The notes under the pieces are model-generated. The model was not told where the DNA came from and made no database searches. It saw only the letters and a program-made list of their open reading frames with translations. From NCBI RefSeq assembly GCF_002835995.1, contig NZ_PJBZ01000052.1, positions 1 through 64,000 of the forward strand: a stretch of 64,000 bases of DNA, read 5' to 3'. Positions 1 through 64,000 of this stretch are shown here, piece after piece. The DNA is from Psychromonas sp. Urea-02u-13. Lineage in GTDB: Bacteria; Pseudomonadota; Gammaproteobacteria; Enterobacterales; Psychromonadaceae. Positions within the stretch are counted from its first letter, which is position 1, and every line of letters begins with the position of its first letter. A program made the position numbers and the translations under genes.

Positions 1-153
1 TATTCGTGAATAATTATTATGAATCAATTAATTAGCTTAAATTATTTTCATTGGAAATAGTTCCTATTCATATTAAGGTGGCAAGCGACTTTATTACATA
101 CGAACGTACGATAACAAACAGCCCACACTCGCTATTGATAAGGAAATAACACC

Positions 154-1013
154 ATGAAAAAACAAATACTGATTCTTTGCGCCACAGTGGCACTCTTACC
201 CACTGTTGTAGCAGCCAAAAATACTCACTCTGAAAAACATGATCAAGTTGCGGATACGTTGATTGCAGAGCAACGCGCTCAGTTATCAGAAAATACTGAA
301 GGTAAAGGTTTTGGCCCACAATCACCGCGAGATATAGATTCGATTCAGGGAAATAATCAACGTGCTTTTGGTGCTGCCCCCGCTTATACATCGATGAACC
401 TATGTAATATTCATTTCCATAAAAATGCGGAGCATAAAGGCGGTGAGTTTGCTAAATATGCAGGTAACGGAGATGGCCATGGTTATAACAGTGGTTATGT
501 TTATTCAGGTAAGTTAAGCAAAGCTGAACTAGCGCCCCTAAAAAAAGAAGTTGGCGCAAGCAAGCATGGCAGTTTATACCCAGGCGATACCATTGAAGTT
601 CATTATGTATATTCAACAGCACAAGTTAAGCCGGGTCCTACATTAGGGGCTTGTTTAGATGATTCAATTAGCAATCCACAACTACGCGTAGAAACACAGG
701 TTTACGTTTTAGTGAATGATAATGATGCTGCTGATTTTGCACAGTTAACTGAACACGGATTAAAATCCGGATACCAGCAAGCGCTTAATATTCCTAACAA
801 TACCGGCACAGCCGTGCAATATACAGGCTCAACAACCGGTCCAAGTTACAATGAAAAAGGGTCTCCTTTCCAAGTATCATGGAGCGTTCTAAGGTTGCCA
901 AAGTCAGCATTGAAAGTGTCGGTAAATGGCTTGAAGGTAATGTTTTCAACGAAGATCATGCACATGGTGTACGTAACTTAGTAACCAACCCAGCGTTATT
1001 GTCTGCTAAATAA
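154..1013 (+). pseudogene. delta-class carbonic anhydrase, frameshifted near the C-terminus
   Basis: Resembles exported bacterial delta-class (CA_like) carbonic anhydrases, zinc enzymes that interconvert CO2 and bicarbonate in the periplasm. A signal peptide (residues 1 to about 21) follows a good ribosome site (AAGGAAAT, about 140-147). Residues 82-99 hold the family block CNIHFHKNAEHKGGEF with histidines 87, 89 and 94 as likely zinc-site residues. The open frame continues to a stop at 979-981, but after about residue 245 (SWSV) it gives unrelated sequence. From 891 another frame gives 40 residues of typical family C-terminus (KVAKVSIESVGKWLEGNVF, then NEDHAHGVRNLV) ending at TAA 1011-1013. 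The family usually reads WSVRPKV here, so about four bases were probably lost near 888-890. Either a recent pseudogene or a sequence error; family assignment is from recall. Confidence 0.75.
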
Positions 1014-1022
1014 AAACAGCTC

Positions 1023-1069
1023 AACTTCAGTTTTTATTACGATGATAAAACTGGAGTTTCTCTTTTTTA
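1023..1069 (+). terminator. Rho-independent terminator of the carbonic anhydrase gene
   Basis: Arms AACTTCAGTTTT and AAAACTGGAGTT (one mismatch or wobble) enclose a 12-base loop and are followed by TTCTCTTTTTT. It starts 10 bases after the restored stop codon. Confidence 0.8.
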
Positions 1070-1090
1070 TTACCCCTATCTCAAACACAA

Positions 1091-1116
1091 AAAAGGGATG
1101 CTCGAGCATCCCTTTT
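1091..1116. terminator. Perfect palindrome, likely bidirectional terminator
   Basis: A 26-base perfect palindrome centred on CTCGAG (AAAAGGGATG on the left, mirrored on the right), with A-rich left and T-rich right flanks. It lies between the convergent carbonic anhydrase and LPMO genes and can terminate both. Confidence 0.75.
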
Positions 1117-1143
1117 ATTCGTTAGTATATATAAAGGTTATTT

Positions 1144-1316
1144 GTAACTACTCAGGCCGTCGCTATTTAAGCCTATTTCATCGTTAAAAAATGCTCATTT
1201 AAACGACTAAACTGCGCTTTTTCGCCTTGAACTAAGCATAAATAGCTTAGTCCTGAGCAGTTACTGTCTATTTTCGTATGAAAAGCACACGTTTTAGCAG
1301 GGTGCTGAGTAGTTAC
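1144..1316 (-). mobile_element. Inverted-repeat element family A, long copy 1 (173 bp)
   Basis: Bounded by a perfect 12-bp inverted repeat, GTAACTACTCAG at 1144-1155 and CTGAGTAGTTAC at 1305-1316. Read on the minus strand it carries the family core TTCAAGGCGAAAAAGCGCAG and then a GTTTAAATGAGCATTTTTT block. Related copies lie at 13868-13988, 40284-40404 and 44684-44885. No coding capacity, so a MITE-like or REP-like element. It begins two bases after the LPMO stop codon, in the same sense as that gene. Confidence 0.85.
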
Positions 1317-1318
1317 GG

Positions 1319-3007
1319 TTATTTAACCTCTTTCCATCCCCCCCACTGACCTGTTGTGCCAGGTTCTTGACCTTTAGTCCACCAGCCGGCAGTGTAAGTA
1401 ATACCATTTACAATGACAGTATCACCCGTATTGTAAACCGTTTCTGCATTCCAAGTAGAATCACCTACTACTGGCGTTGGTGTAACAACTACCGGAGTAG
1501 GTGTCGCAACCGGAGTAGGTGTCGCAACTGGCGTTGGTGTAACAACTACCGGAGTAGGCGTCGCAACTGGCGGAGTAGGAAGTACTGCTGGAGTAGGGGT
1601 TACTACAGAACCACCTTCACAAGGTACTTCATTCCAGAACCATGATGCTGCCGATGGCGTTTCCCATAAACCTGGATTATTTTGTGCTTCAAAACATGCG
1701 CCGTTATAAGCAACAAGTTCACCATTGCTTACTTTTGTTTTGCCCGGCACAAATATAATTGCACTGCCAGTACCTGGTGGTGGCGTCACAACTGGTGTAG
1801 GGATAATAATCAGTGTCGGTATTACTGGCGTTGGCGTAATAATAGGTGTCGGTGTAATAATAGGTGTCGGTGTAATTATAGGTGTCGGTGTAATTATTGG
1901 CGTTGGCGTAATAACAGGTGTCGGCGTAATGATTGGCGTTGGCGTCACGGCTGGCGTAGGAGTGATAACCGGCGTAGGTACAAATTTCACTAACGATAAT
2001 TGGTACGCAAAATCAGTGGTCGGTGCAAAGACTTTATTTGCATAATGATTATTCCAATCATACATGTAGTGATCGCCATGCCAGTTACCAATCACCCATG
2101 TGTTATCAGTATCAAGCATGACCATATCGGCTAGATCACCCGGCCATGAATCTTGGTTTTGCATCGTGACTTGTAATGAAACATCCGTTGTTTCGACACC
2201 TGTCGCATCAAAAATACGGAAACGTACGGTGTCATCAATCTCACTATTAGTAATCAGACCCGTTTCCAAGAAGCTACCTAATTCGACTAAACTAACGATT
2301 GGATCCGTTGGCTCTGGCGTCGGTGTTGGCTCGATTGGCGTGCCGTTAGAGACAAGCGTGATATCGGCACAGTTATAAAAACCTTCACCGGCAACATCGT
2401 AACGCTGCCAGCGACTGACTAATACCGCATCACCTGTTCGGCCCGCGGGTACAGGAATCACAAAAGTATTGGTTTTTGCCATGACCGAGTAATCATCAAA
2501 GTGAATCAGTTCAAGATCATCCCAGTTAATCGGCATGCTTGGGTCGTAGCTCTCTTTGGTTAAATAGAACTGACGAAATGAAGGGTTATGTGGCGCTGTG
2601 GCAATATGCTCAATGGCGATGGTATTACCCGCACTCACTTGCACTGTTGCTTTTTTCCAATCTGCATGCGCAACATTCAAGCCTGATTTACTGCTATCAC
2701 CAGCAGAACAAATTTGCCCATCGGGAATCGCTAATTTAACCGCGTCCATATTATTGTAATCAGCGACTAATTTAGCGATTTCATTTTTCTGGATAAATTG
2801 TGTTGTACCACTTTCATCATAAGCAGCTTTACAGGCAGCGTTTGGAATATCAACACCATTGGTTGACCAATAGCCTCCATCGTCATAACAGCTCACTTGG
2901 CGGGCAGCGGGTGAACTTAAATAGCCATGTGCTGATACCGGCAAGCTACTAATAGCGGCACTACCAAACATTGCAACGGTAATAAGTTTTAAAGTAAAAC
3001 GTTTCAT
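1319..3007 (-). CDS. AA10 lytic polysaccharide monooxygenase with two chitin-binding modules
   Basis: Copper enzyme that oxidatively cleaves crystalline chitin; secreted. The signal peptide is residues 1-26, so the mature protein begins HGYLSSPAAR, placing His27 at the N-terminus as the copper brace requires; the second brace histidine is probably His140 (TAPHNPSF). The AA10 domain ends near residue 218. Residues about 235-342 form a module I cannot name, possibly a GbpA-like or carbohydrate-binding domain. TPTP-rich linkers follow (about 344-425 and 478-515), separating two CBM5/12-type modules (about 430-475, and 516-562 with AGWWTKGQEPG). The start has AAGGAG upstream. Divergent from the chitinase, whose C-terminal tail is nearly identical, so the two probably act together. 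Confidence 0.92.
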   Translation of the reverse strand: MKRFTLKLITVAMFGSAAISSLPVSAHGYLSSPAARQVSCYDDGGYWSTNGVDIPNAACKAAYDESGTTQFIQKNEIAKLVADYNNMDAVKLAIPDGQICSAGDSSKSGLNVAHADWKKATVQVSAGNTIAIEHIATAPHNPSFRQFYLTKESYDPSMPINWDDLELIHFDDYSVMAKTNTFVIPVPAGRTGDAVLVSRWQRYDVAGEGFYNCADITLVSNGTPIEPTPTPEPTDPIVSLVELGSFLETGLITNSEIDDTVRFRIFDATGVETTDVSLQVTMQNQDSWPGDLADMVMLDTDNTWVIGNWHGDHYMYDWNNHYANKVFAPTTDFAYQLSLVKFVPTPVITPTPAVTPTPIITPTPVITPTPIITPTPIITPTPIITPTPIITPTPVIPTLIIIPTPVVTPPPGTGSAIIFVPGKTKVSNGELVAYNGACFEAQNNPGLWETPSAASWFWNEVPCEGGSVVTPTPAVLPTPPVATPTPVVVTPTPVATPTPVATPTPVVVTPTPVVGDSTWNAETVYNTGDTVIVNGITYTAGWWTKGQEPGTTGQWGGWKEVK

Positions 3008-3676
3008 CTACAACTCCTTTTGTATTTAACTTCAATCTAACTGATTGAAAAGTGACCGACTGTCACCCATTGCATTGTACATAGCTGTCGATGCTATTCT
3101 GGAGCTAACTCGCAAAAACAGTATCAAATGTAAAACGATTGTTAAAACATTCCTTAATGAGTAGAAAGCTTCAGACACAAAATAGCCTTCTAAAAAGCAG
3201 GAAAATGCAATAATTGGCTTATTATTTTTTGGCTGCTGAATAAAAAAATAAAAAATTACAATCGTGAAACCGCTTGGCGACACTAAGATCTTGATGGCTC
3301 ATTGACAACAAAACAACTTAAAAACTGATTTTTATTTTTTCCTCACGCCAGTACATTTAATATCAACATCAATCATAATTTTAACCCGTGAAATTGATCA
3401 TGTGTTGCCATAACGATATTGATAAATGCCTATTGTTATCTCTGAATAAAAGCCATATAGTGGATATCGTCTTACCTAAGACATTAATTTAAAAGCATCA
3501 TTTGATAGGGGCAAGAGCCCATTAAACTATCAGTGATGGAGCCAAGGATTGGCATGAAGTGGATAAGGAATGTTCACCCTATCAGTGAATAACTCTCCCT
3601 CCCTTATATATTTATGCCTTTCCTTTGCTTGATTTGAATTATTAAAATAATCATTTACAAACAAAGGAATGAATGT
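3008..3676. promoter_or_regulatory. Divergent control region between LPMO and chitinase
   Basis: A 669-bp region without a convincing gene. It must hold the promoters of both chitin genes. A 10-base direct repeat CTATCAGTGA occurs at 3527-3536 and 3579-3588, 52 bp apart, upstream of the chitinase, and could be a regulator site. I could not fix -35/-10 elements with confidence. Confidence 0.45.
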
Positions 3677-6139
3677 ATGAAAAGAAGTATCTTAGCAGCA
3701 TCCGTACTTGCCGCGATTGCAAGTTCAGCAATAGCAGCCCCTTCAGCACCTTCTATTGATATGTACGGTTCAAACAACCTGCAATTCTCTAAAGTTGAAT
3801 TAGCAATGGACACAACCTCTGGTTACAAGTCTATGGTTAAGTACAATGAAGAAGCTAAAATCGCGATTAAATTCAACCAGTGGAGTGGTACAACGGGTGA
3901 TACTTACAAAGTCTTCTTTGACGGTACAGAAGTCGCATCGGGTCCAATTAGCGGTAGCCAAACAACAGCTAGCTTTGGTTACGCGCAAGGTGGTGTTTAC
4001 GATGTTGTTATTGAAGCATGTGACGCGACAGGTTGTACAGCAAGTTCTAAAACGCAAATAACGGTTGCAGACACTGATGGCTCTCACTTAGCACCACTAA
4101 CAATGAATATTGACCCTACAAACAAATCTTACAACACAGATAAAAGTAAAGTTGTCGGTACTTACTTTGTAGAATGGGGTATTTACGATCGTAAATATAC
4201 TGTTGATAACATTCCAGCAGACAACCTAACGCATATCCTTTACGGTTTCATTCCAATTTGTGGTCCAAATGAATCTTTAAAATCTGTGGGAGGCAATAGC
4301 TTCAACGCACTACAAACAGCTTGTAAAGGCGCACAAGATTTTGAAGTTGTTATCCATGATCCATGGGCAGCTTACCAAAAATCATTCGGCCAAGCAGGTC
4401 ATGATTTCAACACACCAATCAAAGGTAACTTTGCGATGATGATGGCGCTTAAACAGCGTAATCCTGATCTAAAAATTCTTCCTTCTGTGGGTGGTTGGAC
4501 TTTATCTGACCCCTTCTTTAGCTTTACAGAAAAAGCAAACCGTGACGTATTTGTTGCCTCAGTTGCTGAATTCCTAACAACTTGGAAATTCTTCGACGGT
4601 GTTGATATTGACTGGGAGTTTCCTGGTGGTGGCGGTGAAAATGCAAACTTAGGCGACCCTGTTAAAGATGGCCCTGCTTACGTTGCATTGATGCAAGAAC
4701 TTCGTGCAATGTTAGACGAACTTGAAATCGCTAACGGTAAAGCATACGAATTAACCTCTGCAATCGGTGTTGGTTTTGATAAAATTGAAGATGTTGATTA
4801 CGGTCAAGCAGTTCAGTACATGGACTACATCTTTGCAATGACTTACGATTTCTACGGCGGTTGGAACAACGTACCAGGTCACCAAACTGCACTTTACTGT
4901 GGTTCGTTCATGGCCCCTGGTCAATGTGACGGCAGTGGTGTTGATGCTGAAGGCGTTCAATTTAAAGGCCCTGCTTACACGGTTGATAACGGTATTCAGT
5001 TATTACTAGCACAAGGCGTTCCTGCTAACCAACTTGTTGTTGGTGCTGCAATGTACGGACGTGGTTGGGATGGCGTGATGGAATCAAGCTTAACGGATCC
5101 TTCTGACCCAATGACTGGTACTGGCAACGGCAAGTTAACAGGCACTAAAGCACAAGGTGTTTGGGAAGCTGGCGTAATCGATTATAAAGGCATCAAAAAA
5201 TACATGCTTGGTGCTGATGAGCAAGGTATCAATGGCTTTGAAGCAGGATACGATGAAGGCGCTGAAGCACCTTACGTATGGAATAAAGCAACGGGTCAGC
5301 TAATTACATTTGATAGCGCACGTTCTATTAAAGCAAAAGGTTCGTACGTAAATACATTAGGTTTAGCGGGTCTTTTCTCTTGGGAAATCGATGCTGATAA
5401 TGGCGATATCTTAAATGCGATGCATGAAGGTCTTGCAATTACTGATGGTACTTTACCAACGCCAACACCTACTCCTGTAGTGACACCTACTCCTGTAGTT
5501 ACACCTACTCCTGTAGTGACACCTACTCCTGTAGTTACACCTACTCCTGTAGTTACACCTACTCCTGTAGTTACACCTACTCCTGTAGTTACGCCTACGC
5601 CTGCAGTAACGCCTACTCCTGTAGTTACACCTACGCCTGTAGTAACACCTACTCCTGTGATTGGCGATATTACACCGTTTATTCCAGGTAAAACTAAAGT
5701 AAACAACGGTGATGTTGTTTCTTATAAAGGTTCTTGTTTTGAAGCTCAAAACAATCCTGGTACTTGGGAAACACCTTCTGCAGCATCATGGTTCTGGACT
5801 GAAGTACCATGTGAAGGCGGCTCTGTAGTAACACAGTCTCCAGTTGTAACTTCGACACCTGCAGTAACACCTACTCCGGTAGTTACGCCTACTCCAGTAG
5901 TTACGCCTACTCCAGTAGTTACGCCTACTCCAGTAGTTACGCCTACTCCAGTAGTTACACCTACTCCTGCTGTTACACCAACACCTGTTGTTGGCGATTC
6001 AGATTGGAGCGCATCAACTATCTATAACAGTGGTGACACTGTGGTAGTAAATGGTGTGACTTACGTTGCTGGTTGGTGGACTAAAGGCCAAGAGCCTGGT
6101 ACTACTGGCGAATGGGGTGTATGGAAAGAAGTTAAATAA
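3677..6139 (+). CDS. chiA: Secreted GH18 chitinase (ChiA type) with tandem chitin-binding tail
   Basis: Endo/exo-chitinase of the Serratia ChiA type, 820 residues. Signal peptide 1 to about 20 (AIA cleavage site). Residues about 24-135 are the ChiA N-terminal Ig/FnIII-like domain. The GH18 barrel covers about 155-590 with the catalytic motif D307-G-V-D310-I-D312-W-E314; Glu314 is the acid/base (ChiA Glu315). The barrel closes with LFSWEIDADNGD. Two CBM5/12 modules follow (about 672-718 and 775-820), each preceded by a long TPTPVV linker. Ribosome site AAAGGAAT sits about 8 bases before the ATG. The tail matches that of the divergent LPMO almost residue for residue. Confidence 0.95.
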   Translation: MKRSILAASVLAAIASSAIAAPSAPSIDMYGSNNLQFSKVELAMDTTSGYKSMVKYNEEAKIAIKFNQWSGTTGDTYKVFFDGTEVASGPISGSQTTASFGYAQGGVYDVVIEACDATGCTASSKTQITVADTDGSHLAPLTMNIDPTNKSYNTDKSKVVGTYFVEWGIYDRKYTVDNIPADNLTHILYGFIPICGPNESLKSVGGNSFNALQTACKGAQDFEVVIHDPWAAYQKSFGQAGHDFNTPIKGNFAMMMALKQRNPDLKILPSVGGWTLSDPFFSFTEKANRDVFVASVAEFLTTWKFFDGVDIDWEFPGGGGENANLGDPVKDGPAYVALMQELRAMLDELEIANGKAYELTSAIGVGFDKIEDVDYGQAVQYMDYIFAMTYDFYGGWNNVPGHQTALYCGSFMAPGQCDGSGVDAEGVQFKGPAYTVDNGIQLLLAQGVPANQLVVGAAMYGRGWDGVMESSLTDPSDPMTGTGNGKLTGTKAQGVWEAGVIDYKGIKKYMLGADEQGINGFEAGYDEGAEAPYVWNKATGQLITFDSARSIKAKGSYVNTLGLAGLFSWEIDADNGDILNAMHEGLAITDGTLPTPTPTPVVTPTPVVTPTPVVTPTPVVTPTPVVTPTPVVTPTPVVTPTPAVTPTPVVTPTPVVTPTPVIGDITPFIPGKTKVNNGDVVSYKGSCFEAQNNPGTWETPSAASWFWTEVPCEGGSVVTQSPVVTSTPAVTPTPVVTPTPVVTPTPVVTPTPVVTPTPVVTPTPAVTPTPVVGDSDWSASTIYNSGDTVVVNGVTYVAGWWTKGQEPGTTGEWGVWKEVK
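5455..5655 (+). repeat. PT-repeat linker DNA in the chitinase gene (first block)
   Basis: About a dozen 15-18 bp units encoding TPTPVV, with the same unit (CCTACTCCTGTAGTT) repeated almost exactly. A second block lies at about 5860-5990, and comparable arrays at about 1470-1600 and 1790-1975 encode the LPMO linkers. Prone to length change by slippage or recombination. Confidence 0.85.
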
Positions 6140-6184
6140 TCTTTCTATAAACTACCTATTTATTAAGTAGCGATATGTTCAAAT

Positions 6185-6216
6185 AAAAGGGGATGCAATT
6201 GCATCCCCTTTTTTAT
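6185..6216. terminator. Bidirectional terminator between chiA and the cysteine desulfurase gene
   Basis: Perfect palindrome AAAAGGGGATGCA / TGCATCCCCTTTT, followed by T residues on the plus strand and, read leftward, by a T-rich stretch. It separates two convergent genes. Confidence 0.85.
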
Positions 6217-6218
6217 AT

Positions 6219-7448
6219 TTATTCTTTTAACAGGCTAATCACATCTTTTAATGCACTAATGAAAGCCTTCACTTCGGCCAATGTATTATAAAGCGAGAAT
6301 GAAACCCGTACGGTCCCAGAACAATTAAGCGCCGAGAGTAATGGCATCGCACAATGACTACCACTACGAACCGCGATGCCTTGTGCATCTAATAACATCG
6401 CAATATCGCTGTGATGTTCATCTTCAACTAAAAAACTAATTGCGCCTGATTTGGGCACTCCAGGGCTAAAAACGGTGACTTCAGGAATCGCTAATAATGC
6501 ACCTTCTGCAACCGCTAATAACATCTGCTCATGCAACATCATCATTTTACGATCGTAGTGATTTAAGAACTCAATGGCGGCAGCCAAACCGATTGCACCG
6601 GCAATATTAGGCGTCCCCGCTTCAAACTTAAAAGGTAATTCGTTATAAACAGTTTCAGAAAAACTCACACTTTTAATCATTTCACCGCCCCCCTGCCAAG
6701 GTGGAAGCGCGTCTAATAAATGCTGTTTTCCATATAAAATACCCACACCGGTTGGCGCAAATAATTTATGACCAGAGAACAGGTAATAATCACAATCCAA
6801 TGCCTGTACATCAACAGGCATATGCGCAATTGCTTGAGCGCCATCAATAATCACTTTTATATCGTGCTGATGTGCCAGTGTAATAATCTCTTCAATAGGA
6901 TTAATAATACCCAGTGCATTAGAGATATGAGCGACTGATACAAACTTTGTTTTATCATTTAATAACTGCTGATAAGCGGCTAAATCTAAGCTGTTATCTT
7001 CTTTTAAAGGAATTACTTTTAACACAATGCCTATCGACTCAACCAACATCTGCCAAGGCACAATATTGGCATGATGCTCAAGCGTGCTGATGATCACTTC
7101 ATCACCCGCATTGAGCTGTGAGGCAAACACGTTAGTTAATAGGTTAAAACCTTCGGTTGTGCCTTTTGTCCAAATAATCTCTTTACTGCTACTGGCATTA
7201 ATAAATTGGCATACCGTTTCACGCGCATTTTCAAAGACAGTGGTCGCTCGATTACTTAACTGATGACTTGCTCGATGTACGTTAGCGTTATCATTAAGAT
7301 AAAAGTGAGTGATCGCTTCAACCACAGCAAGCGGCTTTTGCGTCGTCGCTGCGTTATCAAGGTAGATTAATGGATGATCATTTATCTGCTGGTCGAGAAT
7401 AGGGAATTGTTCGCGAAATTCATTCACAGAAAAGAGTTTGTTTTGCAT
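6219..7448 (-). CDS. csdA: Class II cysteine desulfurase (CsdA/SufS type)
   Basis: PLP enzyme that takes sulfur from cysteine for Fe-S cluster assembly or sulfur transfer, cytosolic. 409 residues, the usual length. The PLP lysine is Lys228 (SGHKLFAPTGVG), with the cofactor histidine near 125 (LEHHANIVPW), and the persulfide cysteine is Cys366 in RSGSHCAMPLL. The C-terminal LNCSGTVRVSF resembles CsdA more than SufS. No suf genes or csdE lie next to it, so it stands alone, which also favours CsdA. Distinguishing CsdA from SufS needs a tree. Confidence 0.88.
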   Translation of the reverse strand: MQNKLFSVNEFREQFPILDQQINDHPLIYLDNAATTQKPLAVVEAITHFYLNDNANVHRASHQLSNRATTVFENARETVCQFINASSSKEIIWTKGTTEGFNLLTNVFASQLNAGDEVIISTLEHHANIVPWQMLVESIGIVLKVIPLKEDNSLDLAAYQQLLNDKTKFVSVAHISNALGIINPIEEIITLAHQHDIKVIIDGAQAIAHMPVDVQALDCDYYLFSGHKLFAPTGVGILYGKQHLLDALPPWQGGGEMIKSVSFSETVYNELPFKFEAGTPNIAGAIGLAAAIEFLNHYDRKMMMLHEQMLLAVAEGALLAIPEVTVFSPGVPKSGAISFLVEDEHHSDIAMLLDAQGIAVRSGSHCAMPLLSALNCSGTVRVSFSLYNTLAEVKAFISALKDVISLLKE

Positions 7449-7841
7449 TTAATGAAATTCCGTAGGTCAAATAAAATAGCGCCACGCTAACATGCTATTT
7501 ATGCTTAGATTCAAAGAATAAATAGCCGCGACTGAAAGTATTGATAGGTGAGTTAGTTTACAAAGCAGAATAAACAGTGTCTATCTATATTGAAAATGAA
7601 TAGCGATATTAAAAATGAATAGATGTTCAATACTCTACATTTTTATTATTTATTCAGCGACTTTTTCCTTATCTTCATCGTCCCGCATTAGCATATCAGT
7701 GCCTTATTAATTCAGCGTAAAATAAAAGAAATAAGATGACCTATTACCCAAAGGATTTATCAATCACTTATGATGTTATGGTAAATTACTCCAAGACGCA
7801 TTACTCAACGATGTTGCGCAATATTTAACCCAGGAATGACC
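7449..7841. other. Intergenic region upstream of csdA and the PLD gene
   Basis: About 390 bp, AT-rich, holding the divergent promoters. An 11-base direct repeat AAAATGAATAG occurs twice near 7592-7622. I see no RNA gene or clear operator. Confidence 0.4.
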
Positions 7842-9386
7842 ATGTCCCGATTCAACTTATTACGATGCTTTAAATATCTACCTCTTGCTGCTTTAGCGCT
7901 GTTAAGCAGTGCTTGCGTTGATAATGATGAGCGAATTCCAGCCGTCACAAAGAATTATTGTGCTGATATCAGCAGTAAACCCGTAACCAGTCTAAGCCAA
8001 CAACTCGCCTCTATTGCCGATAAGATGAAAGATAAAACCGGTGTTTACGTACTTGAACAAAGTACAGAGGCAATGTTAACTCGTGCTTGGCTAACAGAAT
8101 ATGCTGAGCAAACCATTGATGTGCAGTACTTTATCTTTTCAACGGATAACATTGGTTTAATTGCCAGTGATTTCTTAGTACAAGCAGCTGACCGAGGTAT
8201 CAAAGTAAGGCTCTTAGTTGACGACATTATGATCGAGGCGAGAGGAGATGAATTATTATTATTAGATGCACACGAAAACCTTTCTATTCGAATTTATAAT
8301 CCAATGGCAAATGTGGGTAAAAATTTCTTTCAAAAAATGGATAATTTAGTCACTGATTTTCATGGTTTTAATCAGCGTATGCATAATAAAACCTTCACGG
8401 TTGATGGCAAAGTGTCTATTACCGGTGGCCGTAATATCGCCGACGAGTATTTTGGTTACGACCACGCCTTTAATTTTAGAGACCGAGATGTACTGTTGAT
8501 TGGTGGTGAAGTTAAAGCCGTGCAGCGTTCATTTGATGAGTTTTGGAATAACTCGCTCAGCGTGCCGATTAATCAACTCGTTGAAAAGGCCTATAAAAAA
8601 CCGAGTTATGAAGCATTACATCAATACGCTTGTGATCCGGTTAATTTCTTACCCGAAATACGTGCACAAATTTATAACATGCCAGAAACTATCAAAGCCG
8701 TTCAACGCGGTAATAAACTGCATTGGTTAGACAATATTGAATATGTTTCCGATAAACCAGGGAAAAACGATCAAAGCCAATTTCTGGCAGGTGGGGGTCT
8801 TTCAACGCAGCGACTAATAGAATTGGCCAAAAGTGCAAAGCATTCAATTACTATTCAAACACCTTATTTAATTACCACAGAGCTCAGTCAAAACCTCTTT
8901 AAGGAATTAATTGATAAGGGTGTTGAAATTAAAATTTTGACCAACAGTTTAGCGTCTAATGATAACTTTGAAGCCTTTAGTGGTTACCAACGCGTGCGTA
9001 AATCGTTACTCAAAATAGGCGTCGAAATCTATGAATTTAAGCCTGATGCACAGATAAGAAAGAAGGTCATGTCAGAAGAGATGCATCGTCAATTAGACAA
9101 AGCGCCTATCTTTACTTTACATGCGAAATCGATGGTTATTGACGATAAAGTCACCGTTATTGCAACCTTCAATTTAGATCCACGTAGCGCCAACCTCAAT
9201 ACAGAAAGCATTACCGTTATCCCTTCGCTTGAGATAGCAAAACAGGTAAAAGAAGGCATGTTGGTTGAAATGTTACCAGAAAATGCATGGCGTACAACGC
9301 TAGATTGGAATCCTGATCATTTAGTAAAATCGAGTATCAGATTGAAAGTAAAAACGCGTCGTATAGTGCCAAAAAGCATACTCTAA
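7842..9386 (+). CDS. Phospholipase D superfamily lipoprotein (cardiolipin-synthase-like)
   Basis: Phosphatidyltransferase or phosphodiesterase fold with two HKD motifs: HNKTFTVD (His181, Lys183, Asp188) followed by GGRN, and HAKSMVID (His427, Lys429) followed by NLDPRS. The N-terminus is a lipoprotein signal with lipobox LSSAC (Cys25), so the protein is probably anchored in the envelope. I prefer the ATG at 7842 to that at 7836, because AGGA at 7832-7835 is six bases from the former and touches the latter. The substrate is unknown; a role in phospholipid remodelling is inferred from the family. It faces pdxJ convergently. Confidence 0.85.
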   Translation: MSRFNLLRCFKYLPLAALALLSSACVDNDERIPAVTKNYCADISSKPVTSLSQQLASIADKMKDKTGVYVLEQSTEAMLTRAWLTEYAEQTIDVQYFIFSTDNIGLIASDFLVQAADRGIKVRLLVDDIMIEARGDELLLLDAHENLSIRIYNPMANVGKNFFQKMDNLVTDFHGFNQRMHNKTFTVDGKVSITGGRNIADEYFGYDHAFNFRDRDVLLIGGEVKAVQRSFDEFWNNSLSVPINQLVEKAYKKPSYEALHQYACDPVNFLPEIRAQIYNMPETIKAVQRGNKLHWLDNIEYVSDKPGKNDQSQFLAGGGLSTQRLIELAKSAKHSITIQTPYLITTELSQNLFKELIDKGVEIKILTNSLASNDNFEAFSGYQRVRKSLLKIGVEIYEFKPDAQIRKKVMSEEMHRQLDKAPIFTLHAKSMVIDDKVTVIATFNLDPRSANLNTESITVIPSLEIAKQVKEGMLVEMLPENAWRTTLDWNPDHLVKSSIRLKVKTRRIVPKSIL

Positions 9387-9467
9387 TAGCTAAGGCCATA
9401 TAACGATAAATACGGGGAAATTTTCAAGGATAAAGTAGAGTGAAGATGTTGTGATCAAGATGTTGTG

Positions 9468-9512
9468 ATAAAAACTGAGTGATGAAATACAGCGTGCATT
9501 TCATCACTCAGT
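9468..9512 (-). terminator. Terminator of the pdxJ transcript
   Basis: A 15-bp perfect stem (ACTGAGTGATGAAAT and its complement, loop of nine) followed on the minus strand by TTTTTATC. It ends the lepA-to-pdxJ gene block and can also stop the convergent PLD gene. Confidence 0.8.
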
Positions 9513-9534
9513 CAAACAACGATAAAGCGTTTAA

Positions 9535-10272
9535 TTATTGGCTATTGCGCCCTTCGATCATTAAACGTTTCATCTCTGATACCGCAGATGCAAAACCGTC
9601 AACGACAGCACGTGCAACAATGGCATGGCCGATATTAAGCTCTATGATTTCAGGAATCGCTGCAATCGGCTTAACATTGTGATAATTAAGACCATGACCC
9701 GCGTTCACTTTAATGCCCGCTTTACTTGCGTAAGCAGCCGCTAATTTAACACGCTTAAGTTCACGTGCTTCTTCCGCTTCATCATGTGCATCGGCGTATT
9801 GGCCAGTATGCAATTCAATGTAAGCAGCACCAGTTTTAATAGCTGCATCAATCTGTGCATTTTCAGGGTCAATAAACAGTGATACTTGAATACCAACGGC
9901 ATTTAAACGGTCTACCGCTGACGCGATTTTTTTAAATGATCCAACCACATCTAAGCCGCCTTCAGTGGTCAATTCTTCGCGTTTTTCAGGCACCAAACAA
10001 ACAAAAGTAGGTTTAGTGTGAATCGCAATATCGATCATTTCATCGGTCACGGCCATTTCTAAATTCATACGTGTTTGTAATGTTTGCGCAAGTACAGCAA
10101 CATCTCTGTCGTTAATATGGCGACGATCTTCACGAATATGAATCGTAATACCATCTGCGCCCGCTGTTTCTGCAATAGCAGCCAAATGAGCAGGTTCAGG
10201 GTAACAAGTGCCACGTGCATTACGCAGTGTCGCAATGTGATCGATATTAACGCCTAATAATAATTTACTCAT
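9535..10272 (-). CDS. pdxJ: Pyridoxine 5'-phosphate synthase
   Basis: Condenses 1-deoxyxylulose 5-phosphate with aminoacetone 3-phosphate in the last ring-closing step of DXP-dependent vitamin B6 synthesis. 245 residues, a typical TIM-barrel PdxJ with [18 protein letters not shown] at the N-terminus, the [10 protein letters not shown] block, and [10 protein letters not shown] near the C-terminus. It follows recO as in enterobacteria and vibrios. Its ribosome site AGAGGAAG overlaps the end of a degenerate second copy of the recO tail. The usual acpS is absent downstream. Confidence 0.97.
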
Positions 10273-10279
10273 GAACTTC

Positions 10280-10360
10280 CTCTATTTCGTGCGACTTAAA
10301 AGAGCACGGCTATGTAATGGTTTGCCAACGAATCTAAATAGATCGATGGGCGAATACTTG
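10280..10360 (-). pseudogene. Degenerate duplicate of the recO 3' end
   Basis: On the minus strand this stretch encodes GKPLHSRALLSRTK followed by TAG, against GKPLHSRALFSNTK-TAA at the true end of recO (10467 onward). Further upstream, a shifted frame gives RQVFAH against RQALAH. The remnant ends inside the pdxJ ribosome site, where the original recO end would be expected. It suggests that about 190 bp including a second recO end was added between recO and pdxJ. Confidence 0.8.
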
Positions 10361-10390
10361 ACGACAGTTAATAGCATCATGAGCTATTAA

Positions 10391-10446
10391 CTGAAAGCTG
10401 ATAGCTGAAAGCTGAAAGCTGAAAGCTGATAGCTGATAGCTGAAAG
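10391..10446. repeat. Heptamer tandem array CTGAWAG (8 copies)
   Basis: Eight head-to-tail copies of CTGAAAG or CTGATAG between recO and pdxJ. A related GAGCTGAAAGCTAT lies in the recO-era gap (about 11237-11250). No coding function; a slippage-prone microsatellite inside the recO-pdxJ insertion. Confidence 0.85.
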
Positions 10447-10466
10447 CTAATAACAGATGACTATTT

Positions 10467-11171
10467 TTATTTTGTGTTACTAAAAAGAGCACGACTATGT
10501 AATGGTTTACCGCCTAACAAATGGGCTAATGCTTGACGACAAAAGCGTTTTGCAGCCAATAAAACATGTGCTTCAGAAAAGTCTCGGTAGGCTAATGCCT
10601 GTATCTGCTTTCCCGTATAAATATGGTGTTTATTATGAATCGCTTGCTTAGCAAAAAAGCCAGCTTGTTGCTTGTATTGGTAATCAAAACCGCACTCAAG
10701 TAATTCACCACTATAGATATCTTGTTCAAAATTAACACCATATCCTAATGTTTCCAATAGGGTTAATTCAAAATTACGTAATGCGGCTTGTGGGTCGGCA
10801 TCACCGGCAATAGAAATCAAGGTATCTTGGTAAGCACTAAACAATCCATCACAAGCGGTTTCTGCCTGTAATAATCGGTACAAAAGTTCATTAATATACA
10901 TCGCCATATAGAGACGATTACCCACTAATGGAACAACTTGTGTTTGTGCTTCGAGGGATTTGACGGTTTTTAAATTGCCACGCCCGAAATAGGTCGCTTG
11001 TAGTAATGTGAAGGGTTGAGCGGTACCTCTGCGCATACGCGTACCACTTCGCCCGCCTTTAAAAATAAGGCTAACTTTACCCACATCCTGACAAAAGAGA
11101 TCCAGTAATTGACTGGTCTCTCGATAAGGTCTGCGATGTAAAATAAATGCGTTGTGGCACTCGATTGACAT
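10467..11171 (-). CDS. recO: DNA repair protein RecO
   Basis: Recombination mediator that helps load RecA in the RecF pathway and anneals single strands coated with SSB. 234 residues, a normal length. The N-terminal OB-fold (AFILHRRPYRETSQLLDLF) and the helical C-terminal domain are recognisable. Its last 14 residues are repeated in a degenerate copy in front of pdxJ, so this 3' end may itself be the duplicated or replaced one. It lies downstream of era in the conserved rnc-era-recO-pdxJ order. Confidence 0.93.
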   Translation of the reverse strand: MSIECHNAFILHRRPYRETSQLLDLFCQDVGKVSLIFKGGRSGTRMRRGTAQPFTLLQATYFGRGNLKTVKSLEAQTQVVPLVGNRLYMAMYINELLYRLLQAETACDGLFSAYQDTLISIAGDADPQAALRNFELTLLETLGYGVNFEQDIYSGELLECGFDYQYKQQAGFFAKQAIHNKHHIYTGKQIQALAYRDFSEAHVLLAAKRFCRQALAHLLGGKPLHSRALFSNTK

Positions 11172-11245
11172 AGTAATAGAAGCGGTAAGCCGTCAGCTAT
11201 AGCGCTCAGTAGGGCTACTGAACACCGATAACTGCGAGCTGAAAG

Positions 11246-12157
11246 CTATTTACCCGTACCCGAGTAATCGTCGCCGTAACCTAGGCTGTGTAGTGCACGT
11301 AAATCATCAGCCCAACCGCTCTTCACTTTAACCCAAACTTCCAAGAAGACTTTGGCATCAAATAGCTCTTCCATGTCTAAACGAGACTGGGTACTAATAG
11401 CTTTGATTTTTTCGCCTTTATTACCAATAACCATGCGTTTTTGGCCGTCACGTTCAACAAGAATAAGCGCATTAATATGTAACATGCCGTTAGCTTGTTG
11501 CTTGAATTGCTCGATTTCAACAGTCACTGAATAAGGTAATTCATCACCTAAAAAACGCATCAATTTTTCACGTACTATTTCAGAAGCCATAAAACGCGAT
11601 GAACGATCGGTTATGTAATCTTCTGGAAAATAGAACTCAGACTCAGGTAAAATTTCCTGTGACCATTGACGAATTTTCTCAATGTTATCGCCCTTTTTAG
11701 CAGACATTGGTAAAATATGCTTAAAGTTGTAACGTTTACCCAGCTTTTCTAAATGCGGTAAAAGATGCTCTTTGTCTTCTACGTTATCAATTTTATTGAT
11801 AGCCAGAATAACAGGACATTTTAAGTGCTCAAACTTGCTTAGCACCATGTCATCATCTTCGTTCCAATGTGTACCTTCAACCACAAATATAACCATTTCA
11901 ACATCATTGATTGAGCTTGATGCAGCACGGTTCATTAAACGGTTAATGGCACGTTTTTCTTCGATGTGTAGTCCCGGTGTATCAACAAAAATAGTCTGAT
12001 AATCACCTTCCGTATCAATACCTAAGATACGGTGACGTGTTGTTTGTGCTTTACGAGAAGTAATACTTACTTTTTGACCCAGTAGCGCATTAATTAAGGT
12101 AGATTTACCTACATTCGGGCGACCTACAATGGCCACTAATCCACATTTCTGTGTCAT
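11246..12157 (-). CDS. era: Ribosome-maturation GTPase Era
   Basis: Essential GTPase that binds the 3' end of 16S rRNA through a KH domain and helps assemble the 30S subunit. 303 residues. G1 [10 protein letters not shown]3 DTPGLH, G4 NKID and G5 MSAKKG are intact, and the KH domain with [13 protein letters not shown] is near residues 233-245. The ATG overlaps the rnc stop by four bases (ATGA), indicating translational coupling. Confidence 0.98.
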
Positions 12158-12849
12158 GATTTATCTCCTAAAAGCGCGTCTAACATTCTTCCGGCAGCAA
12201 TCTGTTCCGCTTTACGGCGGCTTGTGCCTTTACCTTCTACAGCTTCAATACCCTCAATATTACAAGACATTGTAAATTGTTGGTTATGTGCTTCGCCTTT
12301 AATATCTAATACTTCATACAGCGGTAAAGGCTGTTTGCGAGATTGTAGATGCTCTTGTAGACGTGTTTTAGGATCTTTTTGACTAATACCTGGTTCAATC
12401 GTATTTAAACGACTATCAAACCAGCTTAAGATTAGCGCTTTAGCCGTATCGATATCTGAGTCTAAAAACGCAGCACCAATGATAGCTTCCACGCCATCAG
12501 CAATAATAGAGTCGCGACGGAAACCGCCACTTTTTAACTCACCAGGACCTAGAATCAAACAATCACTTAAGTTAAATTCACGACCGACTTCCGCGAGCAT
12601 TTTTCCACAAACTAAGGTTGCGCGCATACGACTTAAATCTCCTTCCGTCACTTTTGGAAAGCGCAGGTAAAGATCTGTCGATATAGCAAAACTTAAGATT
12701 GAATCACCTAAAAACTCTAGACGTTCATTATGTGCACCTAATGCACTGCGATGTGTTAATGCTTGTTTTAATAGCGCGAAATCAGTAAAAGTATAACCGA
12801 TGCGTTTCTCTAAACGTTTTAATTCTGTTTCTTTCATTTTATTGCTCAT
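12154..12849 (-). CDS. rnc: Ribonuclease III
   Basis: Double-strand-specific endoribonuclease that processes rRNA precursors and structured mRNAs. 231 residues. The catalytic signature [11 protein letters not shown] and the second acidic cluster ([13 protein letters not shown]) are intact, followed by a double-stranded RNA-binding domain (about 158-228). It overlaps both neighbours (lepB and era) by four bases, so the three are probably co-translated from one mRNA. Confidence 0.98.
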
Positions 12850-13766
12850 TTAATACTACCAATACGATCAAAACGCACAGAACTTGGTACCCATGTTGGT
12901 AACAAGCCATCTACGTCACGATAGAACTCAAAACTAATCCAAGTTGCTACCGCTTTACCTACTAAATTTTGTTCAGGAACAAAGCCCCAATAACGGCTGT
13001 CTTTACTATTATCACGATTATCACCCATAACGAAGTAGTTGCCTTTAGGGACAACCCACTCATATGCATAGGTTTTTACATCATCTTGCTGATAATAATA
13101 AGCAGTATGATCTCGACGATTTGGATTAACAATAATTTTATGCGCAACGTCGCCTAATACTTCGCTGTAAACCTGCATTGTAGCGGCTTCATCTTTAAAG
13201 TCTTGCTCTCCTAATGATTGCATATCAAGCGCTTTATAAGTACCACACTCTGCTTTTTCACAAGCCGGTATCAAATATAATTGTTTGTCTTTATAAACGA
13301 CACGGTCACCCGGTAAACCGATAACACGTTTAATAAAATCAACACGCTGATCTTCAGGGTATTTAAATACCGCCACATCACCACGTTTAGGCAAACTAAC
13401 CGGGATTAATGTGTTTTGCCAAATAGGTTCTTTTACGCCATATGAGAACTTTTCAACCAAAATAAAATCGCCGATTAATAGCGTAGGCATCATCGAACCC
13501 GATGGTATTTGGAAAGGTTCATACAAAAATGAACGTAATATAAAGACCACGGCAATCACCGGAAAAAGTGAACGTGCATTTTCAATCACGACATTTTCAG
13601 GGTGAATCTTAGCCAATGTATCTTCATCAAGGCCTATCTCTGCTTTGTCTTGTGCGGCTTGGCGTGCAGCGTTACGAGCAGGGCCCCACTTAAATTTATC
13701 AATCACCCAAACAATGCCGGTGACAAAAGTTAAAATAACTAATATTAATGCAAACGTATTTGCCAT
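12846..13766 (-). CDS. lepB: Signal peptidase I
   Basis: Inner-membrane serine/lysine protease that removes signal peptides from exported proteins. 306 residues. Two N-terminal membrane segments (about 3-22 and 64-82) precede the periplasmic catalytic domain. The nucleophile is Ser91 in PSGSMMPT and the general base Lys146 in [11 protein letters not shown]; the [14 protein letters not shown] block is intact. It follows lepA, but a family A repeat lies between the two genes. Confidence 0.97.
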
Positions 13767-13867
13767 TTTTTTTTCCTAGTTTTTAAAACACAAAATGCGT
13801 GGCTTGTAGCAACGCATTATTTACAAATGGGCAGGACTAAAGTCCCACTTCCGATATTTCTATCGTT

Positions 13868-13988
13868 GTAAATACTTAGGGCTAAGCCATTTATATCTAG
13901 TTCAAGGCGAAAAAGCGCAGTTTAATGGTTTAAATGAGCATTTTTCAACGAAGAAATAGGTCTAAATGGCAACGGCCTGAGTAATTAC
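13868..13988 (+). mobile_element. Inverted-repeat element family A, short copy 2 (121 bp)
   Basis: Begins GTAAATACTTAGG and ends CCTGAGTAATTAC, an imperfect terminal inverted repeat. The core TTCAAGGCGAAAAAGCGCAG and TTTAAATGAGCATTTTTCAACG match the other copies. It is exactly the length of the copy at 40284-40404. Its right end is two bases from the lepA stop codon, and its core runs opposite to lepA. It sits in the lepA-lepB transcript, so it would be read through or would attenuate lepB. Confidence 0.85.
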
Positions 13989-13990
13989 TT

Positions 13991-15787
13991 CTACTTGTCT
14001 TTACCAATATGCAACACGGCTAAGAACGCTTCTTGAGGAATGTCGACATTACCAACAGACTTCATACGTTTTTTACCTTCTTTCTGTTTCTTCAGTAGTT
14101 TTTTCTTACGGCTAATATCACCACCGTAACATTTTGCCAGTACATTTTTAGTTAACTGTTTAACCGTTGAACGGGCAATGATTTTACTACCAATCGCAGC
14201 TTGTATTGCAATGTTGAACATTTGACGAGGAATGAGCTCTTTCATTTTTTCAACTAAGTCACGACCGTACGTTTCTGCATTGGCACGATGGGTAATTAAT
14301 GCAAGTGCATCAACACGATCGCTATTGATTAATACATCAACACGTACCATGTCTGCTGGCTCAAATTTAATAAAGTTATATTCAAGTGACGCATAACCAC
14401 GACTGGTTGATTTCAAACGGTCAAAGAAGTCCATCACTACTTCACCCATTGGGATATGGTAAGTTAATGCAACTTGGTTGCCGTGATAAACCATGTTTAC
14501 CTGAACACCACGTTTTAGAATACACAGGGTAATAACGTTACCTAAGTATTCTTGTGGCACTAAAATATTACACTCTGCAATGGGTTCGCGGATTTCAAGA
14601 ATGTCATTAACAGCGGGTAATTTTGCAGGGCTATCAACGTACTGCACTTCACCATCGCTTCTTTCAACTTCATAAATTACCGTTGGCGCAGTGGTGATAA
14701 GATCAATGTCATATTCACGTTCTAAACGCTCTTGAATAATTTCCATGTGCAACAGACCAAGGAAACCACAACGGAAACCAAAACCTAATGCCGATGAATT
14801 TTCTGGTTCAAAGAACAACGAGGCATCGTTAATGCTTAATTTTGCTAAGGCATCACGGAAACTTTCGTAGTCATCAGAGCTAACCGGGAACAAACCAGCG
14901 TAAACCTGTGGCGTCACACGTTTAAAGCCGCCTAATGCTTCAGTGGCAGGGTTGTTAATCGTGGTTAACGTATCACCTACTGGTGCACCCAAAATATCTT
15001 TAATACCCGCGATGACATAACCTACTTCACCGGCTTTTAAAATACCTGTTTCAACTTGCTTGGGTGTAAAGTAACCGACTTTACTCACAAGATGAACGCC
15101 TTCTGTAGACATTACTTTCATCTTGTCGCCAACTTTAATTTGGCCATGTTTGATACGTACTAATGAAACAACACCTTGGTAACTGTCGAACCATGAATCG
15201 ATGATCAATGCTTGCAGTGGACCATCAAGGTTACCTACTGGTGGCGGCACAGCACGTACAATTTCTTCTAATACTAAATCAATGCCCAAACCGGTTTTCG
15301 CAGAACAGCGAACCGCTTCAGAGGCATCAATACCAATAATATTTTCAATTTCTTCAGCAACACGTTCAGGTTCAGCAGCCGGTAAATCAATCTTATTTAA
15401 GATGGGTACAACTTCTAAGTCCATATCTAATGCGGTGTAACAGTTAGCAAGCGTTTGTGCTTCTACGCCCTGCCCTGCATCTACAACCAACAATGCACCT
15501 TCACAAGCAGCTAATGAGCGCGATACTTCATACGAGAAATCAACGTGTCCTGGCGTATCGATAAAGTTAAGTTGGTATATTTCACCATCGTTAGCTTTAT
15601 AATCAAGGGTGACACTTTGTGCCTTGATGGTAATACCACGTTCACGTTCGATATCCATTGAATCAAGAACTTGAGATTCCATTTCACGGTCACTTAGACC
15701 ACCACAGGTGCTGATTAGGCGATCAGAAAGAGTCGATTTACCATGGTCGATATGGGCGATAATTGAGAAGTTACGAATATTTTTCAT
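13991..15787 (-). CDS. lepA: Elongation factor 4 (LepA)
   Basis: Ribosome-associated translational GTPase implicated in back-translocation and 30S biogenesis. 598 residues, the normal length. The GTPase motifs [18 protein letters not shown] and NKIDLP are intact, as is the family C-terminal domain ending [14 protein letters not shown]. First gene of the leftward lepA-lepB-rnc-era-recO-pdxJ block. Confidence 0.98.
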
Positions 15788-16271
15788 TAAACGGCTAATA
15801 CCTTAAAATAGTGCAAATTTATGCAGTGACAATCTGTTTATACCTAAGCCACCTAAAAAATAAGCAGGCAAGAAGCTTGGGTATACAATTACCCGGCATT
15901 CTAGCGAATTTGAGCTCAGATCACCATCTTTAAAAAACGTCCTTAAACTTCCCAAATACGCTAAGCGCATTATATATTTCGAATAAAACAAAAATAAAAA
16001 TAGCCTTTCATTTAGATAAATAAGACACAACAACGAAAGACGAGCACCAAGCCACTGCGTTACACAGAAAGTACCCAAAAGGCCTTCAGCCTTGTTTTTG
16101 TTCGTGTCTTCGTGATTAACTGCTTTTGAACTTATTTAAGTCGCACCAAATCTGCCTAATTATATTTATATATACACTTGCTTTGACTTCACAAAAATCT
16201 AAATAATTTACCTTTTGGCAAGAGGTGCGTATAGCCCACAGCCACAATTTAATTAAATGAGATACTTGTAA
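15788..16271. other. Intergenic region upstream of lepA with an element remnant
   Basis: About 480 bp with no credible gene. The left part should hold the lepA promoter. The right part (15961-16157) is a decayed family B repeat described separately. Confidence 0.5.
15961..16157. mobile_element. Degenerate copy of element family B
   Basis: Shares AAGCGCATTATA at its left end, GCGTTACACAGA in the middle, and TCTTCGTGATTAACTGCTTT near the right end with the intact copy at 17881-18117 (CTTCGTGGTTAATTTCTTTT there). The right terminal repeat is no longer recognisable. Confidence 0.6.
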
Positions 16272-17556
16272 ATGGACTTACACGTAATTGAATGGCTGAG
16301 TGTGACAACACTTGGCACAGGATTGATCTATGCAATTTTTATTGCTTGCTCTAATCTAAAATGGCTGCCTTACCAACCCAATAACTATTTTGGTGCCCCC
16401 CCTGATTGGCAAAGTATTAGCTTATCCAAAAATACCCGCCTATTACTCAATATCGCCATCATAGTGATAGCAAGTCCCTTGCTATCTTTTGTATCACCGA
16501 GCTTGCCTATTTTGTCATTAATGACAGTAAACGCAGTTTATATGATGCCTTTACCGATACTTGGTATCGCTGGGATTCAGTACATTATATGAAACTGGCC
16601 GTCGAAGGTTATGCCAGTGAAGGACAAGACCGTTTTTTACTGGTCTTTTATCCGCTCTACCCGCTATTAATTCATATCATGATGTATGTCATTCCTGACG
16701 CTTTCTGGACAGGCCTCGCGGTTTCAAATATTTGTCTTATTTTGGCCTGCTTTACGCTGTTTAAAATAATGATGTTTGAATTTCATGATGAATCCCTTGC
16801 ATGGAAAGCTGTTAAATACTTGCTGATTTATCCCTTCTCATTTTTTACCGCCATTGTGTATACAGAAAGCCTGTTCATGCTCATGAGTTTGAGTTGCTTC
16901 TATTTCATGCGCAAAGGTGATTTTGGGTGGCAGGAATTTATGGACTGCTTACCGCGCTCACGCGGAATCATGCTGTGCTGCTATTGGCGCCAATGCTTTA
17001 CGAAATAGTACATCAAGCACAAGGAGTTACACTGCCCTCCTTTAAAGAGAAGTTACGTTATTGGGGGGAGCGCATAAGCGCATTAATACTGATTCCCATG
17101 GCTATCGTTTTTTATCTGATACTTAATAAATGGGTGAGTGGGGATTGGTTTCGCTTCCTTGATTATCAACAGGAGAATTGGGGTAACAGCTTCAGCTATT
17201 TTGCCACTAATATCGCCAATATTGTAGAGCGTGTTTATAGCTGGGAAATAAGACTCGCTATCGGCACATGGTTACCAACAGCAGTAATATTTTTTGTAGC
17301 CCTTGCCATTATTCTCTATAGCATCAATCGCTTACCTATCTCCTATACCGCTTACAGCTTTGCATACTTATTAATTTCCTATTCGCCATCATGGCTATTA
17401 AGTGCACCACGTTACATGCTCGCCCTTTTCCCATTATTTATGGGACTTGCATTACTGAGTCAACGTTACAAAAGATTTGAGAAAGTATTAGATATCTCGC
17501 TGGTATTATTACTGGCACTTTATTCTATCTTTTTCTTTCAGTCGATTGTGTTTTAA
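16272..17556 (+). pseudogene. PIG-V-like membrane mannosyltransferase, two frameshifts
   Basis: Three overlapping frames together encode one multi-pass GT-C protein of about 430 residues resembling the PIG-V mannosyltransferase family (dolichol- or polyprenyl-phosphate-mannose dependent). Frame 1 (16272 to about 16500) covers the first membrane segments. Frame 2 carries WYRWDSVHYMKLAVEGY, FYPLYPLLIH and YPFSFFTAIVYTESLF. Frame 3 (from about 16925) carries VAGIYGLLTALTRNHAVLLL through to the stop at 17554-17556. The second lesion is one lost T in GATTTTGGG (16920-16926), which would restore DFWVAGIYG. The first lies between about 16440 and 16520. No intact copy is seen, so this is a pseudogene unless both lesions are sequence errors. 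It lies apart from, and opposite to, the neighbouring glycosylation operon. Confidence 0.75.
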
Positions 17557-17819
17557 CAAGGCAGTTATAATTGTCGATTAGGCAGAGAGTTTGAATCAAA
17601 GTGAGTGATGGGTTGGGGCTAGATGAAGCCTTAAATAGGCGTTTTTCACCTCATCTTATTCATACTTTCCTGGGCATCTTTCGTTTCACAACCTAGTAAA
17701 ATCGTGGGATTAATTGATATCGATATCTCGTCGCTAAATAAGCAAACAGGGGATAGAACCAAATTAAATGATTGGCATGCACTTCTTTAAACGTCACACC
17801 GATAACGATAAGCAATAAC

Positions 17820-17852
17820 GTAAAATGTAAAATGTAAAATGTAAAATGTAAT
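17820..17852. repeat. Heptamer tandem array GTAAAAT (4+ copies)
   Basis: Four perfect copies of GTAAAAT plus a partial copy, in non-coding DNA. The same 7-bp period is seen in unrelated arrays at 10391-10446 and 37190-37236. Confidence 0.9.
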
Positions 17853-17880
17853 ATTAACCTGTCTATATCGTGACCCCCAC

Positions 17881-18117
17881 GGCAAGCGCATTATAATTGA
17901 AAATGCTTTTAGCACTCCAAAATACGTATTGCTATAGCGTTGATCCCTATTATTTCAATAAAAAACTATCACGAAGCCACTTCGTTACACAGAGAACACG
18001 AAGAAACCAAGAGCAAAAATTCAATTTGATCTTTAACCTTCTTTTTCTTCGTGCCTTCGTGGTTAATTTCTTTTGAATTTATTTAAATTGTTTAATCGCA
18101 TTTATAATGCGCTTGCC
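17881..18117. mobile_element. Inverted-repeat element family B (237 bp)
   Basis: Ends in a perfect 16-bp inverted repeat, GGCAAGCGCATTATAA at 17881-17896 and its complement at 18102-18117. Inside lies a CTTCGTG-rich segment (CTTCGTGCCTTCGTGGTT), a repeat type seen in many bacterial genomes. No transposase; MITE-like. Confidence 0.8.
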
Positions 18118-18282
18118 CTGTCGTTCCCCCTGACAAGGGGTTAATTATATTATTCACTGTCATTAAAAAATTCCATTTTTCACGTGTTAAAAGTCCATTT
18201 AGCATTAAATAATGATGTTTTCGCTGTACCTTGTTTTTTAAATTAATCTTGTTTTTTACAATTCACCTTAAAGCAGTAGCCG

Positions 18283-18696
18283 TTATTTAAAGGCCCAAAA
18301 TTTATTTAATAAGAAGATAAGCACAGGGGTAACAAAGGTAAGCAGTGCTAGGTAGTAATAATGATGAAGTTGTAAAAACTCCAAAATAAGAAATGACCAA
18401 AATAGGTTAACCGCAAACCCTAACAGCGCCGTTTTAAGAAACTTAAAAAAAGCACTGCGTTTATCGGCAAGTTGTATTGCTTGTTCTTTAAAGGTCCAGT
18501 GAAACTGGCCTAAATAAGACACTAAAAATGCAATACAAAAACCTAATATATTCACGATTAAATGGTGTAACTGCAGCAGTTCAAAACTAATGTTGAAAAT
18601 AATGGCATGGGTTAACGTCGCGCCCACACCAACAATTGCAAATGAGACTAACTGCTGAAAAAGTGTATTATTGGCTAACTCCCTAATCACTCTCAC
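18283..18696 (-). CDS. GtrA family membrane protein
   Basis: 137 residues with four predicted membrane segments and the GtrA-type FAIVGVGATLTHAIIF start. GtrA proteins are thought to flip polyprenyl-phosphate-linked sugars or otherwise assist the GT2 enzyme that makes them. Its ATG overlaps the GT2 stop by four bases, so the two are coupled. Last gene of a leftward operon with two DUF2298 proteins. Confidence 0.9.
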   Translation of the reverse strand: MRVIRELANNTLFQQLVSFAIVGVGATLTHAIIFNISFELLQLHHLIVNILGFCIAFLVSYLGQFHWTFKEQAIQLADKRSAFFKFLKTALLGFAVNLFWSFLILEFLQLHHYYYLALLTFVTPVLIFLLNKFWAFK

Positions 18697-19700
18697 GCTG
18701 CCTGACTCGACCGTCTTTCATTCTTTCTTCGTTCTGTGTCGTTTGTCTCAGAATTTATATCATCGTCACCGTAATAACCTTCGATAATATACAAAGGCCT
18801 ATTTTTAACTTCTTCAAAAATGCGTCCAATATACTCACCCAGCACACCAATACCAATTAGGTTTAGGCTACTAAAAAATAGAATAAGGGTAATTAAAGAA
18901 GCATAACCTGGGACATCAACACCCAAAATCAGTGTTTTCACTATGATAAAAGCCAGGTAGGTTAATGATGCAAGGCCCACACCTATTCCTGCATAGGTCC
19001 AAATACGCAATGGCGCGGTTGAGAATGAAAAAATGCCATCCAGCGCAAAATTCCATAACTTCCAATAGTTCCATTTTGTGGTGCCCGCAACACGTGCAGG
19101 GCGGCTGTAATAAACGTAATCTTTACTGAAACCAGGAAAGGCAAACAGGCCTTTCATAAAGCGGGATTTTTCAGGCATCTTTTGTAATACGTCAACCACT
19201 TTACGGTCAATCAAACGATAATCACCGGCATTTTGTGGCATATCGACTTTACTCATGCGCCCGATCACTTTATAAAATGCAGTTGCGGTTTTACGCTTAA
19301 CAAGGCCATCATCACTGCGATCTTTACGTACGGCAATCACAGAATCAGCCCCTTCTCGCCATTTTTTGACCATCTCAGGAATTAACTCAGGAGGATCTTG
19401 AAGATCCACATCCATCGGAATAACCGCTTGCCCTTTGGCATAATCAAGACCCGCGGTTAACGCAGTGTCTTTACCAAAGTTACGAGAAAGGTTAACCAGT
19501 TTAATGTGCGAGGTGGGATCAGCAACCCGCGCTTGAATAAGCTCTAAGGTGCGATCGGTACTGCCATCATTTACAAAGACTATTTCGTAAGAGTTAACCG
19601 ATTTTTCTATAAAAGGTATAACCGCATTAAGGAAGAGATCAATACTCTCCTCCTCGTTTAATACACACACGACTATGCTTAATTCTGGGTTGATAATCAT
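18693..19700 (-). CDS. Polyprenyl-phosphate glycosyltransferase, GT2 (DPM1/GtrB type)
   Basis: Transfers a sugar from a nucleotide sugar to polyprenyl phosphate at the inner face of the membrane. 335 residues. The GT-A domain (about 1-225) has VVCVLNEEESI, VNDGSTDRT, the metal-binding DVDLQDPPE and the SRNFGKDTAL block. Two C-terminal membrane segments (about 235-258 and 268-292) match GtrB/YkcC-type enzymes. It lies between DUF2298 genes and gtrA, so it probably supplies the lipid-linked sugar used by the GT-C proteins. The sugar is not determinable here. Confidence 0.92.
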   Translation of the reverse strand: MIINPELSIVVCVLNEEESIDLFLNAVIPFIEKSVNSYEIVFVNDGSTDRTLELIQARVADPTSHIKLVNLSRNFGKDTALTAGLDYAKGQAVIPMDVDLQDPPELIPEMVKKWREGADSVIAVRKDRSDDGLVKRKTATAFYKVIGRMSKVDMPQNAGDYRLIDRKVVDVLQKMPEKSRFMKGLFAFPGFSKDYVYYSRPARVAGTTKWNYWKLWNFALDGIFSFSTAPLRIWTYAGIGVGLASLTYLAFIIVKTLILGVDVPGYASLITLILFFSSLNLIGIGVLGEYIGRIFEEVKNRPLYIIEGYYGDDDINSETNDTERRKNERRSSQAA

Positions 19701-19723
19701 AATAACGTCTACTCCTTTAGTTG

Positions 19724-21753
19724 TTATTGGCTAATATCAGCTTGGTTTTTAAATAATATTTTACGCGTCCAAATTCCTTTTGCGGCTTGCTGCTGCGGGC
19801 TAAAACGCTGCCAAGTGTAATCATCTTTAATTTGTTGATGAATTAACTCAAAAGCCCCAACATCCTGATGGCGCTCTAAGATAACATAATTGACTTTATT
19901 TACTTGTAACCAGTCCGCAGAATTGGCTAATTTACCTTCATAAAAACGGCGAATATCATTGGTTGTATTCCAGACCTGTGGCACATCACCATGCCATGTA
20001 CGAAGGTGCGACGGCCAACCCAGTAAGATCGCTTTATTATTAAATAACGCATAAATACTGGAATTCATGTAAGCATTATCAGGCACGTTTTCTAATAAAA
20101 TACCAAAGGGCTGTGCTTGTAAATAATTAAACATATCACGATGACTGCCATCGCTCGTATACCAAGCATGCCCTTCAAGTTGACCCATTGCACTTTTGGT
20201 TGAATAAACCCAATGACGCGCAACATCGTAAGCATAAGCATTAACTAATAATAGAATCACCACCGTTGACCAACGGATCCACATTTTACTTGAACCCAAG
20301 CAAACGGCGCCTAATGAAACGATGCCACCGACGTAAATCCAGCCCCACCATTTCATCACAGTATTAGTGCGTAAGTATTTACCTTCCGTTGGATCGTCAA
20401 TGTAAATCATCTCAGAAACCAGCAACATAAAGGCAAAAGTGAGTGCAATCGTGATGCTCCACTTACGATATTTAGGCTCAAATAAACCCATCACAATTAA
20501 CAGTAATAACGGCCATAACAGCACCAAGAATCGTGAAATAGGGGTATGGTCAAGCCCTGTGACTAATTTTACAGGGGTGCTTAATGAGCCATTGGAAAAA
20601 TCGGTAAAGAAAGGATAAATAAGCATGCCAGCCAATAACGATAGACAACCCAACCCATCAATAACAAACCTTGCAGTGGAAAGGTCCAGGTATTAGTAAT
20701 CAACATCACAGGCACACTAAAACCAACGATTGCCTGAAGTAATTTAACTTTCAAACCCGACTCAATCGACGCTAATAATGCCAATGTAAATAGCAATAAA
20801 AAGAAACCGCCTAATGGGGGGTGATAATCACCGACAAAGAATTGGTAACCAAAATTCTCCATCGGTAATTCGCGAGCTTCCCAGCCTTTTTTAGGCAAGG
20901 TTTCAGGCAGAGTACCAGGAAAAATAGTGCGCGATAATGACGTCGCATTGTGTACGTCATCTAAGGTGACATCTTCTCGAGAACCCACAAAACGCGCGCT
21001 ATAAATAAGCATTTTAAAGGCATCGTGGGCTTGTCTTTGTTGATAACGCGTTTGCTCTTGTGCGCTGTCATCTTTAGCGGGCTCAACACCATTAAAGGCT
21101 AAATGCGCCAAAGGCGAGATACCTGTTCCGCCAAAGACCATCGTGGCAACAAGCAATATTTTAAGCGCGCGGCTTTTGATGAATTTACTGGCGAGTGACC
21201 AAGCAAGTGTAATGGTCAGCGAGGTAATAAGTGCAAAAGCGACGTTGTAAGTGGTGCCCGGATCAAAGCTTAAAATACGCCCAACTAATGCTGCTGCATA
21301 ATGTTGGAATGCATAATAGAAATCAAAGGCGTGTGGCGGGTTCCAGTTATCAATCGGTGGCAAGGTATTACCCGGTAAATAGTTACTGATAAAATACAGA
21401 TCAGTAATACGTTCCGATGATGGGTAAATAGTAGGGAAACTAAAGCGCCAAGCAAAACAGTAAAAGAAAGCTAAGCCAAATATGACTTCAGCACGCCAAA
21501 ACTGCGACTCATCTTTTTTGCCTTTGTTTTTATAAACGAGGTAAGCCGCAATACAACTGGTAAAAGGCCAAACCCAATTCAAGGTGCCTAAACCAACAAA
21601 GTGCTCAATAAAAAATAACACTAGGCACAATACAATAATGCCTGTTGAGCGCGATAAATGATTATCGGGTAAAAAACGATGTGTTGCTAATGTCAGTCCT
21701 GCGATGTTTAACCACAATAAACCTAGCGTCAGTACTAAATAGATAGTTTGCAT
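19724..21753 (-). pseudogene. DUF2298 (YYY) membrane protein, copy 1, frameshifted
   Basis: A large multi-pass protein of the DUF2298/YYY family, likely a GT-C glycosyltransferase. The N-terminal frame (21753 to 20581) runs to GLLLMGWVVYRYW and then ends in unrelated residues. The C-terminal frame (in phase from about 20640 to 19724) continues with LLAGMLIYPFFTDFSNGSL. Compared with the paralogue at 21763-23813, about 15 codons (KKSVHWKAVILGG region) are missing at the junction. A deletion, possibly between TATCG repeats, therefore both shortened and shifted the frame near 20620-20640. A family motif is retained: WNPPHAFDFYYAFQHY. Probably inactive. Confidence 0.75.
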
Positions 21754-21762
21754 AATTATTCC

Positions 21763-23813
21763 TTAATACCTAACGTTATGTTTTTGCATTTCAGGATCTT
21801 TCAAAACCCATAACCCATATTCATCATGGCCATATTTCTGAATGGTAACCCAATGATATTGCGAGTGAATACGAGAATGAATACGCTGACGAGTACTTTT
21901 GTCAGTGGCACGATGGGTATCATCTTTTGACCAGACAATATAAGTCACCCGATTTTGTAATAACCACTCAAGACTGTTATCTAGTTGCCCCTGATAAAAT
22001 GCTCTTGCATCACTGCCACGCTGATTGATAAACGCTGGGTGTCCTCGCCATTGTGATTCATGGGAATGCCAGCCAACCAATGATGATTTATTACTAAATA
22101 ATGCAAAGGTCGATGTTTTTCCGTAAGCAGCTTTATCCATACCTTCTAATACAACCCCATAAGGTGCTGAGATTAGATATTCTAAGGTCTGTTTTTTGAC
22201 TTGATCTTGAGTGAGGGAATAATCCCCTTTGAGCTTGCCGCGTGAAGGTTTGTCGGTTTTATTAAAATAATAAGCCAGCTCAAGCGCATAACTTGAAAGT
22301 GCCAGAAGTACCATGATATTGATTGCTCTGATAACACGACTTTTACTGGCCATTAATAAAGTGGAAAGCGAGACAACTACTGCAACTTGTAACCATGACC
22401 ACCATTTAAGCGTGGTATTAAAACGCTCATACAAATCGCCCATCGGATCATCTACAAAGAACAATTCAGAAGCGATTAAGAACACTGAGAACGTCGCCAC
22501 AAACAGCCAAATAAGCGGTTGTTTTTTACCCAAGTAAAGCCCAATAGACAGTAACAATAGCTGTGGCCAAAGTAGCAATAAACCAGACAGCATAGGAGTG
22601 TGATTTTCGCTGCTGACCCACTTAATTGATAACGCTAATGCACTACGCGTAAATTCATTTAAAAATGGCACCATTAAAAATAACGGAATCAAACCACCTA
22701 AAATAACCGCTTTCCAATGAACACTCTTTTTACTGATTAAGCGATAGGCTATCCAAGCAAAGACTAACATCGCTTGTAACGGTAAAACCCAGGTATTAGT
22801 TATCCACATCAACGGTCCGGTTGACACCAAAATAGCTTGGTAAGCCGCTTTTGTCGGAGGGGCGTTTGCGTTAACGGGGTGCGCGCGAGGTTGCTCAATC
22901 AATAAAATAGCAGTAATGGCAATTAGCACTAATAAGAAGCCACCAAGAGGCGGATGAAAATCCCCCTGCATGGTTAAATAACCAATGGTCTCAATAGGCA
23001 GGTCAGGGTTTTGTTGTGCTTTTACCCCCTCTTCAACGCCCATTAATGCTTTACCAAAATCCGTATTGACGTTTTTATCGTACATGCCAATAAAACGCAC
23101 GCTTGACCATAAACGACTCATAGACTCAAAACTTTGCCCACTGGCCTCTGTTGCATTGGCTTGATACATAAAAGGCACAAAGGCACTAATACCTGTACCG
23201 CCCATTACAATCGAGGTGACTAATAAAATACGAGGTAAATATTTTGTCGTTGCTAATGAAGCAATATTCCATACCAGACTCACCATAAAGGCGAGTAATA
23301 CCGCAAAAGCAACGTTATAGGTCATACCAATAGGCAGTGCTAACCAACGGCCAAGTAACGCGCCACAATAATGTTGGAATGCGTAATAATAGTTAAAGGT
23401 ATAAGGAGGGAGCCAGTTATCAACCGCAGGTAATGTTTGACCACTATAATAGTTACTCAAAAAGGCGAGGTCAGTAAGATCTTCCGATTGTCCGTTTATA
23501 TCGGGAAACGCCAAAGCAAACCATAAATAAGGCCGATAAAGAAAACTAATTCTGCACCGCTATATTGCTTTAATAGTGTTGTTTTGTTTTTTGAAATAAT
23601 AAATAGTGAGGCGATGGTGGTAATAGGCCATAACCAATTAAGGTTACCTAAACCAACAAAGTGTTCGATAAAAAATAGCGACAAGCAAATAAACAGTAAT
23701 CCACTTACTTTTGCCAGTGCATAGTTATTGACCCAACGTGTTGCCACTAGAGCTAACGCTGAAAAATTAATGGCAATAATCAGTACCATTAAAAAGATGA
23801 AAATTAGGTGCAT
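21763..23813 (-). pseudogene. DUF2298 (YYY) membrane protein, copy 2, frameshifted
   Basis: A tandem paralogue of the neighbour, with the same order of motifs (HFVGLGNLNWLWP, FLSNYYSGQTLPAVDNW, YYYAFQHYCGALLGR, MGGTGISAF). The first 105 codons end at WRFPI-stop, while the other frame picks up at LAFPDINGQSEDLTDL. The paralogue reads WRFSFPT here, so about seven bases were probably lost between two GCGTTT repeats near 23505-23515. Apart from this lesion the frame is open for 583 codons. A fresh pseudogene, or a sequence error. First gene of the leftward operon to gtrA. Confidence 0.75.
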
Positions 23814-24303
23814 AATACACTCCTTGTATTAGCAACACTCATATTAGCAAACAAGAACTACGCTAAGTTCCTGTTTTTTTTAATATAAACGCCTTATTTG
23901 CAAGATTAAAAGTTGAGGCACTATAACAAAATTTATCTGATCGAGATAAAAATTTACAGAGCAAGGTTAGATTCTTTGAGTGATTTAACATATCACCCCT
24001 ACGAAACGGTCATTTCGTCTACCAATAAAGAGATATGAATAAAAAAACATCTGCCATTGCTTATACTTTAAGCGTGTCCTATTTCACAAAAAGGGACTGT
24101 TGGTAGGTTACCTAAATCTCATTTTGTTAAAGAAATTAACGTAATCACTGAAATTAGCTTACAATACGTTTGCTTTTTTAGGGATGATTAATAGAGTAGG
24201 CAAATTGGCCAATAAGCTGATTTTGTTAACTACTGGGGCACTCTAAAAAGGTCGATTTAGTAATTCTTTATTTATTCCTATTTACCTTTGAGGTTATTTT
24301 ATT
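23814..24303. promoter_or_regulatory. Divergent promoter region, DUF2298 operon / RRM gene
   Basis: About 490 bp without a gene. It contains a hairpin TTATCTGATCGAGATAA (23931-23947) and a palindrome ATTGGCCAAT near 24206. The RRM gene may have a long leader, but I cannot place its promoter. Confidence 0.4.
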
Positions 24304-24780
24304 ATGAAGTCAAACACTTCAATCTTGCTTTCTATCGCGGTTGCGATTTTAGGTTACATCATTATTGCTGTTGCAGGCTTAGCACTTCCAGTTGAAGTTT
24401 CATTTGCAATTGGCGCTATCGCTACAGGTCTCGCGATCCAATTCATCAAAACAGGCAAATCTACAAGCTCAACGAGCAGTAGTGCACCTGAAGGTGATTT
24501 TGCGACAACAACGCTTTACGTTGGTAACTTACCTTACCGTGCAAATGAGATGGCAATACGCACTCTTTTTGCAGAACAAGGAAAAGTACTTTCAGTGCGT
24601 TTAATGAAAGACAAACATACGGGAAAACGCCGTGGTTTTGGTTTTGTTGAAATGCCAGAGAAAGACGCAGAAAAAGCGATTATCGTATTAAATGAGAAAG
24701 AGTTTCAAGACCGCTCATTAAAAGTACGCGAAGCAAATGAACGCGCTCCACGTTCTGAGCAACAAGATGCTGAAATTTAA
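24304..24780 (+). CDS. Membrane-anchored RRM RNA-binding protein
   Basis: 158 residues. Two hydrophobic segments (about 6-28 and 31-49) precede a serine-rich linker and one RNA-recognition motif (about 68-145), with RNP2 LYVGNLPY (71-78) and RNP1 RRGFGFVEM (109-117). The RRM should bind single-stranded RNA; the membrane hairpin would tether it to the inner membrane with the RRM in the cytoplasm. Such proteins occur in marine gammaproteobacteria, function unclear; a cold-related role is only a guess. A monocistronic unit with its own terminator. Confidence 0.9.
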   Translation: MKSNTSILLSIAVAILGYIIIAVAGLALPVEVSFAIGAIATGLAIQFIKTGKSTSSTSSSAPEGDFATTTLYVGNLPYRANEMAIRTLFAEQGKVLSVRLMKDKHTGKRRGFGFVEMPEKDAEKAIIVLNEKEFQDRSLKVREANERAPRSEQQDAEI

Positions 24781-24800
24781 CCTTTAACTTTTGAAAGGTT
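24779..24800 (+). other. Small hairpin after the RRM gene
   Basis: AACCTTT and AAAGGTT arms directly overlapping the stop codon; it may protect the 3' end or help the terminator that follows. Confidence 0.4.
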
Positions 24801-24815
24801 ATAAGGTTAAATGAT

Positions 24816-24839
24816 AAACGCCCTACTGGGCGTTTTTTT
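24816..24839 (+). terminator. Terminator of the RRM gene
   Basis: AAACGCCC-TACT-GGGCGTTTTTTT, a compact GC-rich hairpin with a seven-T tail. Confidence 0.92.
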
Positions 24840-24896
24840 ATGCCTAAAATATAATATATCTCGGATACGCCAATCTACATATGAATTCTACAACGT

Positions 24897-25242
24897 ATAT
24901 ACTCGTTACCAATCAAGGTGCTTTGTTCAGTCGCTAGCTCGCTTCTTATCGAACTATGGCAAGGCAAGACGCAACATGATGACCTTTCGAGCAATTAACT
25001 GCGTTAATTCTCTATCGGTAGAATGAAATAAAATACTTTCATTCTTTAATGGCTAGCCCTTATCAAATGTTGCAACGCAGAATTTGTTTCCGAGCTAGCG
25101 ACCCGTAGGGCAAGCGATGAGGCAAACACCTTCGTTGTTAGGAAGTATTGATTGAACCAGTTAGACCTTCAACTTCCTGCCTAAAATCTGTTCACCTCAT
25201 CACTTGCTGAACTTTGCAACTTGAATGGTGACGGGTATAATT
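24897..25242 (+). mobile_element. Inverted-repeat element family C, copy 1 (about 346 bp)
   Basis: Nearly identical, in opposite orientation, to 51129-51472. Ends are an imperfect inverted repeat of TTATACCCGTYACC (ATACTCGTTACC on the left, GGTGACGGGTATAA on the right). A central hairpin contains GAATGAAA / TTTCATTC arms. It encodes no transposase; a non-autonomous MITE. Confidence 0.88.
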
Positions 25243-25367
25243 ATATCAATTCCACTAACTAACTGATCAATCTTACTGGTTAAAAGAAGCTATTTCCGCG
25301 TTGCAAGTTTTGTAAAGGGAACAACCATTAATCATTAATCATTAAATTAATGGAATTGGTATTATAA
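25241..25367. mobile_element. Inverted-repeat element family D (about 127 bp)
   Basis: Bounded by TTATATCAATTCCACTAA on the left and TTAATGGAATTGGTATTATAA on the right, which are imperfect inverted repeats. It abuts the family C copy, so one element inserted next to or into the other. Confidence 0.6.
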
Positions 25368-25729
25368 TAATTTTTTAGTGAATAGAGGTTATTGATGAAA
25401 TAATTTCAATGTAAGCTAGTAGGTAGATTAAGCGTAACAAACATATATTATATCAACGCATGCAAGTCAGTTGAAATGTGATAATGAGCCACTCGCTATT
25501 TATTTAAACATCTGATAAACAACGCCAAATTGTAGCAACAAGCAAATTACTCTAGAGTAAAATCACGTAGGCATTGCTCTATGTGATTAAATCAATTGAC
25601 TGCCCATCGTTTTATACCCTTATAAATACTAGCGAACAATTAGTTTACAACCTTACCCTTCAATCTCATTTTATCTAAAATTGCACTAAACTAAACGGTA
25701 ATCACTTGTGCTTTTACAAAGGTATTCTT
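25368..25729. other. AT-rich region upstream of the antiporter gene
   Basis: About 360 bp with no gene; probably contains the antiporter promoter. Nothing further is recognisable. Confidence 0.4.
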
Positions 25730-28213
25730 ATGCATATTGATAGCAGTATTCTGGTGTTAATGTTTGTCATACTATCGTTGTTATTAGGTGCAATAGTAAA
25801 GTCGTTGCCTAAAATACTCACCTCTCCTTATAGCGTTGTGTTGCTTTTAATCGGTCTTGCTTTTGGTTTATATAATCGTAGCTTTCACATCACAGAAAAC
25901 ATCCCTGCTTTACAATATGCGTTAACGCAACTCGCAGCTATCGATCCTCACCTTATTTTATTGCTGTTTTTACCTACGCTTATTTTTGAATCTGCGTTTG
26001 CAATGGAAACCCACCTGTTTAAACGTATGTTCAGCCAAATTGCAATTCTTGCTATCCCAGGGTTGATTTTAACCACTTGCTTAACCGCTCTATTGGCTTA
26101 TTATTTTTTCCCCTGGCAATGGTCATGGACAGTTTGTTTTCTATTTGGTGCACTGATTAGCGCCACCGACCCAGTGGCAGTGGTTTCATTGTTAAAAGAG
26201 GTAAGCTCTCGTAAACGTTTAGAAACATTAATTGAGGGGGAATCTTTGCTTAATGATGGTACAGCTATTGTATTATTCACCCTATTTTATGGCATGTTGA
26301 GCCTTGGCGGTAATGGCTCATTTAGCTTTATCAGTATCTCCATAAGTTTTTTTGAAGTGGTTTTACTCGGTTTATTTATTGGCGGAGCAATAGGGGCAAT
26401 AATATTATTTTGGATAGGCCGTTTGTTTAATCAACCAATGATTGAAATAACACTGACCATCTCAGGTGCTTACCTTGCTTATTTCATTGCTGAAAATCTA
26501 TTTCATGTTTCCGGAGTGGTTTCTGTTGTTACCCTAGCGCTATTATTAGCAAGTATCGGGCGTACCCGAATATCCCCAGAAGTCGCCGGTTTTCTTCATC
26601 ATTTCTGGCAAATGATGGCACATATCGCTAATACTTTAATCTTTATATTAGTGGGTATTATTATCGCATCACGTATTCGCCTCGATGTCTTAGAATGGTG
26701 GTTCACCTTAGGTGGATTATATTTTGCTATTCAATTTATTCGTGCAATCTCTGTTTTCACCTTTATGCCTTTATTAAAAAGAATCGGCATTGGCATTAAC
26801 AAAGCAAAAGCGTTGGTATTAATTTGGGGCGGATTACGTGGTGCCGTTTCGTTAGCTTTAGCATTAATCATTGCCCAAGATAATATGATTAATAAAGAGG
26901 TCGGAGATCAGATCCTATTTCTAACTGCAGGTATTGTGGTGTTAACTATTGTGATTAACTCCAGTAGCATGACCTTACTACTAAAAATATTAGGTTTAGA
27001 TAAGTTACCACCCGCTAAGCAAGCAAGTCTTGAAAAAGCACAATTAACTATTAAAAAACGTCTATTAACCACGCTACCAACGCTCAAAGAAAATGAGTTT
27101 TTACAACGTGCAAATTGGCCAAAATTAGATAAAGAGCTTGTTTCTTTTAGAGATAATACAGGTAATAAAAAAACAGCGAATGAACAATCACAATCCAAAG
27201 CACTAACACAAGGAGACCAATCCATTGCCTTTAAGCGTCGCTTATTAGAGATAGAGCGACAATTTTATTGGTCGAAATTCAAACAAGGCTCACTAACGGG
27301 CCTTGCCACAAAACAATTGGTGAGCGCAGTTGAAACAGCCCTTGATGGCACACCACAAATGTCACCTCGCCAGAGCTTGTTTGACTTTTGGAAGACGCCA
27401 GCTTATTTGCGACTATTTAACCATATTCCATGCCTAAACCGCGTTATTGTATACCTTTCTTTTGAACGCTTAGCACTCAGTTATGATACGGCTCGTGGAT
27501 TTGTGCAAGCACAACAGGAGATACAAAAACACTTACAGGTACTCTCTCCTTCAGCAACTGAAACAGATCTAGTTGGACAGGAAATCGAAAATAACAAAAA
27601 CCAAACTCGTTTACACATCAAACAACTACGTGACAATTTCCCAGACCTTTCCTACAGCTTAGAAACCCATAGTGCACACAGATTAATGCTTAACTTGGAA
27701 CGCGTTTATTTGGCAGAACTAATTGATGAGGGGGTATTAGATGTAAGCGAAGCGGATAAATTAATGCAGGAGATAGAGTACAAGCTAGCTCATCTGCATC
27801 AACAGCCACATCGTGTAAGCATTAATGAGATAAATAATCAGATAAAATCAATACCCTGGGCAAAAGGGATAAAAACAAGTAGCTTAACCGCCCTTGCCAA
27901 ACTGGCTAAACGGCAAATTTATAACGATGGAGAGCTTATATTTAGACAAAATAACGTGGCAACAAGCGTTGCTCTTTTGCTACATGGGCATGTTGAATTA
28001 ACCTCTATCTCACAAGGGCTAGTTATCAACAGTGGTGAACTCTTAGGGTTATATGCATTTTTAAGTGGTCGTCACCCATGTAGCGCTAAAGCACTCACTC
28101 CAGTGGAACTTATTTGGTTTGACATTCAAAAATTACAAAAAATAATTGCTAAAGATAAGCACCTAGGGGAACTGTTCGCTCAAAAAATTGAGCAAGAGGC
28201 AGAGTACAAATAA
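25730..28213 (+). CDS. CPA1 sodium/proton antiporter with C-terminal cyclic-nucleotide-binding domain
   Basis: Secondary cation/proton exchanger of the NhaP/CPA1 family, 827 residues. The membrane domain (about 1-410) has 12 or so segments with the ion-site motif [14 protein letters not shown] and [14 protein letters not shown], and the later [14 protein letters not shown] helical cytoplasmic region (about 415-720) follows, then a cNMP-binding-like beta domain (about 725-825, [24 protein letters not shown]). I place the start at ATG 25730, with AAAGG seven bases upstream, rather than the in-frame TTG at 25706. Regulation by a ligand is inferred from the cNMP domain. Function may be pH or salt homeostasis. 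Confidence 0.92.
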
Positions 28214-28224
28214 CCTCTACCTCT

Positions 28225-28545
28225 CTGAACAGAAAGTGTTTGTTTTGCTAAATAAATTAAAAATGCAAACTCTCTTGCGGTATCTTCAAAGAGCTTGAAG
28301 CGCCCTGATTTTCCGCCGTGTCCTGATTCCATATCGGTGTATAAAAGTAGTTGATTATCATCGGTTTTCAGCTCACGTAACTTAGCAACCCACTTAGCAA
28401 CCTCCCTGTATTGTACTTGTGAATCATGCAATGCTGTGGTCACTAAAATATTAGAGCGAATGAAAAACTTATTTTGGAAGTGATCAATGCTGTATTCATG
28501 ATCTCGCTGACGTGCTAAAAAAGGCACATAATCTTCTGGGCAAAA
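28225..28545 (-). pseudogene. Internally deleted duplicate of the oligopeptidase B gene
   Basis: Joins two parts of the nearby ptrB: residues [16 protein letters not shown] to the FIRSN region, then directly [14 protein letters not shown] to the C-terminus ([16 protein letters not shown]). The missing piece corresponds to 30424-31396 of ptrB, 972 bp or exactly 324 codons. Both ends carry AATATT, a likely recombination point. The catalytic serine is in the deleted part. The ptrB stop codon is lost, so the frame runs on into the antiporter 3' end. No start or promoter is evident. Confidence 0.88.
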
Positions 28546-28641
28546 GTTATATGCAGTTTGTTACACTAATGCACAAAATCATTGTGCCTCGTTCTATCAT
28601 TCGAGCTGAGACAGCTAAATAAGGTATAAAAAATCCTAAAT

Positions 28642-29454
28642 ATGAAAGCACTCATTAATACAATTAACACTTTAGAAACGGGCAATAACCCACTCCCCTT
28701 TTCTATCTACTCTTCAACTAAAGAGCAGAATTTATTAAATGTTCCCGTCATCAAACCTTTATTAATTGCCATACTCAGTGGTGATAAACAGCTGGGTGAA
28801 GATACAGATATCACTTGTACAGCAGGCGAATTTGTATTTTTATCCAACACAGCTTCGGTCAACATGCGCAACATTCCTAAACAAAATTCCTACCATGCTT
28901 TATTAATCGAATTCGATTACCAAGACTTTGAAAATTTACAAATTAATAGCGCTAATGAAGCGACACTTTGTATTGGTGATATCACCGAAACGCTGGCCAA
29001 GTGCTTAGAGCAATTTGTCGAATGGTCTGCTTGGGCACCCGTCGAATTATGGCCTTTACGCAGAAAAGAGATCCTGCAATTACTCTGTCATATGGGTCAT
29101 AAAGAAATTTTATCAATGGCCACAGATACTAACCTTGCACATCAAGTTCACGCTTTTTTCAGTGACCAATTGGCGCATTCTGGCACACTCTCCTCAGAGT
29201 ATATTTGTCATCAACTGGCGATGAGCGAATCAACATTACGGCGCAAGCTAAAATCACAAAACACCACAGCGCAAGAGATAAAAGATCAAGCCAGATTGGG
29301 TCTTGGCTTACACCTTTTACAATCAACGCATGATGCCATTGGCCTGATTGCTGACCAATGTGGATATCAGTCTCAATCGCGTTTCACAGAGCGCTTTAAA
29401 GCTTTATTTGGATTAACTCCCTCTGAGCTTAGAAAAACAAAATTGACGGATTAG
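28642..29454 (+). CDS. AraC family transcriptional regulator
   Basis: 270 residues. The C-terminal double helix-turn-helix (about 165-266) has the family pattern LAMSESTLRRKL, then IGLIADQCGYQSQSRFTERF, ending GLTPSELRK. The N-terminal half is a variable ligand or dimerisation domain. It lies with the PEBP gene between ptrB and the ptrB fragment and may control the PEBP gene 100 bp downstream; the target is unknown. Confidence 0.92.
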   Translation: MKALINTINTLETGNNPLPFSIYSSTKEQNLLNVPVIKPLLIAILSGDKQLGEDTDITCTAGEFVFLSNTASVNMRNIPKQNSYHALLIEFDYQDFENLQINSANEATLCIGDITETLAKCLEQFVEWSAWAPVELWPLRRKEILQLLCHMGHKEILSMATDTNLAHQVHAFFSDQLAHSGTLSSEYICHQLAMSESTLRRKLKSQNTTAQEIKDQARLGLGLHLLQSTHDAIGLIADQCGYQSQSRFTERFKALFGLTPSELRKTKLTD

Positions 29455-29551
29455 GGCGAAAAGATGAACGCTTAGGCGCTAAACACAAAGAATAGAAAGG
29501 GTAAAATAGTCACTCAATTAACCAAGCAAGCCACCATTAATAGGGATTATT

Positions 29552-30109
29552 ATGCGCCAATCATTGAAAATACTTTCTGCTTTATCACTTAGCCTTTCTG
29601 TTTCAGCCTTTGCTGGGTCTTTAACCCTTTCTAGCCAAGATATTAGCCAAGGTGAACTCATGGATAAAAACCAAGAGTTTGTAGGTTTTGGCTGCTCAGG
29701 TGGTAATTTATCACCGCAGCTAACATGGGAAAATGCACCTAAAAACACTAAAAGCTTTGCTATCACAGCTTATGATCACGATGCGCCAACAGGCAGTGGT
29801 TGGTGGCACTGGCAAGTTGTAAATATTCCCTCTAACGTCAGTACGTTAGGAAGTAATGCAGGCAGTACAACAGAAAATTTATTACCCGCTGGTAGTGTGC
29901 AAATTCAGAATGATTATGGAAGCAGAGGTTTTGGCGGTGCTTGCCCACCAGCAGGACACGGAGTACATCATTATCAATTTACTATTCATGCACTTTCCGT
30001 TGAAAAACTTGAGCTACCCGATAATGCTTCGGGTGCATTAGCCGGTTATATGATCAATGCAAACAGCATTGAATCAAGCACCATTGAATCTCTCTACAAA
30101 CGGGATTAA
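29552..30109 (+). CDS. Exported YbhB/YbcL-type PEBP family protein
   Basis: 185 residues with a signal peptide (about 1-21, VSAFAG). The phosphatidylethanolamine-binding-protein fold is shown by NLSPQLTWENAP, AITAYDHDAPTGSGWWHW and GFGGACPPAGHGVHHYQF. Family members in E. coli are YbhB (cytosolic) and YbcL (periplasmic); the ligand is not known. Monocistronic, with a strong terminator after it. Confidence 0.93.
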   Translation: MRQSLKILSALSLSLSVSAFAGSLTLSSQDISQGELMDKNQEFVGFGCSGGNLSPQLTWENAPKNTKSFAITAYDHDAPTGSGWWHWQVVNIPSNVSTLGSNAGSTTENLLPAGSVQIQNDYGSRGFGGACPPAGHGVHHYQFTIHALSVEKLELPDNASGALAGYMINANSIESSTIESLYKRD

Positions 30110-30145
30110 ATATTAGCGTCGATTAAATTTTTCCTCGCCTATAAA

Positions 30146-30188
30146 AAAGTAGGGGCAATATAAATACTATTTATATTGCCCCTACTTT
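30146..30188. terminator. Long bidirectional terminator hairpin
   Basis: A perfect 21-bp inverted repeat (AAAGTAGGGGCAATATAAATA and its complement) with a one-base centre, between the convergent PEBP gene and ptrB. A- and T-runs flank it. Confidence 0.88.
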
Positions 30189-30216
30189 AATCAACAACTT
30201 AACCTCTATGTTAAGA

Positions 30217-32274
30217 CTACTTTGCTAAATCAATCAAAAATGCAAACTCTCTTGCGGTATCTTCAAAGTGCTTGAAGCGCCCTGATTTTCCGCCGTGCCC
30301 TGATTCCATATCCGTGTATAAAAGCAGTTGATTATCATCGGTTTTCAGCTCACGTAACTTAGCAACCCACTTAGCAGGCTCCCAGTATTGTACTTGTGAG
30401 TCATGCAAACCAGTAGTCACTAAAATATTCGGATAAGCCTGTTCTATCACTTGATCGTAAGGGCTATAAGCAAGCATGTAATCATAATAAACTTTGTCAT
30501 TTGGATTACCCCACTCGTCATATTCGCCAGTGGTCAGTGGAATAGACTCATCAAGCATAGTTGAGACAACATCAACAAACGGTACTGCTGCAATTATCCC
30601 TTTATAAAGCTCAGGCGCTTGGTTCATCACCGCGCCCACTAATAATCCACCCGCGCTGCCACCCATCGCAAACACACGTTGTTTATCGCCATAACCTTGT
30701 TCAACTAAACTTTTAGAGACATCAACAAAGTCGTTAAATGTATTTTGTTTCTGTAGTAGCTTACCTGTTTCATACCATTCGCGACCAAGCTCTTCACCAC
30801 CACGAACATGGGCAACAGCATACACAAAACCACGATCTAACAGGCTTAAATTAGCGCTACTAAAACCGATATCCATACTGTGACCGTATGAGCCATACGC
30901 ATAAACTAATAGCGGGTTGTTATGGTTAAAATGTTCTTTATGGTAAACCAATGACACTGGTACTTTGATACCATCACGCGCAGTCACCCAAACACGCTCA
31001 CTTTGATAGCTCTGGTGATTAAACTCGCCCATCACTTCGCTCTGTTTTAATAACTCAGTTTCACCGCTATTAAGATCTAACTCATAAACCGTTGAAGGTG
31101 TTGTAAACGAGGTATATTGGTAACGGAATTTATTGGTATTTGCATCGGGGTTGTAATGACTGAATACCGTATAAACAGGATCGTTAAAGCTTAATGTTTT
31201 TGACTCACCCGAGAGATGATTAATTTGACGAAGCTGTGGTAATCCTGCGCAACGCTCTTCAACAATTAACCATTCATTGAGCAGTTCATAACCTTCTAAC
31301 AAGGTATCTTCACGTGCTTCAATAAGTGTTTCCCAAGCATCACAGTTTTCATGTGCAGGTTGGCTAGCGGTTTTCAGAGAAAAGTTTTTACCGCTAATAT
31401 TAGTGCGAATGAAAAACTTATCTTGGAAGTGATCAATGCTGTATTCATGATCTCGCTGACGTGCTAAAAAAGGCACAAAATTTTCTGTTGGGGTATTGGC
31501 ATCCAATAACAAACACTCAGATGTTTGTGTACTATCGATGCAAATAACTAAATAACCTTCTGAGCGTGTTTTGTAGATATTGACATAAAACGTATCGTCT
31601 TTTTCTTCATAAACAAGCACATCATTTTTAAGATCATCACCTAACTGGTGACGATAAACGCGGTAAGGTAAAAGTGTTTCAGGATGCTTTTTAACATAAA
31701 AAACAGTTTTATTATCATTTGCCCAAACAACAGCAGAAACGTCTTCAATCACATCATCTAAGTGCTCACCCGTTTGTAAGTCTTTAAAACGTAATGTGTA
31801 CTGACGGCGACTCACGGTATCTTCAGAATAAGCCATCAACATCGAATTGGGTGATAATGTAAGATCGCCTAGATCGTAAAATTCATGCCCATCTGCACGT
31901 TCATTACAATCTAAAAAAATATCTTCAGCGGCATCTTCATAACCTGCGGCAGTGCCTTTATAACGACAAAAAACCGTATAATCATCACCCTCATCAAAAC
32001 GAGAAACGTACCAAAAACCTTTTTTAAAATACGGAACAGATTCAAGTTCAGGTTCTTGTCGCGCAACCATCTCGTCATAAAGCTCAGTTTGCATTGCTTC
32101 CAGCGGTAACATTTGCGCTTGGGTATAATCATTTTCTTGATTAAGGTAGTTAATCACCTCTGAATCTTCACGATTATCATCACGTAACCAAAAATAATCA
32201 TCGTGACGTTGATGATTATGAATCTCATGCACATAAGGTTTTTTAGTAGCAATTGGGGCGATATTATTGGTCAT
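30217..32274 (-). CDS. ptrB: Oligopeptidase B (protease II)
   Basis: S9A prolyl-oligopeptidase-family serine peptidase that cleaves after Arg/Lys in short peptides, cytosolic. 685 residues. The beta-propeller (about 70-400) is followed by the alpha/beta-hydrolase domain with Ser540 in MGGSAGGLL, the aspartate in [14 protein letters not shown] and the histidine in [10 protein letters not shown]. Part of this gene is duplicated and internally deleted at 28225-28545. Confidence 0.97.
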   Translation of the reverse strand: MTNNIAPIATKKPYVHEIHNHQRHDDYFWLRDDNREDSEVINYLNQENDYTQAQMLPLEAMQTELYDEMVARQEPELESVPYFKKGFWYVSRFDEGDDYTVFCRYKGTAAGYEDAAEDIFLDCNERADGHEFYDLGDLTLSPNSMLMAYSEDTVSRRQYTLRFKDLQTGEHLDDVIEDVSAVVWANDNKTVFYVKKHPETLLPYRVYRHQLGDDLKNDVLVYEEKDDTFYVNIYKTRSEGYLVICIDSTQTSECLLLDANTPTENFVPFLARQRDHEYSIDHFQDKFFIRTNISGKNFSLKTASQPAHENCDAWETLIEAREDTLLEGYELLNEWLIVEERCAGLPQLRQINHLSGESKTLSFNDPVYTVFSHYNPDANTNKFRYQYTSFTTPSTVYELDLNSGETELLKQSEVMGEFNHQSYQSERVWVTARDGIKVPVSLVYHKEHFNHNNPLLVYAYGSYGHSMDIGFSSANLSLLDRGFVYAVAHVRGGEELGREWYETGKLLQKQNTFNDFVDVSKSLVEQGYGDKQRVFAMGGSAGGLLVGAVMNQAPELYKGIIAAVPFVDVVSTMLDESIPLTTGEYDEWGNPNDKVYYDYMLAYSPYDQVIEQAYPNILVTTGLHDSQVQYWEPAKWVAKLRELKTDDNQLLLYTDMESGHGGKSGRFKHFEDTAREFAFLIDLAK

Positions 32275-32406
32275 GTTAAAGGCTCGTTGGAAATAGAACC
32301 TGCATCATAACATGACTAGTGATAGCCGTTATCATCCAAATATCAGTCTGTATCTTGAAGGCAATGGGTAAATAAAAAGAAGTGAGGAAACTGATTGTCT
32401 AACAGG

Positions 32407-33504
32407 TTAAAGTATCTTCTTGGTAACGACAGCAGGATCATAAGTTTGATACTTACCACCCCCTTTTTCCTTGGCTTGATACATCGCATCATCGGCCTCT
32501 TTTAATATATCTACCCAAGCGAAGTGTTTTGTTCGAGAGAAGCTAATACCAATACTCATGCCAACATCACAACTTTTTCCGTCTATATCAATGACATTAT
32601 CGGTGATGCTTAATAGGCTTAATGCCATTGCTTCAACAACACTTTTAGACTGACAAATAATAGTAAACTCATCCCCCCCTAATCGCGCAATAAAGTCCGA
32701 CTCACTACAAACCAGGGTCATTTTTTCAGTCAGCCTGATAAGCAGTTTGTCACCAATGTCATGGCCATAACTGTCGTTAATCGCTTTAAATCGGTCAATA
32801 TCAATCAACAAAGCACAAAAACTTGTCTTCTTCTTTTGTAACGCGGTAATTTTTTCTTTTAAAGCACTTCGATTTGCAAGGCGGGTAAGCGGATCATGAT
32901 AAGCAAGGTAAGTCATCTGTCGCCTCTCACGAATGATGATCAACAAAAATATCGTGCCACTGAAAGTAAGCCCAAACAACCCCATTATCATGATTTTATT
33001 AACACGTACCAACTCAAAATCGTGTTGATGGGTCTCTTGTGAATAACCCTGAAATTCAAAATTCAACAACTCTACAATATAGTTATGCGCTTCTCGCGTA
33101 TTATGTAGCGCCACCGTTAATAGTTCGCCACTGAGCTTAACTTTTGTAGGATCAGTCATTTTGAAGCGCGTGAAATAATTGTTTAATTTACTCGCCCGCC
33201 ACCCATCACTCATAAAATATGCATTTTTAGACCCCTTAAGTAGGACATCATAGGCAGACCAAGTAAGGTCGTAATAAGTTAATAATTCATCCGCGACCTC
33301 ATCACCTCGTTGATATTGCATCATAATACTTAAGTAGGATTGTTGCAGAATAACCAGCTGTACTAATGCTCTACCTGATGCCCGCTCATTCCACAATAAA
33401 AGATCATGGCTTTTATTTAACAAACTGAGACTTGCACCTGCACTTATCGTGAACAACAAAACAATCAAAAAGAGGAAGTAGGCTTTTTTATAACGCATCA
33501 TCAT
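32407..33504 (-). CDS. Membrane diguanylate cyclase (GGDEF)
   Basis: Makes cyclic di-GMP. Two membrane segments (near the N-terminus and around residues 175-195) flank a periplasmic sensor of about 140 residues; the GGDEF domain (about 205-365) has DPLTRLANR and the intact RLGGDEF. No RxxD inhibitory site is obvious. I choose the ATG at 33504, since it overlaps the previous gene (stop 33488-33490) and the longer frame from 33588 has no ribosome site. Coupled to the molybdopterin-domain protein upstream, which may supply the sensed signal or partner. Confidence 0.92.
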   Translation of the reverse strand: MMMRYKKAYFLFLIVLLFTISAGASLSLLNKSHDLLLWNERASGRALVQLVILQQSYLSIMMQYQRGDEVADELLTYYDLTWSAYDVLLKGSKNAYFMSDGWRASKLNNYFTRFKMTDPTKVKLSGELLTVALHNTREAHNYIVELLNFEFQGYSQETHQHDFELVRVNKIMIMGLFGLTFSGTIFLLIIIRERRQMTYLAYHDPLTRLANRSALKEKITALQKKKTSFCALLIDIDRFKAINDSYGHDIGDKLLIRLTEKMTLVCSESDFIARLGGDEFTIICQSKSVVEAMALSLLSITDNVIDIDGKSCDVGMSIGISFSRTKHFAWVDILKEADDAMYQAKEKGGGKYQTYDPAVVTKKIL

Positions 33505-33994
33505 TACTTTTTTCTTCAACATTAATTTTAACCAACTGCCAAACCATAAAATCATGGTAGACAGCGGCATCCAACTCGGCGTAATCATCCATCGGTAAAA
33601 TCACCCAAATTGGTCCTTTGGTCCTTATCGTTAATTTTTTTCTATCAACTGATAGCGCTAAAATAGGTTTGTATTTTTTAATGCGATTGAAATTAAAGTC
33701 GATTTGATAACGGTCTAATGCATACATGGTTAGCCATTGACCACTTACATTAGCAAGCGCAAGTACATCCTCAAGGTAGGGCCCTGAATAAGTGTGGGTT
33801 TTATTTGTCCAAGGTATATTCGTTCGTATTTCATGTTGTGGCAACTGCAATAATTGTGACAATGTATATTGCTCATTCACCCCCTGAGAAACAGAATTAA
33901 TATTCAATAGTTTTTTTTCCGATGCGAAGCTTAAAAAAGGTAGGCATAAAAGTAGTAATAAACAGGTCTTTTTTAGTGTGTTTTTTATTAACAT
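33488..33994 (-). CDS. Small periplasmic molybdopterin-binding-like protein
   Basis: 168 residues with a signal peptide (about 1-24). The body (LSQLLQLPQHEIRTNIPWTN, YSGPYLEDVLALANV, LDRYQIDFNF, GPIWVILPMDDY) matches my memory of small oxidoreductase molybdopterin-binding (SUOX-like) domain proteins, which are often encoded next to GGDEF or kinase sensors. The catalytic cysteine expected in full enzymes is not visible, so it may be only a binding protein. Its 3' end overlaps the GGDEF start. Confidence 0.82.
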   Translation of the reverse strand: MLIKNTLKKTCLLLLLCLPFLSFASEKKLLNINSVSQGVNEQYTLSQLLQLPQHEIRTNIPWTNKTHTYSGPYLEDVLALANVSGQWLTMYALDRYQIDFNFNRIKKYKPILALSVDRKKLTIRTKGPIWVILPMDDYAELDAAVYHDFMVWQLVKINVEEKSNDDAL

Positions 33995-34121
33995 AACTCA
34001 TTCTCCAAATAACCCTACTAACTATGGTACTGATTGGAAAATAGTAAAGATCCCACCTCTAATAATGACAAAGTATTTATTACCTTGAAATGCTACTATG
34101 CCGTTTTTATAGGAGAAAAAT

Positions 34122-34373
34122 ATGGACTGTCGTTTAGGTTGTGGTGCTTGCTGTATCGCGCCCAGTATTTCATCATCAATCCCAGGCATGGAAAACGGCA
34201 AGAAGGCAGGAGAGCGTTGCATTCAGCTCAATGACGATAACCTTTGCAAGCTATTTGAAAAACCAGAACGTCCGCAGGTGTGTTTAGATTTTAAGGCCTG
34301 TGAATGGGTTTGTTCTGATAACAATGAAACGGCGTTTATCACACTGACAGAGCTTGAATTCTCGACACAATAG
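34122..34373 (+). CDS. YkgJ family cysteine-cluster protein
   Basis: 83 residues with the family pattern CRLGCGACC, CIQL, LCKLF, RPQVCLDFKACEWVC: eight or more cysteines likely to bind a metal, such as zinc or an Fe-S cluster. A YkgJ/UPF0153-type protein of unknown function. Ribosome site TAGGAG is about eight bases before the ATG. Confidence 0.88.
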   Translation: MDCRLGCGACCIAPSISSSIPGMENGKKAGERCIQLNDDNLCKLFEKPERPQVCLDFKACEWVCSDNNETAFITLTELEFSTQ

Positions 34374-34450
34374 CCATCATATTTAGTGACATTTATTAAG
34401 CCACACGCCAGAAAATCACCGTTAATAAAGTAGAAATACAGCGTGTATTT

Positions 34451-34891
34451 TTATCCTTTACCTCCAACTGGGTCGACTTTTATTTTTATCGGCGATGCTA
34501 TGCCTACAGCGAATGGGTCAATATGCGTCGTAGAGATAAAATACAATTTTCCCTCTACTTTAATAGAGGCGCGCAAACTGTAACGATGACTGTTTTTTAT
34601 TTGCTTGCTCGGAAAAGCAATCTGTAATGCATAAGGAGGCCCGCTTTTTATCTCCCTTGTTGCACTGCTAATTAACTCTGAAGCGACATCCATTTTAGAG
34701 ACATCCTCTAAACGCACTTCCAGTTTTGCACCTTCAGGTAATCTAATTTTTTGATTATAAAAAACTTCCGTTTCTAATAGACTCAATGCATCATCCTTTG
34801 CACCTGCCACAGTCGTTTGATCGTTACAGGCACTTACAAAAACACTGCTCATAATGACCAAAAAGAAAGGGGTAAGTTTTTTATTTATCAT
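34451..34891 (-). CDS. YbaY-family lipoprotein
   Basis: 146 residues from the ATG at 34891 (GAGG five bases upstream; the in-frame GTG at 34897 is less likely). The signal peptide ends in lipobox VFVSAC. The body (IRLPEGAKLEVRLEDVS, ASELISSATREI, GPPYALQIAF, YSLRASIKVEGKLYFIS) matches the YbaY/YscW-type beta domain. Function unknown. It stands alone. Confidence 0.85.
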   Translation of the reverse strand: MINKKLTPFFLVIMSSVFVSACNDQTTVAGAKDDALSLLETEVFYNQKIRLPEGAKLEVRLEDVSKMDVASELISSATREIKSGPPYALQIAFPSKQIKNSHRYSLRASIKVEGKLYFISTTHIDPFAVGIASPIKIKVDPVGGKG

Positions 34892-35004
34892 GCACACCTC
34901 AATATAATTATTCTAATAAATTAGAGATCCATTTTTTTAAATAGTTCAATTTCAACTAAAAAAACGTTACTCTCTTTGCATAAACTTATGAGGTATCACA
35001 CACA

Positions 35005-35499
35005 TTGCGCACTAACTTAATTACTCCTAATGGTTTTAAAAAGCTCAAAACAGAGCTGAATTATTTATGGCAAGAATACCGTCCAGAAATAACCGAGAAA
35101 GTCGCATGGGCAGCGAGCTTAGGTGATCGGTCGGATAATGCAGATTACAAAGAAAATAAACGTTTATTGCGCCAGATAGATTCTCGCATTCGATTTTTAA
35201 ATAAACGCTTAGAAAAACTCACGGTAGTAGAGCCGAATAAACAACAGGCAGGTAAAGTTTTTTTTGGTGCATGGGTTGATATAGAAAATGAAGATGGCGA
35301 GACAAAGCGCTTTAAAATTGTAGGCCCTGATGAAATATATCAACGCGGTGAAATTGAACAACGTAAAGATTACATTTCCATCGACAGCCCAATGGCACGT
35401 GCACTGCTAAAAAAAGAGCCCGATGATGAAGCGATTGTTAATACACCAAGCGGTAATATCACTTGGTATATTAACAAAATTGAATATGAATTTTCTTAA
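35005..35499 (+). CDS. greB: Transcription elongation factor GreB
   Basis: Rescues backtracked RNA polymerase by stimulating transcript cleavage. 164 residues. The coiled-coil tip with SLGDRSDNADY holds the acidic residues that reach the active site, and the C-terminal FKBP-like domain ends VNTPSGNITWYINKIEYEF. The start is TTG (MRTNLITPNG matches the E. coli start MKTPLVTREG), with GAGG about 11 bases upstream. Six extra residues (QRGEIE) lie in the DEIY-RKDYIS region compared with E. coli. Confidence 0.95.
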   Translation: MRTNLITPNGFKKLKTELNYLWQEYRPEITEKVAWAASLGDRSDNADYKENKRLLRQIDSRIRFLNKRLEKLTVVEPNKQQAGKVFFGAWVDIENEDGETKRFKIVGPDEIYQRGEIEQRKDYISIDSPMARALLKKEPDDEAIVNTPSGNITWYINKIEYEFS

Positions 35500-35506
35500 C
35501 TGAATA

Positions 35507-35725
35507 TTAGCTATCTAGTAAATCGTAGTCCTCACCCAATAACTCTCTTAAACTATTTCGCTCTTTTATATCTTCGATATGACGGCGAACTTTGCCTTTC
35601 TCTGCAGCGCTAATCTCCTTTTTAGCTTGTACCTCAATATGATCATCCATATGATTAGCAAGCCAATCACTGATTTCTTTCACTGATGCATCATTTGATA
35701 AATGCACATTATTACGACTTCCCAT
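35507..35725 (-). CDS. Small acidic conserved protein, PA3496-like tail
   Basis: 72 residues, strongly charged, no signal or membrane segment. The C-terminal RRHIEDIKERNSLRELLG resembles the end of PA3496-type small proteins (RRxIEDxxExxxLR), but this is from memory and weak. It starts with ATG after AGGAG. Function unknown; convergent with greB, eight bases apart. Confidence 0.75.
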   Translation of the reverse strand: MGSRNNVHLSNDASVKEISDWLANHMDDHIEVQAKKEISAAEKGKVRRHIEDIKERNSLRELLGEDYDLLDS

Positions 35726-36102
35726 ACCATGCTCCTGTTAGGTTAACTGCCTATAACTGCCTGCATCTAAATATCTGCATAACTTATTTGTAGCCTGTTA
35801 TTTATGAAATTAGTAATGCCTAGATCACCTTTAATTTAACTTGCTAATAAAGATAATAAATCATTGCTAGTTTATTGACTTAGCAAGAAAACAAGAGCCT
35901 ATAACAGCATCTATAACGCATAATTGTGCCGTTATATTCCTGTTAAAAGAGCAATAAATGCGCCCTGTGAGCTACATCCCAATCACGTCTAATATCCACA
36001 TTTACCCATCACTGATAAAGCCATCAGACATTTCAATATGACTATTCAGATCTACACTCAGTATAAGAACAAGTCAGCGCGAAACTAAAAAGGGGTTACA
36101 TT
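35726..36102. other. Intergenic region upstream of glpQ
   Basis: About 377 bp without a gene, holding the divergent promoters of the small acidic protein and glpQ. No operator is recognisable. Confidence 0.4.
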
Positions 36103-37089
36103 ATGTCTAAAAAAATAGTTATCTCACACCGTGGGGCTTGTGGTTATCTTCCCGAGCACAGCATGGAAGCTAAAGCGATGGCCCATGCCATGAATGCTGA
36201 TTTTATCGAACAAGATGTGGTGATGACCAAGGATGATTATTTAGTGGTTTTGCACGACCATTTTTTAGATGGCGTGACTAACGTAGCGAGTGTTTTTCCG
36301 CAGCGAGCGCGCACCGATGGACGTTTTTATGTGATTGATTTTACACTTGAAGAAATACAATCACTGCATATGACAGAGGCATTTAAGACGCCAGATAAAG
36401 CCATATTCCCTGAGCGTTTCCCTCTTTGGCAGTGTGGCTTTCAAGTACACACACTTGACCAGGAAATTGAGCTGATTCAAGGGCTTAATAAAAGCCGAGG
36501 AAAAAACATTGGCATCTATCCGGAAATTAAAGCCCCGGCCTTTCATCGTTTTGAAGGCAAAGATATCTCCATGGCACTATTAAGCGTCTTGAAAAAATAT
36601 GGCTACCACAGCAAAAGCCATGCTATTTTTCTGCAATGTTTTGACGCACAAGAGCTACAACGCATTAAAAATGAGTTATTTTCACAGTTTGATATGCAAC
36701 TGAAATTAGTACAGCTCATCGCGGAAACTGCTTGGGGTGAAACCTGTCACTATGAAAAGGGTGAAGTAATAAATTACGATTATGACTGGATGTTTAAAAG
36801 CGGTGCAATGCAAAAAGTCAGCAGTTATGCGGATGCTATTGGCCCTTGGTTTCCTCGTATTGTTGATCCCAAATCCACAACAGACAATCTCATTTTCACT
36901 GAACTTGTCAATGAGGCACACCAGCATAACTTAGCCGTTCACCCCTTCACCTTTCGTCGTGATAAAGGCGAGATCCCATCTTATGCCAATGACTTTGAAA
37001 CCTTTTTGGATATTTTTTACATCAAAGCTGATGTTGATGGCGTGTTTACCGATTTCCCTGATTTAGCAGTGGCATTTTTAAATAAATAA
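36103..37089 (+). CDS. glpQ: Glycerophosphodiester phosphodiesterase without signal peptide
   Basis: Hydrolyses glycerophosphodiesters to glycerol 3-phosphate and an alcohol. 328 residues aligning with mature E. coli GlpQ over its length (ISHRGACGYLPEHSMEAKAMA, VLHDHFLDGVTNVA, NIGIYPEIKAPAFH, VFTDFPDLAVAFLNK). The catalytic HRG and HDH histidines and the metal-binding glutamates are present. The AAGGGG ribosome site lies seven bases before this ATG and no signal peptide precedes HRGA, so it is probably cytosolic, unlike periplasmic GlpQ. No glpT nearby. Confidence 0.93.
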   Translation: MSKKIVISHRGACGYLPEHSMEAKAMAHAMNADFIEQDVVMTKDDYLVVLHDHFLDGVTNVASVFPQRARTDGRFYVIDFTLEEIQSLHMTEAFKTPDKAIFPERFPLWQCGFQVHTLDQEIELIQGLNKSRGKNIGIYPEIKAPAFHRFEGKDISMALLSVLKKYGYHSKSHAIFLQCFDAQELQRIKNELFSQFDMQLKLVQLIAETAWGETCHYEKGEVINYDYDWMFKSGAMQKVSSYADAIGPWFPRIVDPKSTTDNLIFTELVNEAHQHNLAVHPFTFRRDKGEIPSYANDFETFLDIFYIKADVDGVFTDFPDLAVAFLNK

Positions 37090-37189
37090 AAGCGTTGCTG
37101 ATAGCACGTTTGTTGGTGATATTTATTTAACCTTTAGGGGAATCTGCCGATATATAGCTCATGCGAGACTCAGAGCGAATAAAGGCAGA

Positions 37190-37236
37190 AAAAAGGAAAA
37201 AGGAAAAAGGAAAAAGGAAAAAGGAAAAAGGAAAAA
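37190..37236 (+). repeat. Six tandem AAAAAGG heptamers forming repeated Shine-Dalgarno sites
   Basis: GG pairs recur every seven bases at 37195, 37202, 37209, 37216, 37223 and 37230. The last is eight bases before the ATG at 37240, a normal ribosome-site spacing; the others are duplicates moved away in 7-bp steps. Copy number is likely to vary by slippage. Confidence 0.9.
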
Positions 37237-37239
37237 TCA

Positions 37240-37680
37240 ATGTCTGATATCTATTACAACGTTTCAAACATGCAAATAAAGCTGCCATCGTCGGCAATCA
37301 ATACAGATCAAAAAGAAAGCATAACAATTGAAGAAGAATCATCAAAAAAAACAGATAAAAGCACAGATAAAAGCACAGAAAAAGATGATATTTCATTATC
37401 TATAAAAGCACAAAAAAGCTATCAAGCATCGCTGAAAGAAGCAGAAGAAAGCTTGCCCATTCCCGTTAAATTATTAAAAGCGCAGCTCGCGAGATTGCAA
37501 CAACGCTTAGTTGATATCAAACAAGAGATTGATGACATAAAAGCAGATAACAGATTAAATGATGAAGATAAAAATACTCAATTGGCCATCAAACAGAATG
37601 ATATCTCTAATGTAATGAGCGCAATCCAGAGTGTTAATGTAGCTTTATTAGAAGCGATGAAACCACCTCCAGAGGGTTAA
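37240..37680 (+). CDS. Coiled-coil protein of unknown function (possibly FlxA-like)
   Basis: 146 residues. A charged, lysine/serine/aspartate-rich N-terminal part (STDKSTEKDD) is followed by a helical coiled-coil of about 70 residues (LKAQLARLQQRLVDIKQEI, then a second helix SNVMSAIQSVNVALLEA). No signal or membrane segment. It weakly recalls FlxA-type proteins; I would not rely on that. Translated from the tandem heptamer leader. Followed by a terminator. Confidence 0.75.
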   Translation: MSDIYYNVSNMQIKLPSSAINTDQKESITIEEESSKKTDKSTDKSTEKDDISLSIKAQKSYQASLKEAEESLPIPVKLLKAQLARLQQRLVDIKQEIDDIKADNRLNDEDKNTQLAIKQNDISNVMSAIQSVNVALLEAMKPPPEG

Positions 37681-37716
37681 GATAGAATGGCTGATACGTG
37701 GATAAACCGACAAATA

Positions 37717-37749
37717 ATAGCTGTGGCGCTCAATAGCCACACCTATTTT
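37717..37749. terminator. Terminator between the coiled-coil gene and malG
   Basis: ATAGCTGTGGC and GCCACACCTAT arms (one mismatch) around an eight-base loop, then TTTTG. Convergent genes. Confidence 0.65.
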
Positions 37750-37769
37750 GTTATACCTTGCGAACACTA

Positions 37770-37803
37770 TTCAATAATATTCAATAATATTCAATAATAT
37801 TCA
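37770..37803. repeat. 10-bp tandem repeat TCAATAATAT (3+ copies) at the malG stop
   Basis: Three perfect copies plus TCA; the last TCA is the malG stop codon (TGA on the minus strand). Non-coding otherwise. Confidence 0.85.
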
Positions 37804-38691
37804 GCCTTTATTACCGCCCGCTGTTAGCCCACCCACCAACCACTTCTGTGCCAATAAAAACACAATAGTAATAGGCAGGGCAGATAATACTGCAGCAGCT
37901 GCAAAGTCGCCCCATAAATAGTTTTGTGGGTAAAGATATTGCTGCATACCCACTGCTAATGTGTATTTATCAACGTCCACCAGCAAGATTGAAGCCACCG
38001 GCACTTCGGTAATAGCGGCCACAAATGAGAGAATAAAAACCACAGCCAAAATGGGCACAGACAGTGGTAACAAAATCATTCTAAAGGTTTGCCAAGGCGT
38101 AGCACCGTCAAGCGATGCGGCTTCCTCTAGAGACTTGTCAATCGTTTCAAAATACCCTTTTATGGTCCAAACATGTAATGCGATGCCACCTAGGTAAGCA
38201 AAAATTAATCCGCCATGTGTATTTAATCCTAAAAAGGGAATGTATTGCCCCACTTTATCAAACAAAGCATAGAGCGCGACTAGGGCTAATACAGCAGGGA
38301 ACATTTGGAAAATAAGCATGCCCTCTAACAATACTTTTTTGCCTGCAAACTGCATACGAGCAAACGCATAGGCACAGGTGGTTGATAACGCTAAAACACA
38401 AATAGACGTGATAGCAGCAACTTTTATCGAGTTCCATAACCACAGTAAAACAGGGAATGGTGGATTAGTGACACTGCCATCTGCATGTGTGACCGCAAGG
38501 CCTAACGCGAGTTTCCAATGCTCTAAGGTAGGGTCACTTGGAATCAAGGAGCCCGATGCAAAGTTACCCTCACGGAATGAAATCGCAATCACCATTAACA
38601 GTGGGAAAAGAATCGCTGCACAAAATACCCATAAAAAGAGATGCGCAAACCAGACACGTTTTTTTTGATTTTGAGATTTAACAATCGCCAT
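37801..38691 (-). CDS. malG: Maltose/maltodextrin ABC transporter permease MalG
   Basis: Inner-membrane permease subunit. 296 residues, six membrane segments, and the EAA loop ([23 protein letters not shown]) that contacts MalK. It ends [11 protein letters not shown], as MalG does. Starts 10 bases after malF; operon malE-malF-malG, leftward. Confidence 0.97.
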
Positions 38692-38701
38692 TCATTACCC
38701 C

Positions 38702-40258
38702 TTAAGCTTGTTGTTTTTTGGAAACACGTAGGTTTAATAACGCTAACGCACCCACGACGATAAAGATTAATGTTGCAATTGCACTCGCTAAACCAAAGTC
38801 TTGACCACCGCCACCTTCAAAGGCGATACGGTAGGTATAACTCACTAACAAGTCGGTATGCCCTGCCGGTGTTGATGAACCGATAATATCGGGCGCACCG
38901 TTGGTTAATAATTGAATCAAAACAAAGTTATTAAAGTTAAAGGCAAAACTGGCAATCAATAGTGGTGTTAAAGGTTTAATCATTAACGGTAAAGTGATCT
39001 TGAAAAAGTTATCAATTGGCCCTGCTCCATCAATCGCAGATGCTTCATAAAGGTCGCTTGGAATCGATTTTAATAAACCCATGCATAAAATCATGATGTA
39101 CGGATAACCTAACCAAGTATTGACGATTAAGATCATGGTTTTAGCCATGTAAGGGTCGGTAAACCAATTGATTTTAAGGTTAAACATACCTTCGAGTAGT
39201 TGATTTATTTCACCAAAACTTTGGTTAAACAAACCTTTAAATATCAAGATAGAGATAAACGCAGGCACTGCATAAGGCAAGATAAGTAACATGCGATAAA
39301 CCGCCTTACCCTTTAATTCATCCCACTGCACGATAGAAGCAAGCACTAACCCGACGGCAAGTGTAAAGAGAACCGTTAAGCCGGCAAAGATAAGCGTCCA
39401 GATAAAAATCTGTATAAACGGCCCTTGAATGCCTTTATCTAAAAAGATGCGTGTAAAGTTATTCCAACCATTGCTCACCACAAAACCAGGCGAGAGTTCA
39501 CGGCCTATAAACGCGCCATTTTCATCTACGGGTTGGTAATAACCAATGTCCATATTAGGTTTTAAGATTTCACCATCTAATAAGCTAACTAGGGTCACTT
39601 GGTCATCTTGTAATTCATAAAGCGCCGTACTTGCGGAGAACTCACGTAATCCACTCATCGATAACGGATGCCCTTCAGAAGAGATGATGTTTAGTTCTCC
39701 TAAGGCATTACGGTTTTTAATCACAAAACGTAATGATGCTTTCTCACCCTGCTTTTGCACATTTTTATTGGCTAGCGTAATTGTCTCATGAGTCGCTAAA
39801 TCAATAACAGGTGTTGAATACTGTTCACCTTGTTTCTCAAAGTGAAGTTGAATTTTTTCGTTATCAAGTTGATATAATTCAAATTGGTAAGCGGAGTTAG
39901 GTTGCTCGTAGGTTTTAGCAAGAAACTGTGTTTGTACACGATCAAAAGTCAGCTGATTCGTGCCACTGTAATTAGTAAACGCGATACCAATGGTGTACAT
40001 CAGCGGGAAAATAATAAACACCACCATAGCGGCGATGCCTGGATAAACATAACGATGAGAATAGGTATCTTCTCGTGCAAAAATAACCACACCCGATGCA
40101 ACAACAACTAATGTTAACAGCGCAAAAATAGTCTCATTTTGAGCGTACATTAATACAACGGCATAACCTGCTAATAAAGAAACCAGCGCTAATACTGACC
40201 ATTTAATCCAATTGGCGCGTGCACTTAATGATTGTCCAGATTCAATTGCTAGATCCAT
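38702..40258 (-). CDS. malF: Maltose/maltodextrin ABC transporter permease MalF
   Basis: 518 residues. Eight predicted membrane segments with the large periplasmic P2 loop (about 90-270) typical of MalF, and the EAA loop (LYEASAIDGAGPIDNFFKITLPL). It pairs with MalG to form the translocation path. It lies downstream of malE, from which a family A element separates it. Confidence 0.97.
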   Translation of the reverse strand: MDLAIESGQSLSARANWIKWSVLALVSLLAGYAVVLMYAQNETIFALLTLVVVASGVVIFAREDTYSHRYVYPGIAAMVVFIIFPLMYTIGIAFTNYSGTNQLTFDRVQTQFLAKTYEQPNSAYQFELYQLDNEKIQLHFEKQGEQYSTPVIDLATHETITLANKNVQKQGEKASLRFVIKNRNALGELNIISSEGHPLSMSGLREFSASTALYELQDDQVTLVSLLDGEILKPNMDIGYYQPVDENGAFIGRELSPGFVVSNGWNNFTRIFLDKGIQGPFIQIFIWTLIFAGLTVLFTLAVGLVLASIVQWDELKGKAVYRMLLILPYAVPAFISILIFKGLFNQSFGEINQLLEGMFNLKINWFTDPYMAKTMILIVNTWLGYPYIMILCMGLLKSIPSDLYEASAIDGAGPIDNFFKITLPLMIKPLTPLLIASFAFNFNNFVLIQLLTNGAPDIIGSSTPAGHTDLLVSYTYRIAFEGGGGQDFGLASAIATLIFIVVGALALLNLRVSKKQQA

Positions 40259-40283
40259 AAATACCTCTTTAAAACTTATTACT

Positions 40284-40404
40284 GTAAATGCTTAGGGCTA
40301 AGCCATTTAAGTTTAGATCGAGGCGAAAAAGCGCAGTTTAATGGTTTAAATTAGCATTTTTCAACGAAGAGATAAGCTTAAATGGCGACGACCTAAGTAG
40401 TTAC
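40284..40404 (+). mobile_element. Inverted-repeat element family A, short copy 3 (121 bp)
   Basis: Begins GTAAATGCTTAGGG and ends CCTAAGTAGTTAC. Core TCGAGGCGAAAAAGCGCAG, close to the other copies. The right terminal repeat overlaps the end of malE: read on the minus strand, AAG-TAA-CTACTTAGG, the TAA of the repeat is the malE stop codon. It sits within the malE-malF intergenic mRNA. Confidence 0.88.
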
Positions 40405-41585
40405 TTCACGATACGTTCAGCAGCACCATCTAATGCATCTGAAACACTTTGACGCCCTTGCACTGCATTATTAATCGCGGTGCGCTCTGCATACCAGAAC
40501 TTAGACATTTCAGCGATATTAGGCATCACTTCACCTGTTTCAGCGTTTTTCATAGTGGCTGTAATACGAGGATCTTTTTCAAGTTCTGTTTGGTAAGATT
40601 TTAATGCCACAGCACCCAGAGGTTTGTCGTTATTAACCAATGCTAAACCCTCATTCGTTAACAAGTAGTTTTCAATAAACTCTTTTGCTAACTCTTTATT
40701 AGGGCTTGCGCTGTTAATACCCGCGGTTAATACCCCAACAAAAGGTTTCGCTGATTTGCCTTTATAAGTCGGTAAAATGGCAACACCGTAGTTGATACCG
40801 CTCTTATCAATGTTTCCCCAAGACCAAGGTCCGTTGATAGTCATTGCTGTTTGACCGGTATTAAAGGCAGACTCTGCAATTGAGTAATCAACATCTGGGC
40901 TTATCTCTTTACGCTCAATCATATCCACGATAAATTGTAATGCGCCTTTTGAACCGGCATTGTTTACGCCTGTATTTTTAGGATCATAAACACCGTCTTT
41001 AAATGCAAACGCATAACCGCCATCAGCAGCAATTAATGGCCATGTGAAGAAAGGTTCTTTTAAGTTCCACATGATCGCTGATTTGTTTTCTTTTTTAAGG
41101 CGCTTATCAATCGCGCTTACTTCTTCCCACGTTGTTGGTGGTGTTGCAACAAGGTCTTTATTGTAAATAAGCGAAAGCGCTTCAACAGCAACAGGGTAAC
41201 CCACAAACTTATTGTTATACGTTACTGCATCCCATGTGAAATCAACCATTTTGCCTTTTAGCGCTGCACTTGGTTTTACTTCTGCGAGTAAACCCGCTTG
41301 TGCCCATTGACCAAAACGGTCATGTGCCCAAAATACGATATCAGGACCATCACCCGTTGATGCAACTTGCTGGAATTTTTCTTCTAATTTATCAGGGTGT
41401 GCCACAATCACTTTTACACCGGTATCTGCTTCAAATTGTTTGCCCACCAGCGCTAAACCGTCATAACCTTTATCGCCGTTTATCCAAATGGTAATTTGAC
41501 CTTCATCCATCTTTGCGTGAGCAACATTTGCACTGCCAAGTGCAATAAGAACTGAAACTGCAAGTGTACTGAGTGTTTTTTTCAT
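40401..41585 (-). CDS. malE: Periplasmic maltose-binding protein MalE
   Basis: Binds maltose and maltodextrins and delivers them to MalFGK2. 394 residues; signal peptide 1 to about 24 (ANVAHA-K). The mature part has [16 protein letters not shown], the [13 protein letters not shown] block and [13 protein letters not shown], as in E. coli MalE. Ribosome site AAGG is about eight bases before the ATG. Its stop codon comes from the terminal repeat of an inverted-repeat element. Confidence 0.98.
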
Positions 41586-41989
41586 AGTGATGACCTTAGT
41601 ATTTATGATGATGACATTTAAGTTATGACATTTTATTTTGTGCCTTTAATTTACGAGACAAACAATAATTCTGAACACTATCTTGGTCATCCCCCTTGCT
41701 ACTACGCCCCCCCTTCAAAACAGCCCTAAGCAACTGTAAAGAAACAAAGTAACATCAAAAACAGAGTCTCGCTGTTGCACTTTGTTACAAAATGTAAGGA
41801 GTCTATGGAGGTGATAAAGCGTACTGTGAGTAATAAAGTGAAGTAGCAGGCAAAATGGAACATGTTCACTATCAAAACATAAATAAAACATATAGATTTA
41901 ATCAGGACAGGATGCCCCGATTAACTCGGCAATAACACGGATACGTTGTGAACAATATTAAATAATGCCGTTTTATTTGAGGGTTACAG
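41586..41989. promoter_or_regulatory. malE-malT divergent control region with candidate MalT sites
   Basis: About 400 bp. It contains GGTCATCCCCCTTGC (41686-41700), which read toward malE is GGGGGATGACC and matches the MalT box GGGGATGA. It also contains ACTACGCCCCCCCTT (41701-41715), shared with the malK and malM upstream regions. I infer a MalT-activated malE promoter; exact -10 not assigned. Confidence 0.6.
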
Positions 41990-44680
41990 ATGCTAATAAA
42001 GTCAAAACTAAATTCGCCACGACTACTTAATAATGCCATCACACGCTTGCACCTACTGCAGGATTTTGAGGGCATCAAACTTGCCTTAATTAATGCCCCT
42101 GCTGGTTATGGAAAAACGAGCCTGATGTGCGAATGGGCAAAACAGCAAGAGCAAGAGCAAACAGCGTGGTTTAGCATTGATAAATTCGATAATGAGGCAC
42201 AGCAATTTGCCAACTATTTTTTATTTAGCCTGGCTAATTTAGAAAGCGTTAACTGCCCTGCTAGCCTTGAAATGGTGAAGCAAAATAATGAATTAGATTT
42301 AATAACATTATTTTCTCTGTTCTTTAATGAAAGCGCAGAGTCACAAACCCCCATTAGCATTGTCCTTGATGACTTCCACCACATTACCGATAACAGTATT
42401 TTACAAGCGCTGAGCTTTTTTATTAAACATATGCCTAATAACTGGCAGATACTGATCGCAACACGTTATCCCACTCAACTGCCCGTTTCTAACTTACGTA
42501 TCAAGCAACAATTGTTTGAATTAACCCTGCAAGATCTTGCCTTTAATGATCAAGAAAGCCTGCTGTTTTTTGAAAATAGCCTATCTTTTGCGTTGCCCTC
42601 AAGCGTCATTTTAGACCTCAATAAACACGTAATGGGCTGGCCAACCGCACTGCAACTCACAGCGATATTAAGTAAAAATAAAGAAAGCTTCACAGACTAT
42701 GCATTACAAATCTCTAAAAATGAGCATATTTATTTATGGGATTACTTTGATGAAGAAGTCTTTGTGCATCTACCACAGGTATTACAAACGCTATTATTAC
42801 GCATTGCCCCACTCAGTAAAATAAACGCACAAATGATTAATCAGCTTTGTGAAACCGATCAAGGTGATGTTTTATTAACGCAACTTCACAAACAAAGTAA
42901 CCTGCTTATTAAATTACCTAAGCAAGCTAATTGGTATACCTGTAATAGCTTCTTTAAAAATTTCTTATTACACAAAAGCAAACAACAGAACATTCAACCG
43001 CTGACAGATAAAGACATCGCGGCACTGTGGCTTAAGCAGCAACAAGTCGCAGAAGCATTACCTTATGTGATTCGTAGTGCGGACCAAGATTTAATTATTT
43101 CATTGTTACAACAAGCCGGTTGGGCTTTATTTCACGATGGTCAATTTAATCATCTGCAAGGTTGTTTCAATTTAATTAAACAGGTTATTTGGTTACACCC
43201 TGAACTGGTTATTTTAAAAGCGTGGATGTTACAAAGTCACCACCAGCATTACAAAGTTGCTCCGTTAATTAGTCAGGCTGAAAAGATGTTTGCTAAGCAT
43301 AAACTGGTTTTATCACAGGAGATGTTAAGTGAATTTATGGTCATTAAAGCGCAAATATCCATTAACCAAGGGCGTATCAATGACGCCTTAGCGCAAGCGA
43401 AAGAGACATTATTAAGTCTGCCAAACCCAAGTGCTCGCACCAATATTGTGGCTCAAACGATCATTGGGGAAGCCTATCACTGCTTAGGTGAACTCGACCT
43501 TGCGTACCAATATTTCCAAGAAGTCTCGTTGCTTGCTAATGAACAAGATATGTTTCAAAGTATTATTTGGTCTTTGTATCAACAGGCTGAAATATTACAA
43601 GCGCAGAGTCGCCATCAAAAAGCAGAAGATCACTTACAAAAAGCGATTGGTTTAATCAAAAAACATCATTTAGAGTCGCTGCCTTTATACGCTTTCCCAT
43701 TGCACTTTAAAGTACAGCGCGCGTATCAGGCCGGTCAATTTGAACTGGCAGAGCAGCTCTGTGAACAAGCACTTGAAGTGCTCAAACCACAAGACGAGCA
43801 GTGGCTTTTATATACCTATACGTTACAAACTAAAGTCGCCCTTGAACAGGGTAAAAAAGATCAAGCTACAAAATTAATTGAAGAAATTGAACGCCTGTTA
43901 CGTAACCAAAATTATCATACAGATTGGATTGCATCGGCAAATTATGCACGCCTTAAATATTGGCGAATTAATAACGATATGGCGGCCATTGAAAAATGGT
44001 TACAGCAAGCGCCACGGCCAGCAACTGCGCTCAATCATTTTGATCAATGCCATAATCGCAACCTGATTCGCGCGTATATTAAGCTAGGGAAATTCGATGA
44101 AGCGTTGCATATAGCGCAGGCTAATATGTCCGATGCGAAGCAATGTAGTTTACAAATGGAAACCAACCGTAATCTTATTTTATTAACCAGTATCGAAACA
44201 AAATTACAAAAATTTTCTAATGCAAAACTACATTTACACCAAGCGGTGGAATCCTCTCTTTATACAGGCTTAGATACCTGTTTTGTACGTGAATCAGAAA
44301 ATCTAAAACCTATTTATCAAGAGTTGGCGAATGACCCTTCAATGATTGATTCCGTAAAAACAAAACTGATGAAATTACTTACTTTATCTGGCATCAACCT
44401 AAACGAAGGGCCTAACAATCCTTTTGATAGTAGCGCGGTATTAAAAATAATTAATCATACGCGCACACCTCGCTTGGTTAAAAACATCCCACTAACACCA
44501 CGTGAATGGCAGGTATTAGGTTTAATTCATTCAGGTTGCCGTAATCATGAAATAGCACAAACAATGGGTGTTGCGCCAACCACTATTAAGTCGCATATCC
44601 GTAATGTTTATCAAAAATTGGGTCTTGAAGATCGTAAAGAAGCATTGCAACTTAGTGAGCAGTTAATTGCATTAATTTAA
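41990..44680 (+). CDS. malT: Maltose regulon activator MalT
   Basis: ATP- and maltotriose-dependent activator of mal genes. 896 residues, normal for MalT. Walker A APAGYGKTS (36-44) and Walker B-like SIVLDDFHHI in the NTPase domain; a TPR-like ligand domain in the middle; a C-terminal LuxR-type helix-turn-helix (about 830-890, LTPREWQVLGLIHSGCRNHEIAQ). Start has GAGG upstream. Followed by a family A element and a strong terminator. Confidence 0.97.
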   Translation: MLIKSKLNSPRLLNNAITRLHLLQDFEGIKLALINAPAGYGKTSLMCEWAKQQEQEQTAWFSIDKFDNEAQQFANYFLFSLANLESVNCPASLEMVKQNNELDLITLFSLFFNESAESQTPISIVLDDFHHITDNSILQALSFFIKHMPNNWQILIATRYPTQLPVSNLRIKQQLFELTLQDLAFNDQESLLFFENSLSFALPSSVILDLNKHVMGWPTALQLTAILSKNKESFTDYALQISKNEHIYLWDYFDEEVFVHLPQVLQTLLLRIAPLSKINAQMINQLCETDQGDVLLTQLHKQSNLLIKLPKQANWYTCNSFFKNFLLHKSKQQNIQPLTDKDIAALWLKQQQVAEALPYVIRSADQDLIISLLQQAGWALFHDGQFNHLQGCFNLIKQVIWLHPELVILKAWMLQSHHQHYKVAPLISQAEKMFAKHKLVLSQEMLSEFMVIKAQISINQGRINDALAQAKETLLSLPNPSARTNIVAQTIIGEAYHCLGELDLAYQYFQEVSLLANEQDMFQSIIWSLYQQAEILQAQSRHQKAEDHLQKAIGLIKKHHLESLPLYAFPLHFKVQRAYQAGQFELAEQLCEQALEVLKPQDEQWLLYTYTLQTKVALEQGKKDQATKLIEEIERLLRNQNYHTDWIASANYARLKYWRINNDMAAIEKWLQQAPRPATALNHFDQCHNRNLIRAYIKLGKFDEALHIAQANMSDAKQCSLQMETNRNLILLTSIETKLQKFSNAKLHLHQAVESSLYTGLDTCFVRESENLKPIYQELANDPSMIDSVKTKLMKLLTLSGINLNEGPNNPFDSSAVLKIINHTRTPRLVKNIPLTPREWQVLGLIHSGCRNHEIAQTMGVAPTTIKSHIRNVYQKLGLEDRKEALQLSEQLIALI

Positions 44681-44683
44681 TTC

Positions 44684-44885
44684 CTAACTACTCAGCCCCA
44701 ACTAAAACGTGTTCTTTTTATACTAAAAAAGACAGTAACGGCTCAGGACTAAGCTAGTTATGCTTAGTTCAAGGCGAAAAAGTGCAGTTTAGTCGTTTAA
44801 ATGAGCATTTTTTAACACGGTTATCGACAGATAACTGAAGCTTTATCTTGAACATACCTTAAATAGCGACGCCCTGAGTAGTTAC
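44684..44885 (+). mobile_element. Inverted-repeat element family A, long copy 4 (about 202 bp)
   Basis: Begins TAACTACTCAG at 44685-44695, four bases after the malT stop, and ends CTGAGTAGTTAC at 44874-44885, a perfect inverted repeat. Core TTCAAGGCGAAAAAGTGCAG in the sense of malT. Carries about 30 bp more between core and right end than copy 1. It holds an internal hairpin CTAAGC-TAGTTAT-GCTTAG. Confidence 0.87.
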
Positions 44886-44910
44886 TTTAATAATTCACTT
44901 TAAAAACAAC

Positions 44911-44949
44911 AAAATGGCCTTTGTTACACTCTGTAACAAAGGCCATTTT
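44911..44949. terminator. Terminator downstream of malT
   Basis: An 18-bp perfect stem (AAAATGGCCTTTGTTACA and complement) with a three-base loop, followed by TTTTACTTTT. Confidence 0.85.
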
Positions 44950-45000
44950 ACTTTTAAAACTGACAAAGCTAGGCTTTATGGGCAAGCCAAAGCTTTTCAG

Positions 45001-45057
45001 CGATTCCCCTCCGGTAAAACTATCTCTCTACTCCCCCCCTTTTAGGAGGATGATGAC
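45001..45057 (+). promoter_or_regulatory. malK upstream region with candidate MalT operators
   Basis: Holds CTCTCTACTCCCCCCCTT (45024-45041), near-identical to a site upstream of malM, and AGGAGGATGATGA (45043-45055), similar to the MalT box GGGGATGA. It lies 65-120 bp before the malK ATG. Confidence 0.6.
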
Positions 45058-45120
45058 TTTTCTTTCTTAAGCCAAGATAACCCTCATTGAAATCTAGTTT
45101 ACAGATGAGAGGCGAAACAG

Positions 45121-46266
45121 ATGGCGAGTGTCGTATTAAAGAAAGTAACTAAAGCATTTGGTAATGTGGTGATACAAAAAGATATCGATTTAGAGATCAT
45201 TGATGGTGAGTTTATCGCTTTTGTTGGTCCTTCTGGCTGTGGTAAAACGACTCTTTTACGCATGATAGCCGGGCTTGAAGATGTCACTTCGGGTGACCTT
45301 TATATTGATAATAAACGTGTCAACGATGTACCGCCTTCTGAACGCTCAATTAGTATGGTATTCCAATCATACGCGCTGTATCCGCACCTTAATTTAAAAG
45401 ACAACATGACTTTTGGATTACGTCTGAAAAAGACAGACCCAAAAGAGATTCAAGAGCGCTTAGATTACGCCTCGTCTATTTTACAATTAGGTAGCCAATT
45501 AGAGAAAAAACCTAAAGAGCTTTCTGGCGGACAACAACAACGTGTGGCTATCGGACGCACCTTAGTTAATCGCCCTAAAGTATTACTCTTTGATGAACCC
45601 CTTTCAAACCTCGATGCGTCATTACGTGTACAGATGCGTATAGAAATAACAAAACTGCACAAACGCCTTAACTCCACCATGGTTTATGTCACACATGATC
45701 AAGTTGAAGCGATGACAATGGCAGATCGTATCGTGGTATTAGAAGGTGGACGCATCGCACAAGTAGGTACGCCACTCGAGCTGTATCACTACCCTATCAA
45801 TCGTTTTGTAGCTGGTTTCATTGGCTCTCCTAAAATGAACTTTATTAATGCCAAGGTCGTAGAACTTACCACTCACGGCGTTAAAGTTTTGCTACCTAAC
45901 GATTCCCCTTTAACACTGCAAGTTGAGCAAGATGGTTTAAGCGTCGGTGATGCTGTTTCTGTGGGTATTCGCCCCGAGCACATTGATACCTCTGTTTCTC
46001 AACAATGTAATAACGGCGAGCCAGAACAAGGTGGCCTTATTTTAAGCAGTGAAATTCAAGTGCTTGAGCAACTTGGTCATGAAACACAAATTTATGTAGA
46101 AGCGACCTGTATCGAAAGTGATTTAATCATTCGTTATTTTGATGTGGCTGATGTCGCGCTAGGTCAACAATTCAAATTCCGATTACCAGAATATCGTTGC
46201 CATCTATTCAAAAAAGATGGCTCTGCTTGTCAACGTACTTATCAAGAAATTGGCGTGAAAAAATAA
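45121..46266 (+). CDS. malK: Maltose ABC transporter ATPase MalK
   Basis: ATP-hydrolysing subunit of MalFGK2 and negative regulator of MalT. 381 residues. Walker [10 protein letters not shown] (36-44), signature [10 protein letters not shown] (about 134), Walker [13 protein letters not shown] and switch histidine in VTHDQ; the C-terminal TOBE/regulatory domain covers about 235-381 (VGIRPEHI). Ends [10 protein letters not shown], resembling MalK. Separate from malEFG and followed by lamB, as in E. coli. Confidence 0.97.
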
Positions 46267-46396
46267 CGCTAATAAAAAATTCATTGCTCATACCATGTCA
46301 AACATGACATGAGCAATAGATAAAACAGCCTTCAAAGAAAGGCGAAGTAAAACTTAAAACTAAAACTATAACCAAACAACTTACTAGGAAGAAACT

Positions 46397-47662
46397 ATGA
46401 AGAAATTACCACTCGCAATTGCAATTTCTGCAGCGATTTTATCATCAAATGTAATGGCTGAATTAGCGCCTGTTGAATTTCACGGTTACTTCCGTGGAGG
46501 TGTAGGTATGTCTGCCGATAGTGGCCAACAAGTTTCTTACCAAAAACATGATCTAGGTCGTTTAGGTAATGAAGATGATGCATACGGTGAAATTCAATTA
46601 AGTAAAGAAATCGCTGAAAGCAACGGTATTACGTTTAAAGTAAACACTATGTTAGCAATGGCATCTAACGGTTCTAATGACTGGGAAGGCACTGGAACAT
46701 CTTGTGAGTTTACGCCTGCAGAGGGCACTAATCCTGATGCTGTTAGCTGTGAAGATGATGCACAATTTGCACTCAGACAGTACAATGTTGAAGCGAAAGG
46801 TGTATTTGGTGGTGATGAAGTTATCTTTGCTGGTAAGCGTTACAACCAACGCCATGACGTTCATATTACCGATTTCTACTACTGGGATATTTCTGGCTCT
46901 GGTGCAGGTATTGAAAACTTAGCAGCAGGCCCAGGTAAAGTGACGGCTATGTGGGTACGTGCTGATAGTTCTGATAGTTCTGGTATTGTAGATACTGGTA
47001 ACAACGGTGGCAAACTAAATGTAAACGTTTTTGACCTTCGTTATAGCGGTGTGGACCTTTGGGATGGCGCGTCATTAGAAGTGGGTGTTGATTACGCAAT
47101 GTCTAATGAAACAAATGCACATACTGGCGCATTAGAAGAAGGTCTCATGGTAACTGCAGAGCTAACACAAAGCTTATTAGGTGGCTTCAATAAAACAGCA
47201 CTTCAATACGGTACTGATGCATGGGGTGCTGGCAAAGTTTCCGGTGCAGGTATTGATGGTTCATCTGCATTCCGTATTATTAACCACGGTGTAGTGGGTT
47301 TTGGTGATAAAGTCGACTTTTCACATATGATTCGTTACTCAGTAGGTAGTGATGTAGCAGCTGGTGCAAGCGATGACCTAACTAACTTATCGATTGTTAT
47401 TCGTCCTCAATACAACTGGAACGATAACCATAAAACGATTTTAGAGCTTGGTACTTACAGCGGTACTAAGGCTGACGGTACAGATGTTGGTGGTCAAAAA
47501 TACACAATTGCACAAGCAATTTCAGCAGGTTCAAGTTTCTGGGCGCGTCCTGAAATCCGAGTTTATGCAAGTTACCTAACAAACAGCGAAGAGAAAAGCT
47601 TTGCTGGTTTAACTTCTGATGATGAAATGAACTTTGGTATTCAAGCTGAAGCTTGGTTCTAA
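46397..47662 (+). CDS. lamB: Maltoporin LamB
   Basis: Outer-membrane trimeric porin for maltodextrins. 421 residues; signal peptide 1-21 (NVMA-E). Starts PVEFHGYFRGGVGMSADSG, as LamB does, carries the HDVHITDFYYWDISG block and ends with an aromatic residue (EAWF) after alternating beta strands. Ribosome site AGGAAGAAA. Downstream of malK; the terminator follows. Confidence 0.97.
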   Translation: MKKLPLAIAISAAILSSNVMAELAPVEFHGYFRGGVGMSADSGQQVSYQKHDLGRLGNEDDAYGEIQLSKEIAESNGITFKVNTMLAMASNGSNDWEGTGTSCEFTPAEGTNPDAVSCEDDAQFALRQYNVEAKGVFGGDEVIFAGKRYNQRHDVHITDFYYWDISGSGAGIENLAAGPGKVTAMWVRADSSDSSGIVDTGNNGGKLNVNVFDLRYSGVDLWDGASLEVGVDYAMSNETNAHTGALEEGLMVTAELTQSLLGGFNKTALQYGTDAWGAGKVSGAGIDGSSAFRIINHGVVGFGDKVDFSHMIRYSVGSDVAAGASDDLTNLSIVIRPQYNWNDNHKTILELGTYSGTKADGTDVGGQKYTIAQAISAGSSFWARPEIRVYASYLTNSEEKSFAGLTSDDEMNFGIQAEAWF

Positions 47663-47739
47663 ACCAGTTTAACTCAATGTTAATTAAGATTTAAATCGTG
47701 ATTAACATGGTTAATCTTAAACATGAAATCTTCATTATA

Positions 47740-47768
47740 AAATAGGCGCTTTAAGCGCCTATTTTTTT
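47740..47768 (+). terminator. Terminator of malK-lamB
   Basis: AATAGGCGCTTTAAGCGCC stem (loop TTA) followed by TATTTTTTT. Confidence 0.92.
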
Positions 47769-47843
47769 AACCTAAATTTCAGTTTTAATAATGATAATAA
47801 GAAATTTCTTATCTTATCACTAGAACAACTTATCTACTGTCGA

Positions 47844-48674
47844 CTAAATATCACAAAAACTCACCTGCTTAAATCCATAATCAGCAAAGCTCTGTTGCAG
47901 TGAAGCTAAGTGTTTTTTATCAACGAAGTGTTTTGTATAAAATGCTTGATGTGGTCGCAGAGATAAACATTCATCAGCCTTGTTATTGCTGTTATGAATG
48001 TCATTTTCTAATAGTTGTTTGACTCGTTCAGCAATCGCTTGTCCAGAATCAACAAGACAAATTGGCCGTGTAAAACAAGCTGCTATTTCGTGTTTAATTA
48101 ACGGAAAATGCGTGCAACCTAATACAATAGTATCGGGCATATCCGCTTCATTGCTTAACCAAGGTTTGAGTACCGCTTTAAAATCCGCCGCTAAAACAGC
48201 TTTACCAATTAACTTATCTTCCGCTAATTTAACTAACGCTGTTGAGCCAATGCGTAATACCGTTTTGCCATGTGCAAATTCATTAATAAGTTGCGTCGTA
48301 TAAACACGTTGGATAGTAGCGGGTGTTGCTAATAAACCGATGACATTATTCTGGGTATTATTGGTTGCAGGTTTAATCGCAGGCACAACACCAACAATAG
48401 GCACCGAGAAATGTTGGCGCAGATCTTCTAGTGCAATGGTGCTTGCAGAGTTGCATGCGATAACCACTAAATCTGCTGGGTATTCAGCCATAAAATCAGC
48501 CAGTAATTGTGTCAGGCGAGAAACTAATTTTCTTCGAGGCAATTCGCCATAGGGAAAATAAGCATTATCAAACAAATAGTGACATTTGATGCTTGGATTT
48601 AATTTAATTATCTCGTCATAAACAGATAACCCTCCCACGCCAGAATCAAATATAAGTACTCGTTTTGCAGACAT
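47844..48674 (-). CDS. murI: Glutamate racemase
   Basis: Makes D-glutamate for peptidoglycan. 276 residues. Both catalytic cysteines are visible: VIACNSAST and VLGCTHFPLI; the N-terminal FDSGVGGLSVYDEI motif is intact. It is divergent from malM and has no link with maltose genes by function. Confidence 0.96.
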   Translation of the reverse strand: MSAKRVLIFDSGVGGLSVYDEIIKLNPSIKCHYLFDNAYFPYGELPRRKLVSRLTQLLADFMAEYPADLVVIACNSASTIALEDLRQHFSVPIVGVVPAIKPATNNTQNNVIGLLATPATIQRVYTTQLINEFAHGKTVLRIGSTALVKLAEDKLIGKAVLAADFKAVLKPWLSNEADMPDTIVLGCTHFPLIKHEIAACFTRPICLVDSGQAIAERVKQLLENDIHNSNNKADECLSLRPHQAFYTKHFVDKKHLASLQQSFADYGFKQVSFCDI

Positions 48675-48822
48675 AACGCTTATTTCCTTAGTAAAAAAAG
48701 TATTTTAGCCTGTAATCCAAGAAGATAGAAATAAAATGACAGTTTACTTTTCACTGCTAAATACAGGCCTTTTTTTATTAAAAATGAGCACAGTAAACAA
48801 TGCAGAATAAGGTGACATTTTT

Positions 48823-48850
48823 CTCTCTACGCCCCCCCTTCTACTCCCTA
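48823..48850 (+). promoter_or_regulatory. Candidate MalT operator upstream of malM
   Basis: CTCTCTACGCCCCCCCTT (48823-48840) then CTACTCCC. It matches the malK site over 17 of 18 bases and lies about 98 bp before the malM ATG. Confidence 0.6.
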
Positions 48851-48937
48851 TACAAGCACTATTTACTCGTTATAATGTTTTAAACCAATGAGCTGTAAGC
48901 AAGTAAATAGCTATTACTTTATTCCTAGGAACTTTTT

Positions 48938-49825
48938 ATGATTAATCGTTTGAAATTAGCCCCAACATATATCGCAATATTGTGTTCAGTGGCATTAATA
49001 GGCTGCTCAAGCACGTCACTTCATTCGCCTAAAGAGAATAACCTCAGTGCATTTACTAGCTCGACAAAAGCCAGCCAACAATTAACAGCAACCTTGCCTT
49101 GTTGTGACAGCCTAGCGACACTCACATTTCAGCCATTATCAGAAGATAATACTCAATATATTGCCTTTGATGAAGGCTCACAAGCTTATGATTTCGAGAC
49201 CGGAAAAAGCTTTTATCAAGCGTATAAGTTAGATGACAACATCAGTGAATTAAAGGTGACTCTCAGTGGTTTATTTTACAATACTGTTTTTTCACCACAG
49301 GTCGTCTTACTTGATAGCCAATTTAACAAAACACGTACCATTGCTGTCGATAAGTTTATTTATAAAGAAGCAAAACTATTAAATGGCGATGAATTAAGCG
49401 CAAGTTTTTCTATTACACGCCCTAATTTAAATAACCCAAAGAATGAAACCTACTTTGTTATTTACAGCACCAAGCAAGCGATGCAAGCAGAAACAACAAT
49501 CACTCACCCCGCTAAATTAGATGCACGTGGTCGCAATGTGGTGGAACCCGATATTGCAGATCCTATTATCAAACACTCCGCAATGGGCGTTGTAAAACTG
49601 GATTTAACATTAAGCGCTAAAAATGATGCTTATATTGCCGAGGAGATACCAGTAAGCGATAAAAACATGGCAGAAAATAGCTTAACAGAAGAGCAATATA
49701 ATGAAAAAATCATTAATGCAGTGGCAGATGGGTCAATCGAACTCGCTTTACAGCTTGTCGACCAAGCTGAAGCTTTAGGCTCAAAAAGTGCTAGAGCAAC
49801 TTTTGTAGCAGCGATTAAAAAATAA
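48938..49825 (+). CDS. malM: Maltose regulon periplasmic protein MalM
   Basis: 295 residues. Lipoprotein-like signal (ALIGCSS, Cys about 23). The CCDSLATLTFQPL, IAFDEGSQAYDFETGKSFYQAY and PQVVLLDSQFN blocks match the MalM family (PF07148), a periplasmic protein of unknown role in maltose regulons. Shares a C-rich upstream motif with malK. In E. coli malM follows lamB directly; here murI intervenes. Confidence 0.9.
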   Translation: MINRLKLAPTYIAILCSVALIGCSSTSLHSPKENNLSAFTSSTKASQQLTATLPCCDSLATLTFQPLSEDNTQYIAFDEGSQAYDFETGKSFYQAYKLDDNISELKVTLSGLFYNTVFSPQVVLLDSQFNKTRTIAVDKFIYKEAKLLNGDELSASFSITRPNLNNPKNETYFVIYSTKQAMQAETTITHPAKLDARGRNVVEPDIADPIIKHSAMGVVKLDLTLSAKNDAYIAEEIPVSDKNMAENSLTEEQYNEKIINAVADGSIELALQLVDQAEALGSKSARATFVAAIKK

Positions 49826-49833
49826 CATCTTCT

Positions 49834-49879
49834 ACGCTAGCTAATCTTCGACATAATAAATGCGATGATTAGCTAGCGT
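49834..49879 (+). terminator. Stem-loop after malM
   Basis: A 13-bp perfect inverted repeat (ACGCTAGCTAATC and complement) with a 20-base loop, followed by ATTATTT. Probable terminator. Confidence 0.7.
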
Positions 49880-50019
49880 ATTATTTCACACCTATTTCGA
49901 CTAATTAATCCCCTACGACTTCCCCTCACCAGACAATAAATAAATAGTGTTGGTAACTAGCGCTAAATCCTTTAAAATTCAGCCCCAATAAAATTATTAC
50001 CCTAAAGGTTAAAATAAGT

Positions 50020-51111
50020 ATGCAATTCGTTGATCCAGATAATTATGAAAAGCAGCTAGATGCTAAAAAAGTACAATTTAACGAGCAATTTTCAACCTTT
50101 AACCTGCCTGCGTTAGAAGTATTTGCTTCTCCAAAACAGAACTACCGTATGCGTAGTGAGTTTCGAGTTTGGCACGATGGCGATGATCTTTATTACATTA
50201 TGTTTGACCAAGCAACCAAAAAAAAATTTCGTGTTGACCAGTTTCCGCCTGCTAGCAAATTAATCAACGATCTAATGCAGCCGTTAATTCAATTGATTAA
50301 AGCCAATAGAATGCTACGCCATAAGCTATTTCAGATTGAGTTTATCTCGACGCTAACCGGCGAAGTTGTTGTTAGCCTGCTTTACCATAAACAACTGGGT
50401 GATGAGTGGATTGAAGAAGCCAACAAGCTAAAAGCGACACTTTCAATGCAGTTTAATATCAATTTTATTGGTCGCGCTAAAAAACAAAAACTACTACTTG
50501 ATAAAGACTACGTAGTGGAATCATTAGAGGTAGATGGGCAAACGCTTATCTATCAACAAATTGAAAACAGCTTTACCCAGCCTAATGCAGCCATTTCAAT
50601 CAGCATGTTAGAATGGGCGATTGATTGTACCCGTGATAGTAAAGGCGATTTACTTGAGCTGTATTGTGGTAATGGTAACTTCTCAATTGCATTAGCGAAA
50701 AATTTCGACAAAGTATTAGCTACTGAAATAGCGAAACCATCAGTGCAATCAGCACAATACAATATCGCTAAAAACAATATTGATAACCTCACGATTATTC
50801 GTATGTCAGCGCAAGACTTTACACAAGCTATCAATAAAGTGCGCACATTTAGTCGTTTAGAAGGTATCGATCTTGACGATTACCAATGTGATACTATTTT
50901 TGTTGATCCACCACGCTCAGGCCTTGATGATGAAACCGTTAAAATGGTGCAGGCCTACGCTAATATAATGTATATCAGTTGCAACCCTGAAACACTGCAA
51001 GCGAATATGCAGGTGTTCAATGAAACGCATCGAGTAGAGCGTTTCGCGTTGTTTGATCAATTCCCTTACACACATCACACAGAAGCCGGTGTGTATTTAG
51101 TAAGACGCTAA
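50020..51111 (+). CDS. trmA: tRNA (uracil-5-)-methyltransferase
   Basis: Makes ribothymidine at position 54 of tRNA with SAM. 363 residues (E. coli 366). SAM motif [26 protein letters not shown] with the active-site region, and [10 protein letters not shown] with the catalytic cysteine. C-terminal [17 protein letters not shown] lies about 9 bases before the ATG. A terminator hairpin that followed it seems to have been split by an inserted element. Confidence 0.97.
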
Positions 51112-51128
51112 AAAACAAAAAAACTTGG

Positions 51129-51472
51129 TTATACCCGTCACCATTCAAGTTGCACAGTTCAGCAAGTGATGAGGTGAACAGATTTTAGGCAGGAAGTTGA
51201 AGGTCTAACTGGTTCAATCAATACTTCCTAACAACCAAGGTGTTTGCCTCATCGCTTGCCCTACGGGTCGCTAGCTCGGAAACCAATTCTGCGTTGCAAC
51301 ATTTGATAAGGGCTAGCCATTAAAGAATGAAAGTCTTCTTTTTCATTCTACCGATAGAGAATTAACGCAGTTAATTGCTCGAAAGGTCATCATGTTGCAT
51401 CTTGCCTTGCCATAGTTCGATAAGAAGCGAGCTAGCGACTGAACAAAGCACCTTGATTGGTAACGGGTATAA
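51129..51472 (-). mobile_element. Inverted-repeat element family C, copy 2 (about 344 bp)
   Basis: Starts TTATACCCGTCACC and ends GGTAACGGGTATAA. Near-identical, inverted, to 24897-25242. It is flanked by AAAAACTTGG on the left and CACCAAGGTTTTT on the right, which together would form a terminator stem. The element therefore looks inserted in the loop of the trmA terminator. Confidence 0.88.
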
Positions 51473-51707
51473 TCACCAAGGTTTTTCCTTTCATCTGCCC
51501 CTCTATTTAGCATCCAAACAACCCCATGACCTAAATTTTCCTGCTATCGGAGAAGTCCCATATAGGAGATGAGGTAAAACATAATAAAATACAATTTAAA
51601 AACACAAACCGAATTGACCAAAAAACACCCAACAAACAAATTTACATCACAAAAAAAACAATTAACCTTGGCTTTAAGTAAGGCATAAATTACAGAAAAC
51701 TCTATTA
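51473..51707. other. AT-rich region upstream of the GAF-GGDEF gene
   Basis: About 235 bp (with the element, about 600 bp between genes). Contains the promoter for the downstream gene. No RNA or operator recognised. Confidence 0.4.
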
Positions 51708-53936
51708 ATGTTACCCTGCTCGTTTACAATTACACTAAGTGAACCAGTGATGAAACAGTTTGTTTTAGACCAAGTATCCATTACCCAAAATGCATTTTTA
51801 GCATGCCAGGATGCAAAGTCTTTAATTACAAACATGTCTCATTTCCTATCACTTACTTGGCATCCTGACGATATTCTCTTTTGTATTGAAGCGGATCAGT
51901 TTAAGTGTTTAGCACAGCATAAGTCCGGAAAACCCATCCTTCATTTAGAACTCTCTCCAATAGAATTAAAAGCGCAAATCAGTAACGAAACACTATGGCA
52001 ACTAGCGGACCAAAAAGAGAAGATTTCAGCCTACCTGCCTATTACCTATATACGCGTGGAAAATAGTTATCATACGCTAGACCATTGGTACTGTTTGAAA
52101 TTACAAATGCAGGGTAAAGCAGGTATTTTTATTTTTTTACAAAACCCTCAAAAAGAACAAATGGCACTATGGAAAAGCGAGCCATTATTGTCGGCCTTAG
52201 TGATGCAGTTCTTCCACCTTTTACAAAAATTCAGGCTAAATCAGCAACATAAAGCACAACAAGTCAAACACGACAAACTAGAAGCGTTATATTTAAAAGA
52301 TCTCAATCTACAACAAGAGTTTTCATCCAAAGTTTTAAAGCTACATAAAATGGCCCAAGATCTGCTGCTAGCCCCCACACTAGATGCTCTGTATAAAATA
52401 TCCGTTGAAACACTGCGTGAAGTACTGGGTTTTGACCGTACTTGCTTGATTTTAGCCGATGCGATTCAGCATTCAATGAATCCCACTTACGGCACTGATG
52501 AAAACGGTAATACCACCGATGAGTCCAAGCAAGTTTTTGACATGGAGGGTTTAGCGCCTCAGATGCAACACGCGTTATTACACACCAATAAATTACTAGA
52601 AGTCATTGAAAACACACCACTCTATACAGCAGGAAAGGTCGTTGGTATTGGTTGGAATGCGATGGCGATTTTACGTGATGGGGATAATTTAATTGGCTGG
52701 GTGGCCATCGATAATCTGCTAAAAAATCGTGTATTGCTTGATTACGAAAAAGAATTATTAATGCTTTATAGCACTATGTTAAGTAGTGCAATTGTGCAAA
52801 AACGCGAAGAGAGCAATTTAAATATTCTACACTCCAGTGTTGTGCAGCTATCACATCAGAAAAAAGAAATAGATGTTTGCCGAGTTGCCATTGAAATTAT
52901 CAGAGAGCAATTAATGTTAGACAGAGCGGCTGTTTTTCTTAGTTATGATAACGGCCAAACGATGCAAGGTACCTTTGGCACCGACATTAATGGCCTTGTC
53001 ATTAATGAAACGAGCTTCAGTGGCGTTCTACCTAAAAACTCTTTATTAGAGCTAGCCATCGCTTTGCCGCATCGACTCGCTTTTGAGGCCTCCGTGCCAC
53101 TTTATCACGATAATAAAATGGTCGGCCATGGCTGGAATGCAGCTATGTTATTACGCAATCAAGAAAAAACCATTGGTTTTCTGGTACTCGACAACCTGAT
53201 CAACAAACGTCCCTTAACTAGCCATAATAAGCATATGTTAACCTTGTTTGCGTCTAATTTAGCTGAAATCATCTCTCGAAAACGCGCTGAAGAATCAGTC
53301 TATAAACTCAATAATGAGTTAGAGCGTTTAGTAGCGGAGCGCACAGAGCAACTCGAGAATGCCAATAAAGCCCTAGAAGCCAGCAATCAAAAATTAGCGC
53401 AGTTATCTTTAATGGATAGTTTAACCGAGATTGCTAATCGACGTCATTTTGATGAAAACTATCAAAGAGAGTGGGCAACCGCTTGTCGACATGGTCTTAA
53501 TTTATCGGTCATCATGTTAGATGTTGATTACTTTAAAGCTTACAACGACTTCTATGGACACCAACAAGGTGATATCTGCTTAAGAGAAATAGCTCAGGTG
53601 ATAAAAAAACATTTTCGCCGTGCTGGTGAGTTAGTCGCACGATATGGCGGGGAAGAGTTCGTGATTTTATTGGGTCATTCATCTGCACAAGATGTTAGTC
53701 AGCGTATTCAAGCTGTGATTGACGAGCTCTTTGCACAACACATCACACATCTTAAATCGCCACTGCAACGTGTGACTTTATCTGCCGGTATTGCAACAGC
53801 ACAGATCAACAAAGACATTCTCAAAAACGAGCTATTAAAAAGAGCGGATAAAGCACTTTATCAGGCAAAATCAGCAGGTAGAAACCGACTGATTGTTAAT
53901 CAGCATGGTTTCATTGCTAGTGCGCTTAATCGTTAA
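51708..53936 (+). CDS. GAF-GAF-GGDEF diguanylate cyclase
   Basis: 742 residues. N-terminal region (about 1-190) of unknown type, two GAF-like sensor domains (about 205-365 and 385-535, with EVLGFDRTCLILAD and EQLMLDRAAVFLSY), a coiled-coil, then a GGDEF domain (about 570-735) with MDSLTEIANRRHF and RYGGEEFVILL, active form. Soluble, with no clear membrane segment. ATG 51708 has no clear ribosome site; ATG 51750 (MKQFVLDQ) is an alternative. A cytosolic c-di-GMP synthase sensing an unknown ligand. Confidence 0.92.
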   Translation: MLPCSFTITLSEPVMKQFVLDQVSITQNAFLACQDAKSLITNMSHFLSLTWHPDDILFCIEADQFKCLAQHKSGKPILHLELSPIELKAQISNETLWQLADQKEKISAYLPITYIRVENSYHTLDHWYCLKLQMQGKAGIFIFLQNPQKEQMALWKSEPLLSALVMQFFHLLQKFRLNQQHKAQQVKHDKLEALYLKDLNLQQEFSSKVLKLHKMAQDLLLAPTLDALYKISVETLREVLGFDRTCLILADAIQHSMNPTYGTDENGNTTDESKQVFDMEGLAPQMQHALLHTNKLLEVIENTPLYTAGKVVGIGWNAMAILRDGDNLIGWVAIDNLLKNRVLLDYEKELLMLYSTMLSSAIVQKREESNLNILHSSVVQLSHQKKEIDVCRVAIEIIREQLMLDRAAVFLSYDNGQTMQGTFGTDINGLVINETSFSGVLPKNSLLELAIALPHRLAFEASVPLYHDNKMVGHGWNAAMLLRNQEKTIGFLVLDNLINKRPLTSHNKHMLTLFASNLAEIISRKRAEESVYKLNNELERLVAERTEQLENANKALEASNQKLAQLSLMDSLTEIANRRHFDENYQREWATACRHGLNLSVIMLDVDYFKAYNDFYGHQQGDICLREIAQVIKKHFRRAGELVARYGGEEFVILLGHSSAQDVSQRIQAVIDELFAQHITHLKSPLQRVTLSAGIATAQINKDILKNELLKRADKALYQAKSAGRNRLIVNQHGFIASALNR

Positions 53937-54769
53937 TCTTCAACATTCGCTTTAATATAAGAACCAATAATGGTCACTGGATATTGTGCTTTTATCTGAT
54001 TCAAAGCAGCATCAATATTGGCATCAAGTTGATGACCATCTATATCAATAAAGAAGTGATACTTACCAAATTGAGACTTAGTGGGACGAGACATAATTGA
54101 AGTCAAGTTCACCTTTTCAGCAGCAAACGCATTAACTATATTTCCCAATACCCCAGGACAATCATTTTCATTTTTAACGACTAACGTGGTTTTATATAAC
54201 GCACCTTGTAAACGAGCTTGTGCTTTTTTGGTTAACACTAAAAATCGTGTTTGATTATTCTCATAATTAGTGACATTTTTATTAATCAAAAAATGACTAT
54301 TAACCATCTGAAGCGCATGTTGTGGAATAATCGCTCCCGCGCCTTTACCTTGTTTTTCAGCCAATAATAACGACTCAATATTACTCTGCGTATTATGAAC
54401 TTTAACACCTGTTAATTGCTCTATAAACTCAGAACATTGCCCATGCGCAACAAACTGCACGTAAAGATCCGTTAACTCAGAAACCTTTTTACAATCAGCA
54501 ACAAAAGAAAACTGTATGGCCAATAACAACTCAGAGACAACAATTAAGTCCGTACTTAATAGATGATCTAAAACGACTTGTACGTAACCCTCAGAGAGGT
54601 TCTCAATCGGTAAAACACCGTATTCACATTCAGTGCCAATGGCTTTAAAGGTATCAGAAAGAGAGCTGAAATAGTTGATGTTGAAGGGTTTAGATTGTGA
54701 GTTGATATATTGATGCGTGGCTAAATCAGAGAATGTTTCTTTAGGACCAAGGGTCGCAATATTAAGCAT
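53933..54769 (-). CDS. pheA: Prephenate dehydratase with ACT domain, divergent
   Basis: Converts prephenate to phenylpyruvate in phenylalanine synthesis. 278 residues, monofunctional (no chorismate mutase). The catalytic region is recognisable (GPKETFSDLA, VLPIENLSEGYVQVVLD, NQTRFLVL), with several substitutions: the usual GPEGTFS is GPKETFS, and NSTEG is NLSEG. The C-terminal ACT domain (about 190-278) normally binds phenylalanine; the conserved ESRP appears as IMSRP. Activity is likely but not certain. It overlaps the end of the GGDEF gene by four bases on the opposite strand. Confidence 0.85.
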   Translation of the reverse strand: MLNIATLGPKETFSDLATHQYINSQSKPFNINYFSSLSDTFKAIGTECEYGVLPIENLSEGYVQVVLDHLLSTDLIVVSELLLAIQFSFVADCKKVSELTDLYVQFVAHGQCSEFIEQLTGVKVHNTQSNIESLLLAEKQGKGAGAIIPQHALQMVNSHFLINKNVTNYENNQTRFLVLTKKAQARLQGALYKTTLVVKNENDCPGVLGNIVNAFAAEKVNLTSIMSRPTKSQFGKYHFFIDIDGHQLDANIDAALNQIKAQYPVTIIGSYIKANVED

Positions 54770-54802
54770 AAACTACCGAATAATTATTTATAAAGGAAGA
54801 TC

Positions 54803-54833
54803 AAAAAAGGTGAGCTAAGCTCACCTTTTATTT
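54803..54833 (-). terminator. Terminator of rpoH
   Basis: AAAAGGTGAGC-TA-AGCTCACCTTTT palindrome directly after the rpoH stop codon, with a T tail on the minus strand. Confidence 0.88.
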
Positions 54834-55685
54834 TTATGCAAAATCCATATTACTTTGCAGTTTCTTAATCGCGTTGGCTTCTAGCTGTCGAACACGCTCA
54901 GCAGAGATACTATATCGTGCAGCTAATTCATGTAACGTCGCTTTAGGCTCGCTTAACCAACGAGAACTAACAATGTCTTGGCTACGAGAGTCTAGTGTTG
55001 AAAGTGCAGAATGAAGTTTGTTTTTCATCGTTAGCTGCGCGCTATCGGCTTCAAATTGAATTGCAACATCGGCAGTTTTATCTTCAAGATACTGGACCGG
55101 TGCAAAGTTACTATCGTCATCGTCATCGCCACTAAGGTCAAAAGATTGGTCTTGACCATTAAGACGAGATTCCATCTCTAATACATCTTTGGTGCTTACG
55201 TTGAGGTTTGTTGCTACGTTTTCTACCTCTTCTTGGCTAAACCAACCAAGACGTTTTTTAGCTTTACGAAGATTAAAGAACAATTTGCGCTGTGCTTTAG
55301 TGGTCGCTATTTTTACCATGCGCCAATTACGAATAACATATTCGTGAATTTCAGCTTTAATCCAATGCACAGCAAAAGATACAAGGCGTACACCCACTGA
55401 AGGATCAAAACGTTTTACCGCTTTCATTAATCCTACATTGCCTTCTTGGATTAAGTCAGCCTGAGGCAAACCGTAACCCGCATAACTTTTAGCAACATAA
55501 GCAACAAAACGTAAATGTGACATCACTAATTTTTTAGCTGCATCTAGGTCACCGTCATTAAATAGGCTGGTCGCTAACTCTTTTTCCTCATCTGCAGTGA
55601 GCATTGGAAAATGATTTACCGATTGCACATAGCCTTCAATACTTCCTTGAGGAACTAAACTCATTGAATTAATTGTATTACTCAT
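54834..55685 (-). CDS. rpoH: RNA polymerase heat-shock sigma factor (sigma-32)
   Basis: 283 residues. Region 2 ([37 protein letters not shown]) and region 4 ([26 protein letters not shown]) are intact, as is the RpoH box ([17 protein letters not shown]). Directs transcription of chaperones and proteases on heat stress. It follows ftsX in the usual order, here with one small gene in between. Confidence 0.97.
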
Positions 55686-55768
55686 GCTTCACCCTTATAA
55701 ATATCTGATCACAGTGGTTCTTAGTCCGTTATTATACCGTAGAAGTTCAATAAAAAGACAATAAAAAA

Positions 55769-56092
55769 TTAACTCGCTAACAAAAATTGGTTATAACTAC
55801 TATTTTTGAGACGGCGCTTTAACAAACGCGAGAACCAGTACTCACCTAAGGTGTGATCTTTAATCACGCTTCTAAAATGAATTGAATTAAGTACCACCTC
55901 TTCACCATTGATCAACTCGAACAGTGCATAACCAATAACAGTACCGTCTAAGCGAATAATGAGTAGCTCAGTACTTTTATCTAATAATAACTTCTTCGAT
56001 TCATCTAACTGATTTTGGATACTTTCGTGAATAAGTGTTTGGCAAATAGGGGAGAAAATAGAGGTTAACTTTACATCAATTACTTTGTGCAT
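55769..56092 (-). CDS. Small protein of unknown function, possibly GNAT-like
   Basis: 107 residues from ATG 56092 (GAGAGAAC about five bases upstream; the longer frame starts with TTG at 56113). ELLIIRLDGTVIGYALFELI resembles beta strands of an acetyltransferase, but no acetyl-CoA motif is clear. No signal or membrane segment. Lies between ftsX and rpoH. Confidence 0.7.
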   Translation of the reverse strand: MHKVIDVKLTSIFSPICQTLIHESIQNQLDESKKLLLDKSTELLIIRLDGTVIGYALFELINGEEVVLNSIHFRSVIKDHTLGEYWFSRLLKRRLKNSSYNQFLLAS

Positions 56093-56154
56093 ATGTTCTC
56101 TCAAAAAAATCAATTAAACGACAAACTCCGTGACATAGTTCACATATTACAGGC

Positions 56155-56187
56155 AAAAAAAAAGAGATCAACAAAAGATCTCTTTTT
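56155..56187 (-). terminator. Terminator of ftsY-ftsE-ftsX
   Basis: AAAGAGATC-AACAAAA-GATCTCTTT stem; on the minus strand it is followed by TTTTTTTT. Confidence 0.85.
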
Positions 56188-56219
56188 ATACAATAATTTA
56201 CACTTCTCTGTTTTCAGCT

Positions 56220-57209
56220 TTATTTAGGCTCTATTTTCACCAAATATTGCTTAACAGAAACGTAAGAAGCAACAAAACCTAATCCCGTTGCGACGCCAAA
56301 TAACGTCATCACTTCATTAAAGCTCATGAGTGATATTTCAAATTGTAATTGATATAAGCCCATCAGACTCATTACACCTGATTGTAACCAAGTGACCATT
56401 GCAAAGGTCAATAACCAGGCAATCACGCCACCTAGTAAGCCATACCATGCACCCACGTAAAGATACGGGCGCTGAATAAAGCTATTGGTCGCGCCGACAA
56501 GTTTTAATACTTCAATCTCATCACGTTGGCTGAGTATATTCAGGCGAATAGTATTACTGACAATCAACAAGACCGAAATAAGCAGTAGCACCGCTATCGC
56601 AATCACAATATCCACCAGCAGGCTTAAAATGGCCTGCAGCTTCTCAATCCAATCAACGTCAACACGCACAAGGTCAATGCCCTGCTCACGCTCGAGCTTC
56701 GCCACTAATAACTTACTACCCGCAGAGTTCATTGCCTCTTTGGTCGGCACAACCACTAATACGGCTGGTAACGGATTCTCATCTAAATAATTAAGCGCTT
56801 TAGAGAATGAAGACATCTCTTTAAACTCTTCTAACGCTTGGTGGCGTGAGATATAAGTAACAGAATCAATATCGTTATAAAGTGCTAATTTGTTAATTAA
56901 TACTTGTACACGCGGTTCTGAAATATCTTTTTTCAGAAACAGACTAATTTCTGAGGCGCCGTCCCATTGTCCCGTCACACGCTCTGCATTTTTGTATAAA
57001 ACATGAAAAGCACTCGGTAGCGATAACGCTAAACCTAATACAAAAATAGTCATTAATGTCGCAAAGGGTGTTTTCCATAATTCAGAAAAACTACTAAATG
57101 CTTGTTGAAAATGTTGGCGTATAACAGCAGAAACACGTCCCAAAAATGAAACTTTGGTAATACGAGGTGAACCCGACAATACTTTTTTATCTTCCATTTG
57201 ATTAGCCAT
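56220..57209 (-). CDS. ftsX: Cell-division ABC transporter permease FtsX
   Basis: 329 residues with four membrane segments, one near residue 50 and three in the C-terminal half, and a periplasmic loop between the first two that activates amidases. Partner of FtsE. Starts eight bases before the ftsE stop, overlapping it. Confidence 0.95.
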   Translation of the reverse strand: MANQMEDKKVLSGSPRITKVSFLGRVSAVIRQHFQQAFSSFSELWKTPFATLMTIFVLGLALSLPSAFHVLYKNAERVTGQWDGASEISLFLKKDISEPRVQVLINKLALYNDIDSVTYISRHQALEEFKEMSSFSKALNYLDENPLPAVLVVVPTKEAMNSAGSKLLVAKLEREQGIDLVRVDVDWIEKLQAILSLLVDIVIAIAVLLLISVLLIVSNTIRLNILSQRDEIEVLKLVGATNSFIQRPYLYVGAWYGLLGGVIAWLLTFAMVTWLQSGVMSLMGLYQLQFEISLMSFNEVMTLFGVATGLGFVASYVSVKQYLVKIEPK

Positions 57210-57882
57210 TGCGTTCTCTCATTAGTCCATCATTGATCATCTCACCGTCTTTCAAGGTCAAAGTGCGGTAGCGCATTTTAGCGATTAGGCCTAAATCATG
57301 CGTTGCAATTAATACTGACATACCAAACTCATTCAGTGATTCAAACAGGCTTAGAATCTCTAATGACAGTTTAGGGTCAAGGTTACCCGTTGGCTCATCG
57401 GCAAGTAATAATGGAGGCTGATTGATGATTGCACGCGCAATACCAACACGTTGTTGCTCACCACCAGAGAGGTGAATCGGTGCGCAATCTTCTTTGCCCA
57501 TTAAGCCTACTTTTTCAAGTGCGGCTAAGCTACGTCGTTTAATTTCATAACGACTATAACCTTCAATTAAGAGGGGTAAGCCCACATTTTCTAATACACT
57601 ACGGTTCATCAATAAACGGTGATCTTGAAAGATCATACCGATATGACGACGTAAATAAGGAATGTCATTACCTTTGATATTACTAATGTCATTACCATTT
57701 AATACGATACGCCCTGTTGTTGGGCGCTCCATTAAGCTGATAAGTTTTAATAGCGTACTTTTACCAGAGCCAGAGTGGCCGGTTAAAAATGCCATTTCGC
57801 CCTGTTTCAAGTGAAAGTCTACTTGCTTTAGTGCGCCATGGTTACCAGCATAAATTTTGCTGACCTCTTCAAATAAAATCAT
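57202..57882 (-). CDS. ftsE: Cell-division ATPase FtsE
   Basis: 226 residues. Walker A GHSGSGKST, signature LSGGEQQRVGIARA, Walker B LLADEPTGNLD and ATHD switch are intact. With FtsX it regulates peptidoglycan amidases at the septum. Starts two bases after ftsY. Confidence 0.97.
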   Translation of the reverse strand: MILFEEVSKIYAGNHGALKQVDFHLKQGEMAFLTGHSGSGKSTLLKLISLMERPTTGRIVLNGNDISNIKGNDIPYLRRHIGMIFQDHRLLMNRSVLENVGLPLLIEGYSRYEIKRRSLAALEKVGLMGKEDCAPIHLSGGEQQRVGIARAIINQPPLLLADEPTGNLDPKLSLEILSLFESLNEFGMSVLIATHDLGLIAKMRYRTLTLKDGEMINDGLMRERNG

Positions 57883-57884
57883 AA

Positions 57885-59684
57885 TTAATTTTCATCCTTT
57901 GAATCTTCCTCGCTTGAGAAAAGTGCATCAATAAACTCTTTTGCGTTAAACTCGCGTAGGTCATCAATGCCCTCACCCGTTCCTATATAACGAATTGGTA
58001 ATTTAAATTTATCTGCAATTGAAAATATGATGCCACCTTTCGCAGTACCATCTAGTTTAGTTAATGTAATCCCGGTTAGTCCAACCGCTTGATTAAATAA
58101 ATTAACTTGGCTAATCGCATTTTGACCTGTGCCCGCATCAATCGTTAACATGATTTCATGAGGGGCAGTAGGATCTTTTTTACGCATAATACGGACAACT
58201 TTAGTCAGCTCATCCATCAAATGGTCTTTGTTTTGTAGGCGTCCTGCGGTATCTGCAATTAATACATCTGCACCACGCGCTTTAGCCGCATCCATTGCAT
58301 CAAATAAAACAGACGCACTATCAGCACCTGTTTGCTGTGCAATAACAGGGATATTATTTCTATCACCCCAAACCTGTAACTGCTCAACAGCGGCGGCACG
58401 GAATGTATCACCAGCGGCTAACATGACCGACTTACCTTGGCTCTGATATTGTTTTGCAAGTTTGCCAATCGTTGTTGTTTTACCAACACCATTTACGCCA
58501 ACCATTAAGATAACGTATGGAGATTTACTCTCATCAATCACCAGCGGTTTTTCAACTTCTTTTAGAATATCAGACAGCTCTTCTTTTAATAGACCGTATA
58601 ATGCATCGGCATCTTTAAGCTGTTTTCTATTCGCTTGTTCTGTCAGGCTATCAATGATTTTTAATGTCGTATCAACGCCAATATCCGCAACAATTAATTG
58701 TTCTTCTAGCTCTTCGAAAAGATCATCATCAATCTTTTTACCTTTGAATAGCGAGAATAAACCACTGCCAATACTGAGGCGGGTTTTAGTGAGGCTTTTC
58801 TTGAAACGGGCAAAGAAACCGAGAGCTTTGTCTTCTTTTTTCTTAACTGGCTCTTCTACAATTGGCTCAACGACTGCAGGCATGTTTTCTTCAAACATGA
58901 TCTCTTCGTAATAATCTTCACCAACCGATTCTTTTTTTTCAGCTTCTAATTTTTCAGCTTCTAATTTTTCAGCTTCTAATTTTTCAGCTTCTAATTTTTC
59001 AGTTTCTAATTTTTCAGCTTCTAGTTTTTCAGCTTCTAGTTTTTCAGCTTCTAGTTTTTTAGCTTCTAGTTTCTCAGCTTCTAGTTTCTTAGCTTCTAGT
59101 TTTTCAGCTTCTAATTTTTCAGCTTCTAATTTTTCAGCTTCTAATTTTTCAGCTTCTAGTTTTTCAGTTTCTAGTTTTTTAGCTTCTAGTTTCTCAGCTT
59201 CTATTTTTTCAGCTTCTAGTTTCTCAGCTTCTAGTTTTTCAGCTTGTGCTTTGTCAGCTTGTGCTTTGTCAGCTTCTAGTTTGTCAGCATCTGCTTTATC
59301 AGCTTGGGCTTTATCAGCTTGGGCTTTATCAGCTTGTGCTTTGTCAGCTTGTGCTTTATCAGCTTCTAGCTTTTCAGCTGCTAGCTTTTCAGCTACTAGC
59401 TTTTCAGCCTCTAGCTTTTCAGCGGCTAATTTTTCAGCTACTAGCTTTTCAGCCTCTAGCTTTTCAGCCTCTAGCTTTTCAGCGGCTAATTTTTCAGCAG
59501 CTAGTTTCTCCGTTTCGGAGTCATCATCAAAAAGAATGATCTCAACATCTTGATCTTCATTATTTAATGCTTCATCTCTAAGTGATTTTAGTAATGCGGC
59601 TTTTTCATTTGCTGCAGTTTCTTGCGGAGTCTCTGCCGTCGATTTTTTTCCAAACCAGGAAAACATGCCTTTCTTCTTTGCCAT
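57885..59684 (-). CDS. ftsY: SRP receptor FtsY with expanded repeat linker
   Basis: GTPase that receives SRP-ribosome complexes at the membrane. 599 residues (E. coli 497). The C-terminal NG domain (about 300-590) has GVNGVGKTTTIGKLA, DTAGRLQNK, TKLDGTAKGG and the targeting helix before it. The N-terminal part is dominated by about 190 residues (57-250) of KLEAE and ADKAQ pentapeptide repeats, highly charged, probably helical. The extreme N-terminus MAKKKGMFSWFGKK is the membrane-binding patch. First gene of ftsY-ftsE-ftsX. Confidence 0.97.
   Translation of the reverse strand: MAKKKGMFSWFGKKSTAETPQETAANEKAALLKSLRDEALNNEDQDVEIILFDDDSETEKLAAEKLAAEKLEAEKLEAEKLVAEKLAAEKLEAEKLVAEKLAAEKLEADKAQADKAQADKAQADKAQADKADADKLEADKAQADKAQAEKLEAEKLEAEKIEAEKLEAKKLETEKLEAEKLEAEKLEAEKLEAEKLEAKKLEAEKLEAKKLEAEKLEAEKLEAEKLETEKLEAEKLEAEKLEAEKLEAEKKESVGEDYYEEIMFEENMPAVVEPIVEEPVKKKEDKALGFFARFKKSLTKTRLSIGSGLFSLFKGKKIDDDLFEELEEQLIVADIGVDTTLKIIDSLTEQANRKQLKDADALYGLLKEELSDILKEVEKPLVIDESKSPYVILMVGVNGVGKTTTIGKLAKQYQSQGKSVMLAAGDTFRAAAVEQLQVWGDRNNIPVIAQQTGADSASVLFDAMDAAKARGADVLIADTAGRLQNKDHLMDELTKVVRIMRKKDPTAPHEIMLTIDAGTGQNAISQVNLFNQAVGLTGITLTKLDGTAKGGIIFSIADKFKLPIRYIGTGEGIDDLREFNAKEFIDALFSSEEDSKDEN
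58936..59515 (-). repeat. 15-bp minisatellite in ftsY
   Basis: About 38 copies of a 15-bp unit (AGCTTCTAATTTTTC and variants on the plus strand), coding AEKLE / ADKAQ. Two sub-blocks differ, one K-L-E-A-E and one D-K-A-Q-A. Open frames on the plus strand here are artefacts of the repeat. Confidence 0.9.
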
Positions 59685-59784
59685 TAATTAAAAACCTTAC
59701 TCACAACCAATCGACCTGCTAAAATAGCAAACCTAAAAAAAATTAAGCTCTATGTTACCACCATATCGCCGGACTAAAAATTAT

Positions 59785-60390
59785 ATGAGTCGAAATCAGC
59801 ATACTAAATCCAATGAAAAAAGCAGAAAACCGATCAAGGGCGGGTTTATTCGTCTGATCTCTGGTAAGTGGCGAGGAAAAAAGTTACCAGTCAAAGATAT
59901 AGAGGGGTTGCGCCCTACAACAGATCGCACTAAAGAGACACTCTTTAACTGGTTAATGCATGATATTAACGATGCAAATTGTTTGGATTGCTTTAGTGGT
60001 AGTGGCAGTTTAGCGTTTGAAGCTCTCTCTCGTTTCGCAAGAAAAGTCACGCTATTAGAAAAAGACAAAAGTGTGGTAAAGCAGTTACGCGAGAACTTAG
60101 CGGTGCTCAATGTTGATAACGCGACCGTGCATGAAGGTGATTCACTTAATTATCTTAAGCAGGTAGCGACCGAGCAGTACAATATTGTTTTTATTGATCC
60201 TCCCTTTAATAAAGGCTTAGTACAGCCCTGCTGTGACGCGTTAAATTCAAATGGTTATTTAGCGCCGGATGCACTTATTTATATTGAAAGAGAAGTTGAT
60301 TTAAGCGGGTTAACTCTCCCAAATTCATGGGAATTGCTTAAAGAGAAAAGCACAGGGCAAGTCACTTACCAATTATATCGCCAAGGATAA
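59785..60390 (+). CDS. rsmD: 16S rRNA (guanine-966-N2)-methyltransferase
   Basis: Methylates G966 of 16S rRNA. About 201 residues from ATG 59785. FIRLISGKWRGKKLPV, GLRPTTDRTKETLFNWL, the SAM motif LDCFSGSGSLAFEALSR and the catalytic DPPFN are present. The ATG at 59752 would add 11 residues that E. coli RsmD lacks, so I prefer the later one; neither has a clear ribosome site. Divergent from ftsY, the standard order. Confidence 0.95.
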   Translation: MSRNQHTKSNEKSRKPIKGGFIRLISGKWRGKKLPVKDIEGLRPTTDRTKETLFNWLMHDINDANCLDCFSGSGSLAFEALSRFARKVTLLEKDKSVVKQLRENLAVLNVDNATVHEGDSLNYLKQVATEQYNIVFIDPPFNKGLVQPCCDALNSNGYLAPDALIYIEREVDLSGLTLPNSWELLKEKSTGQVTYQLYRQG

Positions 60391-60392
60391 CC

Positions 60393-60656
60393 ATGAATTA
60401 TTTTATTCATTTTGCAAAAGTACTGATGGTACTTATTTGGGGCTTGCTCATCGCTAATATTTTATTTCCCTTCCCAGGAAAAGCGGAGCTCGTCTTTTAT
60501 ATTTTATTAGCCTTTGTTATTTTCATGCACCTCATTCAATTATTAATGATTTATGGTGCTTTTTCGGAAAAATTAAAATTAACAAAGTCAGAGGCATTGC
60601 AGATATTTGTATTTGGGATATTTAAATTATGGCAGATAAAAGGTCGTATTCAGTAA
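60393..60656 (+). CDS. yhhL: DUF1145 membrane protein YhhL
   Basis: 87 residues with two or three hydrophobic segments (about 5-25, 30-55). It follows rsmD by two bases, as yhhL does in E. coli. Function unknown. Confidence 0.88.
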   Translation: MNYFIHFAKVLMVLIWGLLIANILFPFPGKAELVFYILLAFVIFMHLIQLLMIYGAFSEKLKLTKSEALQIFVFGIFKLWQIKGRIQ

Positions 60657-60682
60657 ATAACCTGAATTTTGGCTAAGCACAC

Positions 60683-60716
60683 AAAAAATCAGTGCCGATT
60701 AAAATAATCGGCGCTT
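60683..60716. terminator. Bidirectional terminator between yhhL and yecH
   Basis: AGTGCCGATT-AAAAT-AATCGGCGCT stem (one wobble) with AAAAAA on the left, so it has a T-tail for the minus-strand yecH and a weaker one on the plus strand. Confidence 0.75.
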
Positions 60717-60724
60717 ATTGTTGA

Positions 60725-60961
60725 TTAACAAAGATGCTCCTGAGGCATGCTAATCCCCTGTTCTGATTCAACAAACTTTCCCTTTGAAGCAAGAAAATCA
60801 ATCAAATCATCTGCCGTTAAATCACTTCCCATACACGTATGAAAACGCGCATCCGCACCGTATTGATCTGCAATATCAGATTTTAACGACGCTTTGCTGT
60901 AATTCTTAGCCGATTTAGCCATCATTTCCATCACTTGATGCCCGTGAATTGATTCGCTCAT
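60725..60961 (-). CDS. yecH: YecH family metal-binding protein
   Basis: 78 residues. IHGHQVMEMM, FHTCMGSDLTADDLIDFL and the C-terminal HLC match the YecH (DUF2492) family, with His and Cys residues likely binding a metal. Function unknown. AAGGAA ribosome site upstream. Confidence 0.9.
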   Translation of the reverse strand: MSESIHGHQVMEMMAKSAKNYSKASLKSDIADQYGADARFHTCMGSDLTADDLIDFLASKGKFVESEQGISMPQEHLC

Positions 60962-61052
60962 ACTTTTCCTTCCTGATTATAATTAATGATATAAACCCAC
61001 TATAACCAACTGAATAACTCAGGTATTGATGTAAAACAAATCGCCAGAAATG

Positions 61053-61633
61053 AAAAAAGGCGAATACCGTTAAGTATTCGCCTTTTTATAGTCTTATTGT
61101 TCATTCCGTTGAGTATTTCCACGCCCTTGTGGTTCCCTGACAATTGCTAATCTAAGCATTTTCCCATTTCTTGTTCCTTGAGAGTGTCCCTGATCCTTGT
61201 TAACAATCCTATTGTAACCGCTTCAACCTTGAAGGTGTCCCTAATCTAATCCGTTAGAGTGTCCCTGAGTCCTTATTAGCAATAAATCCTATTGCGCCTT
61301 TCTTGCTATAAATAGCCCAGAAAGTGTCCATAACTGTTGATCCAAGCTTTTCCTATACCTAATCCGTCTGGTATTCCTTCTTTCCTTGGTGTAATTGAAT
61401 CTATTACACTGCTTTGTTCCTAAAGCATCCTTAAAACAGCTCCGAGCTTAATTCCTTTTACCAATCCGTCTGGTAGTCCTGCTATCCGTAATGCGACTTC
61501 TATCACATACCCTCTTCTGAGGAGTTCCTTAATATGCTTATCCTAAGCCCGTTAACGCTGACTTCCCTTTAATACTTTAAAGCGTTTATCCCTTAACTTG
61601 TGAACAAGTATAAACAGCTCTAAAAAATACAAA
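61053..61633 (-). ncRNA. csrB: CsrB-family regulatory small RNA
   Basis: On the minus strand this gene-free region has about 30 GGA motifs in 580 nt, many in the loops of short hairpins: CTAACGGATTAG, ACAATAGGATTGT, ACCAGACGGATTGGT, GTTACAATAGGATTG. It shares the CAGGGACACT phrase with E. coli CsrB. It ends in a perfect hairpin GGCGAATAC-TTAACG-GTATTCGCC followed by TTTTTT (61053-61082). Such RNAs titrate the translational regulator CsrA. The start at about 61633 is inferred from a promoter (-10 TAAAAT, -35 TTTACA). Larger than E. coli CsrB (369 nt). No ORF of note. Function by homology; strong structural case. Confidence 0.88.
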
Positions 61634-61639
61634 CACTAT

Positions 61640-61669
61640 ATTTTATGATTAACTTTTTGAAAGTGTAAA
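61640..61669 (-). promoter_or_regulatory. csrB promoter
   Basis: -35 TTTACA (plus-strand 61664-61669), 18-bp spacer, -10 TAAAAT (61640-61645), giving a start near 61633. Sigma-70 type. Confidence 0.65.
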
Positions 61670-61761
61670 GATTATTAGCAATAAAATAGAAATGACATAA
61701 AAATCAACACGATAGTATTGCTTTATGTTTTTTTGATGACAATAACAAGCAGGTTTAAACG

Positions 61762-61779
61762 GATAAGTCTGCACTTACA
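61762..61779 (-). promoter_or_regulatory. GacA/UvrY/VarA-type box upstream of csrB
   Basis: TGTAAG-TGCAGA-CTTATC on the minus strand, compared with the known TGTAAG-N6-CTTACA upstream activating sequence: first half perfect, second half four of six. About 130-145 bp upstream of the predicted csrB start, the usual distance. Confidence 0.7.
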
Positions 61780-61832
61780 ATGGTCAATCTCTCACAAGAA
61801 AAAATTGCTCAGCAGAGGGGATAGTTATAATA

Positions 61833-61870
61833 AAAGGAGGATCATCGTTATTTTACTGATCCTCTTTCTT
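61833..61870 (-). terminator. Terminator of the ydbH-ynbE-ydbL operon
   Basis: AAAGGAGGATCA and TGATCCTCTTTC arms with a 14-base loop; on the minus strand followed by TTTTATTAT. It separates the operon from the csrB activating region. Confidence 0.75.
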
Positions 61871-61878
61871 TAAATGTT

Positions 61879-62193
61879 TTATTTAACTACCCATTGGCCA
61901 GATGCATTTTGGATATATTGACCAGCAAGTGATTTTTTGATCGCCTTTTCGCCCACCAGCACTGAAACCTGATCGACTGTCAGTTCATTTTTTTTAGCGA
62001 TTTGAGTGTATTTAACTAATCGAGCCTCATTAATGGCCTTAACTAATGTTTCTACTTCAGGTGAGCTTTCCACAACACCTAATAAACCATTCCTTTGCTC
62101 GCCAACTAACCCTTGCTCTTTTGCATCGGGAAGCTCAATCGCAAAGCTTGAAAAACTGAATACTAAGGTAAATAAAACTAATAATTTTTTCAT
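61879..62193 (-). CDS. ydbL: DUF1318 family protein YdbL
   Basis: 104 residues, signal peptide (about 1-18, SSFA-IELPDAKEQG). The conserved VKAINEARLVKYTQIAKKNELTVDQV and the C-terminal GQYIQNASGQWV match YdbL. In enterobacteria YdbL works with YnbE and YdbH in envelope lipid transport. Last gene of ydbH-ynbE-ydbL. Confidence 0.92.
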   Translation of the reverse strand: MKKLLVLFTLVFSFSSFAIELPDAKEQGLVGEQRNGLLGVVESSPEVETLVKAINEARLVKYTQIAKKNELTVDQVSVLVGEKAIKKSLAGQYIQNASGQWVVK

Positions 62194-62250
62194 TTTTACT
62201 CTCTATTTAATTTTAATTGCGCAATCGCAGGTTATATTAAAAACAACAAA

Positions 62251-62451
62251 TTAAAACAAGCCACTATCTTCATCGAAGAGATCATCTATCTCTTTATCTA
62301 CTTTGATGCGAATCTCATGATCTATTTTTACATTTAAGTTAATCGTAATAGGCTCATTGGGCATCGTGAGTTCAATACGTGGCGTACACGCAGATAACAA
62401 GAACAACCCGGTAAGCATTGAAACAGTTAATAAATAGGCTTTAGTTGGCAC
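62251..62451 (-). CDS. ynbE: Outer-membrane lipoprotein YnbE
   Basis: 66 residues. Lipobox LLSAC (Cys about 22), then CTPRIELTMPNEPITINLNVKI, as in YnbE. Starts with GTG overlapping the ydbH stop by one base (TAGTG). YnbE is known to pair with the C-terminal part of YdbH to bridge to the outer membrane. Confidence 0.93.
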   Translation of the reverse strand: MPTKAYLLTVSMLTGLFLLSACTPRIELTMPNEPITINLNVKIDHEIRIKVDKEIDDLFDEDSGLF

Positions 62452-64000
62452 TAATATCTCTCCTTTATATCGCGCACTAACTCATCGTTAAAGCGTAAAC
62501 TTTTTAGTAATTTTAAAATGTTTTCAGAATGTGAATAGTTAAAGTTAATCGGTTGTGTCCCGCTTATTGCAGGGCTTATCCCTTTGATTTCAATATTTAA
62601 ATCACTTTCACCATCGCTAGTATAACCGATCCTGCCTTGCAGTGTATCAAACTGGAAGTCGGACAATAACTGCATGGTCAGTGAAAACGCAGGACTACCT
62701 TGCCCGACCGCCTTAACAACGGTACTTTCTGGTACTTTAATATAACCACCTGGCGGACGAGCAAAAATGAGGCCTTCAGTTATCTGAGGCCCCTTTTCCG
62801 TGAGCGTCAGCGGTAACATACCATCAATAATTGCTTCACTTTTTATTTCTGGATAGGCACTGTATTTAATGACTTCAGCAAGGCTTATTCCACCGACATT
62901 AAGGATTGTTTGACTCGGCGCATTCAATTTAAAATCATCAAAATCAAGACGGCCACCTAATAATCGCGCTTTAAAATGTTGTATGACAGGTTTTCCAGCA
63001 TCAAGCGTCGCATCTATTTGTATGGCTTGAATGGGCAACCCAACAAATAGATTCGCAACTTTAAGCTGTTGTTTATCTTCTAAAATAGAGATGTCGCTTT
63101 GAGCATTCACTACATAGTGTAAGTGGCTTTCAAAGATGACACCGTCAAATGTTATATTATCGTTTACCCCTGAAATAGCATCACTTAGCAGCTGACTTTC
63201 AAGCATGATCGTTTTGTTATTACGTTGGTACTTAGCCACCAAATCAAGCTTGATCATGCCTTTTTTAATATCAAGAAGCCCTAAGCTATCAACATAACTG
63301 CGTGAAGATTCAATCAATGATTTTACATCAATGCTATTTTCTACTAATTGCAATTTCACCCACTTAGGGTCCACAGTCAACTTACCAGCGAGCTTTTGAT
63401 TAAGTGATGTTAATACCCAGTCCACCAGCAAATAGCTCCCTGATCCACTTGCAGTAAACTGCATAAAAATGGGCGGTAGCTTTTGTTTGTCGATGCGAAT
63501 GCGTTTACTTTTGCCACGCTCAACTTTGCTTAATAGATGGCTACTTCCAATTCGCAGGTGCATAGGAAAGTGCTTAATAGCCATCTCTGCATAGTTAAAA
63601 ATGCTAGGGCCACTGCTCTTCAATTTAATATAACCCGTTTTCCAGCTTTGAGTCTCTGAAATAGGCATTAAGACCTGTTTAGCATTAAGTGAAAATGTAG
63701 ACAATATTAACTGGCTCTGTTGCAGATCGATTTCACCTGACATTGATAGCTCAGCATGATCGGTAATTTCAGGCAGTACACCTTGCCAATTAACCTCAAA
63801 CCTTCCTTTAGACCAATTATTAAGATCACTTTTATAGCGCAATAATAATGTGTTATTGAGGTAACGGCTTTGTTGCTCAGTGAGGTGAATATAATGAGAG
63901 AGTCTATCTAATAATACCCTGACATCAGCGCTCAGCTGTTTACTGTTCAGGTTTAAACTAATATCGCCTTCTAATACGTCACTTGTGAAGCGAACAAAAA
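62451..64000 (-). CDS. ydbH: Intermembrane lipid transport protein YdbH (partial)
   Basis: AsmA-like protein that bridges the periplasm and moves phospholipids to the outer membrane. Only the C-terminal part (about 516 residues) is in the window; the frame is open to 64000 and the start lies outside. Beta-rich sequence with the conserved end GRIGYTSDGESDLNIEIKG...GTQPINFNYSHSENILKLL. Operon with ynbE and ydbL, as in E. coli. Confidence 0.93.
   Translation of the reverse strand, partial: FVRFTSDVLEGDISLNLNSKQLSADVRVLLDRLSHYIHLTEQQSRYLNNTLLLRYKSDLNNWSKGRFEVNWQGVLPEITDHAELSMSGEIDLQQSQLILSTFSLNAKQVLMPISETQSWKTGYIKLKSSGPSIFNYAEMAIKHFPMHLRIGSSHLLSKVERGKSKRIRIDKQKLPPIFMQFTASGSGSYLLVDWVLTSLNQKLAGKLTVDPKWVKLQLVENSIDVKSLIESSRSYVDSLGLLDIKKGMIKLDLVAKYQRNNKTIMLESQLLSDAISGVNDNITFDGVIFESHLHYVVNAQSDISILEDKQQLKVANLFVGLPIQAIQIDATLDAGKPVIQHFKARLLGGRLDFDDFKLNAPSQTILNVGGISLAEVIKYSAYPEIKSEAIIDGMLPLTLTEKGPQITEGLIFARPPGGYIKVPESTVVKAVGQGSPAFSLTMQLLSDFQFDTLQGRIGYTSDGESDLNIEIKGISPAISGTQPINFNYSHSENILKLLKSLRFNDELVRDIKERY

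Follow-up and report, generated by a model that had tools for sequence, protein, structure and literature searches.

The region analysed lies in the window, a 64,000-nucleotide stretch of Psychromonas sp. Urea-02u-13 DNA (contig NZ_PJBZ01000052.1, positions 1 to 64,000), between two minus-strand genes, ydbL upstream (end at 61879) and a yecH-like gene downstream (start at 60961). No ORF of 60 aa or more was found between them (60961 to 61879), and the longest ORFs overlapping the tract described below comprise 51 aa (plus strand) and 47 aa (minus strand), in keeping with a first-pass annotation of the sequence, according to which no ORF explained the region. The following features were assigned:

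59752-60656, plus strand: genes rsmD and DUF1145, which form the conserved locus anchor
60725-60961, minus strand: yecH-like (DUF2492) gene, a separate downstream gene that is absent from the same place in relatives G002, G003 and G012
61053-61600, minus strand: predicted CsrB-type sRNA gene, RNA of about 548 nt with 30 GGA motifs, assigned on GGA density, homologues and compensatory hairpins
61053-61087, minus strand: Rho-independent terminator with a 15-bp stem, a 4-nt loop and a T tail, showing compensatory changes
61053-61240, minus strand: 3' domain kept in all ten homologues, with an end resembling csrB 3' ends; basis of covariance model R1
61350-61487, minus strand: internal repeat with a unit length of roughly 102-105 nt, present in about 1.35 copies, halves 81% identical
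61607-61612, minus strand: -10 element TATACT, kept in the alignment of the ten homologues
61701-61707, minus strand: TTGATTT block between activator site and promoter, (C/T)TGAWTT in most relatives
61762-61779, minus strand: TGTAAGTGCAGACTTATC, the TGTAAG-N6-CTTATC element of the first-pass annotation, present, unconserved and probably incidental
61779-61796, minus strand: TGTGAGAGATTGACCATT, probable UvrY/GacA binding site, assigned on conservation in relatives, motif association and match to a published site

The minus strand of 61053-61637 was found to contain 30 GGA motifs, all of which fall within the predicted RNA (61053-61600), against one on the plus strand. This count, which agrees with the roughly 30 motifs first reported, exceeded those of all 2000 dinucleotide-preserving shuffles of 61053-61637 (16.8 +/- 2.6, maximum 24). 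Per 520 nt, the tract has the highest GGA density of the window on either strand, the window mean being 3.4 +/- 2.5. It is closed by the sole terminator of the region (61087-61053), whose stem and T tail bear out the terminator noticed at first pass.

At the other end, the -10 element is TATACT in the homologues except G010, which has TATAAT, and is followed by CAAGT(T/A)AAGG. In the ten-homologue alignment the hexamer at -35 distance is poor, which fits an activator-dependent promoter. The sigma-70-like promoter proposed earlier was probably the match TTTACA-18-TAAAAT at 61669-61640. This match is present and its TTTACA is kept in seven of the ten homologues, but it was dropped as a promoter because TAAAAT is not conserved, in contrast to TATACT, which lies about 28 bp downstream of TAAAAT. 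As the -10 element is thus farther downstream than had been supposed, so is the 5' end, and the predicted transcript was corrected from about 580 nt to about 548 nt (61600-61053). As in the CsrB/CsrC/RsmY/Z class, the tract is non-coding, with a predicted promoter of its own and an intrinsic terminator.

The class also features a far-upstream UvrY/GacA site, and TGTGAGAGATTGACCATT is a probable one, with its centre about 188 bp ahead of the predicted start. It differs by one base from the UvrY/SirA site of Salmonella csrC, TGTGAGACATTGACCATT (PMC4682653), a likeness that concerns this published site alone. It shares the whole of its left half, TGTGAGAGAT, with the E. coli csrB site, TGTGAGAGATCTCTTACA, which is centred at -183/-182 (PMC4682653), and its right half is a weak palindrome match, as is that of the Salmonella csrC site. 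The pattern TGTGAGAGATYGACCATT was scanned against 296 genomes of the order, which yielded 16 exact copies in 11 genomes of two genera. All 16 precede, in the same direction, GGA-rich tracts (21-32 GGA per 400 nt), and the reversed control pattern had no copy in the 296 genomes. Three of the copies are in the window's own genome, each ahead of a GGA-rich tract. The first-pass annotation had likewise proposed a GacA-type site for the RNA, and this holds for the class of site, on sequence evidence, though not for the element chosen. TGTAAG-N6-CTTATC, which shares one base with the last base of TGTGAGAGATTGACCATT, is present here and occurs at the aligned positions of none of the nine relatives; in a one-mismatch search, 1.4 chance matches are expected per window. 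It was rejected as the activation site for want of conservation and is probably incidental. Between TGTGAGAGATTGACCATT and the promoter, the reverse complement of the TTGATTT block contains WATCAA and, by analogy with E. coli csrB (PMC4682653), the block may be an IHF site.

A local fold, restricted to pairs at most 60 nt apart, left 23 of the 30 GGA motifs mostly unpaired and placed GGA in the loop of 8 of 16 hairpins, in line with the hairpin-loop motifs described at first pass and with motifs lying mostly outside stems. Shuffled sequences, which also contain fewer GGA, had 11.2 +/- 2.7 accessible motifs and in no case out of 100 reached 23; the contrast in accessibility between GGA and other G residues was higher than in 100 of 100 shuffles. 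The mean GGA accessibility was 0.69, compared with 0.82 for E. coli CsrB and 0.80 for csrB1 of the same genome. In an alignment of the six long homologues, twelve hairpins, the majority with GGA in the loop, showed 92.6% paired cells, a value biased in their favour because they had been named from the window sequence. The changes on both sides of a pair are the stronger evidence: these numbered 13 pairs, against 5.9 in shuffles and 0-5 with the partners slid. Thus, the GGA motifs are mostly in loops or single strands and the hairpins show compensatory change. Some hairpins have no loop GGA, for example CCTCAGAAGAGG, at which place G015 and G023 have CTTCAGGA.

Proteins related to the product of the neighbouring yecH gene belong mostly to Psychromonas. 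Homologues of the RNA were sought with covariance model R1, built from the last 188 nt at the 3' end (61053-61240), in 24 Psychromonas genomes, namely the window's assembly (4.75 Mb) and the 23 others of the genus with which it groups. Ten of them gave matches above 90 bits, all at one locus: seven are linked to yecH, and three are at rsmD-DUF1145 without yecH. Among the carriers of the gene are P. marina, P. hadalis, P. ossibalaenae and P. aquimarina. At the rsmD locus of many other Psychromonas genomes the window-type RNA is missing, so the gene is not essential in the genus. R1 matches outside the genus were weaker (40-56 bits). The two inspected proved to be of csrB type, preceded by elements similar to that of the window RNA and with 3' ends that align with the window's; to judge from these two, other families are represented here by what seem to be their ordinary csrB genes. 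A search of a plasmid collection found nothing similar to the window RNA. As a separate observation, a genome of another family of the order (G056, locus L157, 400-1710) carries a tandem csrB-type pair, with a separate TGTGAGAGATC-type element and a separate terminator for each member.

The homologues differ widely in size. Those of G003 and G012 comprise 182-183 nt with 10-11 GGA and that of G002 has 387 nt with 22 GGA; others have 414 nt with 23, 464 nt with 27 and 531-548 nt with 28-31 GGA, and the largest, from G001, attains 778 nt with 53 GGA. GGA density is near-constant in all ten, at 5.1-6.8 per 100 nt. The G001 homologue (locus L048), whose sequence is a metagenome assembly, contains 4.2 copies of a 105-nt unit with 97% match, and the window unit is of about the same length. 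The size range is therefore partly due to a tandem unit of about 105 nt. An internal tandem duplication was also observed in another csrB copy of the window's genome (G000:C255:77585-78040; locus L005, about 2086-2600), where two slightly different versions of GTTAAGGAAAACAAAGGAACAAACTACAGGATG... are present; gain of repeat units is therefore not limited to the window RNA. Tentatively, and with rather more doubt than confidence, we suggest that an accordion of units of about 105 nt at one locus may, over evolutionary time within one genus, have tuned the valency of the sponge. If true, lineages could reset the amount of CsrA removable by a BarA/UvrY signal.

At the gathering threshold, Rfam gave zero matches in the whole window. 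The covariance search for CsrB suggested at first pass did return a match of RF00018 to the window RNA, albeit a sub-threshold one (22.4 bits, E 5e-4; gathering cut-off 71 bits), and the RNA was consequently filed as a divergent CsrA-titrating member rather than as an RF00018 hit. Weak Rfam matches to STnc40, L20 leader, isrC and Atu_C9 were rejected, each being far under its own cut-off; those to STnc40 and L20 leader depend on the terminator. Two better RF00018 copies are present elsewhere in the genome, at G000:C255:80242-80549 (64.9 bits) and G000:C255:77585-78040 (59.5 bits, with an extra overlapping 53-bit match). Since these too are below 71 bits, the cut-off is strict for the genus. 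No RF00018 match above it was found in 12 of the 24 Psychromonas genomes, and Rfam annotation will therefore miss even nearer-canonical Psychromonas csrB genes, which are often under the cut-off. The two C255 copies share with the window RNA the upstream element, GGA hairpins and a related 3' end, but they have regular CAGGATG loops, whereas the window RNA, at rsmD-DUF1145, has mixed AGGA, CGGA and AGGGA sites. The genome hence has at least three csrB-type genes, the single RNA pictured at first pass being, by its sequence, a divergent third one. In another Psychromonas, G006 (a single contig of 4.6 Mb), neither an RF00018 match at E 0.01 nor a window-type RNA at the rsmD locus was observed, and its Csr RNAs are either very divergent or missing.

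The arrangement of ydbL, the tract and yecH, all on the same strand with the RNA between the ydbL end (61879) and the yecH start (60961), would also accommodate two other readings in which GGA binds CsrA in cis: the tract could serve the yecH-like gene as a cis-acting leader or attenuator, or it could derive from the 3' UTR of the ydbL operon. However, G002, G003 and G012 keep the RNA directly after rsmD-DUF1145 without an adjoining yecH, with a kdsD-like gene upstream and a convergent DUF1145 downstream. It is thus rsmD-DUF1145 that anchors the locus, and the RNA is not a leader of yecH, nor does it come from the 3' UTR of ydbL. The yecH-leader reading was rejected on this synteny, and since a conserved -10, an activator site farther upstream and a terminator all belong to the RNA itself, we regard a leader or UTR origin as highly improbable.

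The divergence to below the Rfam cut-off, the hairpins devoid of loop GGA and the short forms of about 182 nt in G003 and G012 might instead reflect a decaying csrB duplicate that has lost transcription or CsrA binding. Yet the promoter element, the terminator and the hairpins are maintained with compensatory changes, and GGA density is steady across the ten homologues, which is not as expected for a pseudogene; decay is, in our estimation, just as improbable as a leader. Less credible still, to the point of being almost negligible, is the idea that the tract is a GGA-rich repeat of low-complexity or protein-coding origin that has no function as RNA: GGA-rich internal repeats of about 102 nt do exist, but there is no sizeable ORF, the GGA motifs are strand-specific (30 vs 1), and covariation accompanies fixed promoter and terminator elements.

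The cognate proteins of a Csr circuit are all encoded in the genome: a single CsrA, a UvrY 70% identical to that of E. coli and adjoining uvrC, and a BarA orthologue (48% over about 762 residues). A stop suspected in uvrY proved to be the gene's own terminal stop, and the gene is intact. What was observed comprises the anatomy of the sequence, its conservation and covariation, the association of the motif with GGA-rich tracts, and the genes for the circuit proteins. Because anatomy, conservation and context agree, we consider it very likely that 61053-61600 (minus strand) encodes a CsrB-type sRNA under UvrY that sequesters CsrA, as was first proposed. In favour of this reading, synteny is conserved, hairpins with GGA in the loop show compensatory change, a match to the UvrY site lies at csrB distance, the 3' end is csrB-like and the BarA/UvrY/CsrA set is complete.

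For such a CsrB-type sRNA, a plausible sequence of events can be outlined. BarA would activate UvrY (GacA) by phosphorylation, and phospho-UvrY would bind TGTGAGAGATTGACCATT about 188 bp upstream, with IHF probably bending the DNA between this site and the promoter. Bound UvrY would then turn on the promoter, whose -10 is good but whose -35 is poor, and the RNA of about 548 nt would fold as a chain of short hairpins and linkers displaying about 30 GGA. These motifs would capture several CsrA dimers, thereby relieving CsrA control of its mRNA targets, and the capacity of the RNA would have shifted in evolution through gain and loss of internal repeat units. Transcription, binding of UvrY and IHF, and capture of CsrA are thus what we infer for the window RNA, which by analogy most likely works as CsrB does.

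E. coli CsrB (RF00018) likewise has GGA in hairpin loops and linkers, its own terminator and a far-upstream UvrY site with TGTGAGAGAT at a similar distance, but it is found at a different locus and has little overall sequence similarity. The window RNA is longer and has more sites, as had been anticipated (about 548 vs 369 nt and 30 vs 22 GGA). A tested precedent for a divergent CsrB-type RNA is Pf1 of the marine gammaproteobacterium Pseudoalteromonas fuliginea, a Csr sRNA reported with about 21 GGA motifs that acts on CsrA, resembles E. coli CsrB little and was not found outside Pseudoalteromonas (PMC9927453). In Vibrio, extra csrB copies arose through duplication, are usually VarS/VarA-regulated and were detected by BLAST from one another (PMC6262261). 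The window's genome also has several copies, but differs in that one of them is strongly diverged and has a variable internal repeat number.

What is new is that a third copy lay hidden, that the activation site has been corrected and that valency at one locus spans a broad range. In the portions of the literature covered by our search, CsrB and Psychromonas were mentioned together only in passing, in Shewanella sRNA work, and a third, hidden Csr sRNA gene is now added for a Psychromonas. The Rfam CsrB model overlooks divergent paralogues, which the UvrY-site motif combined with GGA density finds directly. The four- to five-fold interspecies spread at one locus, both in length and in the number of GGA motifs, provides a natural series on valency versus Csr response. 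Elsewhere in the window, the FtsY-like protein encoded at 57885-59684 bears, in the N-terminal region, a long repeat of EAEKLEAEKL type, which in relatives (L121-L123) differs in unit and length.
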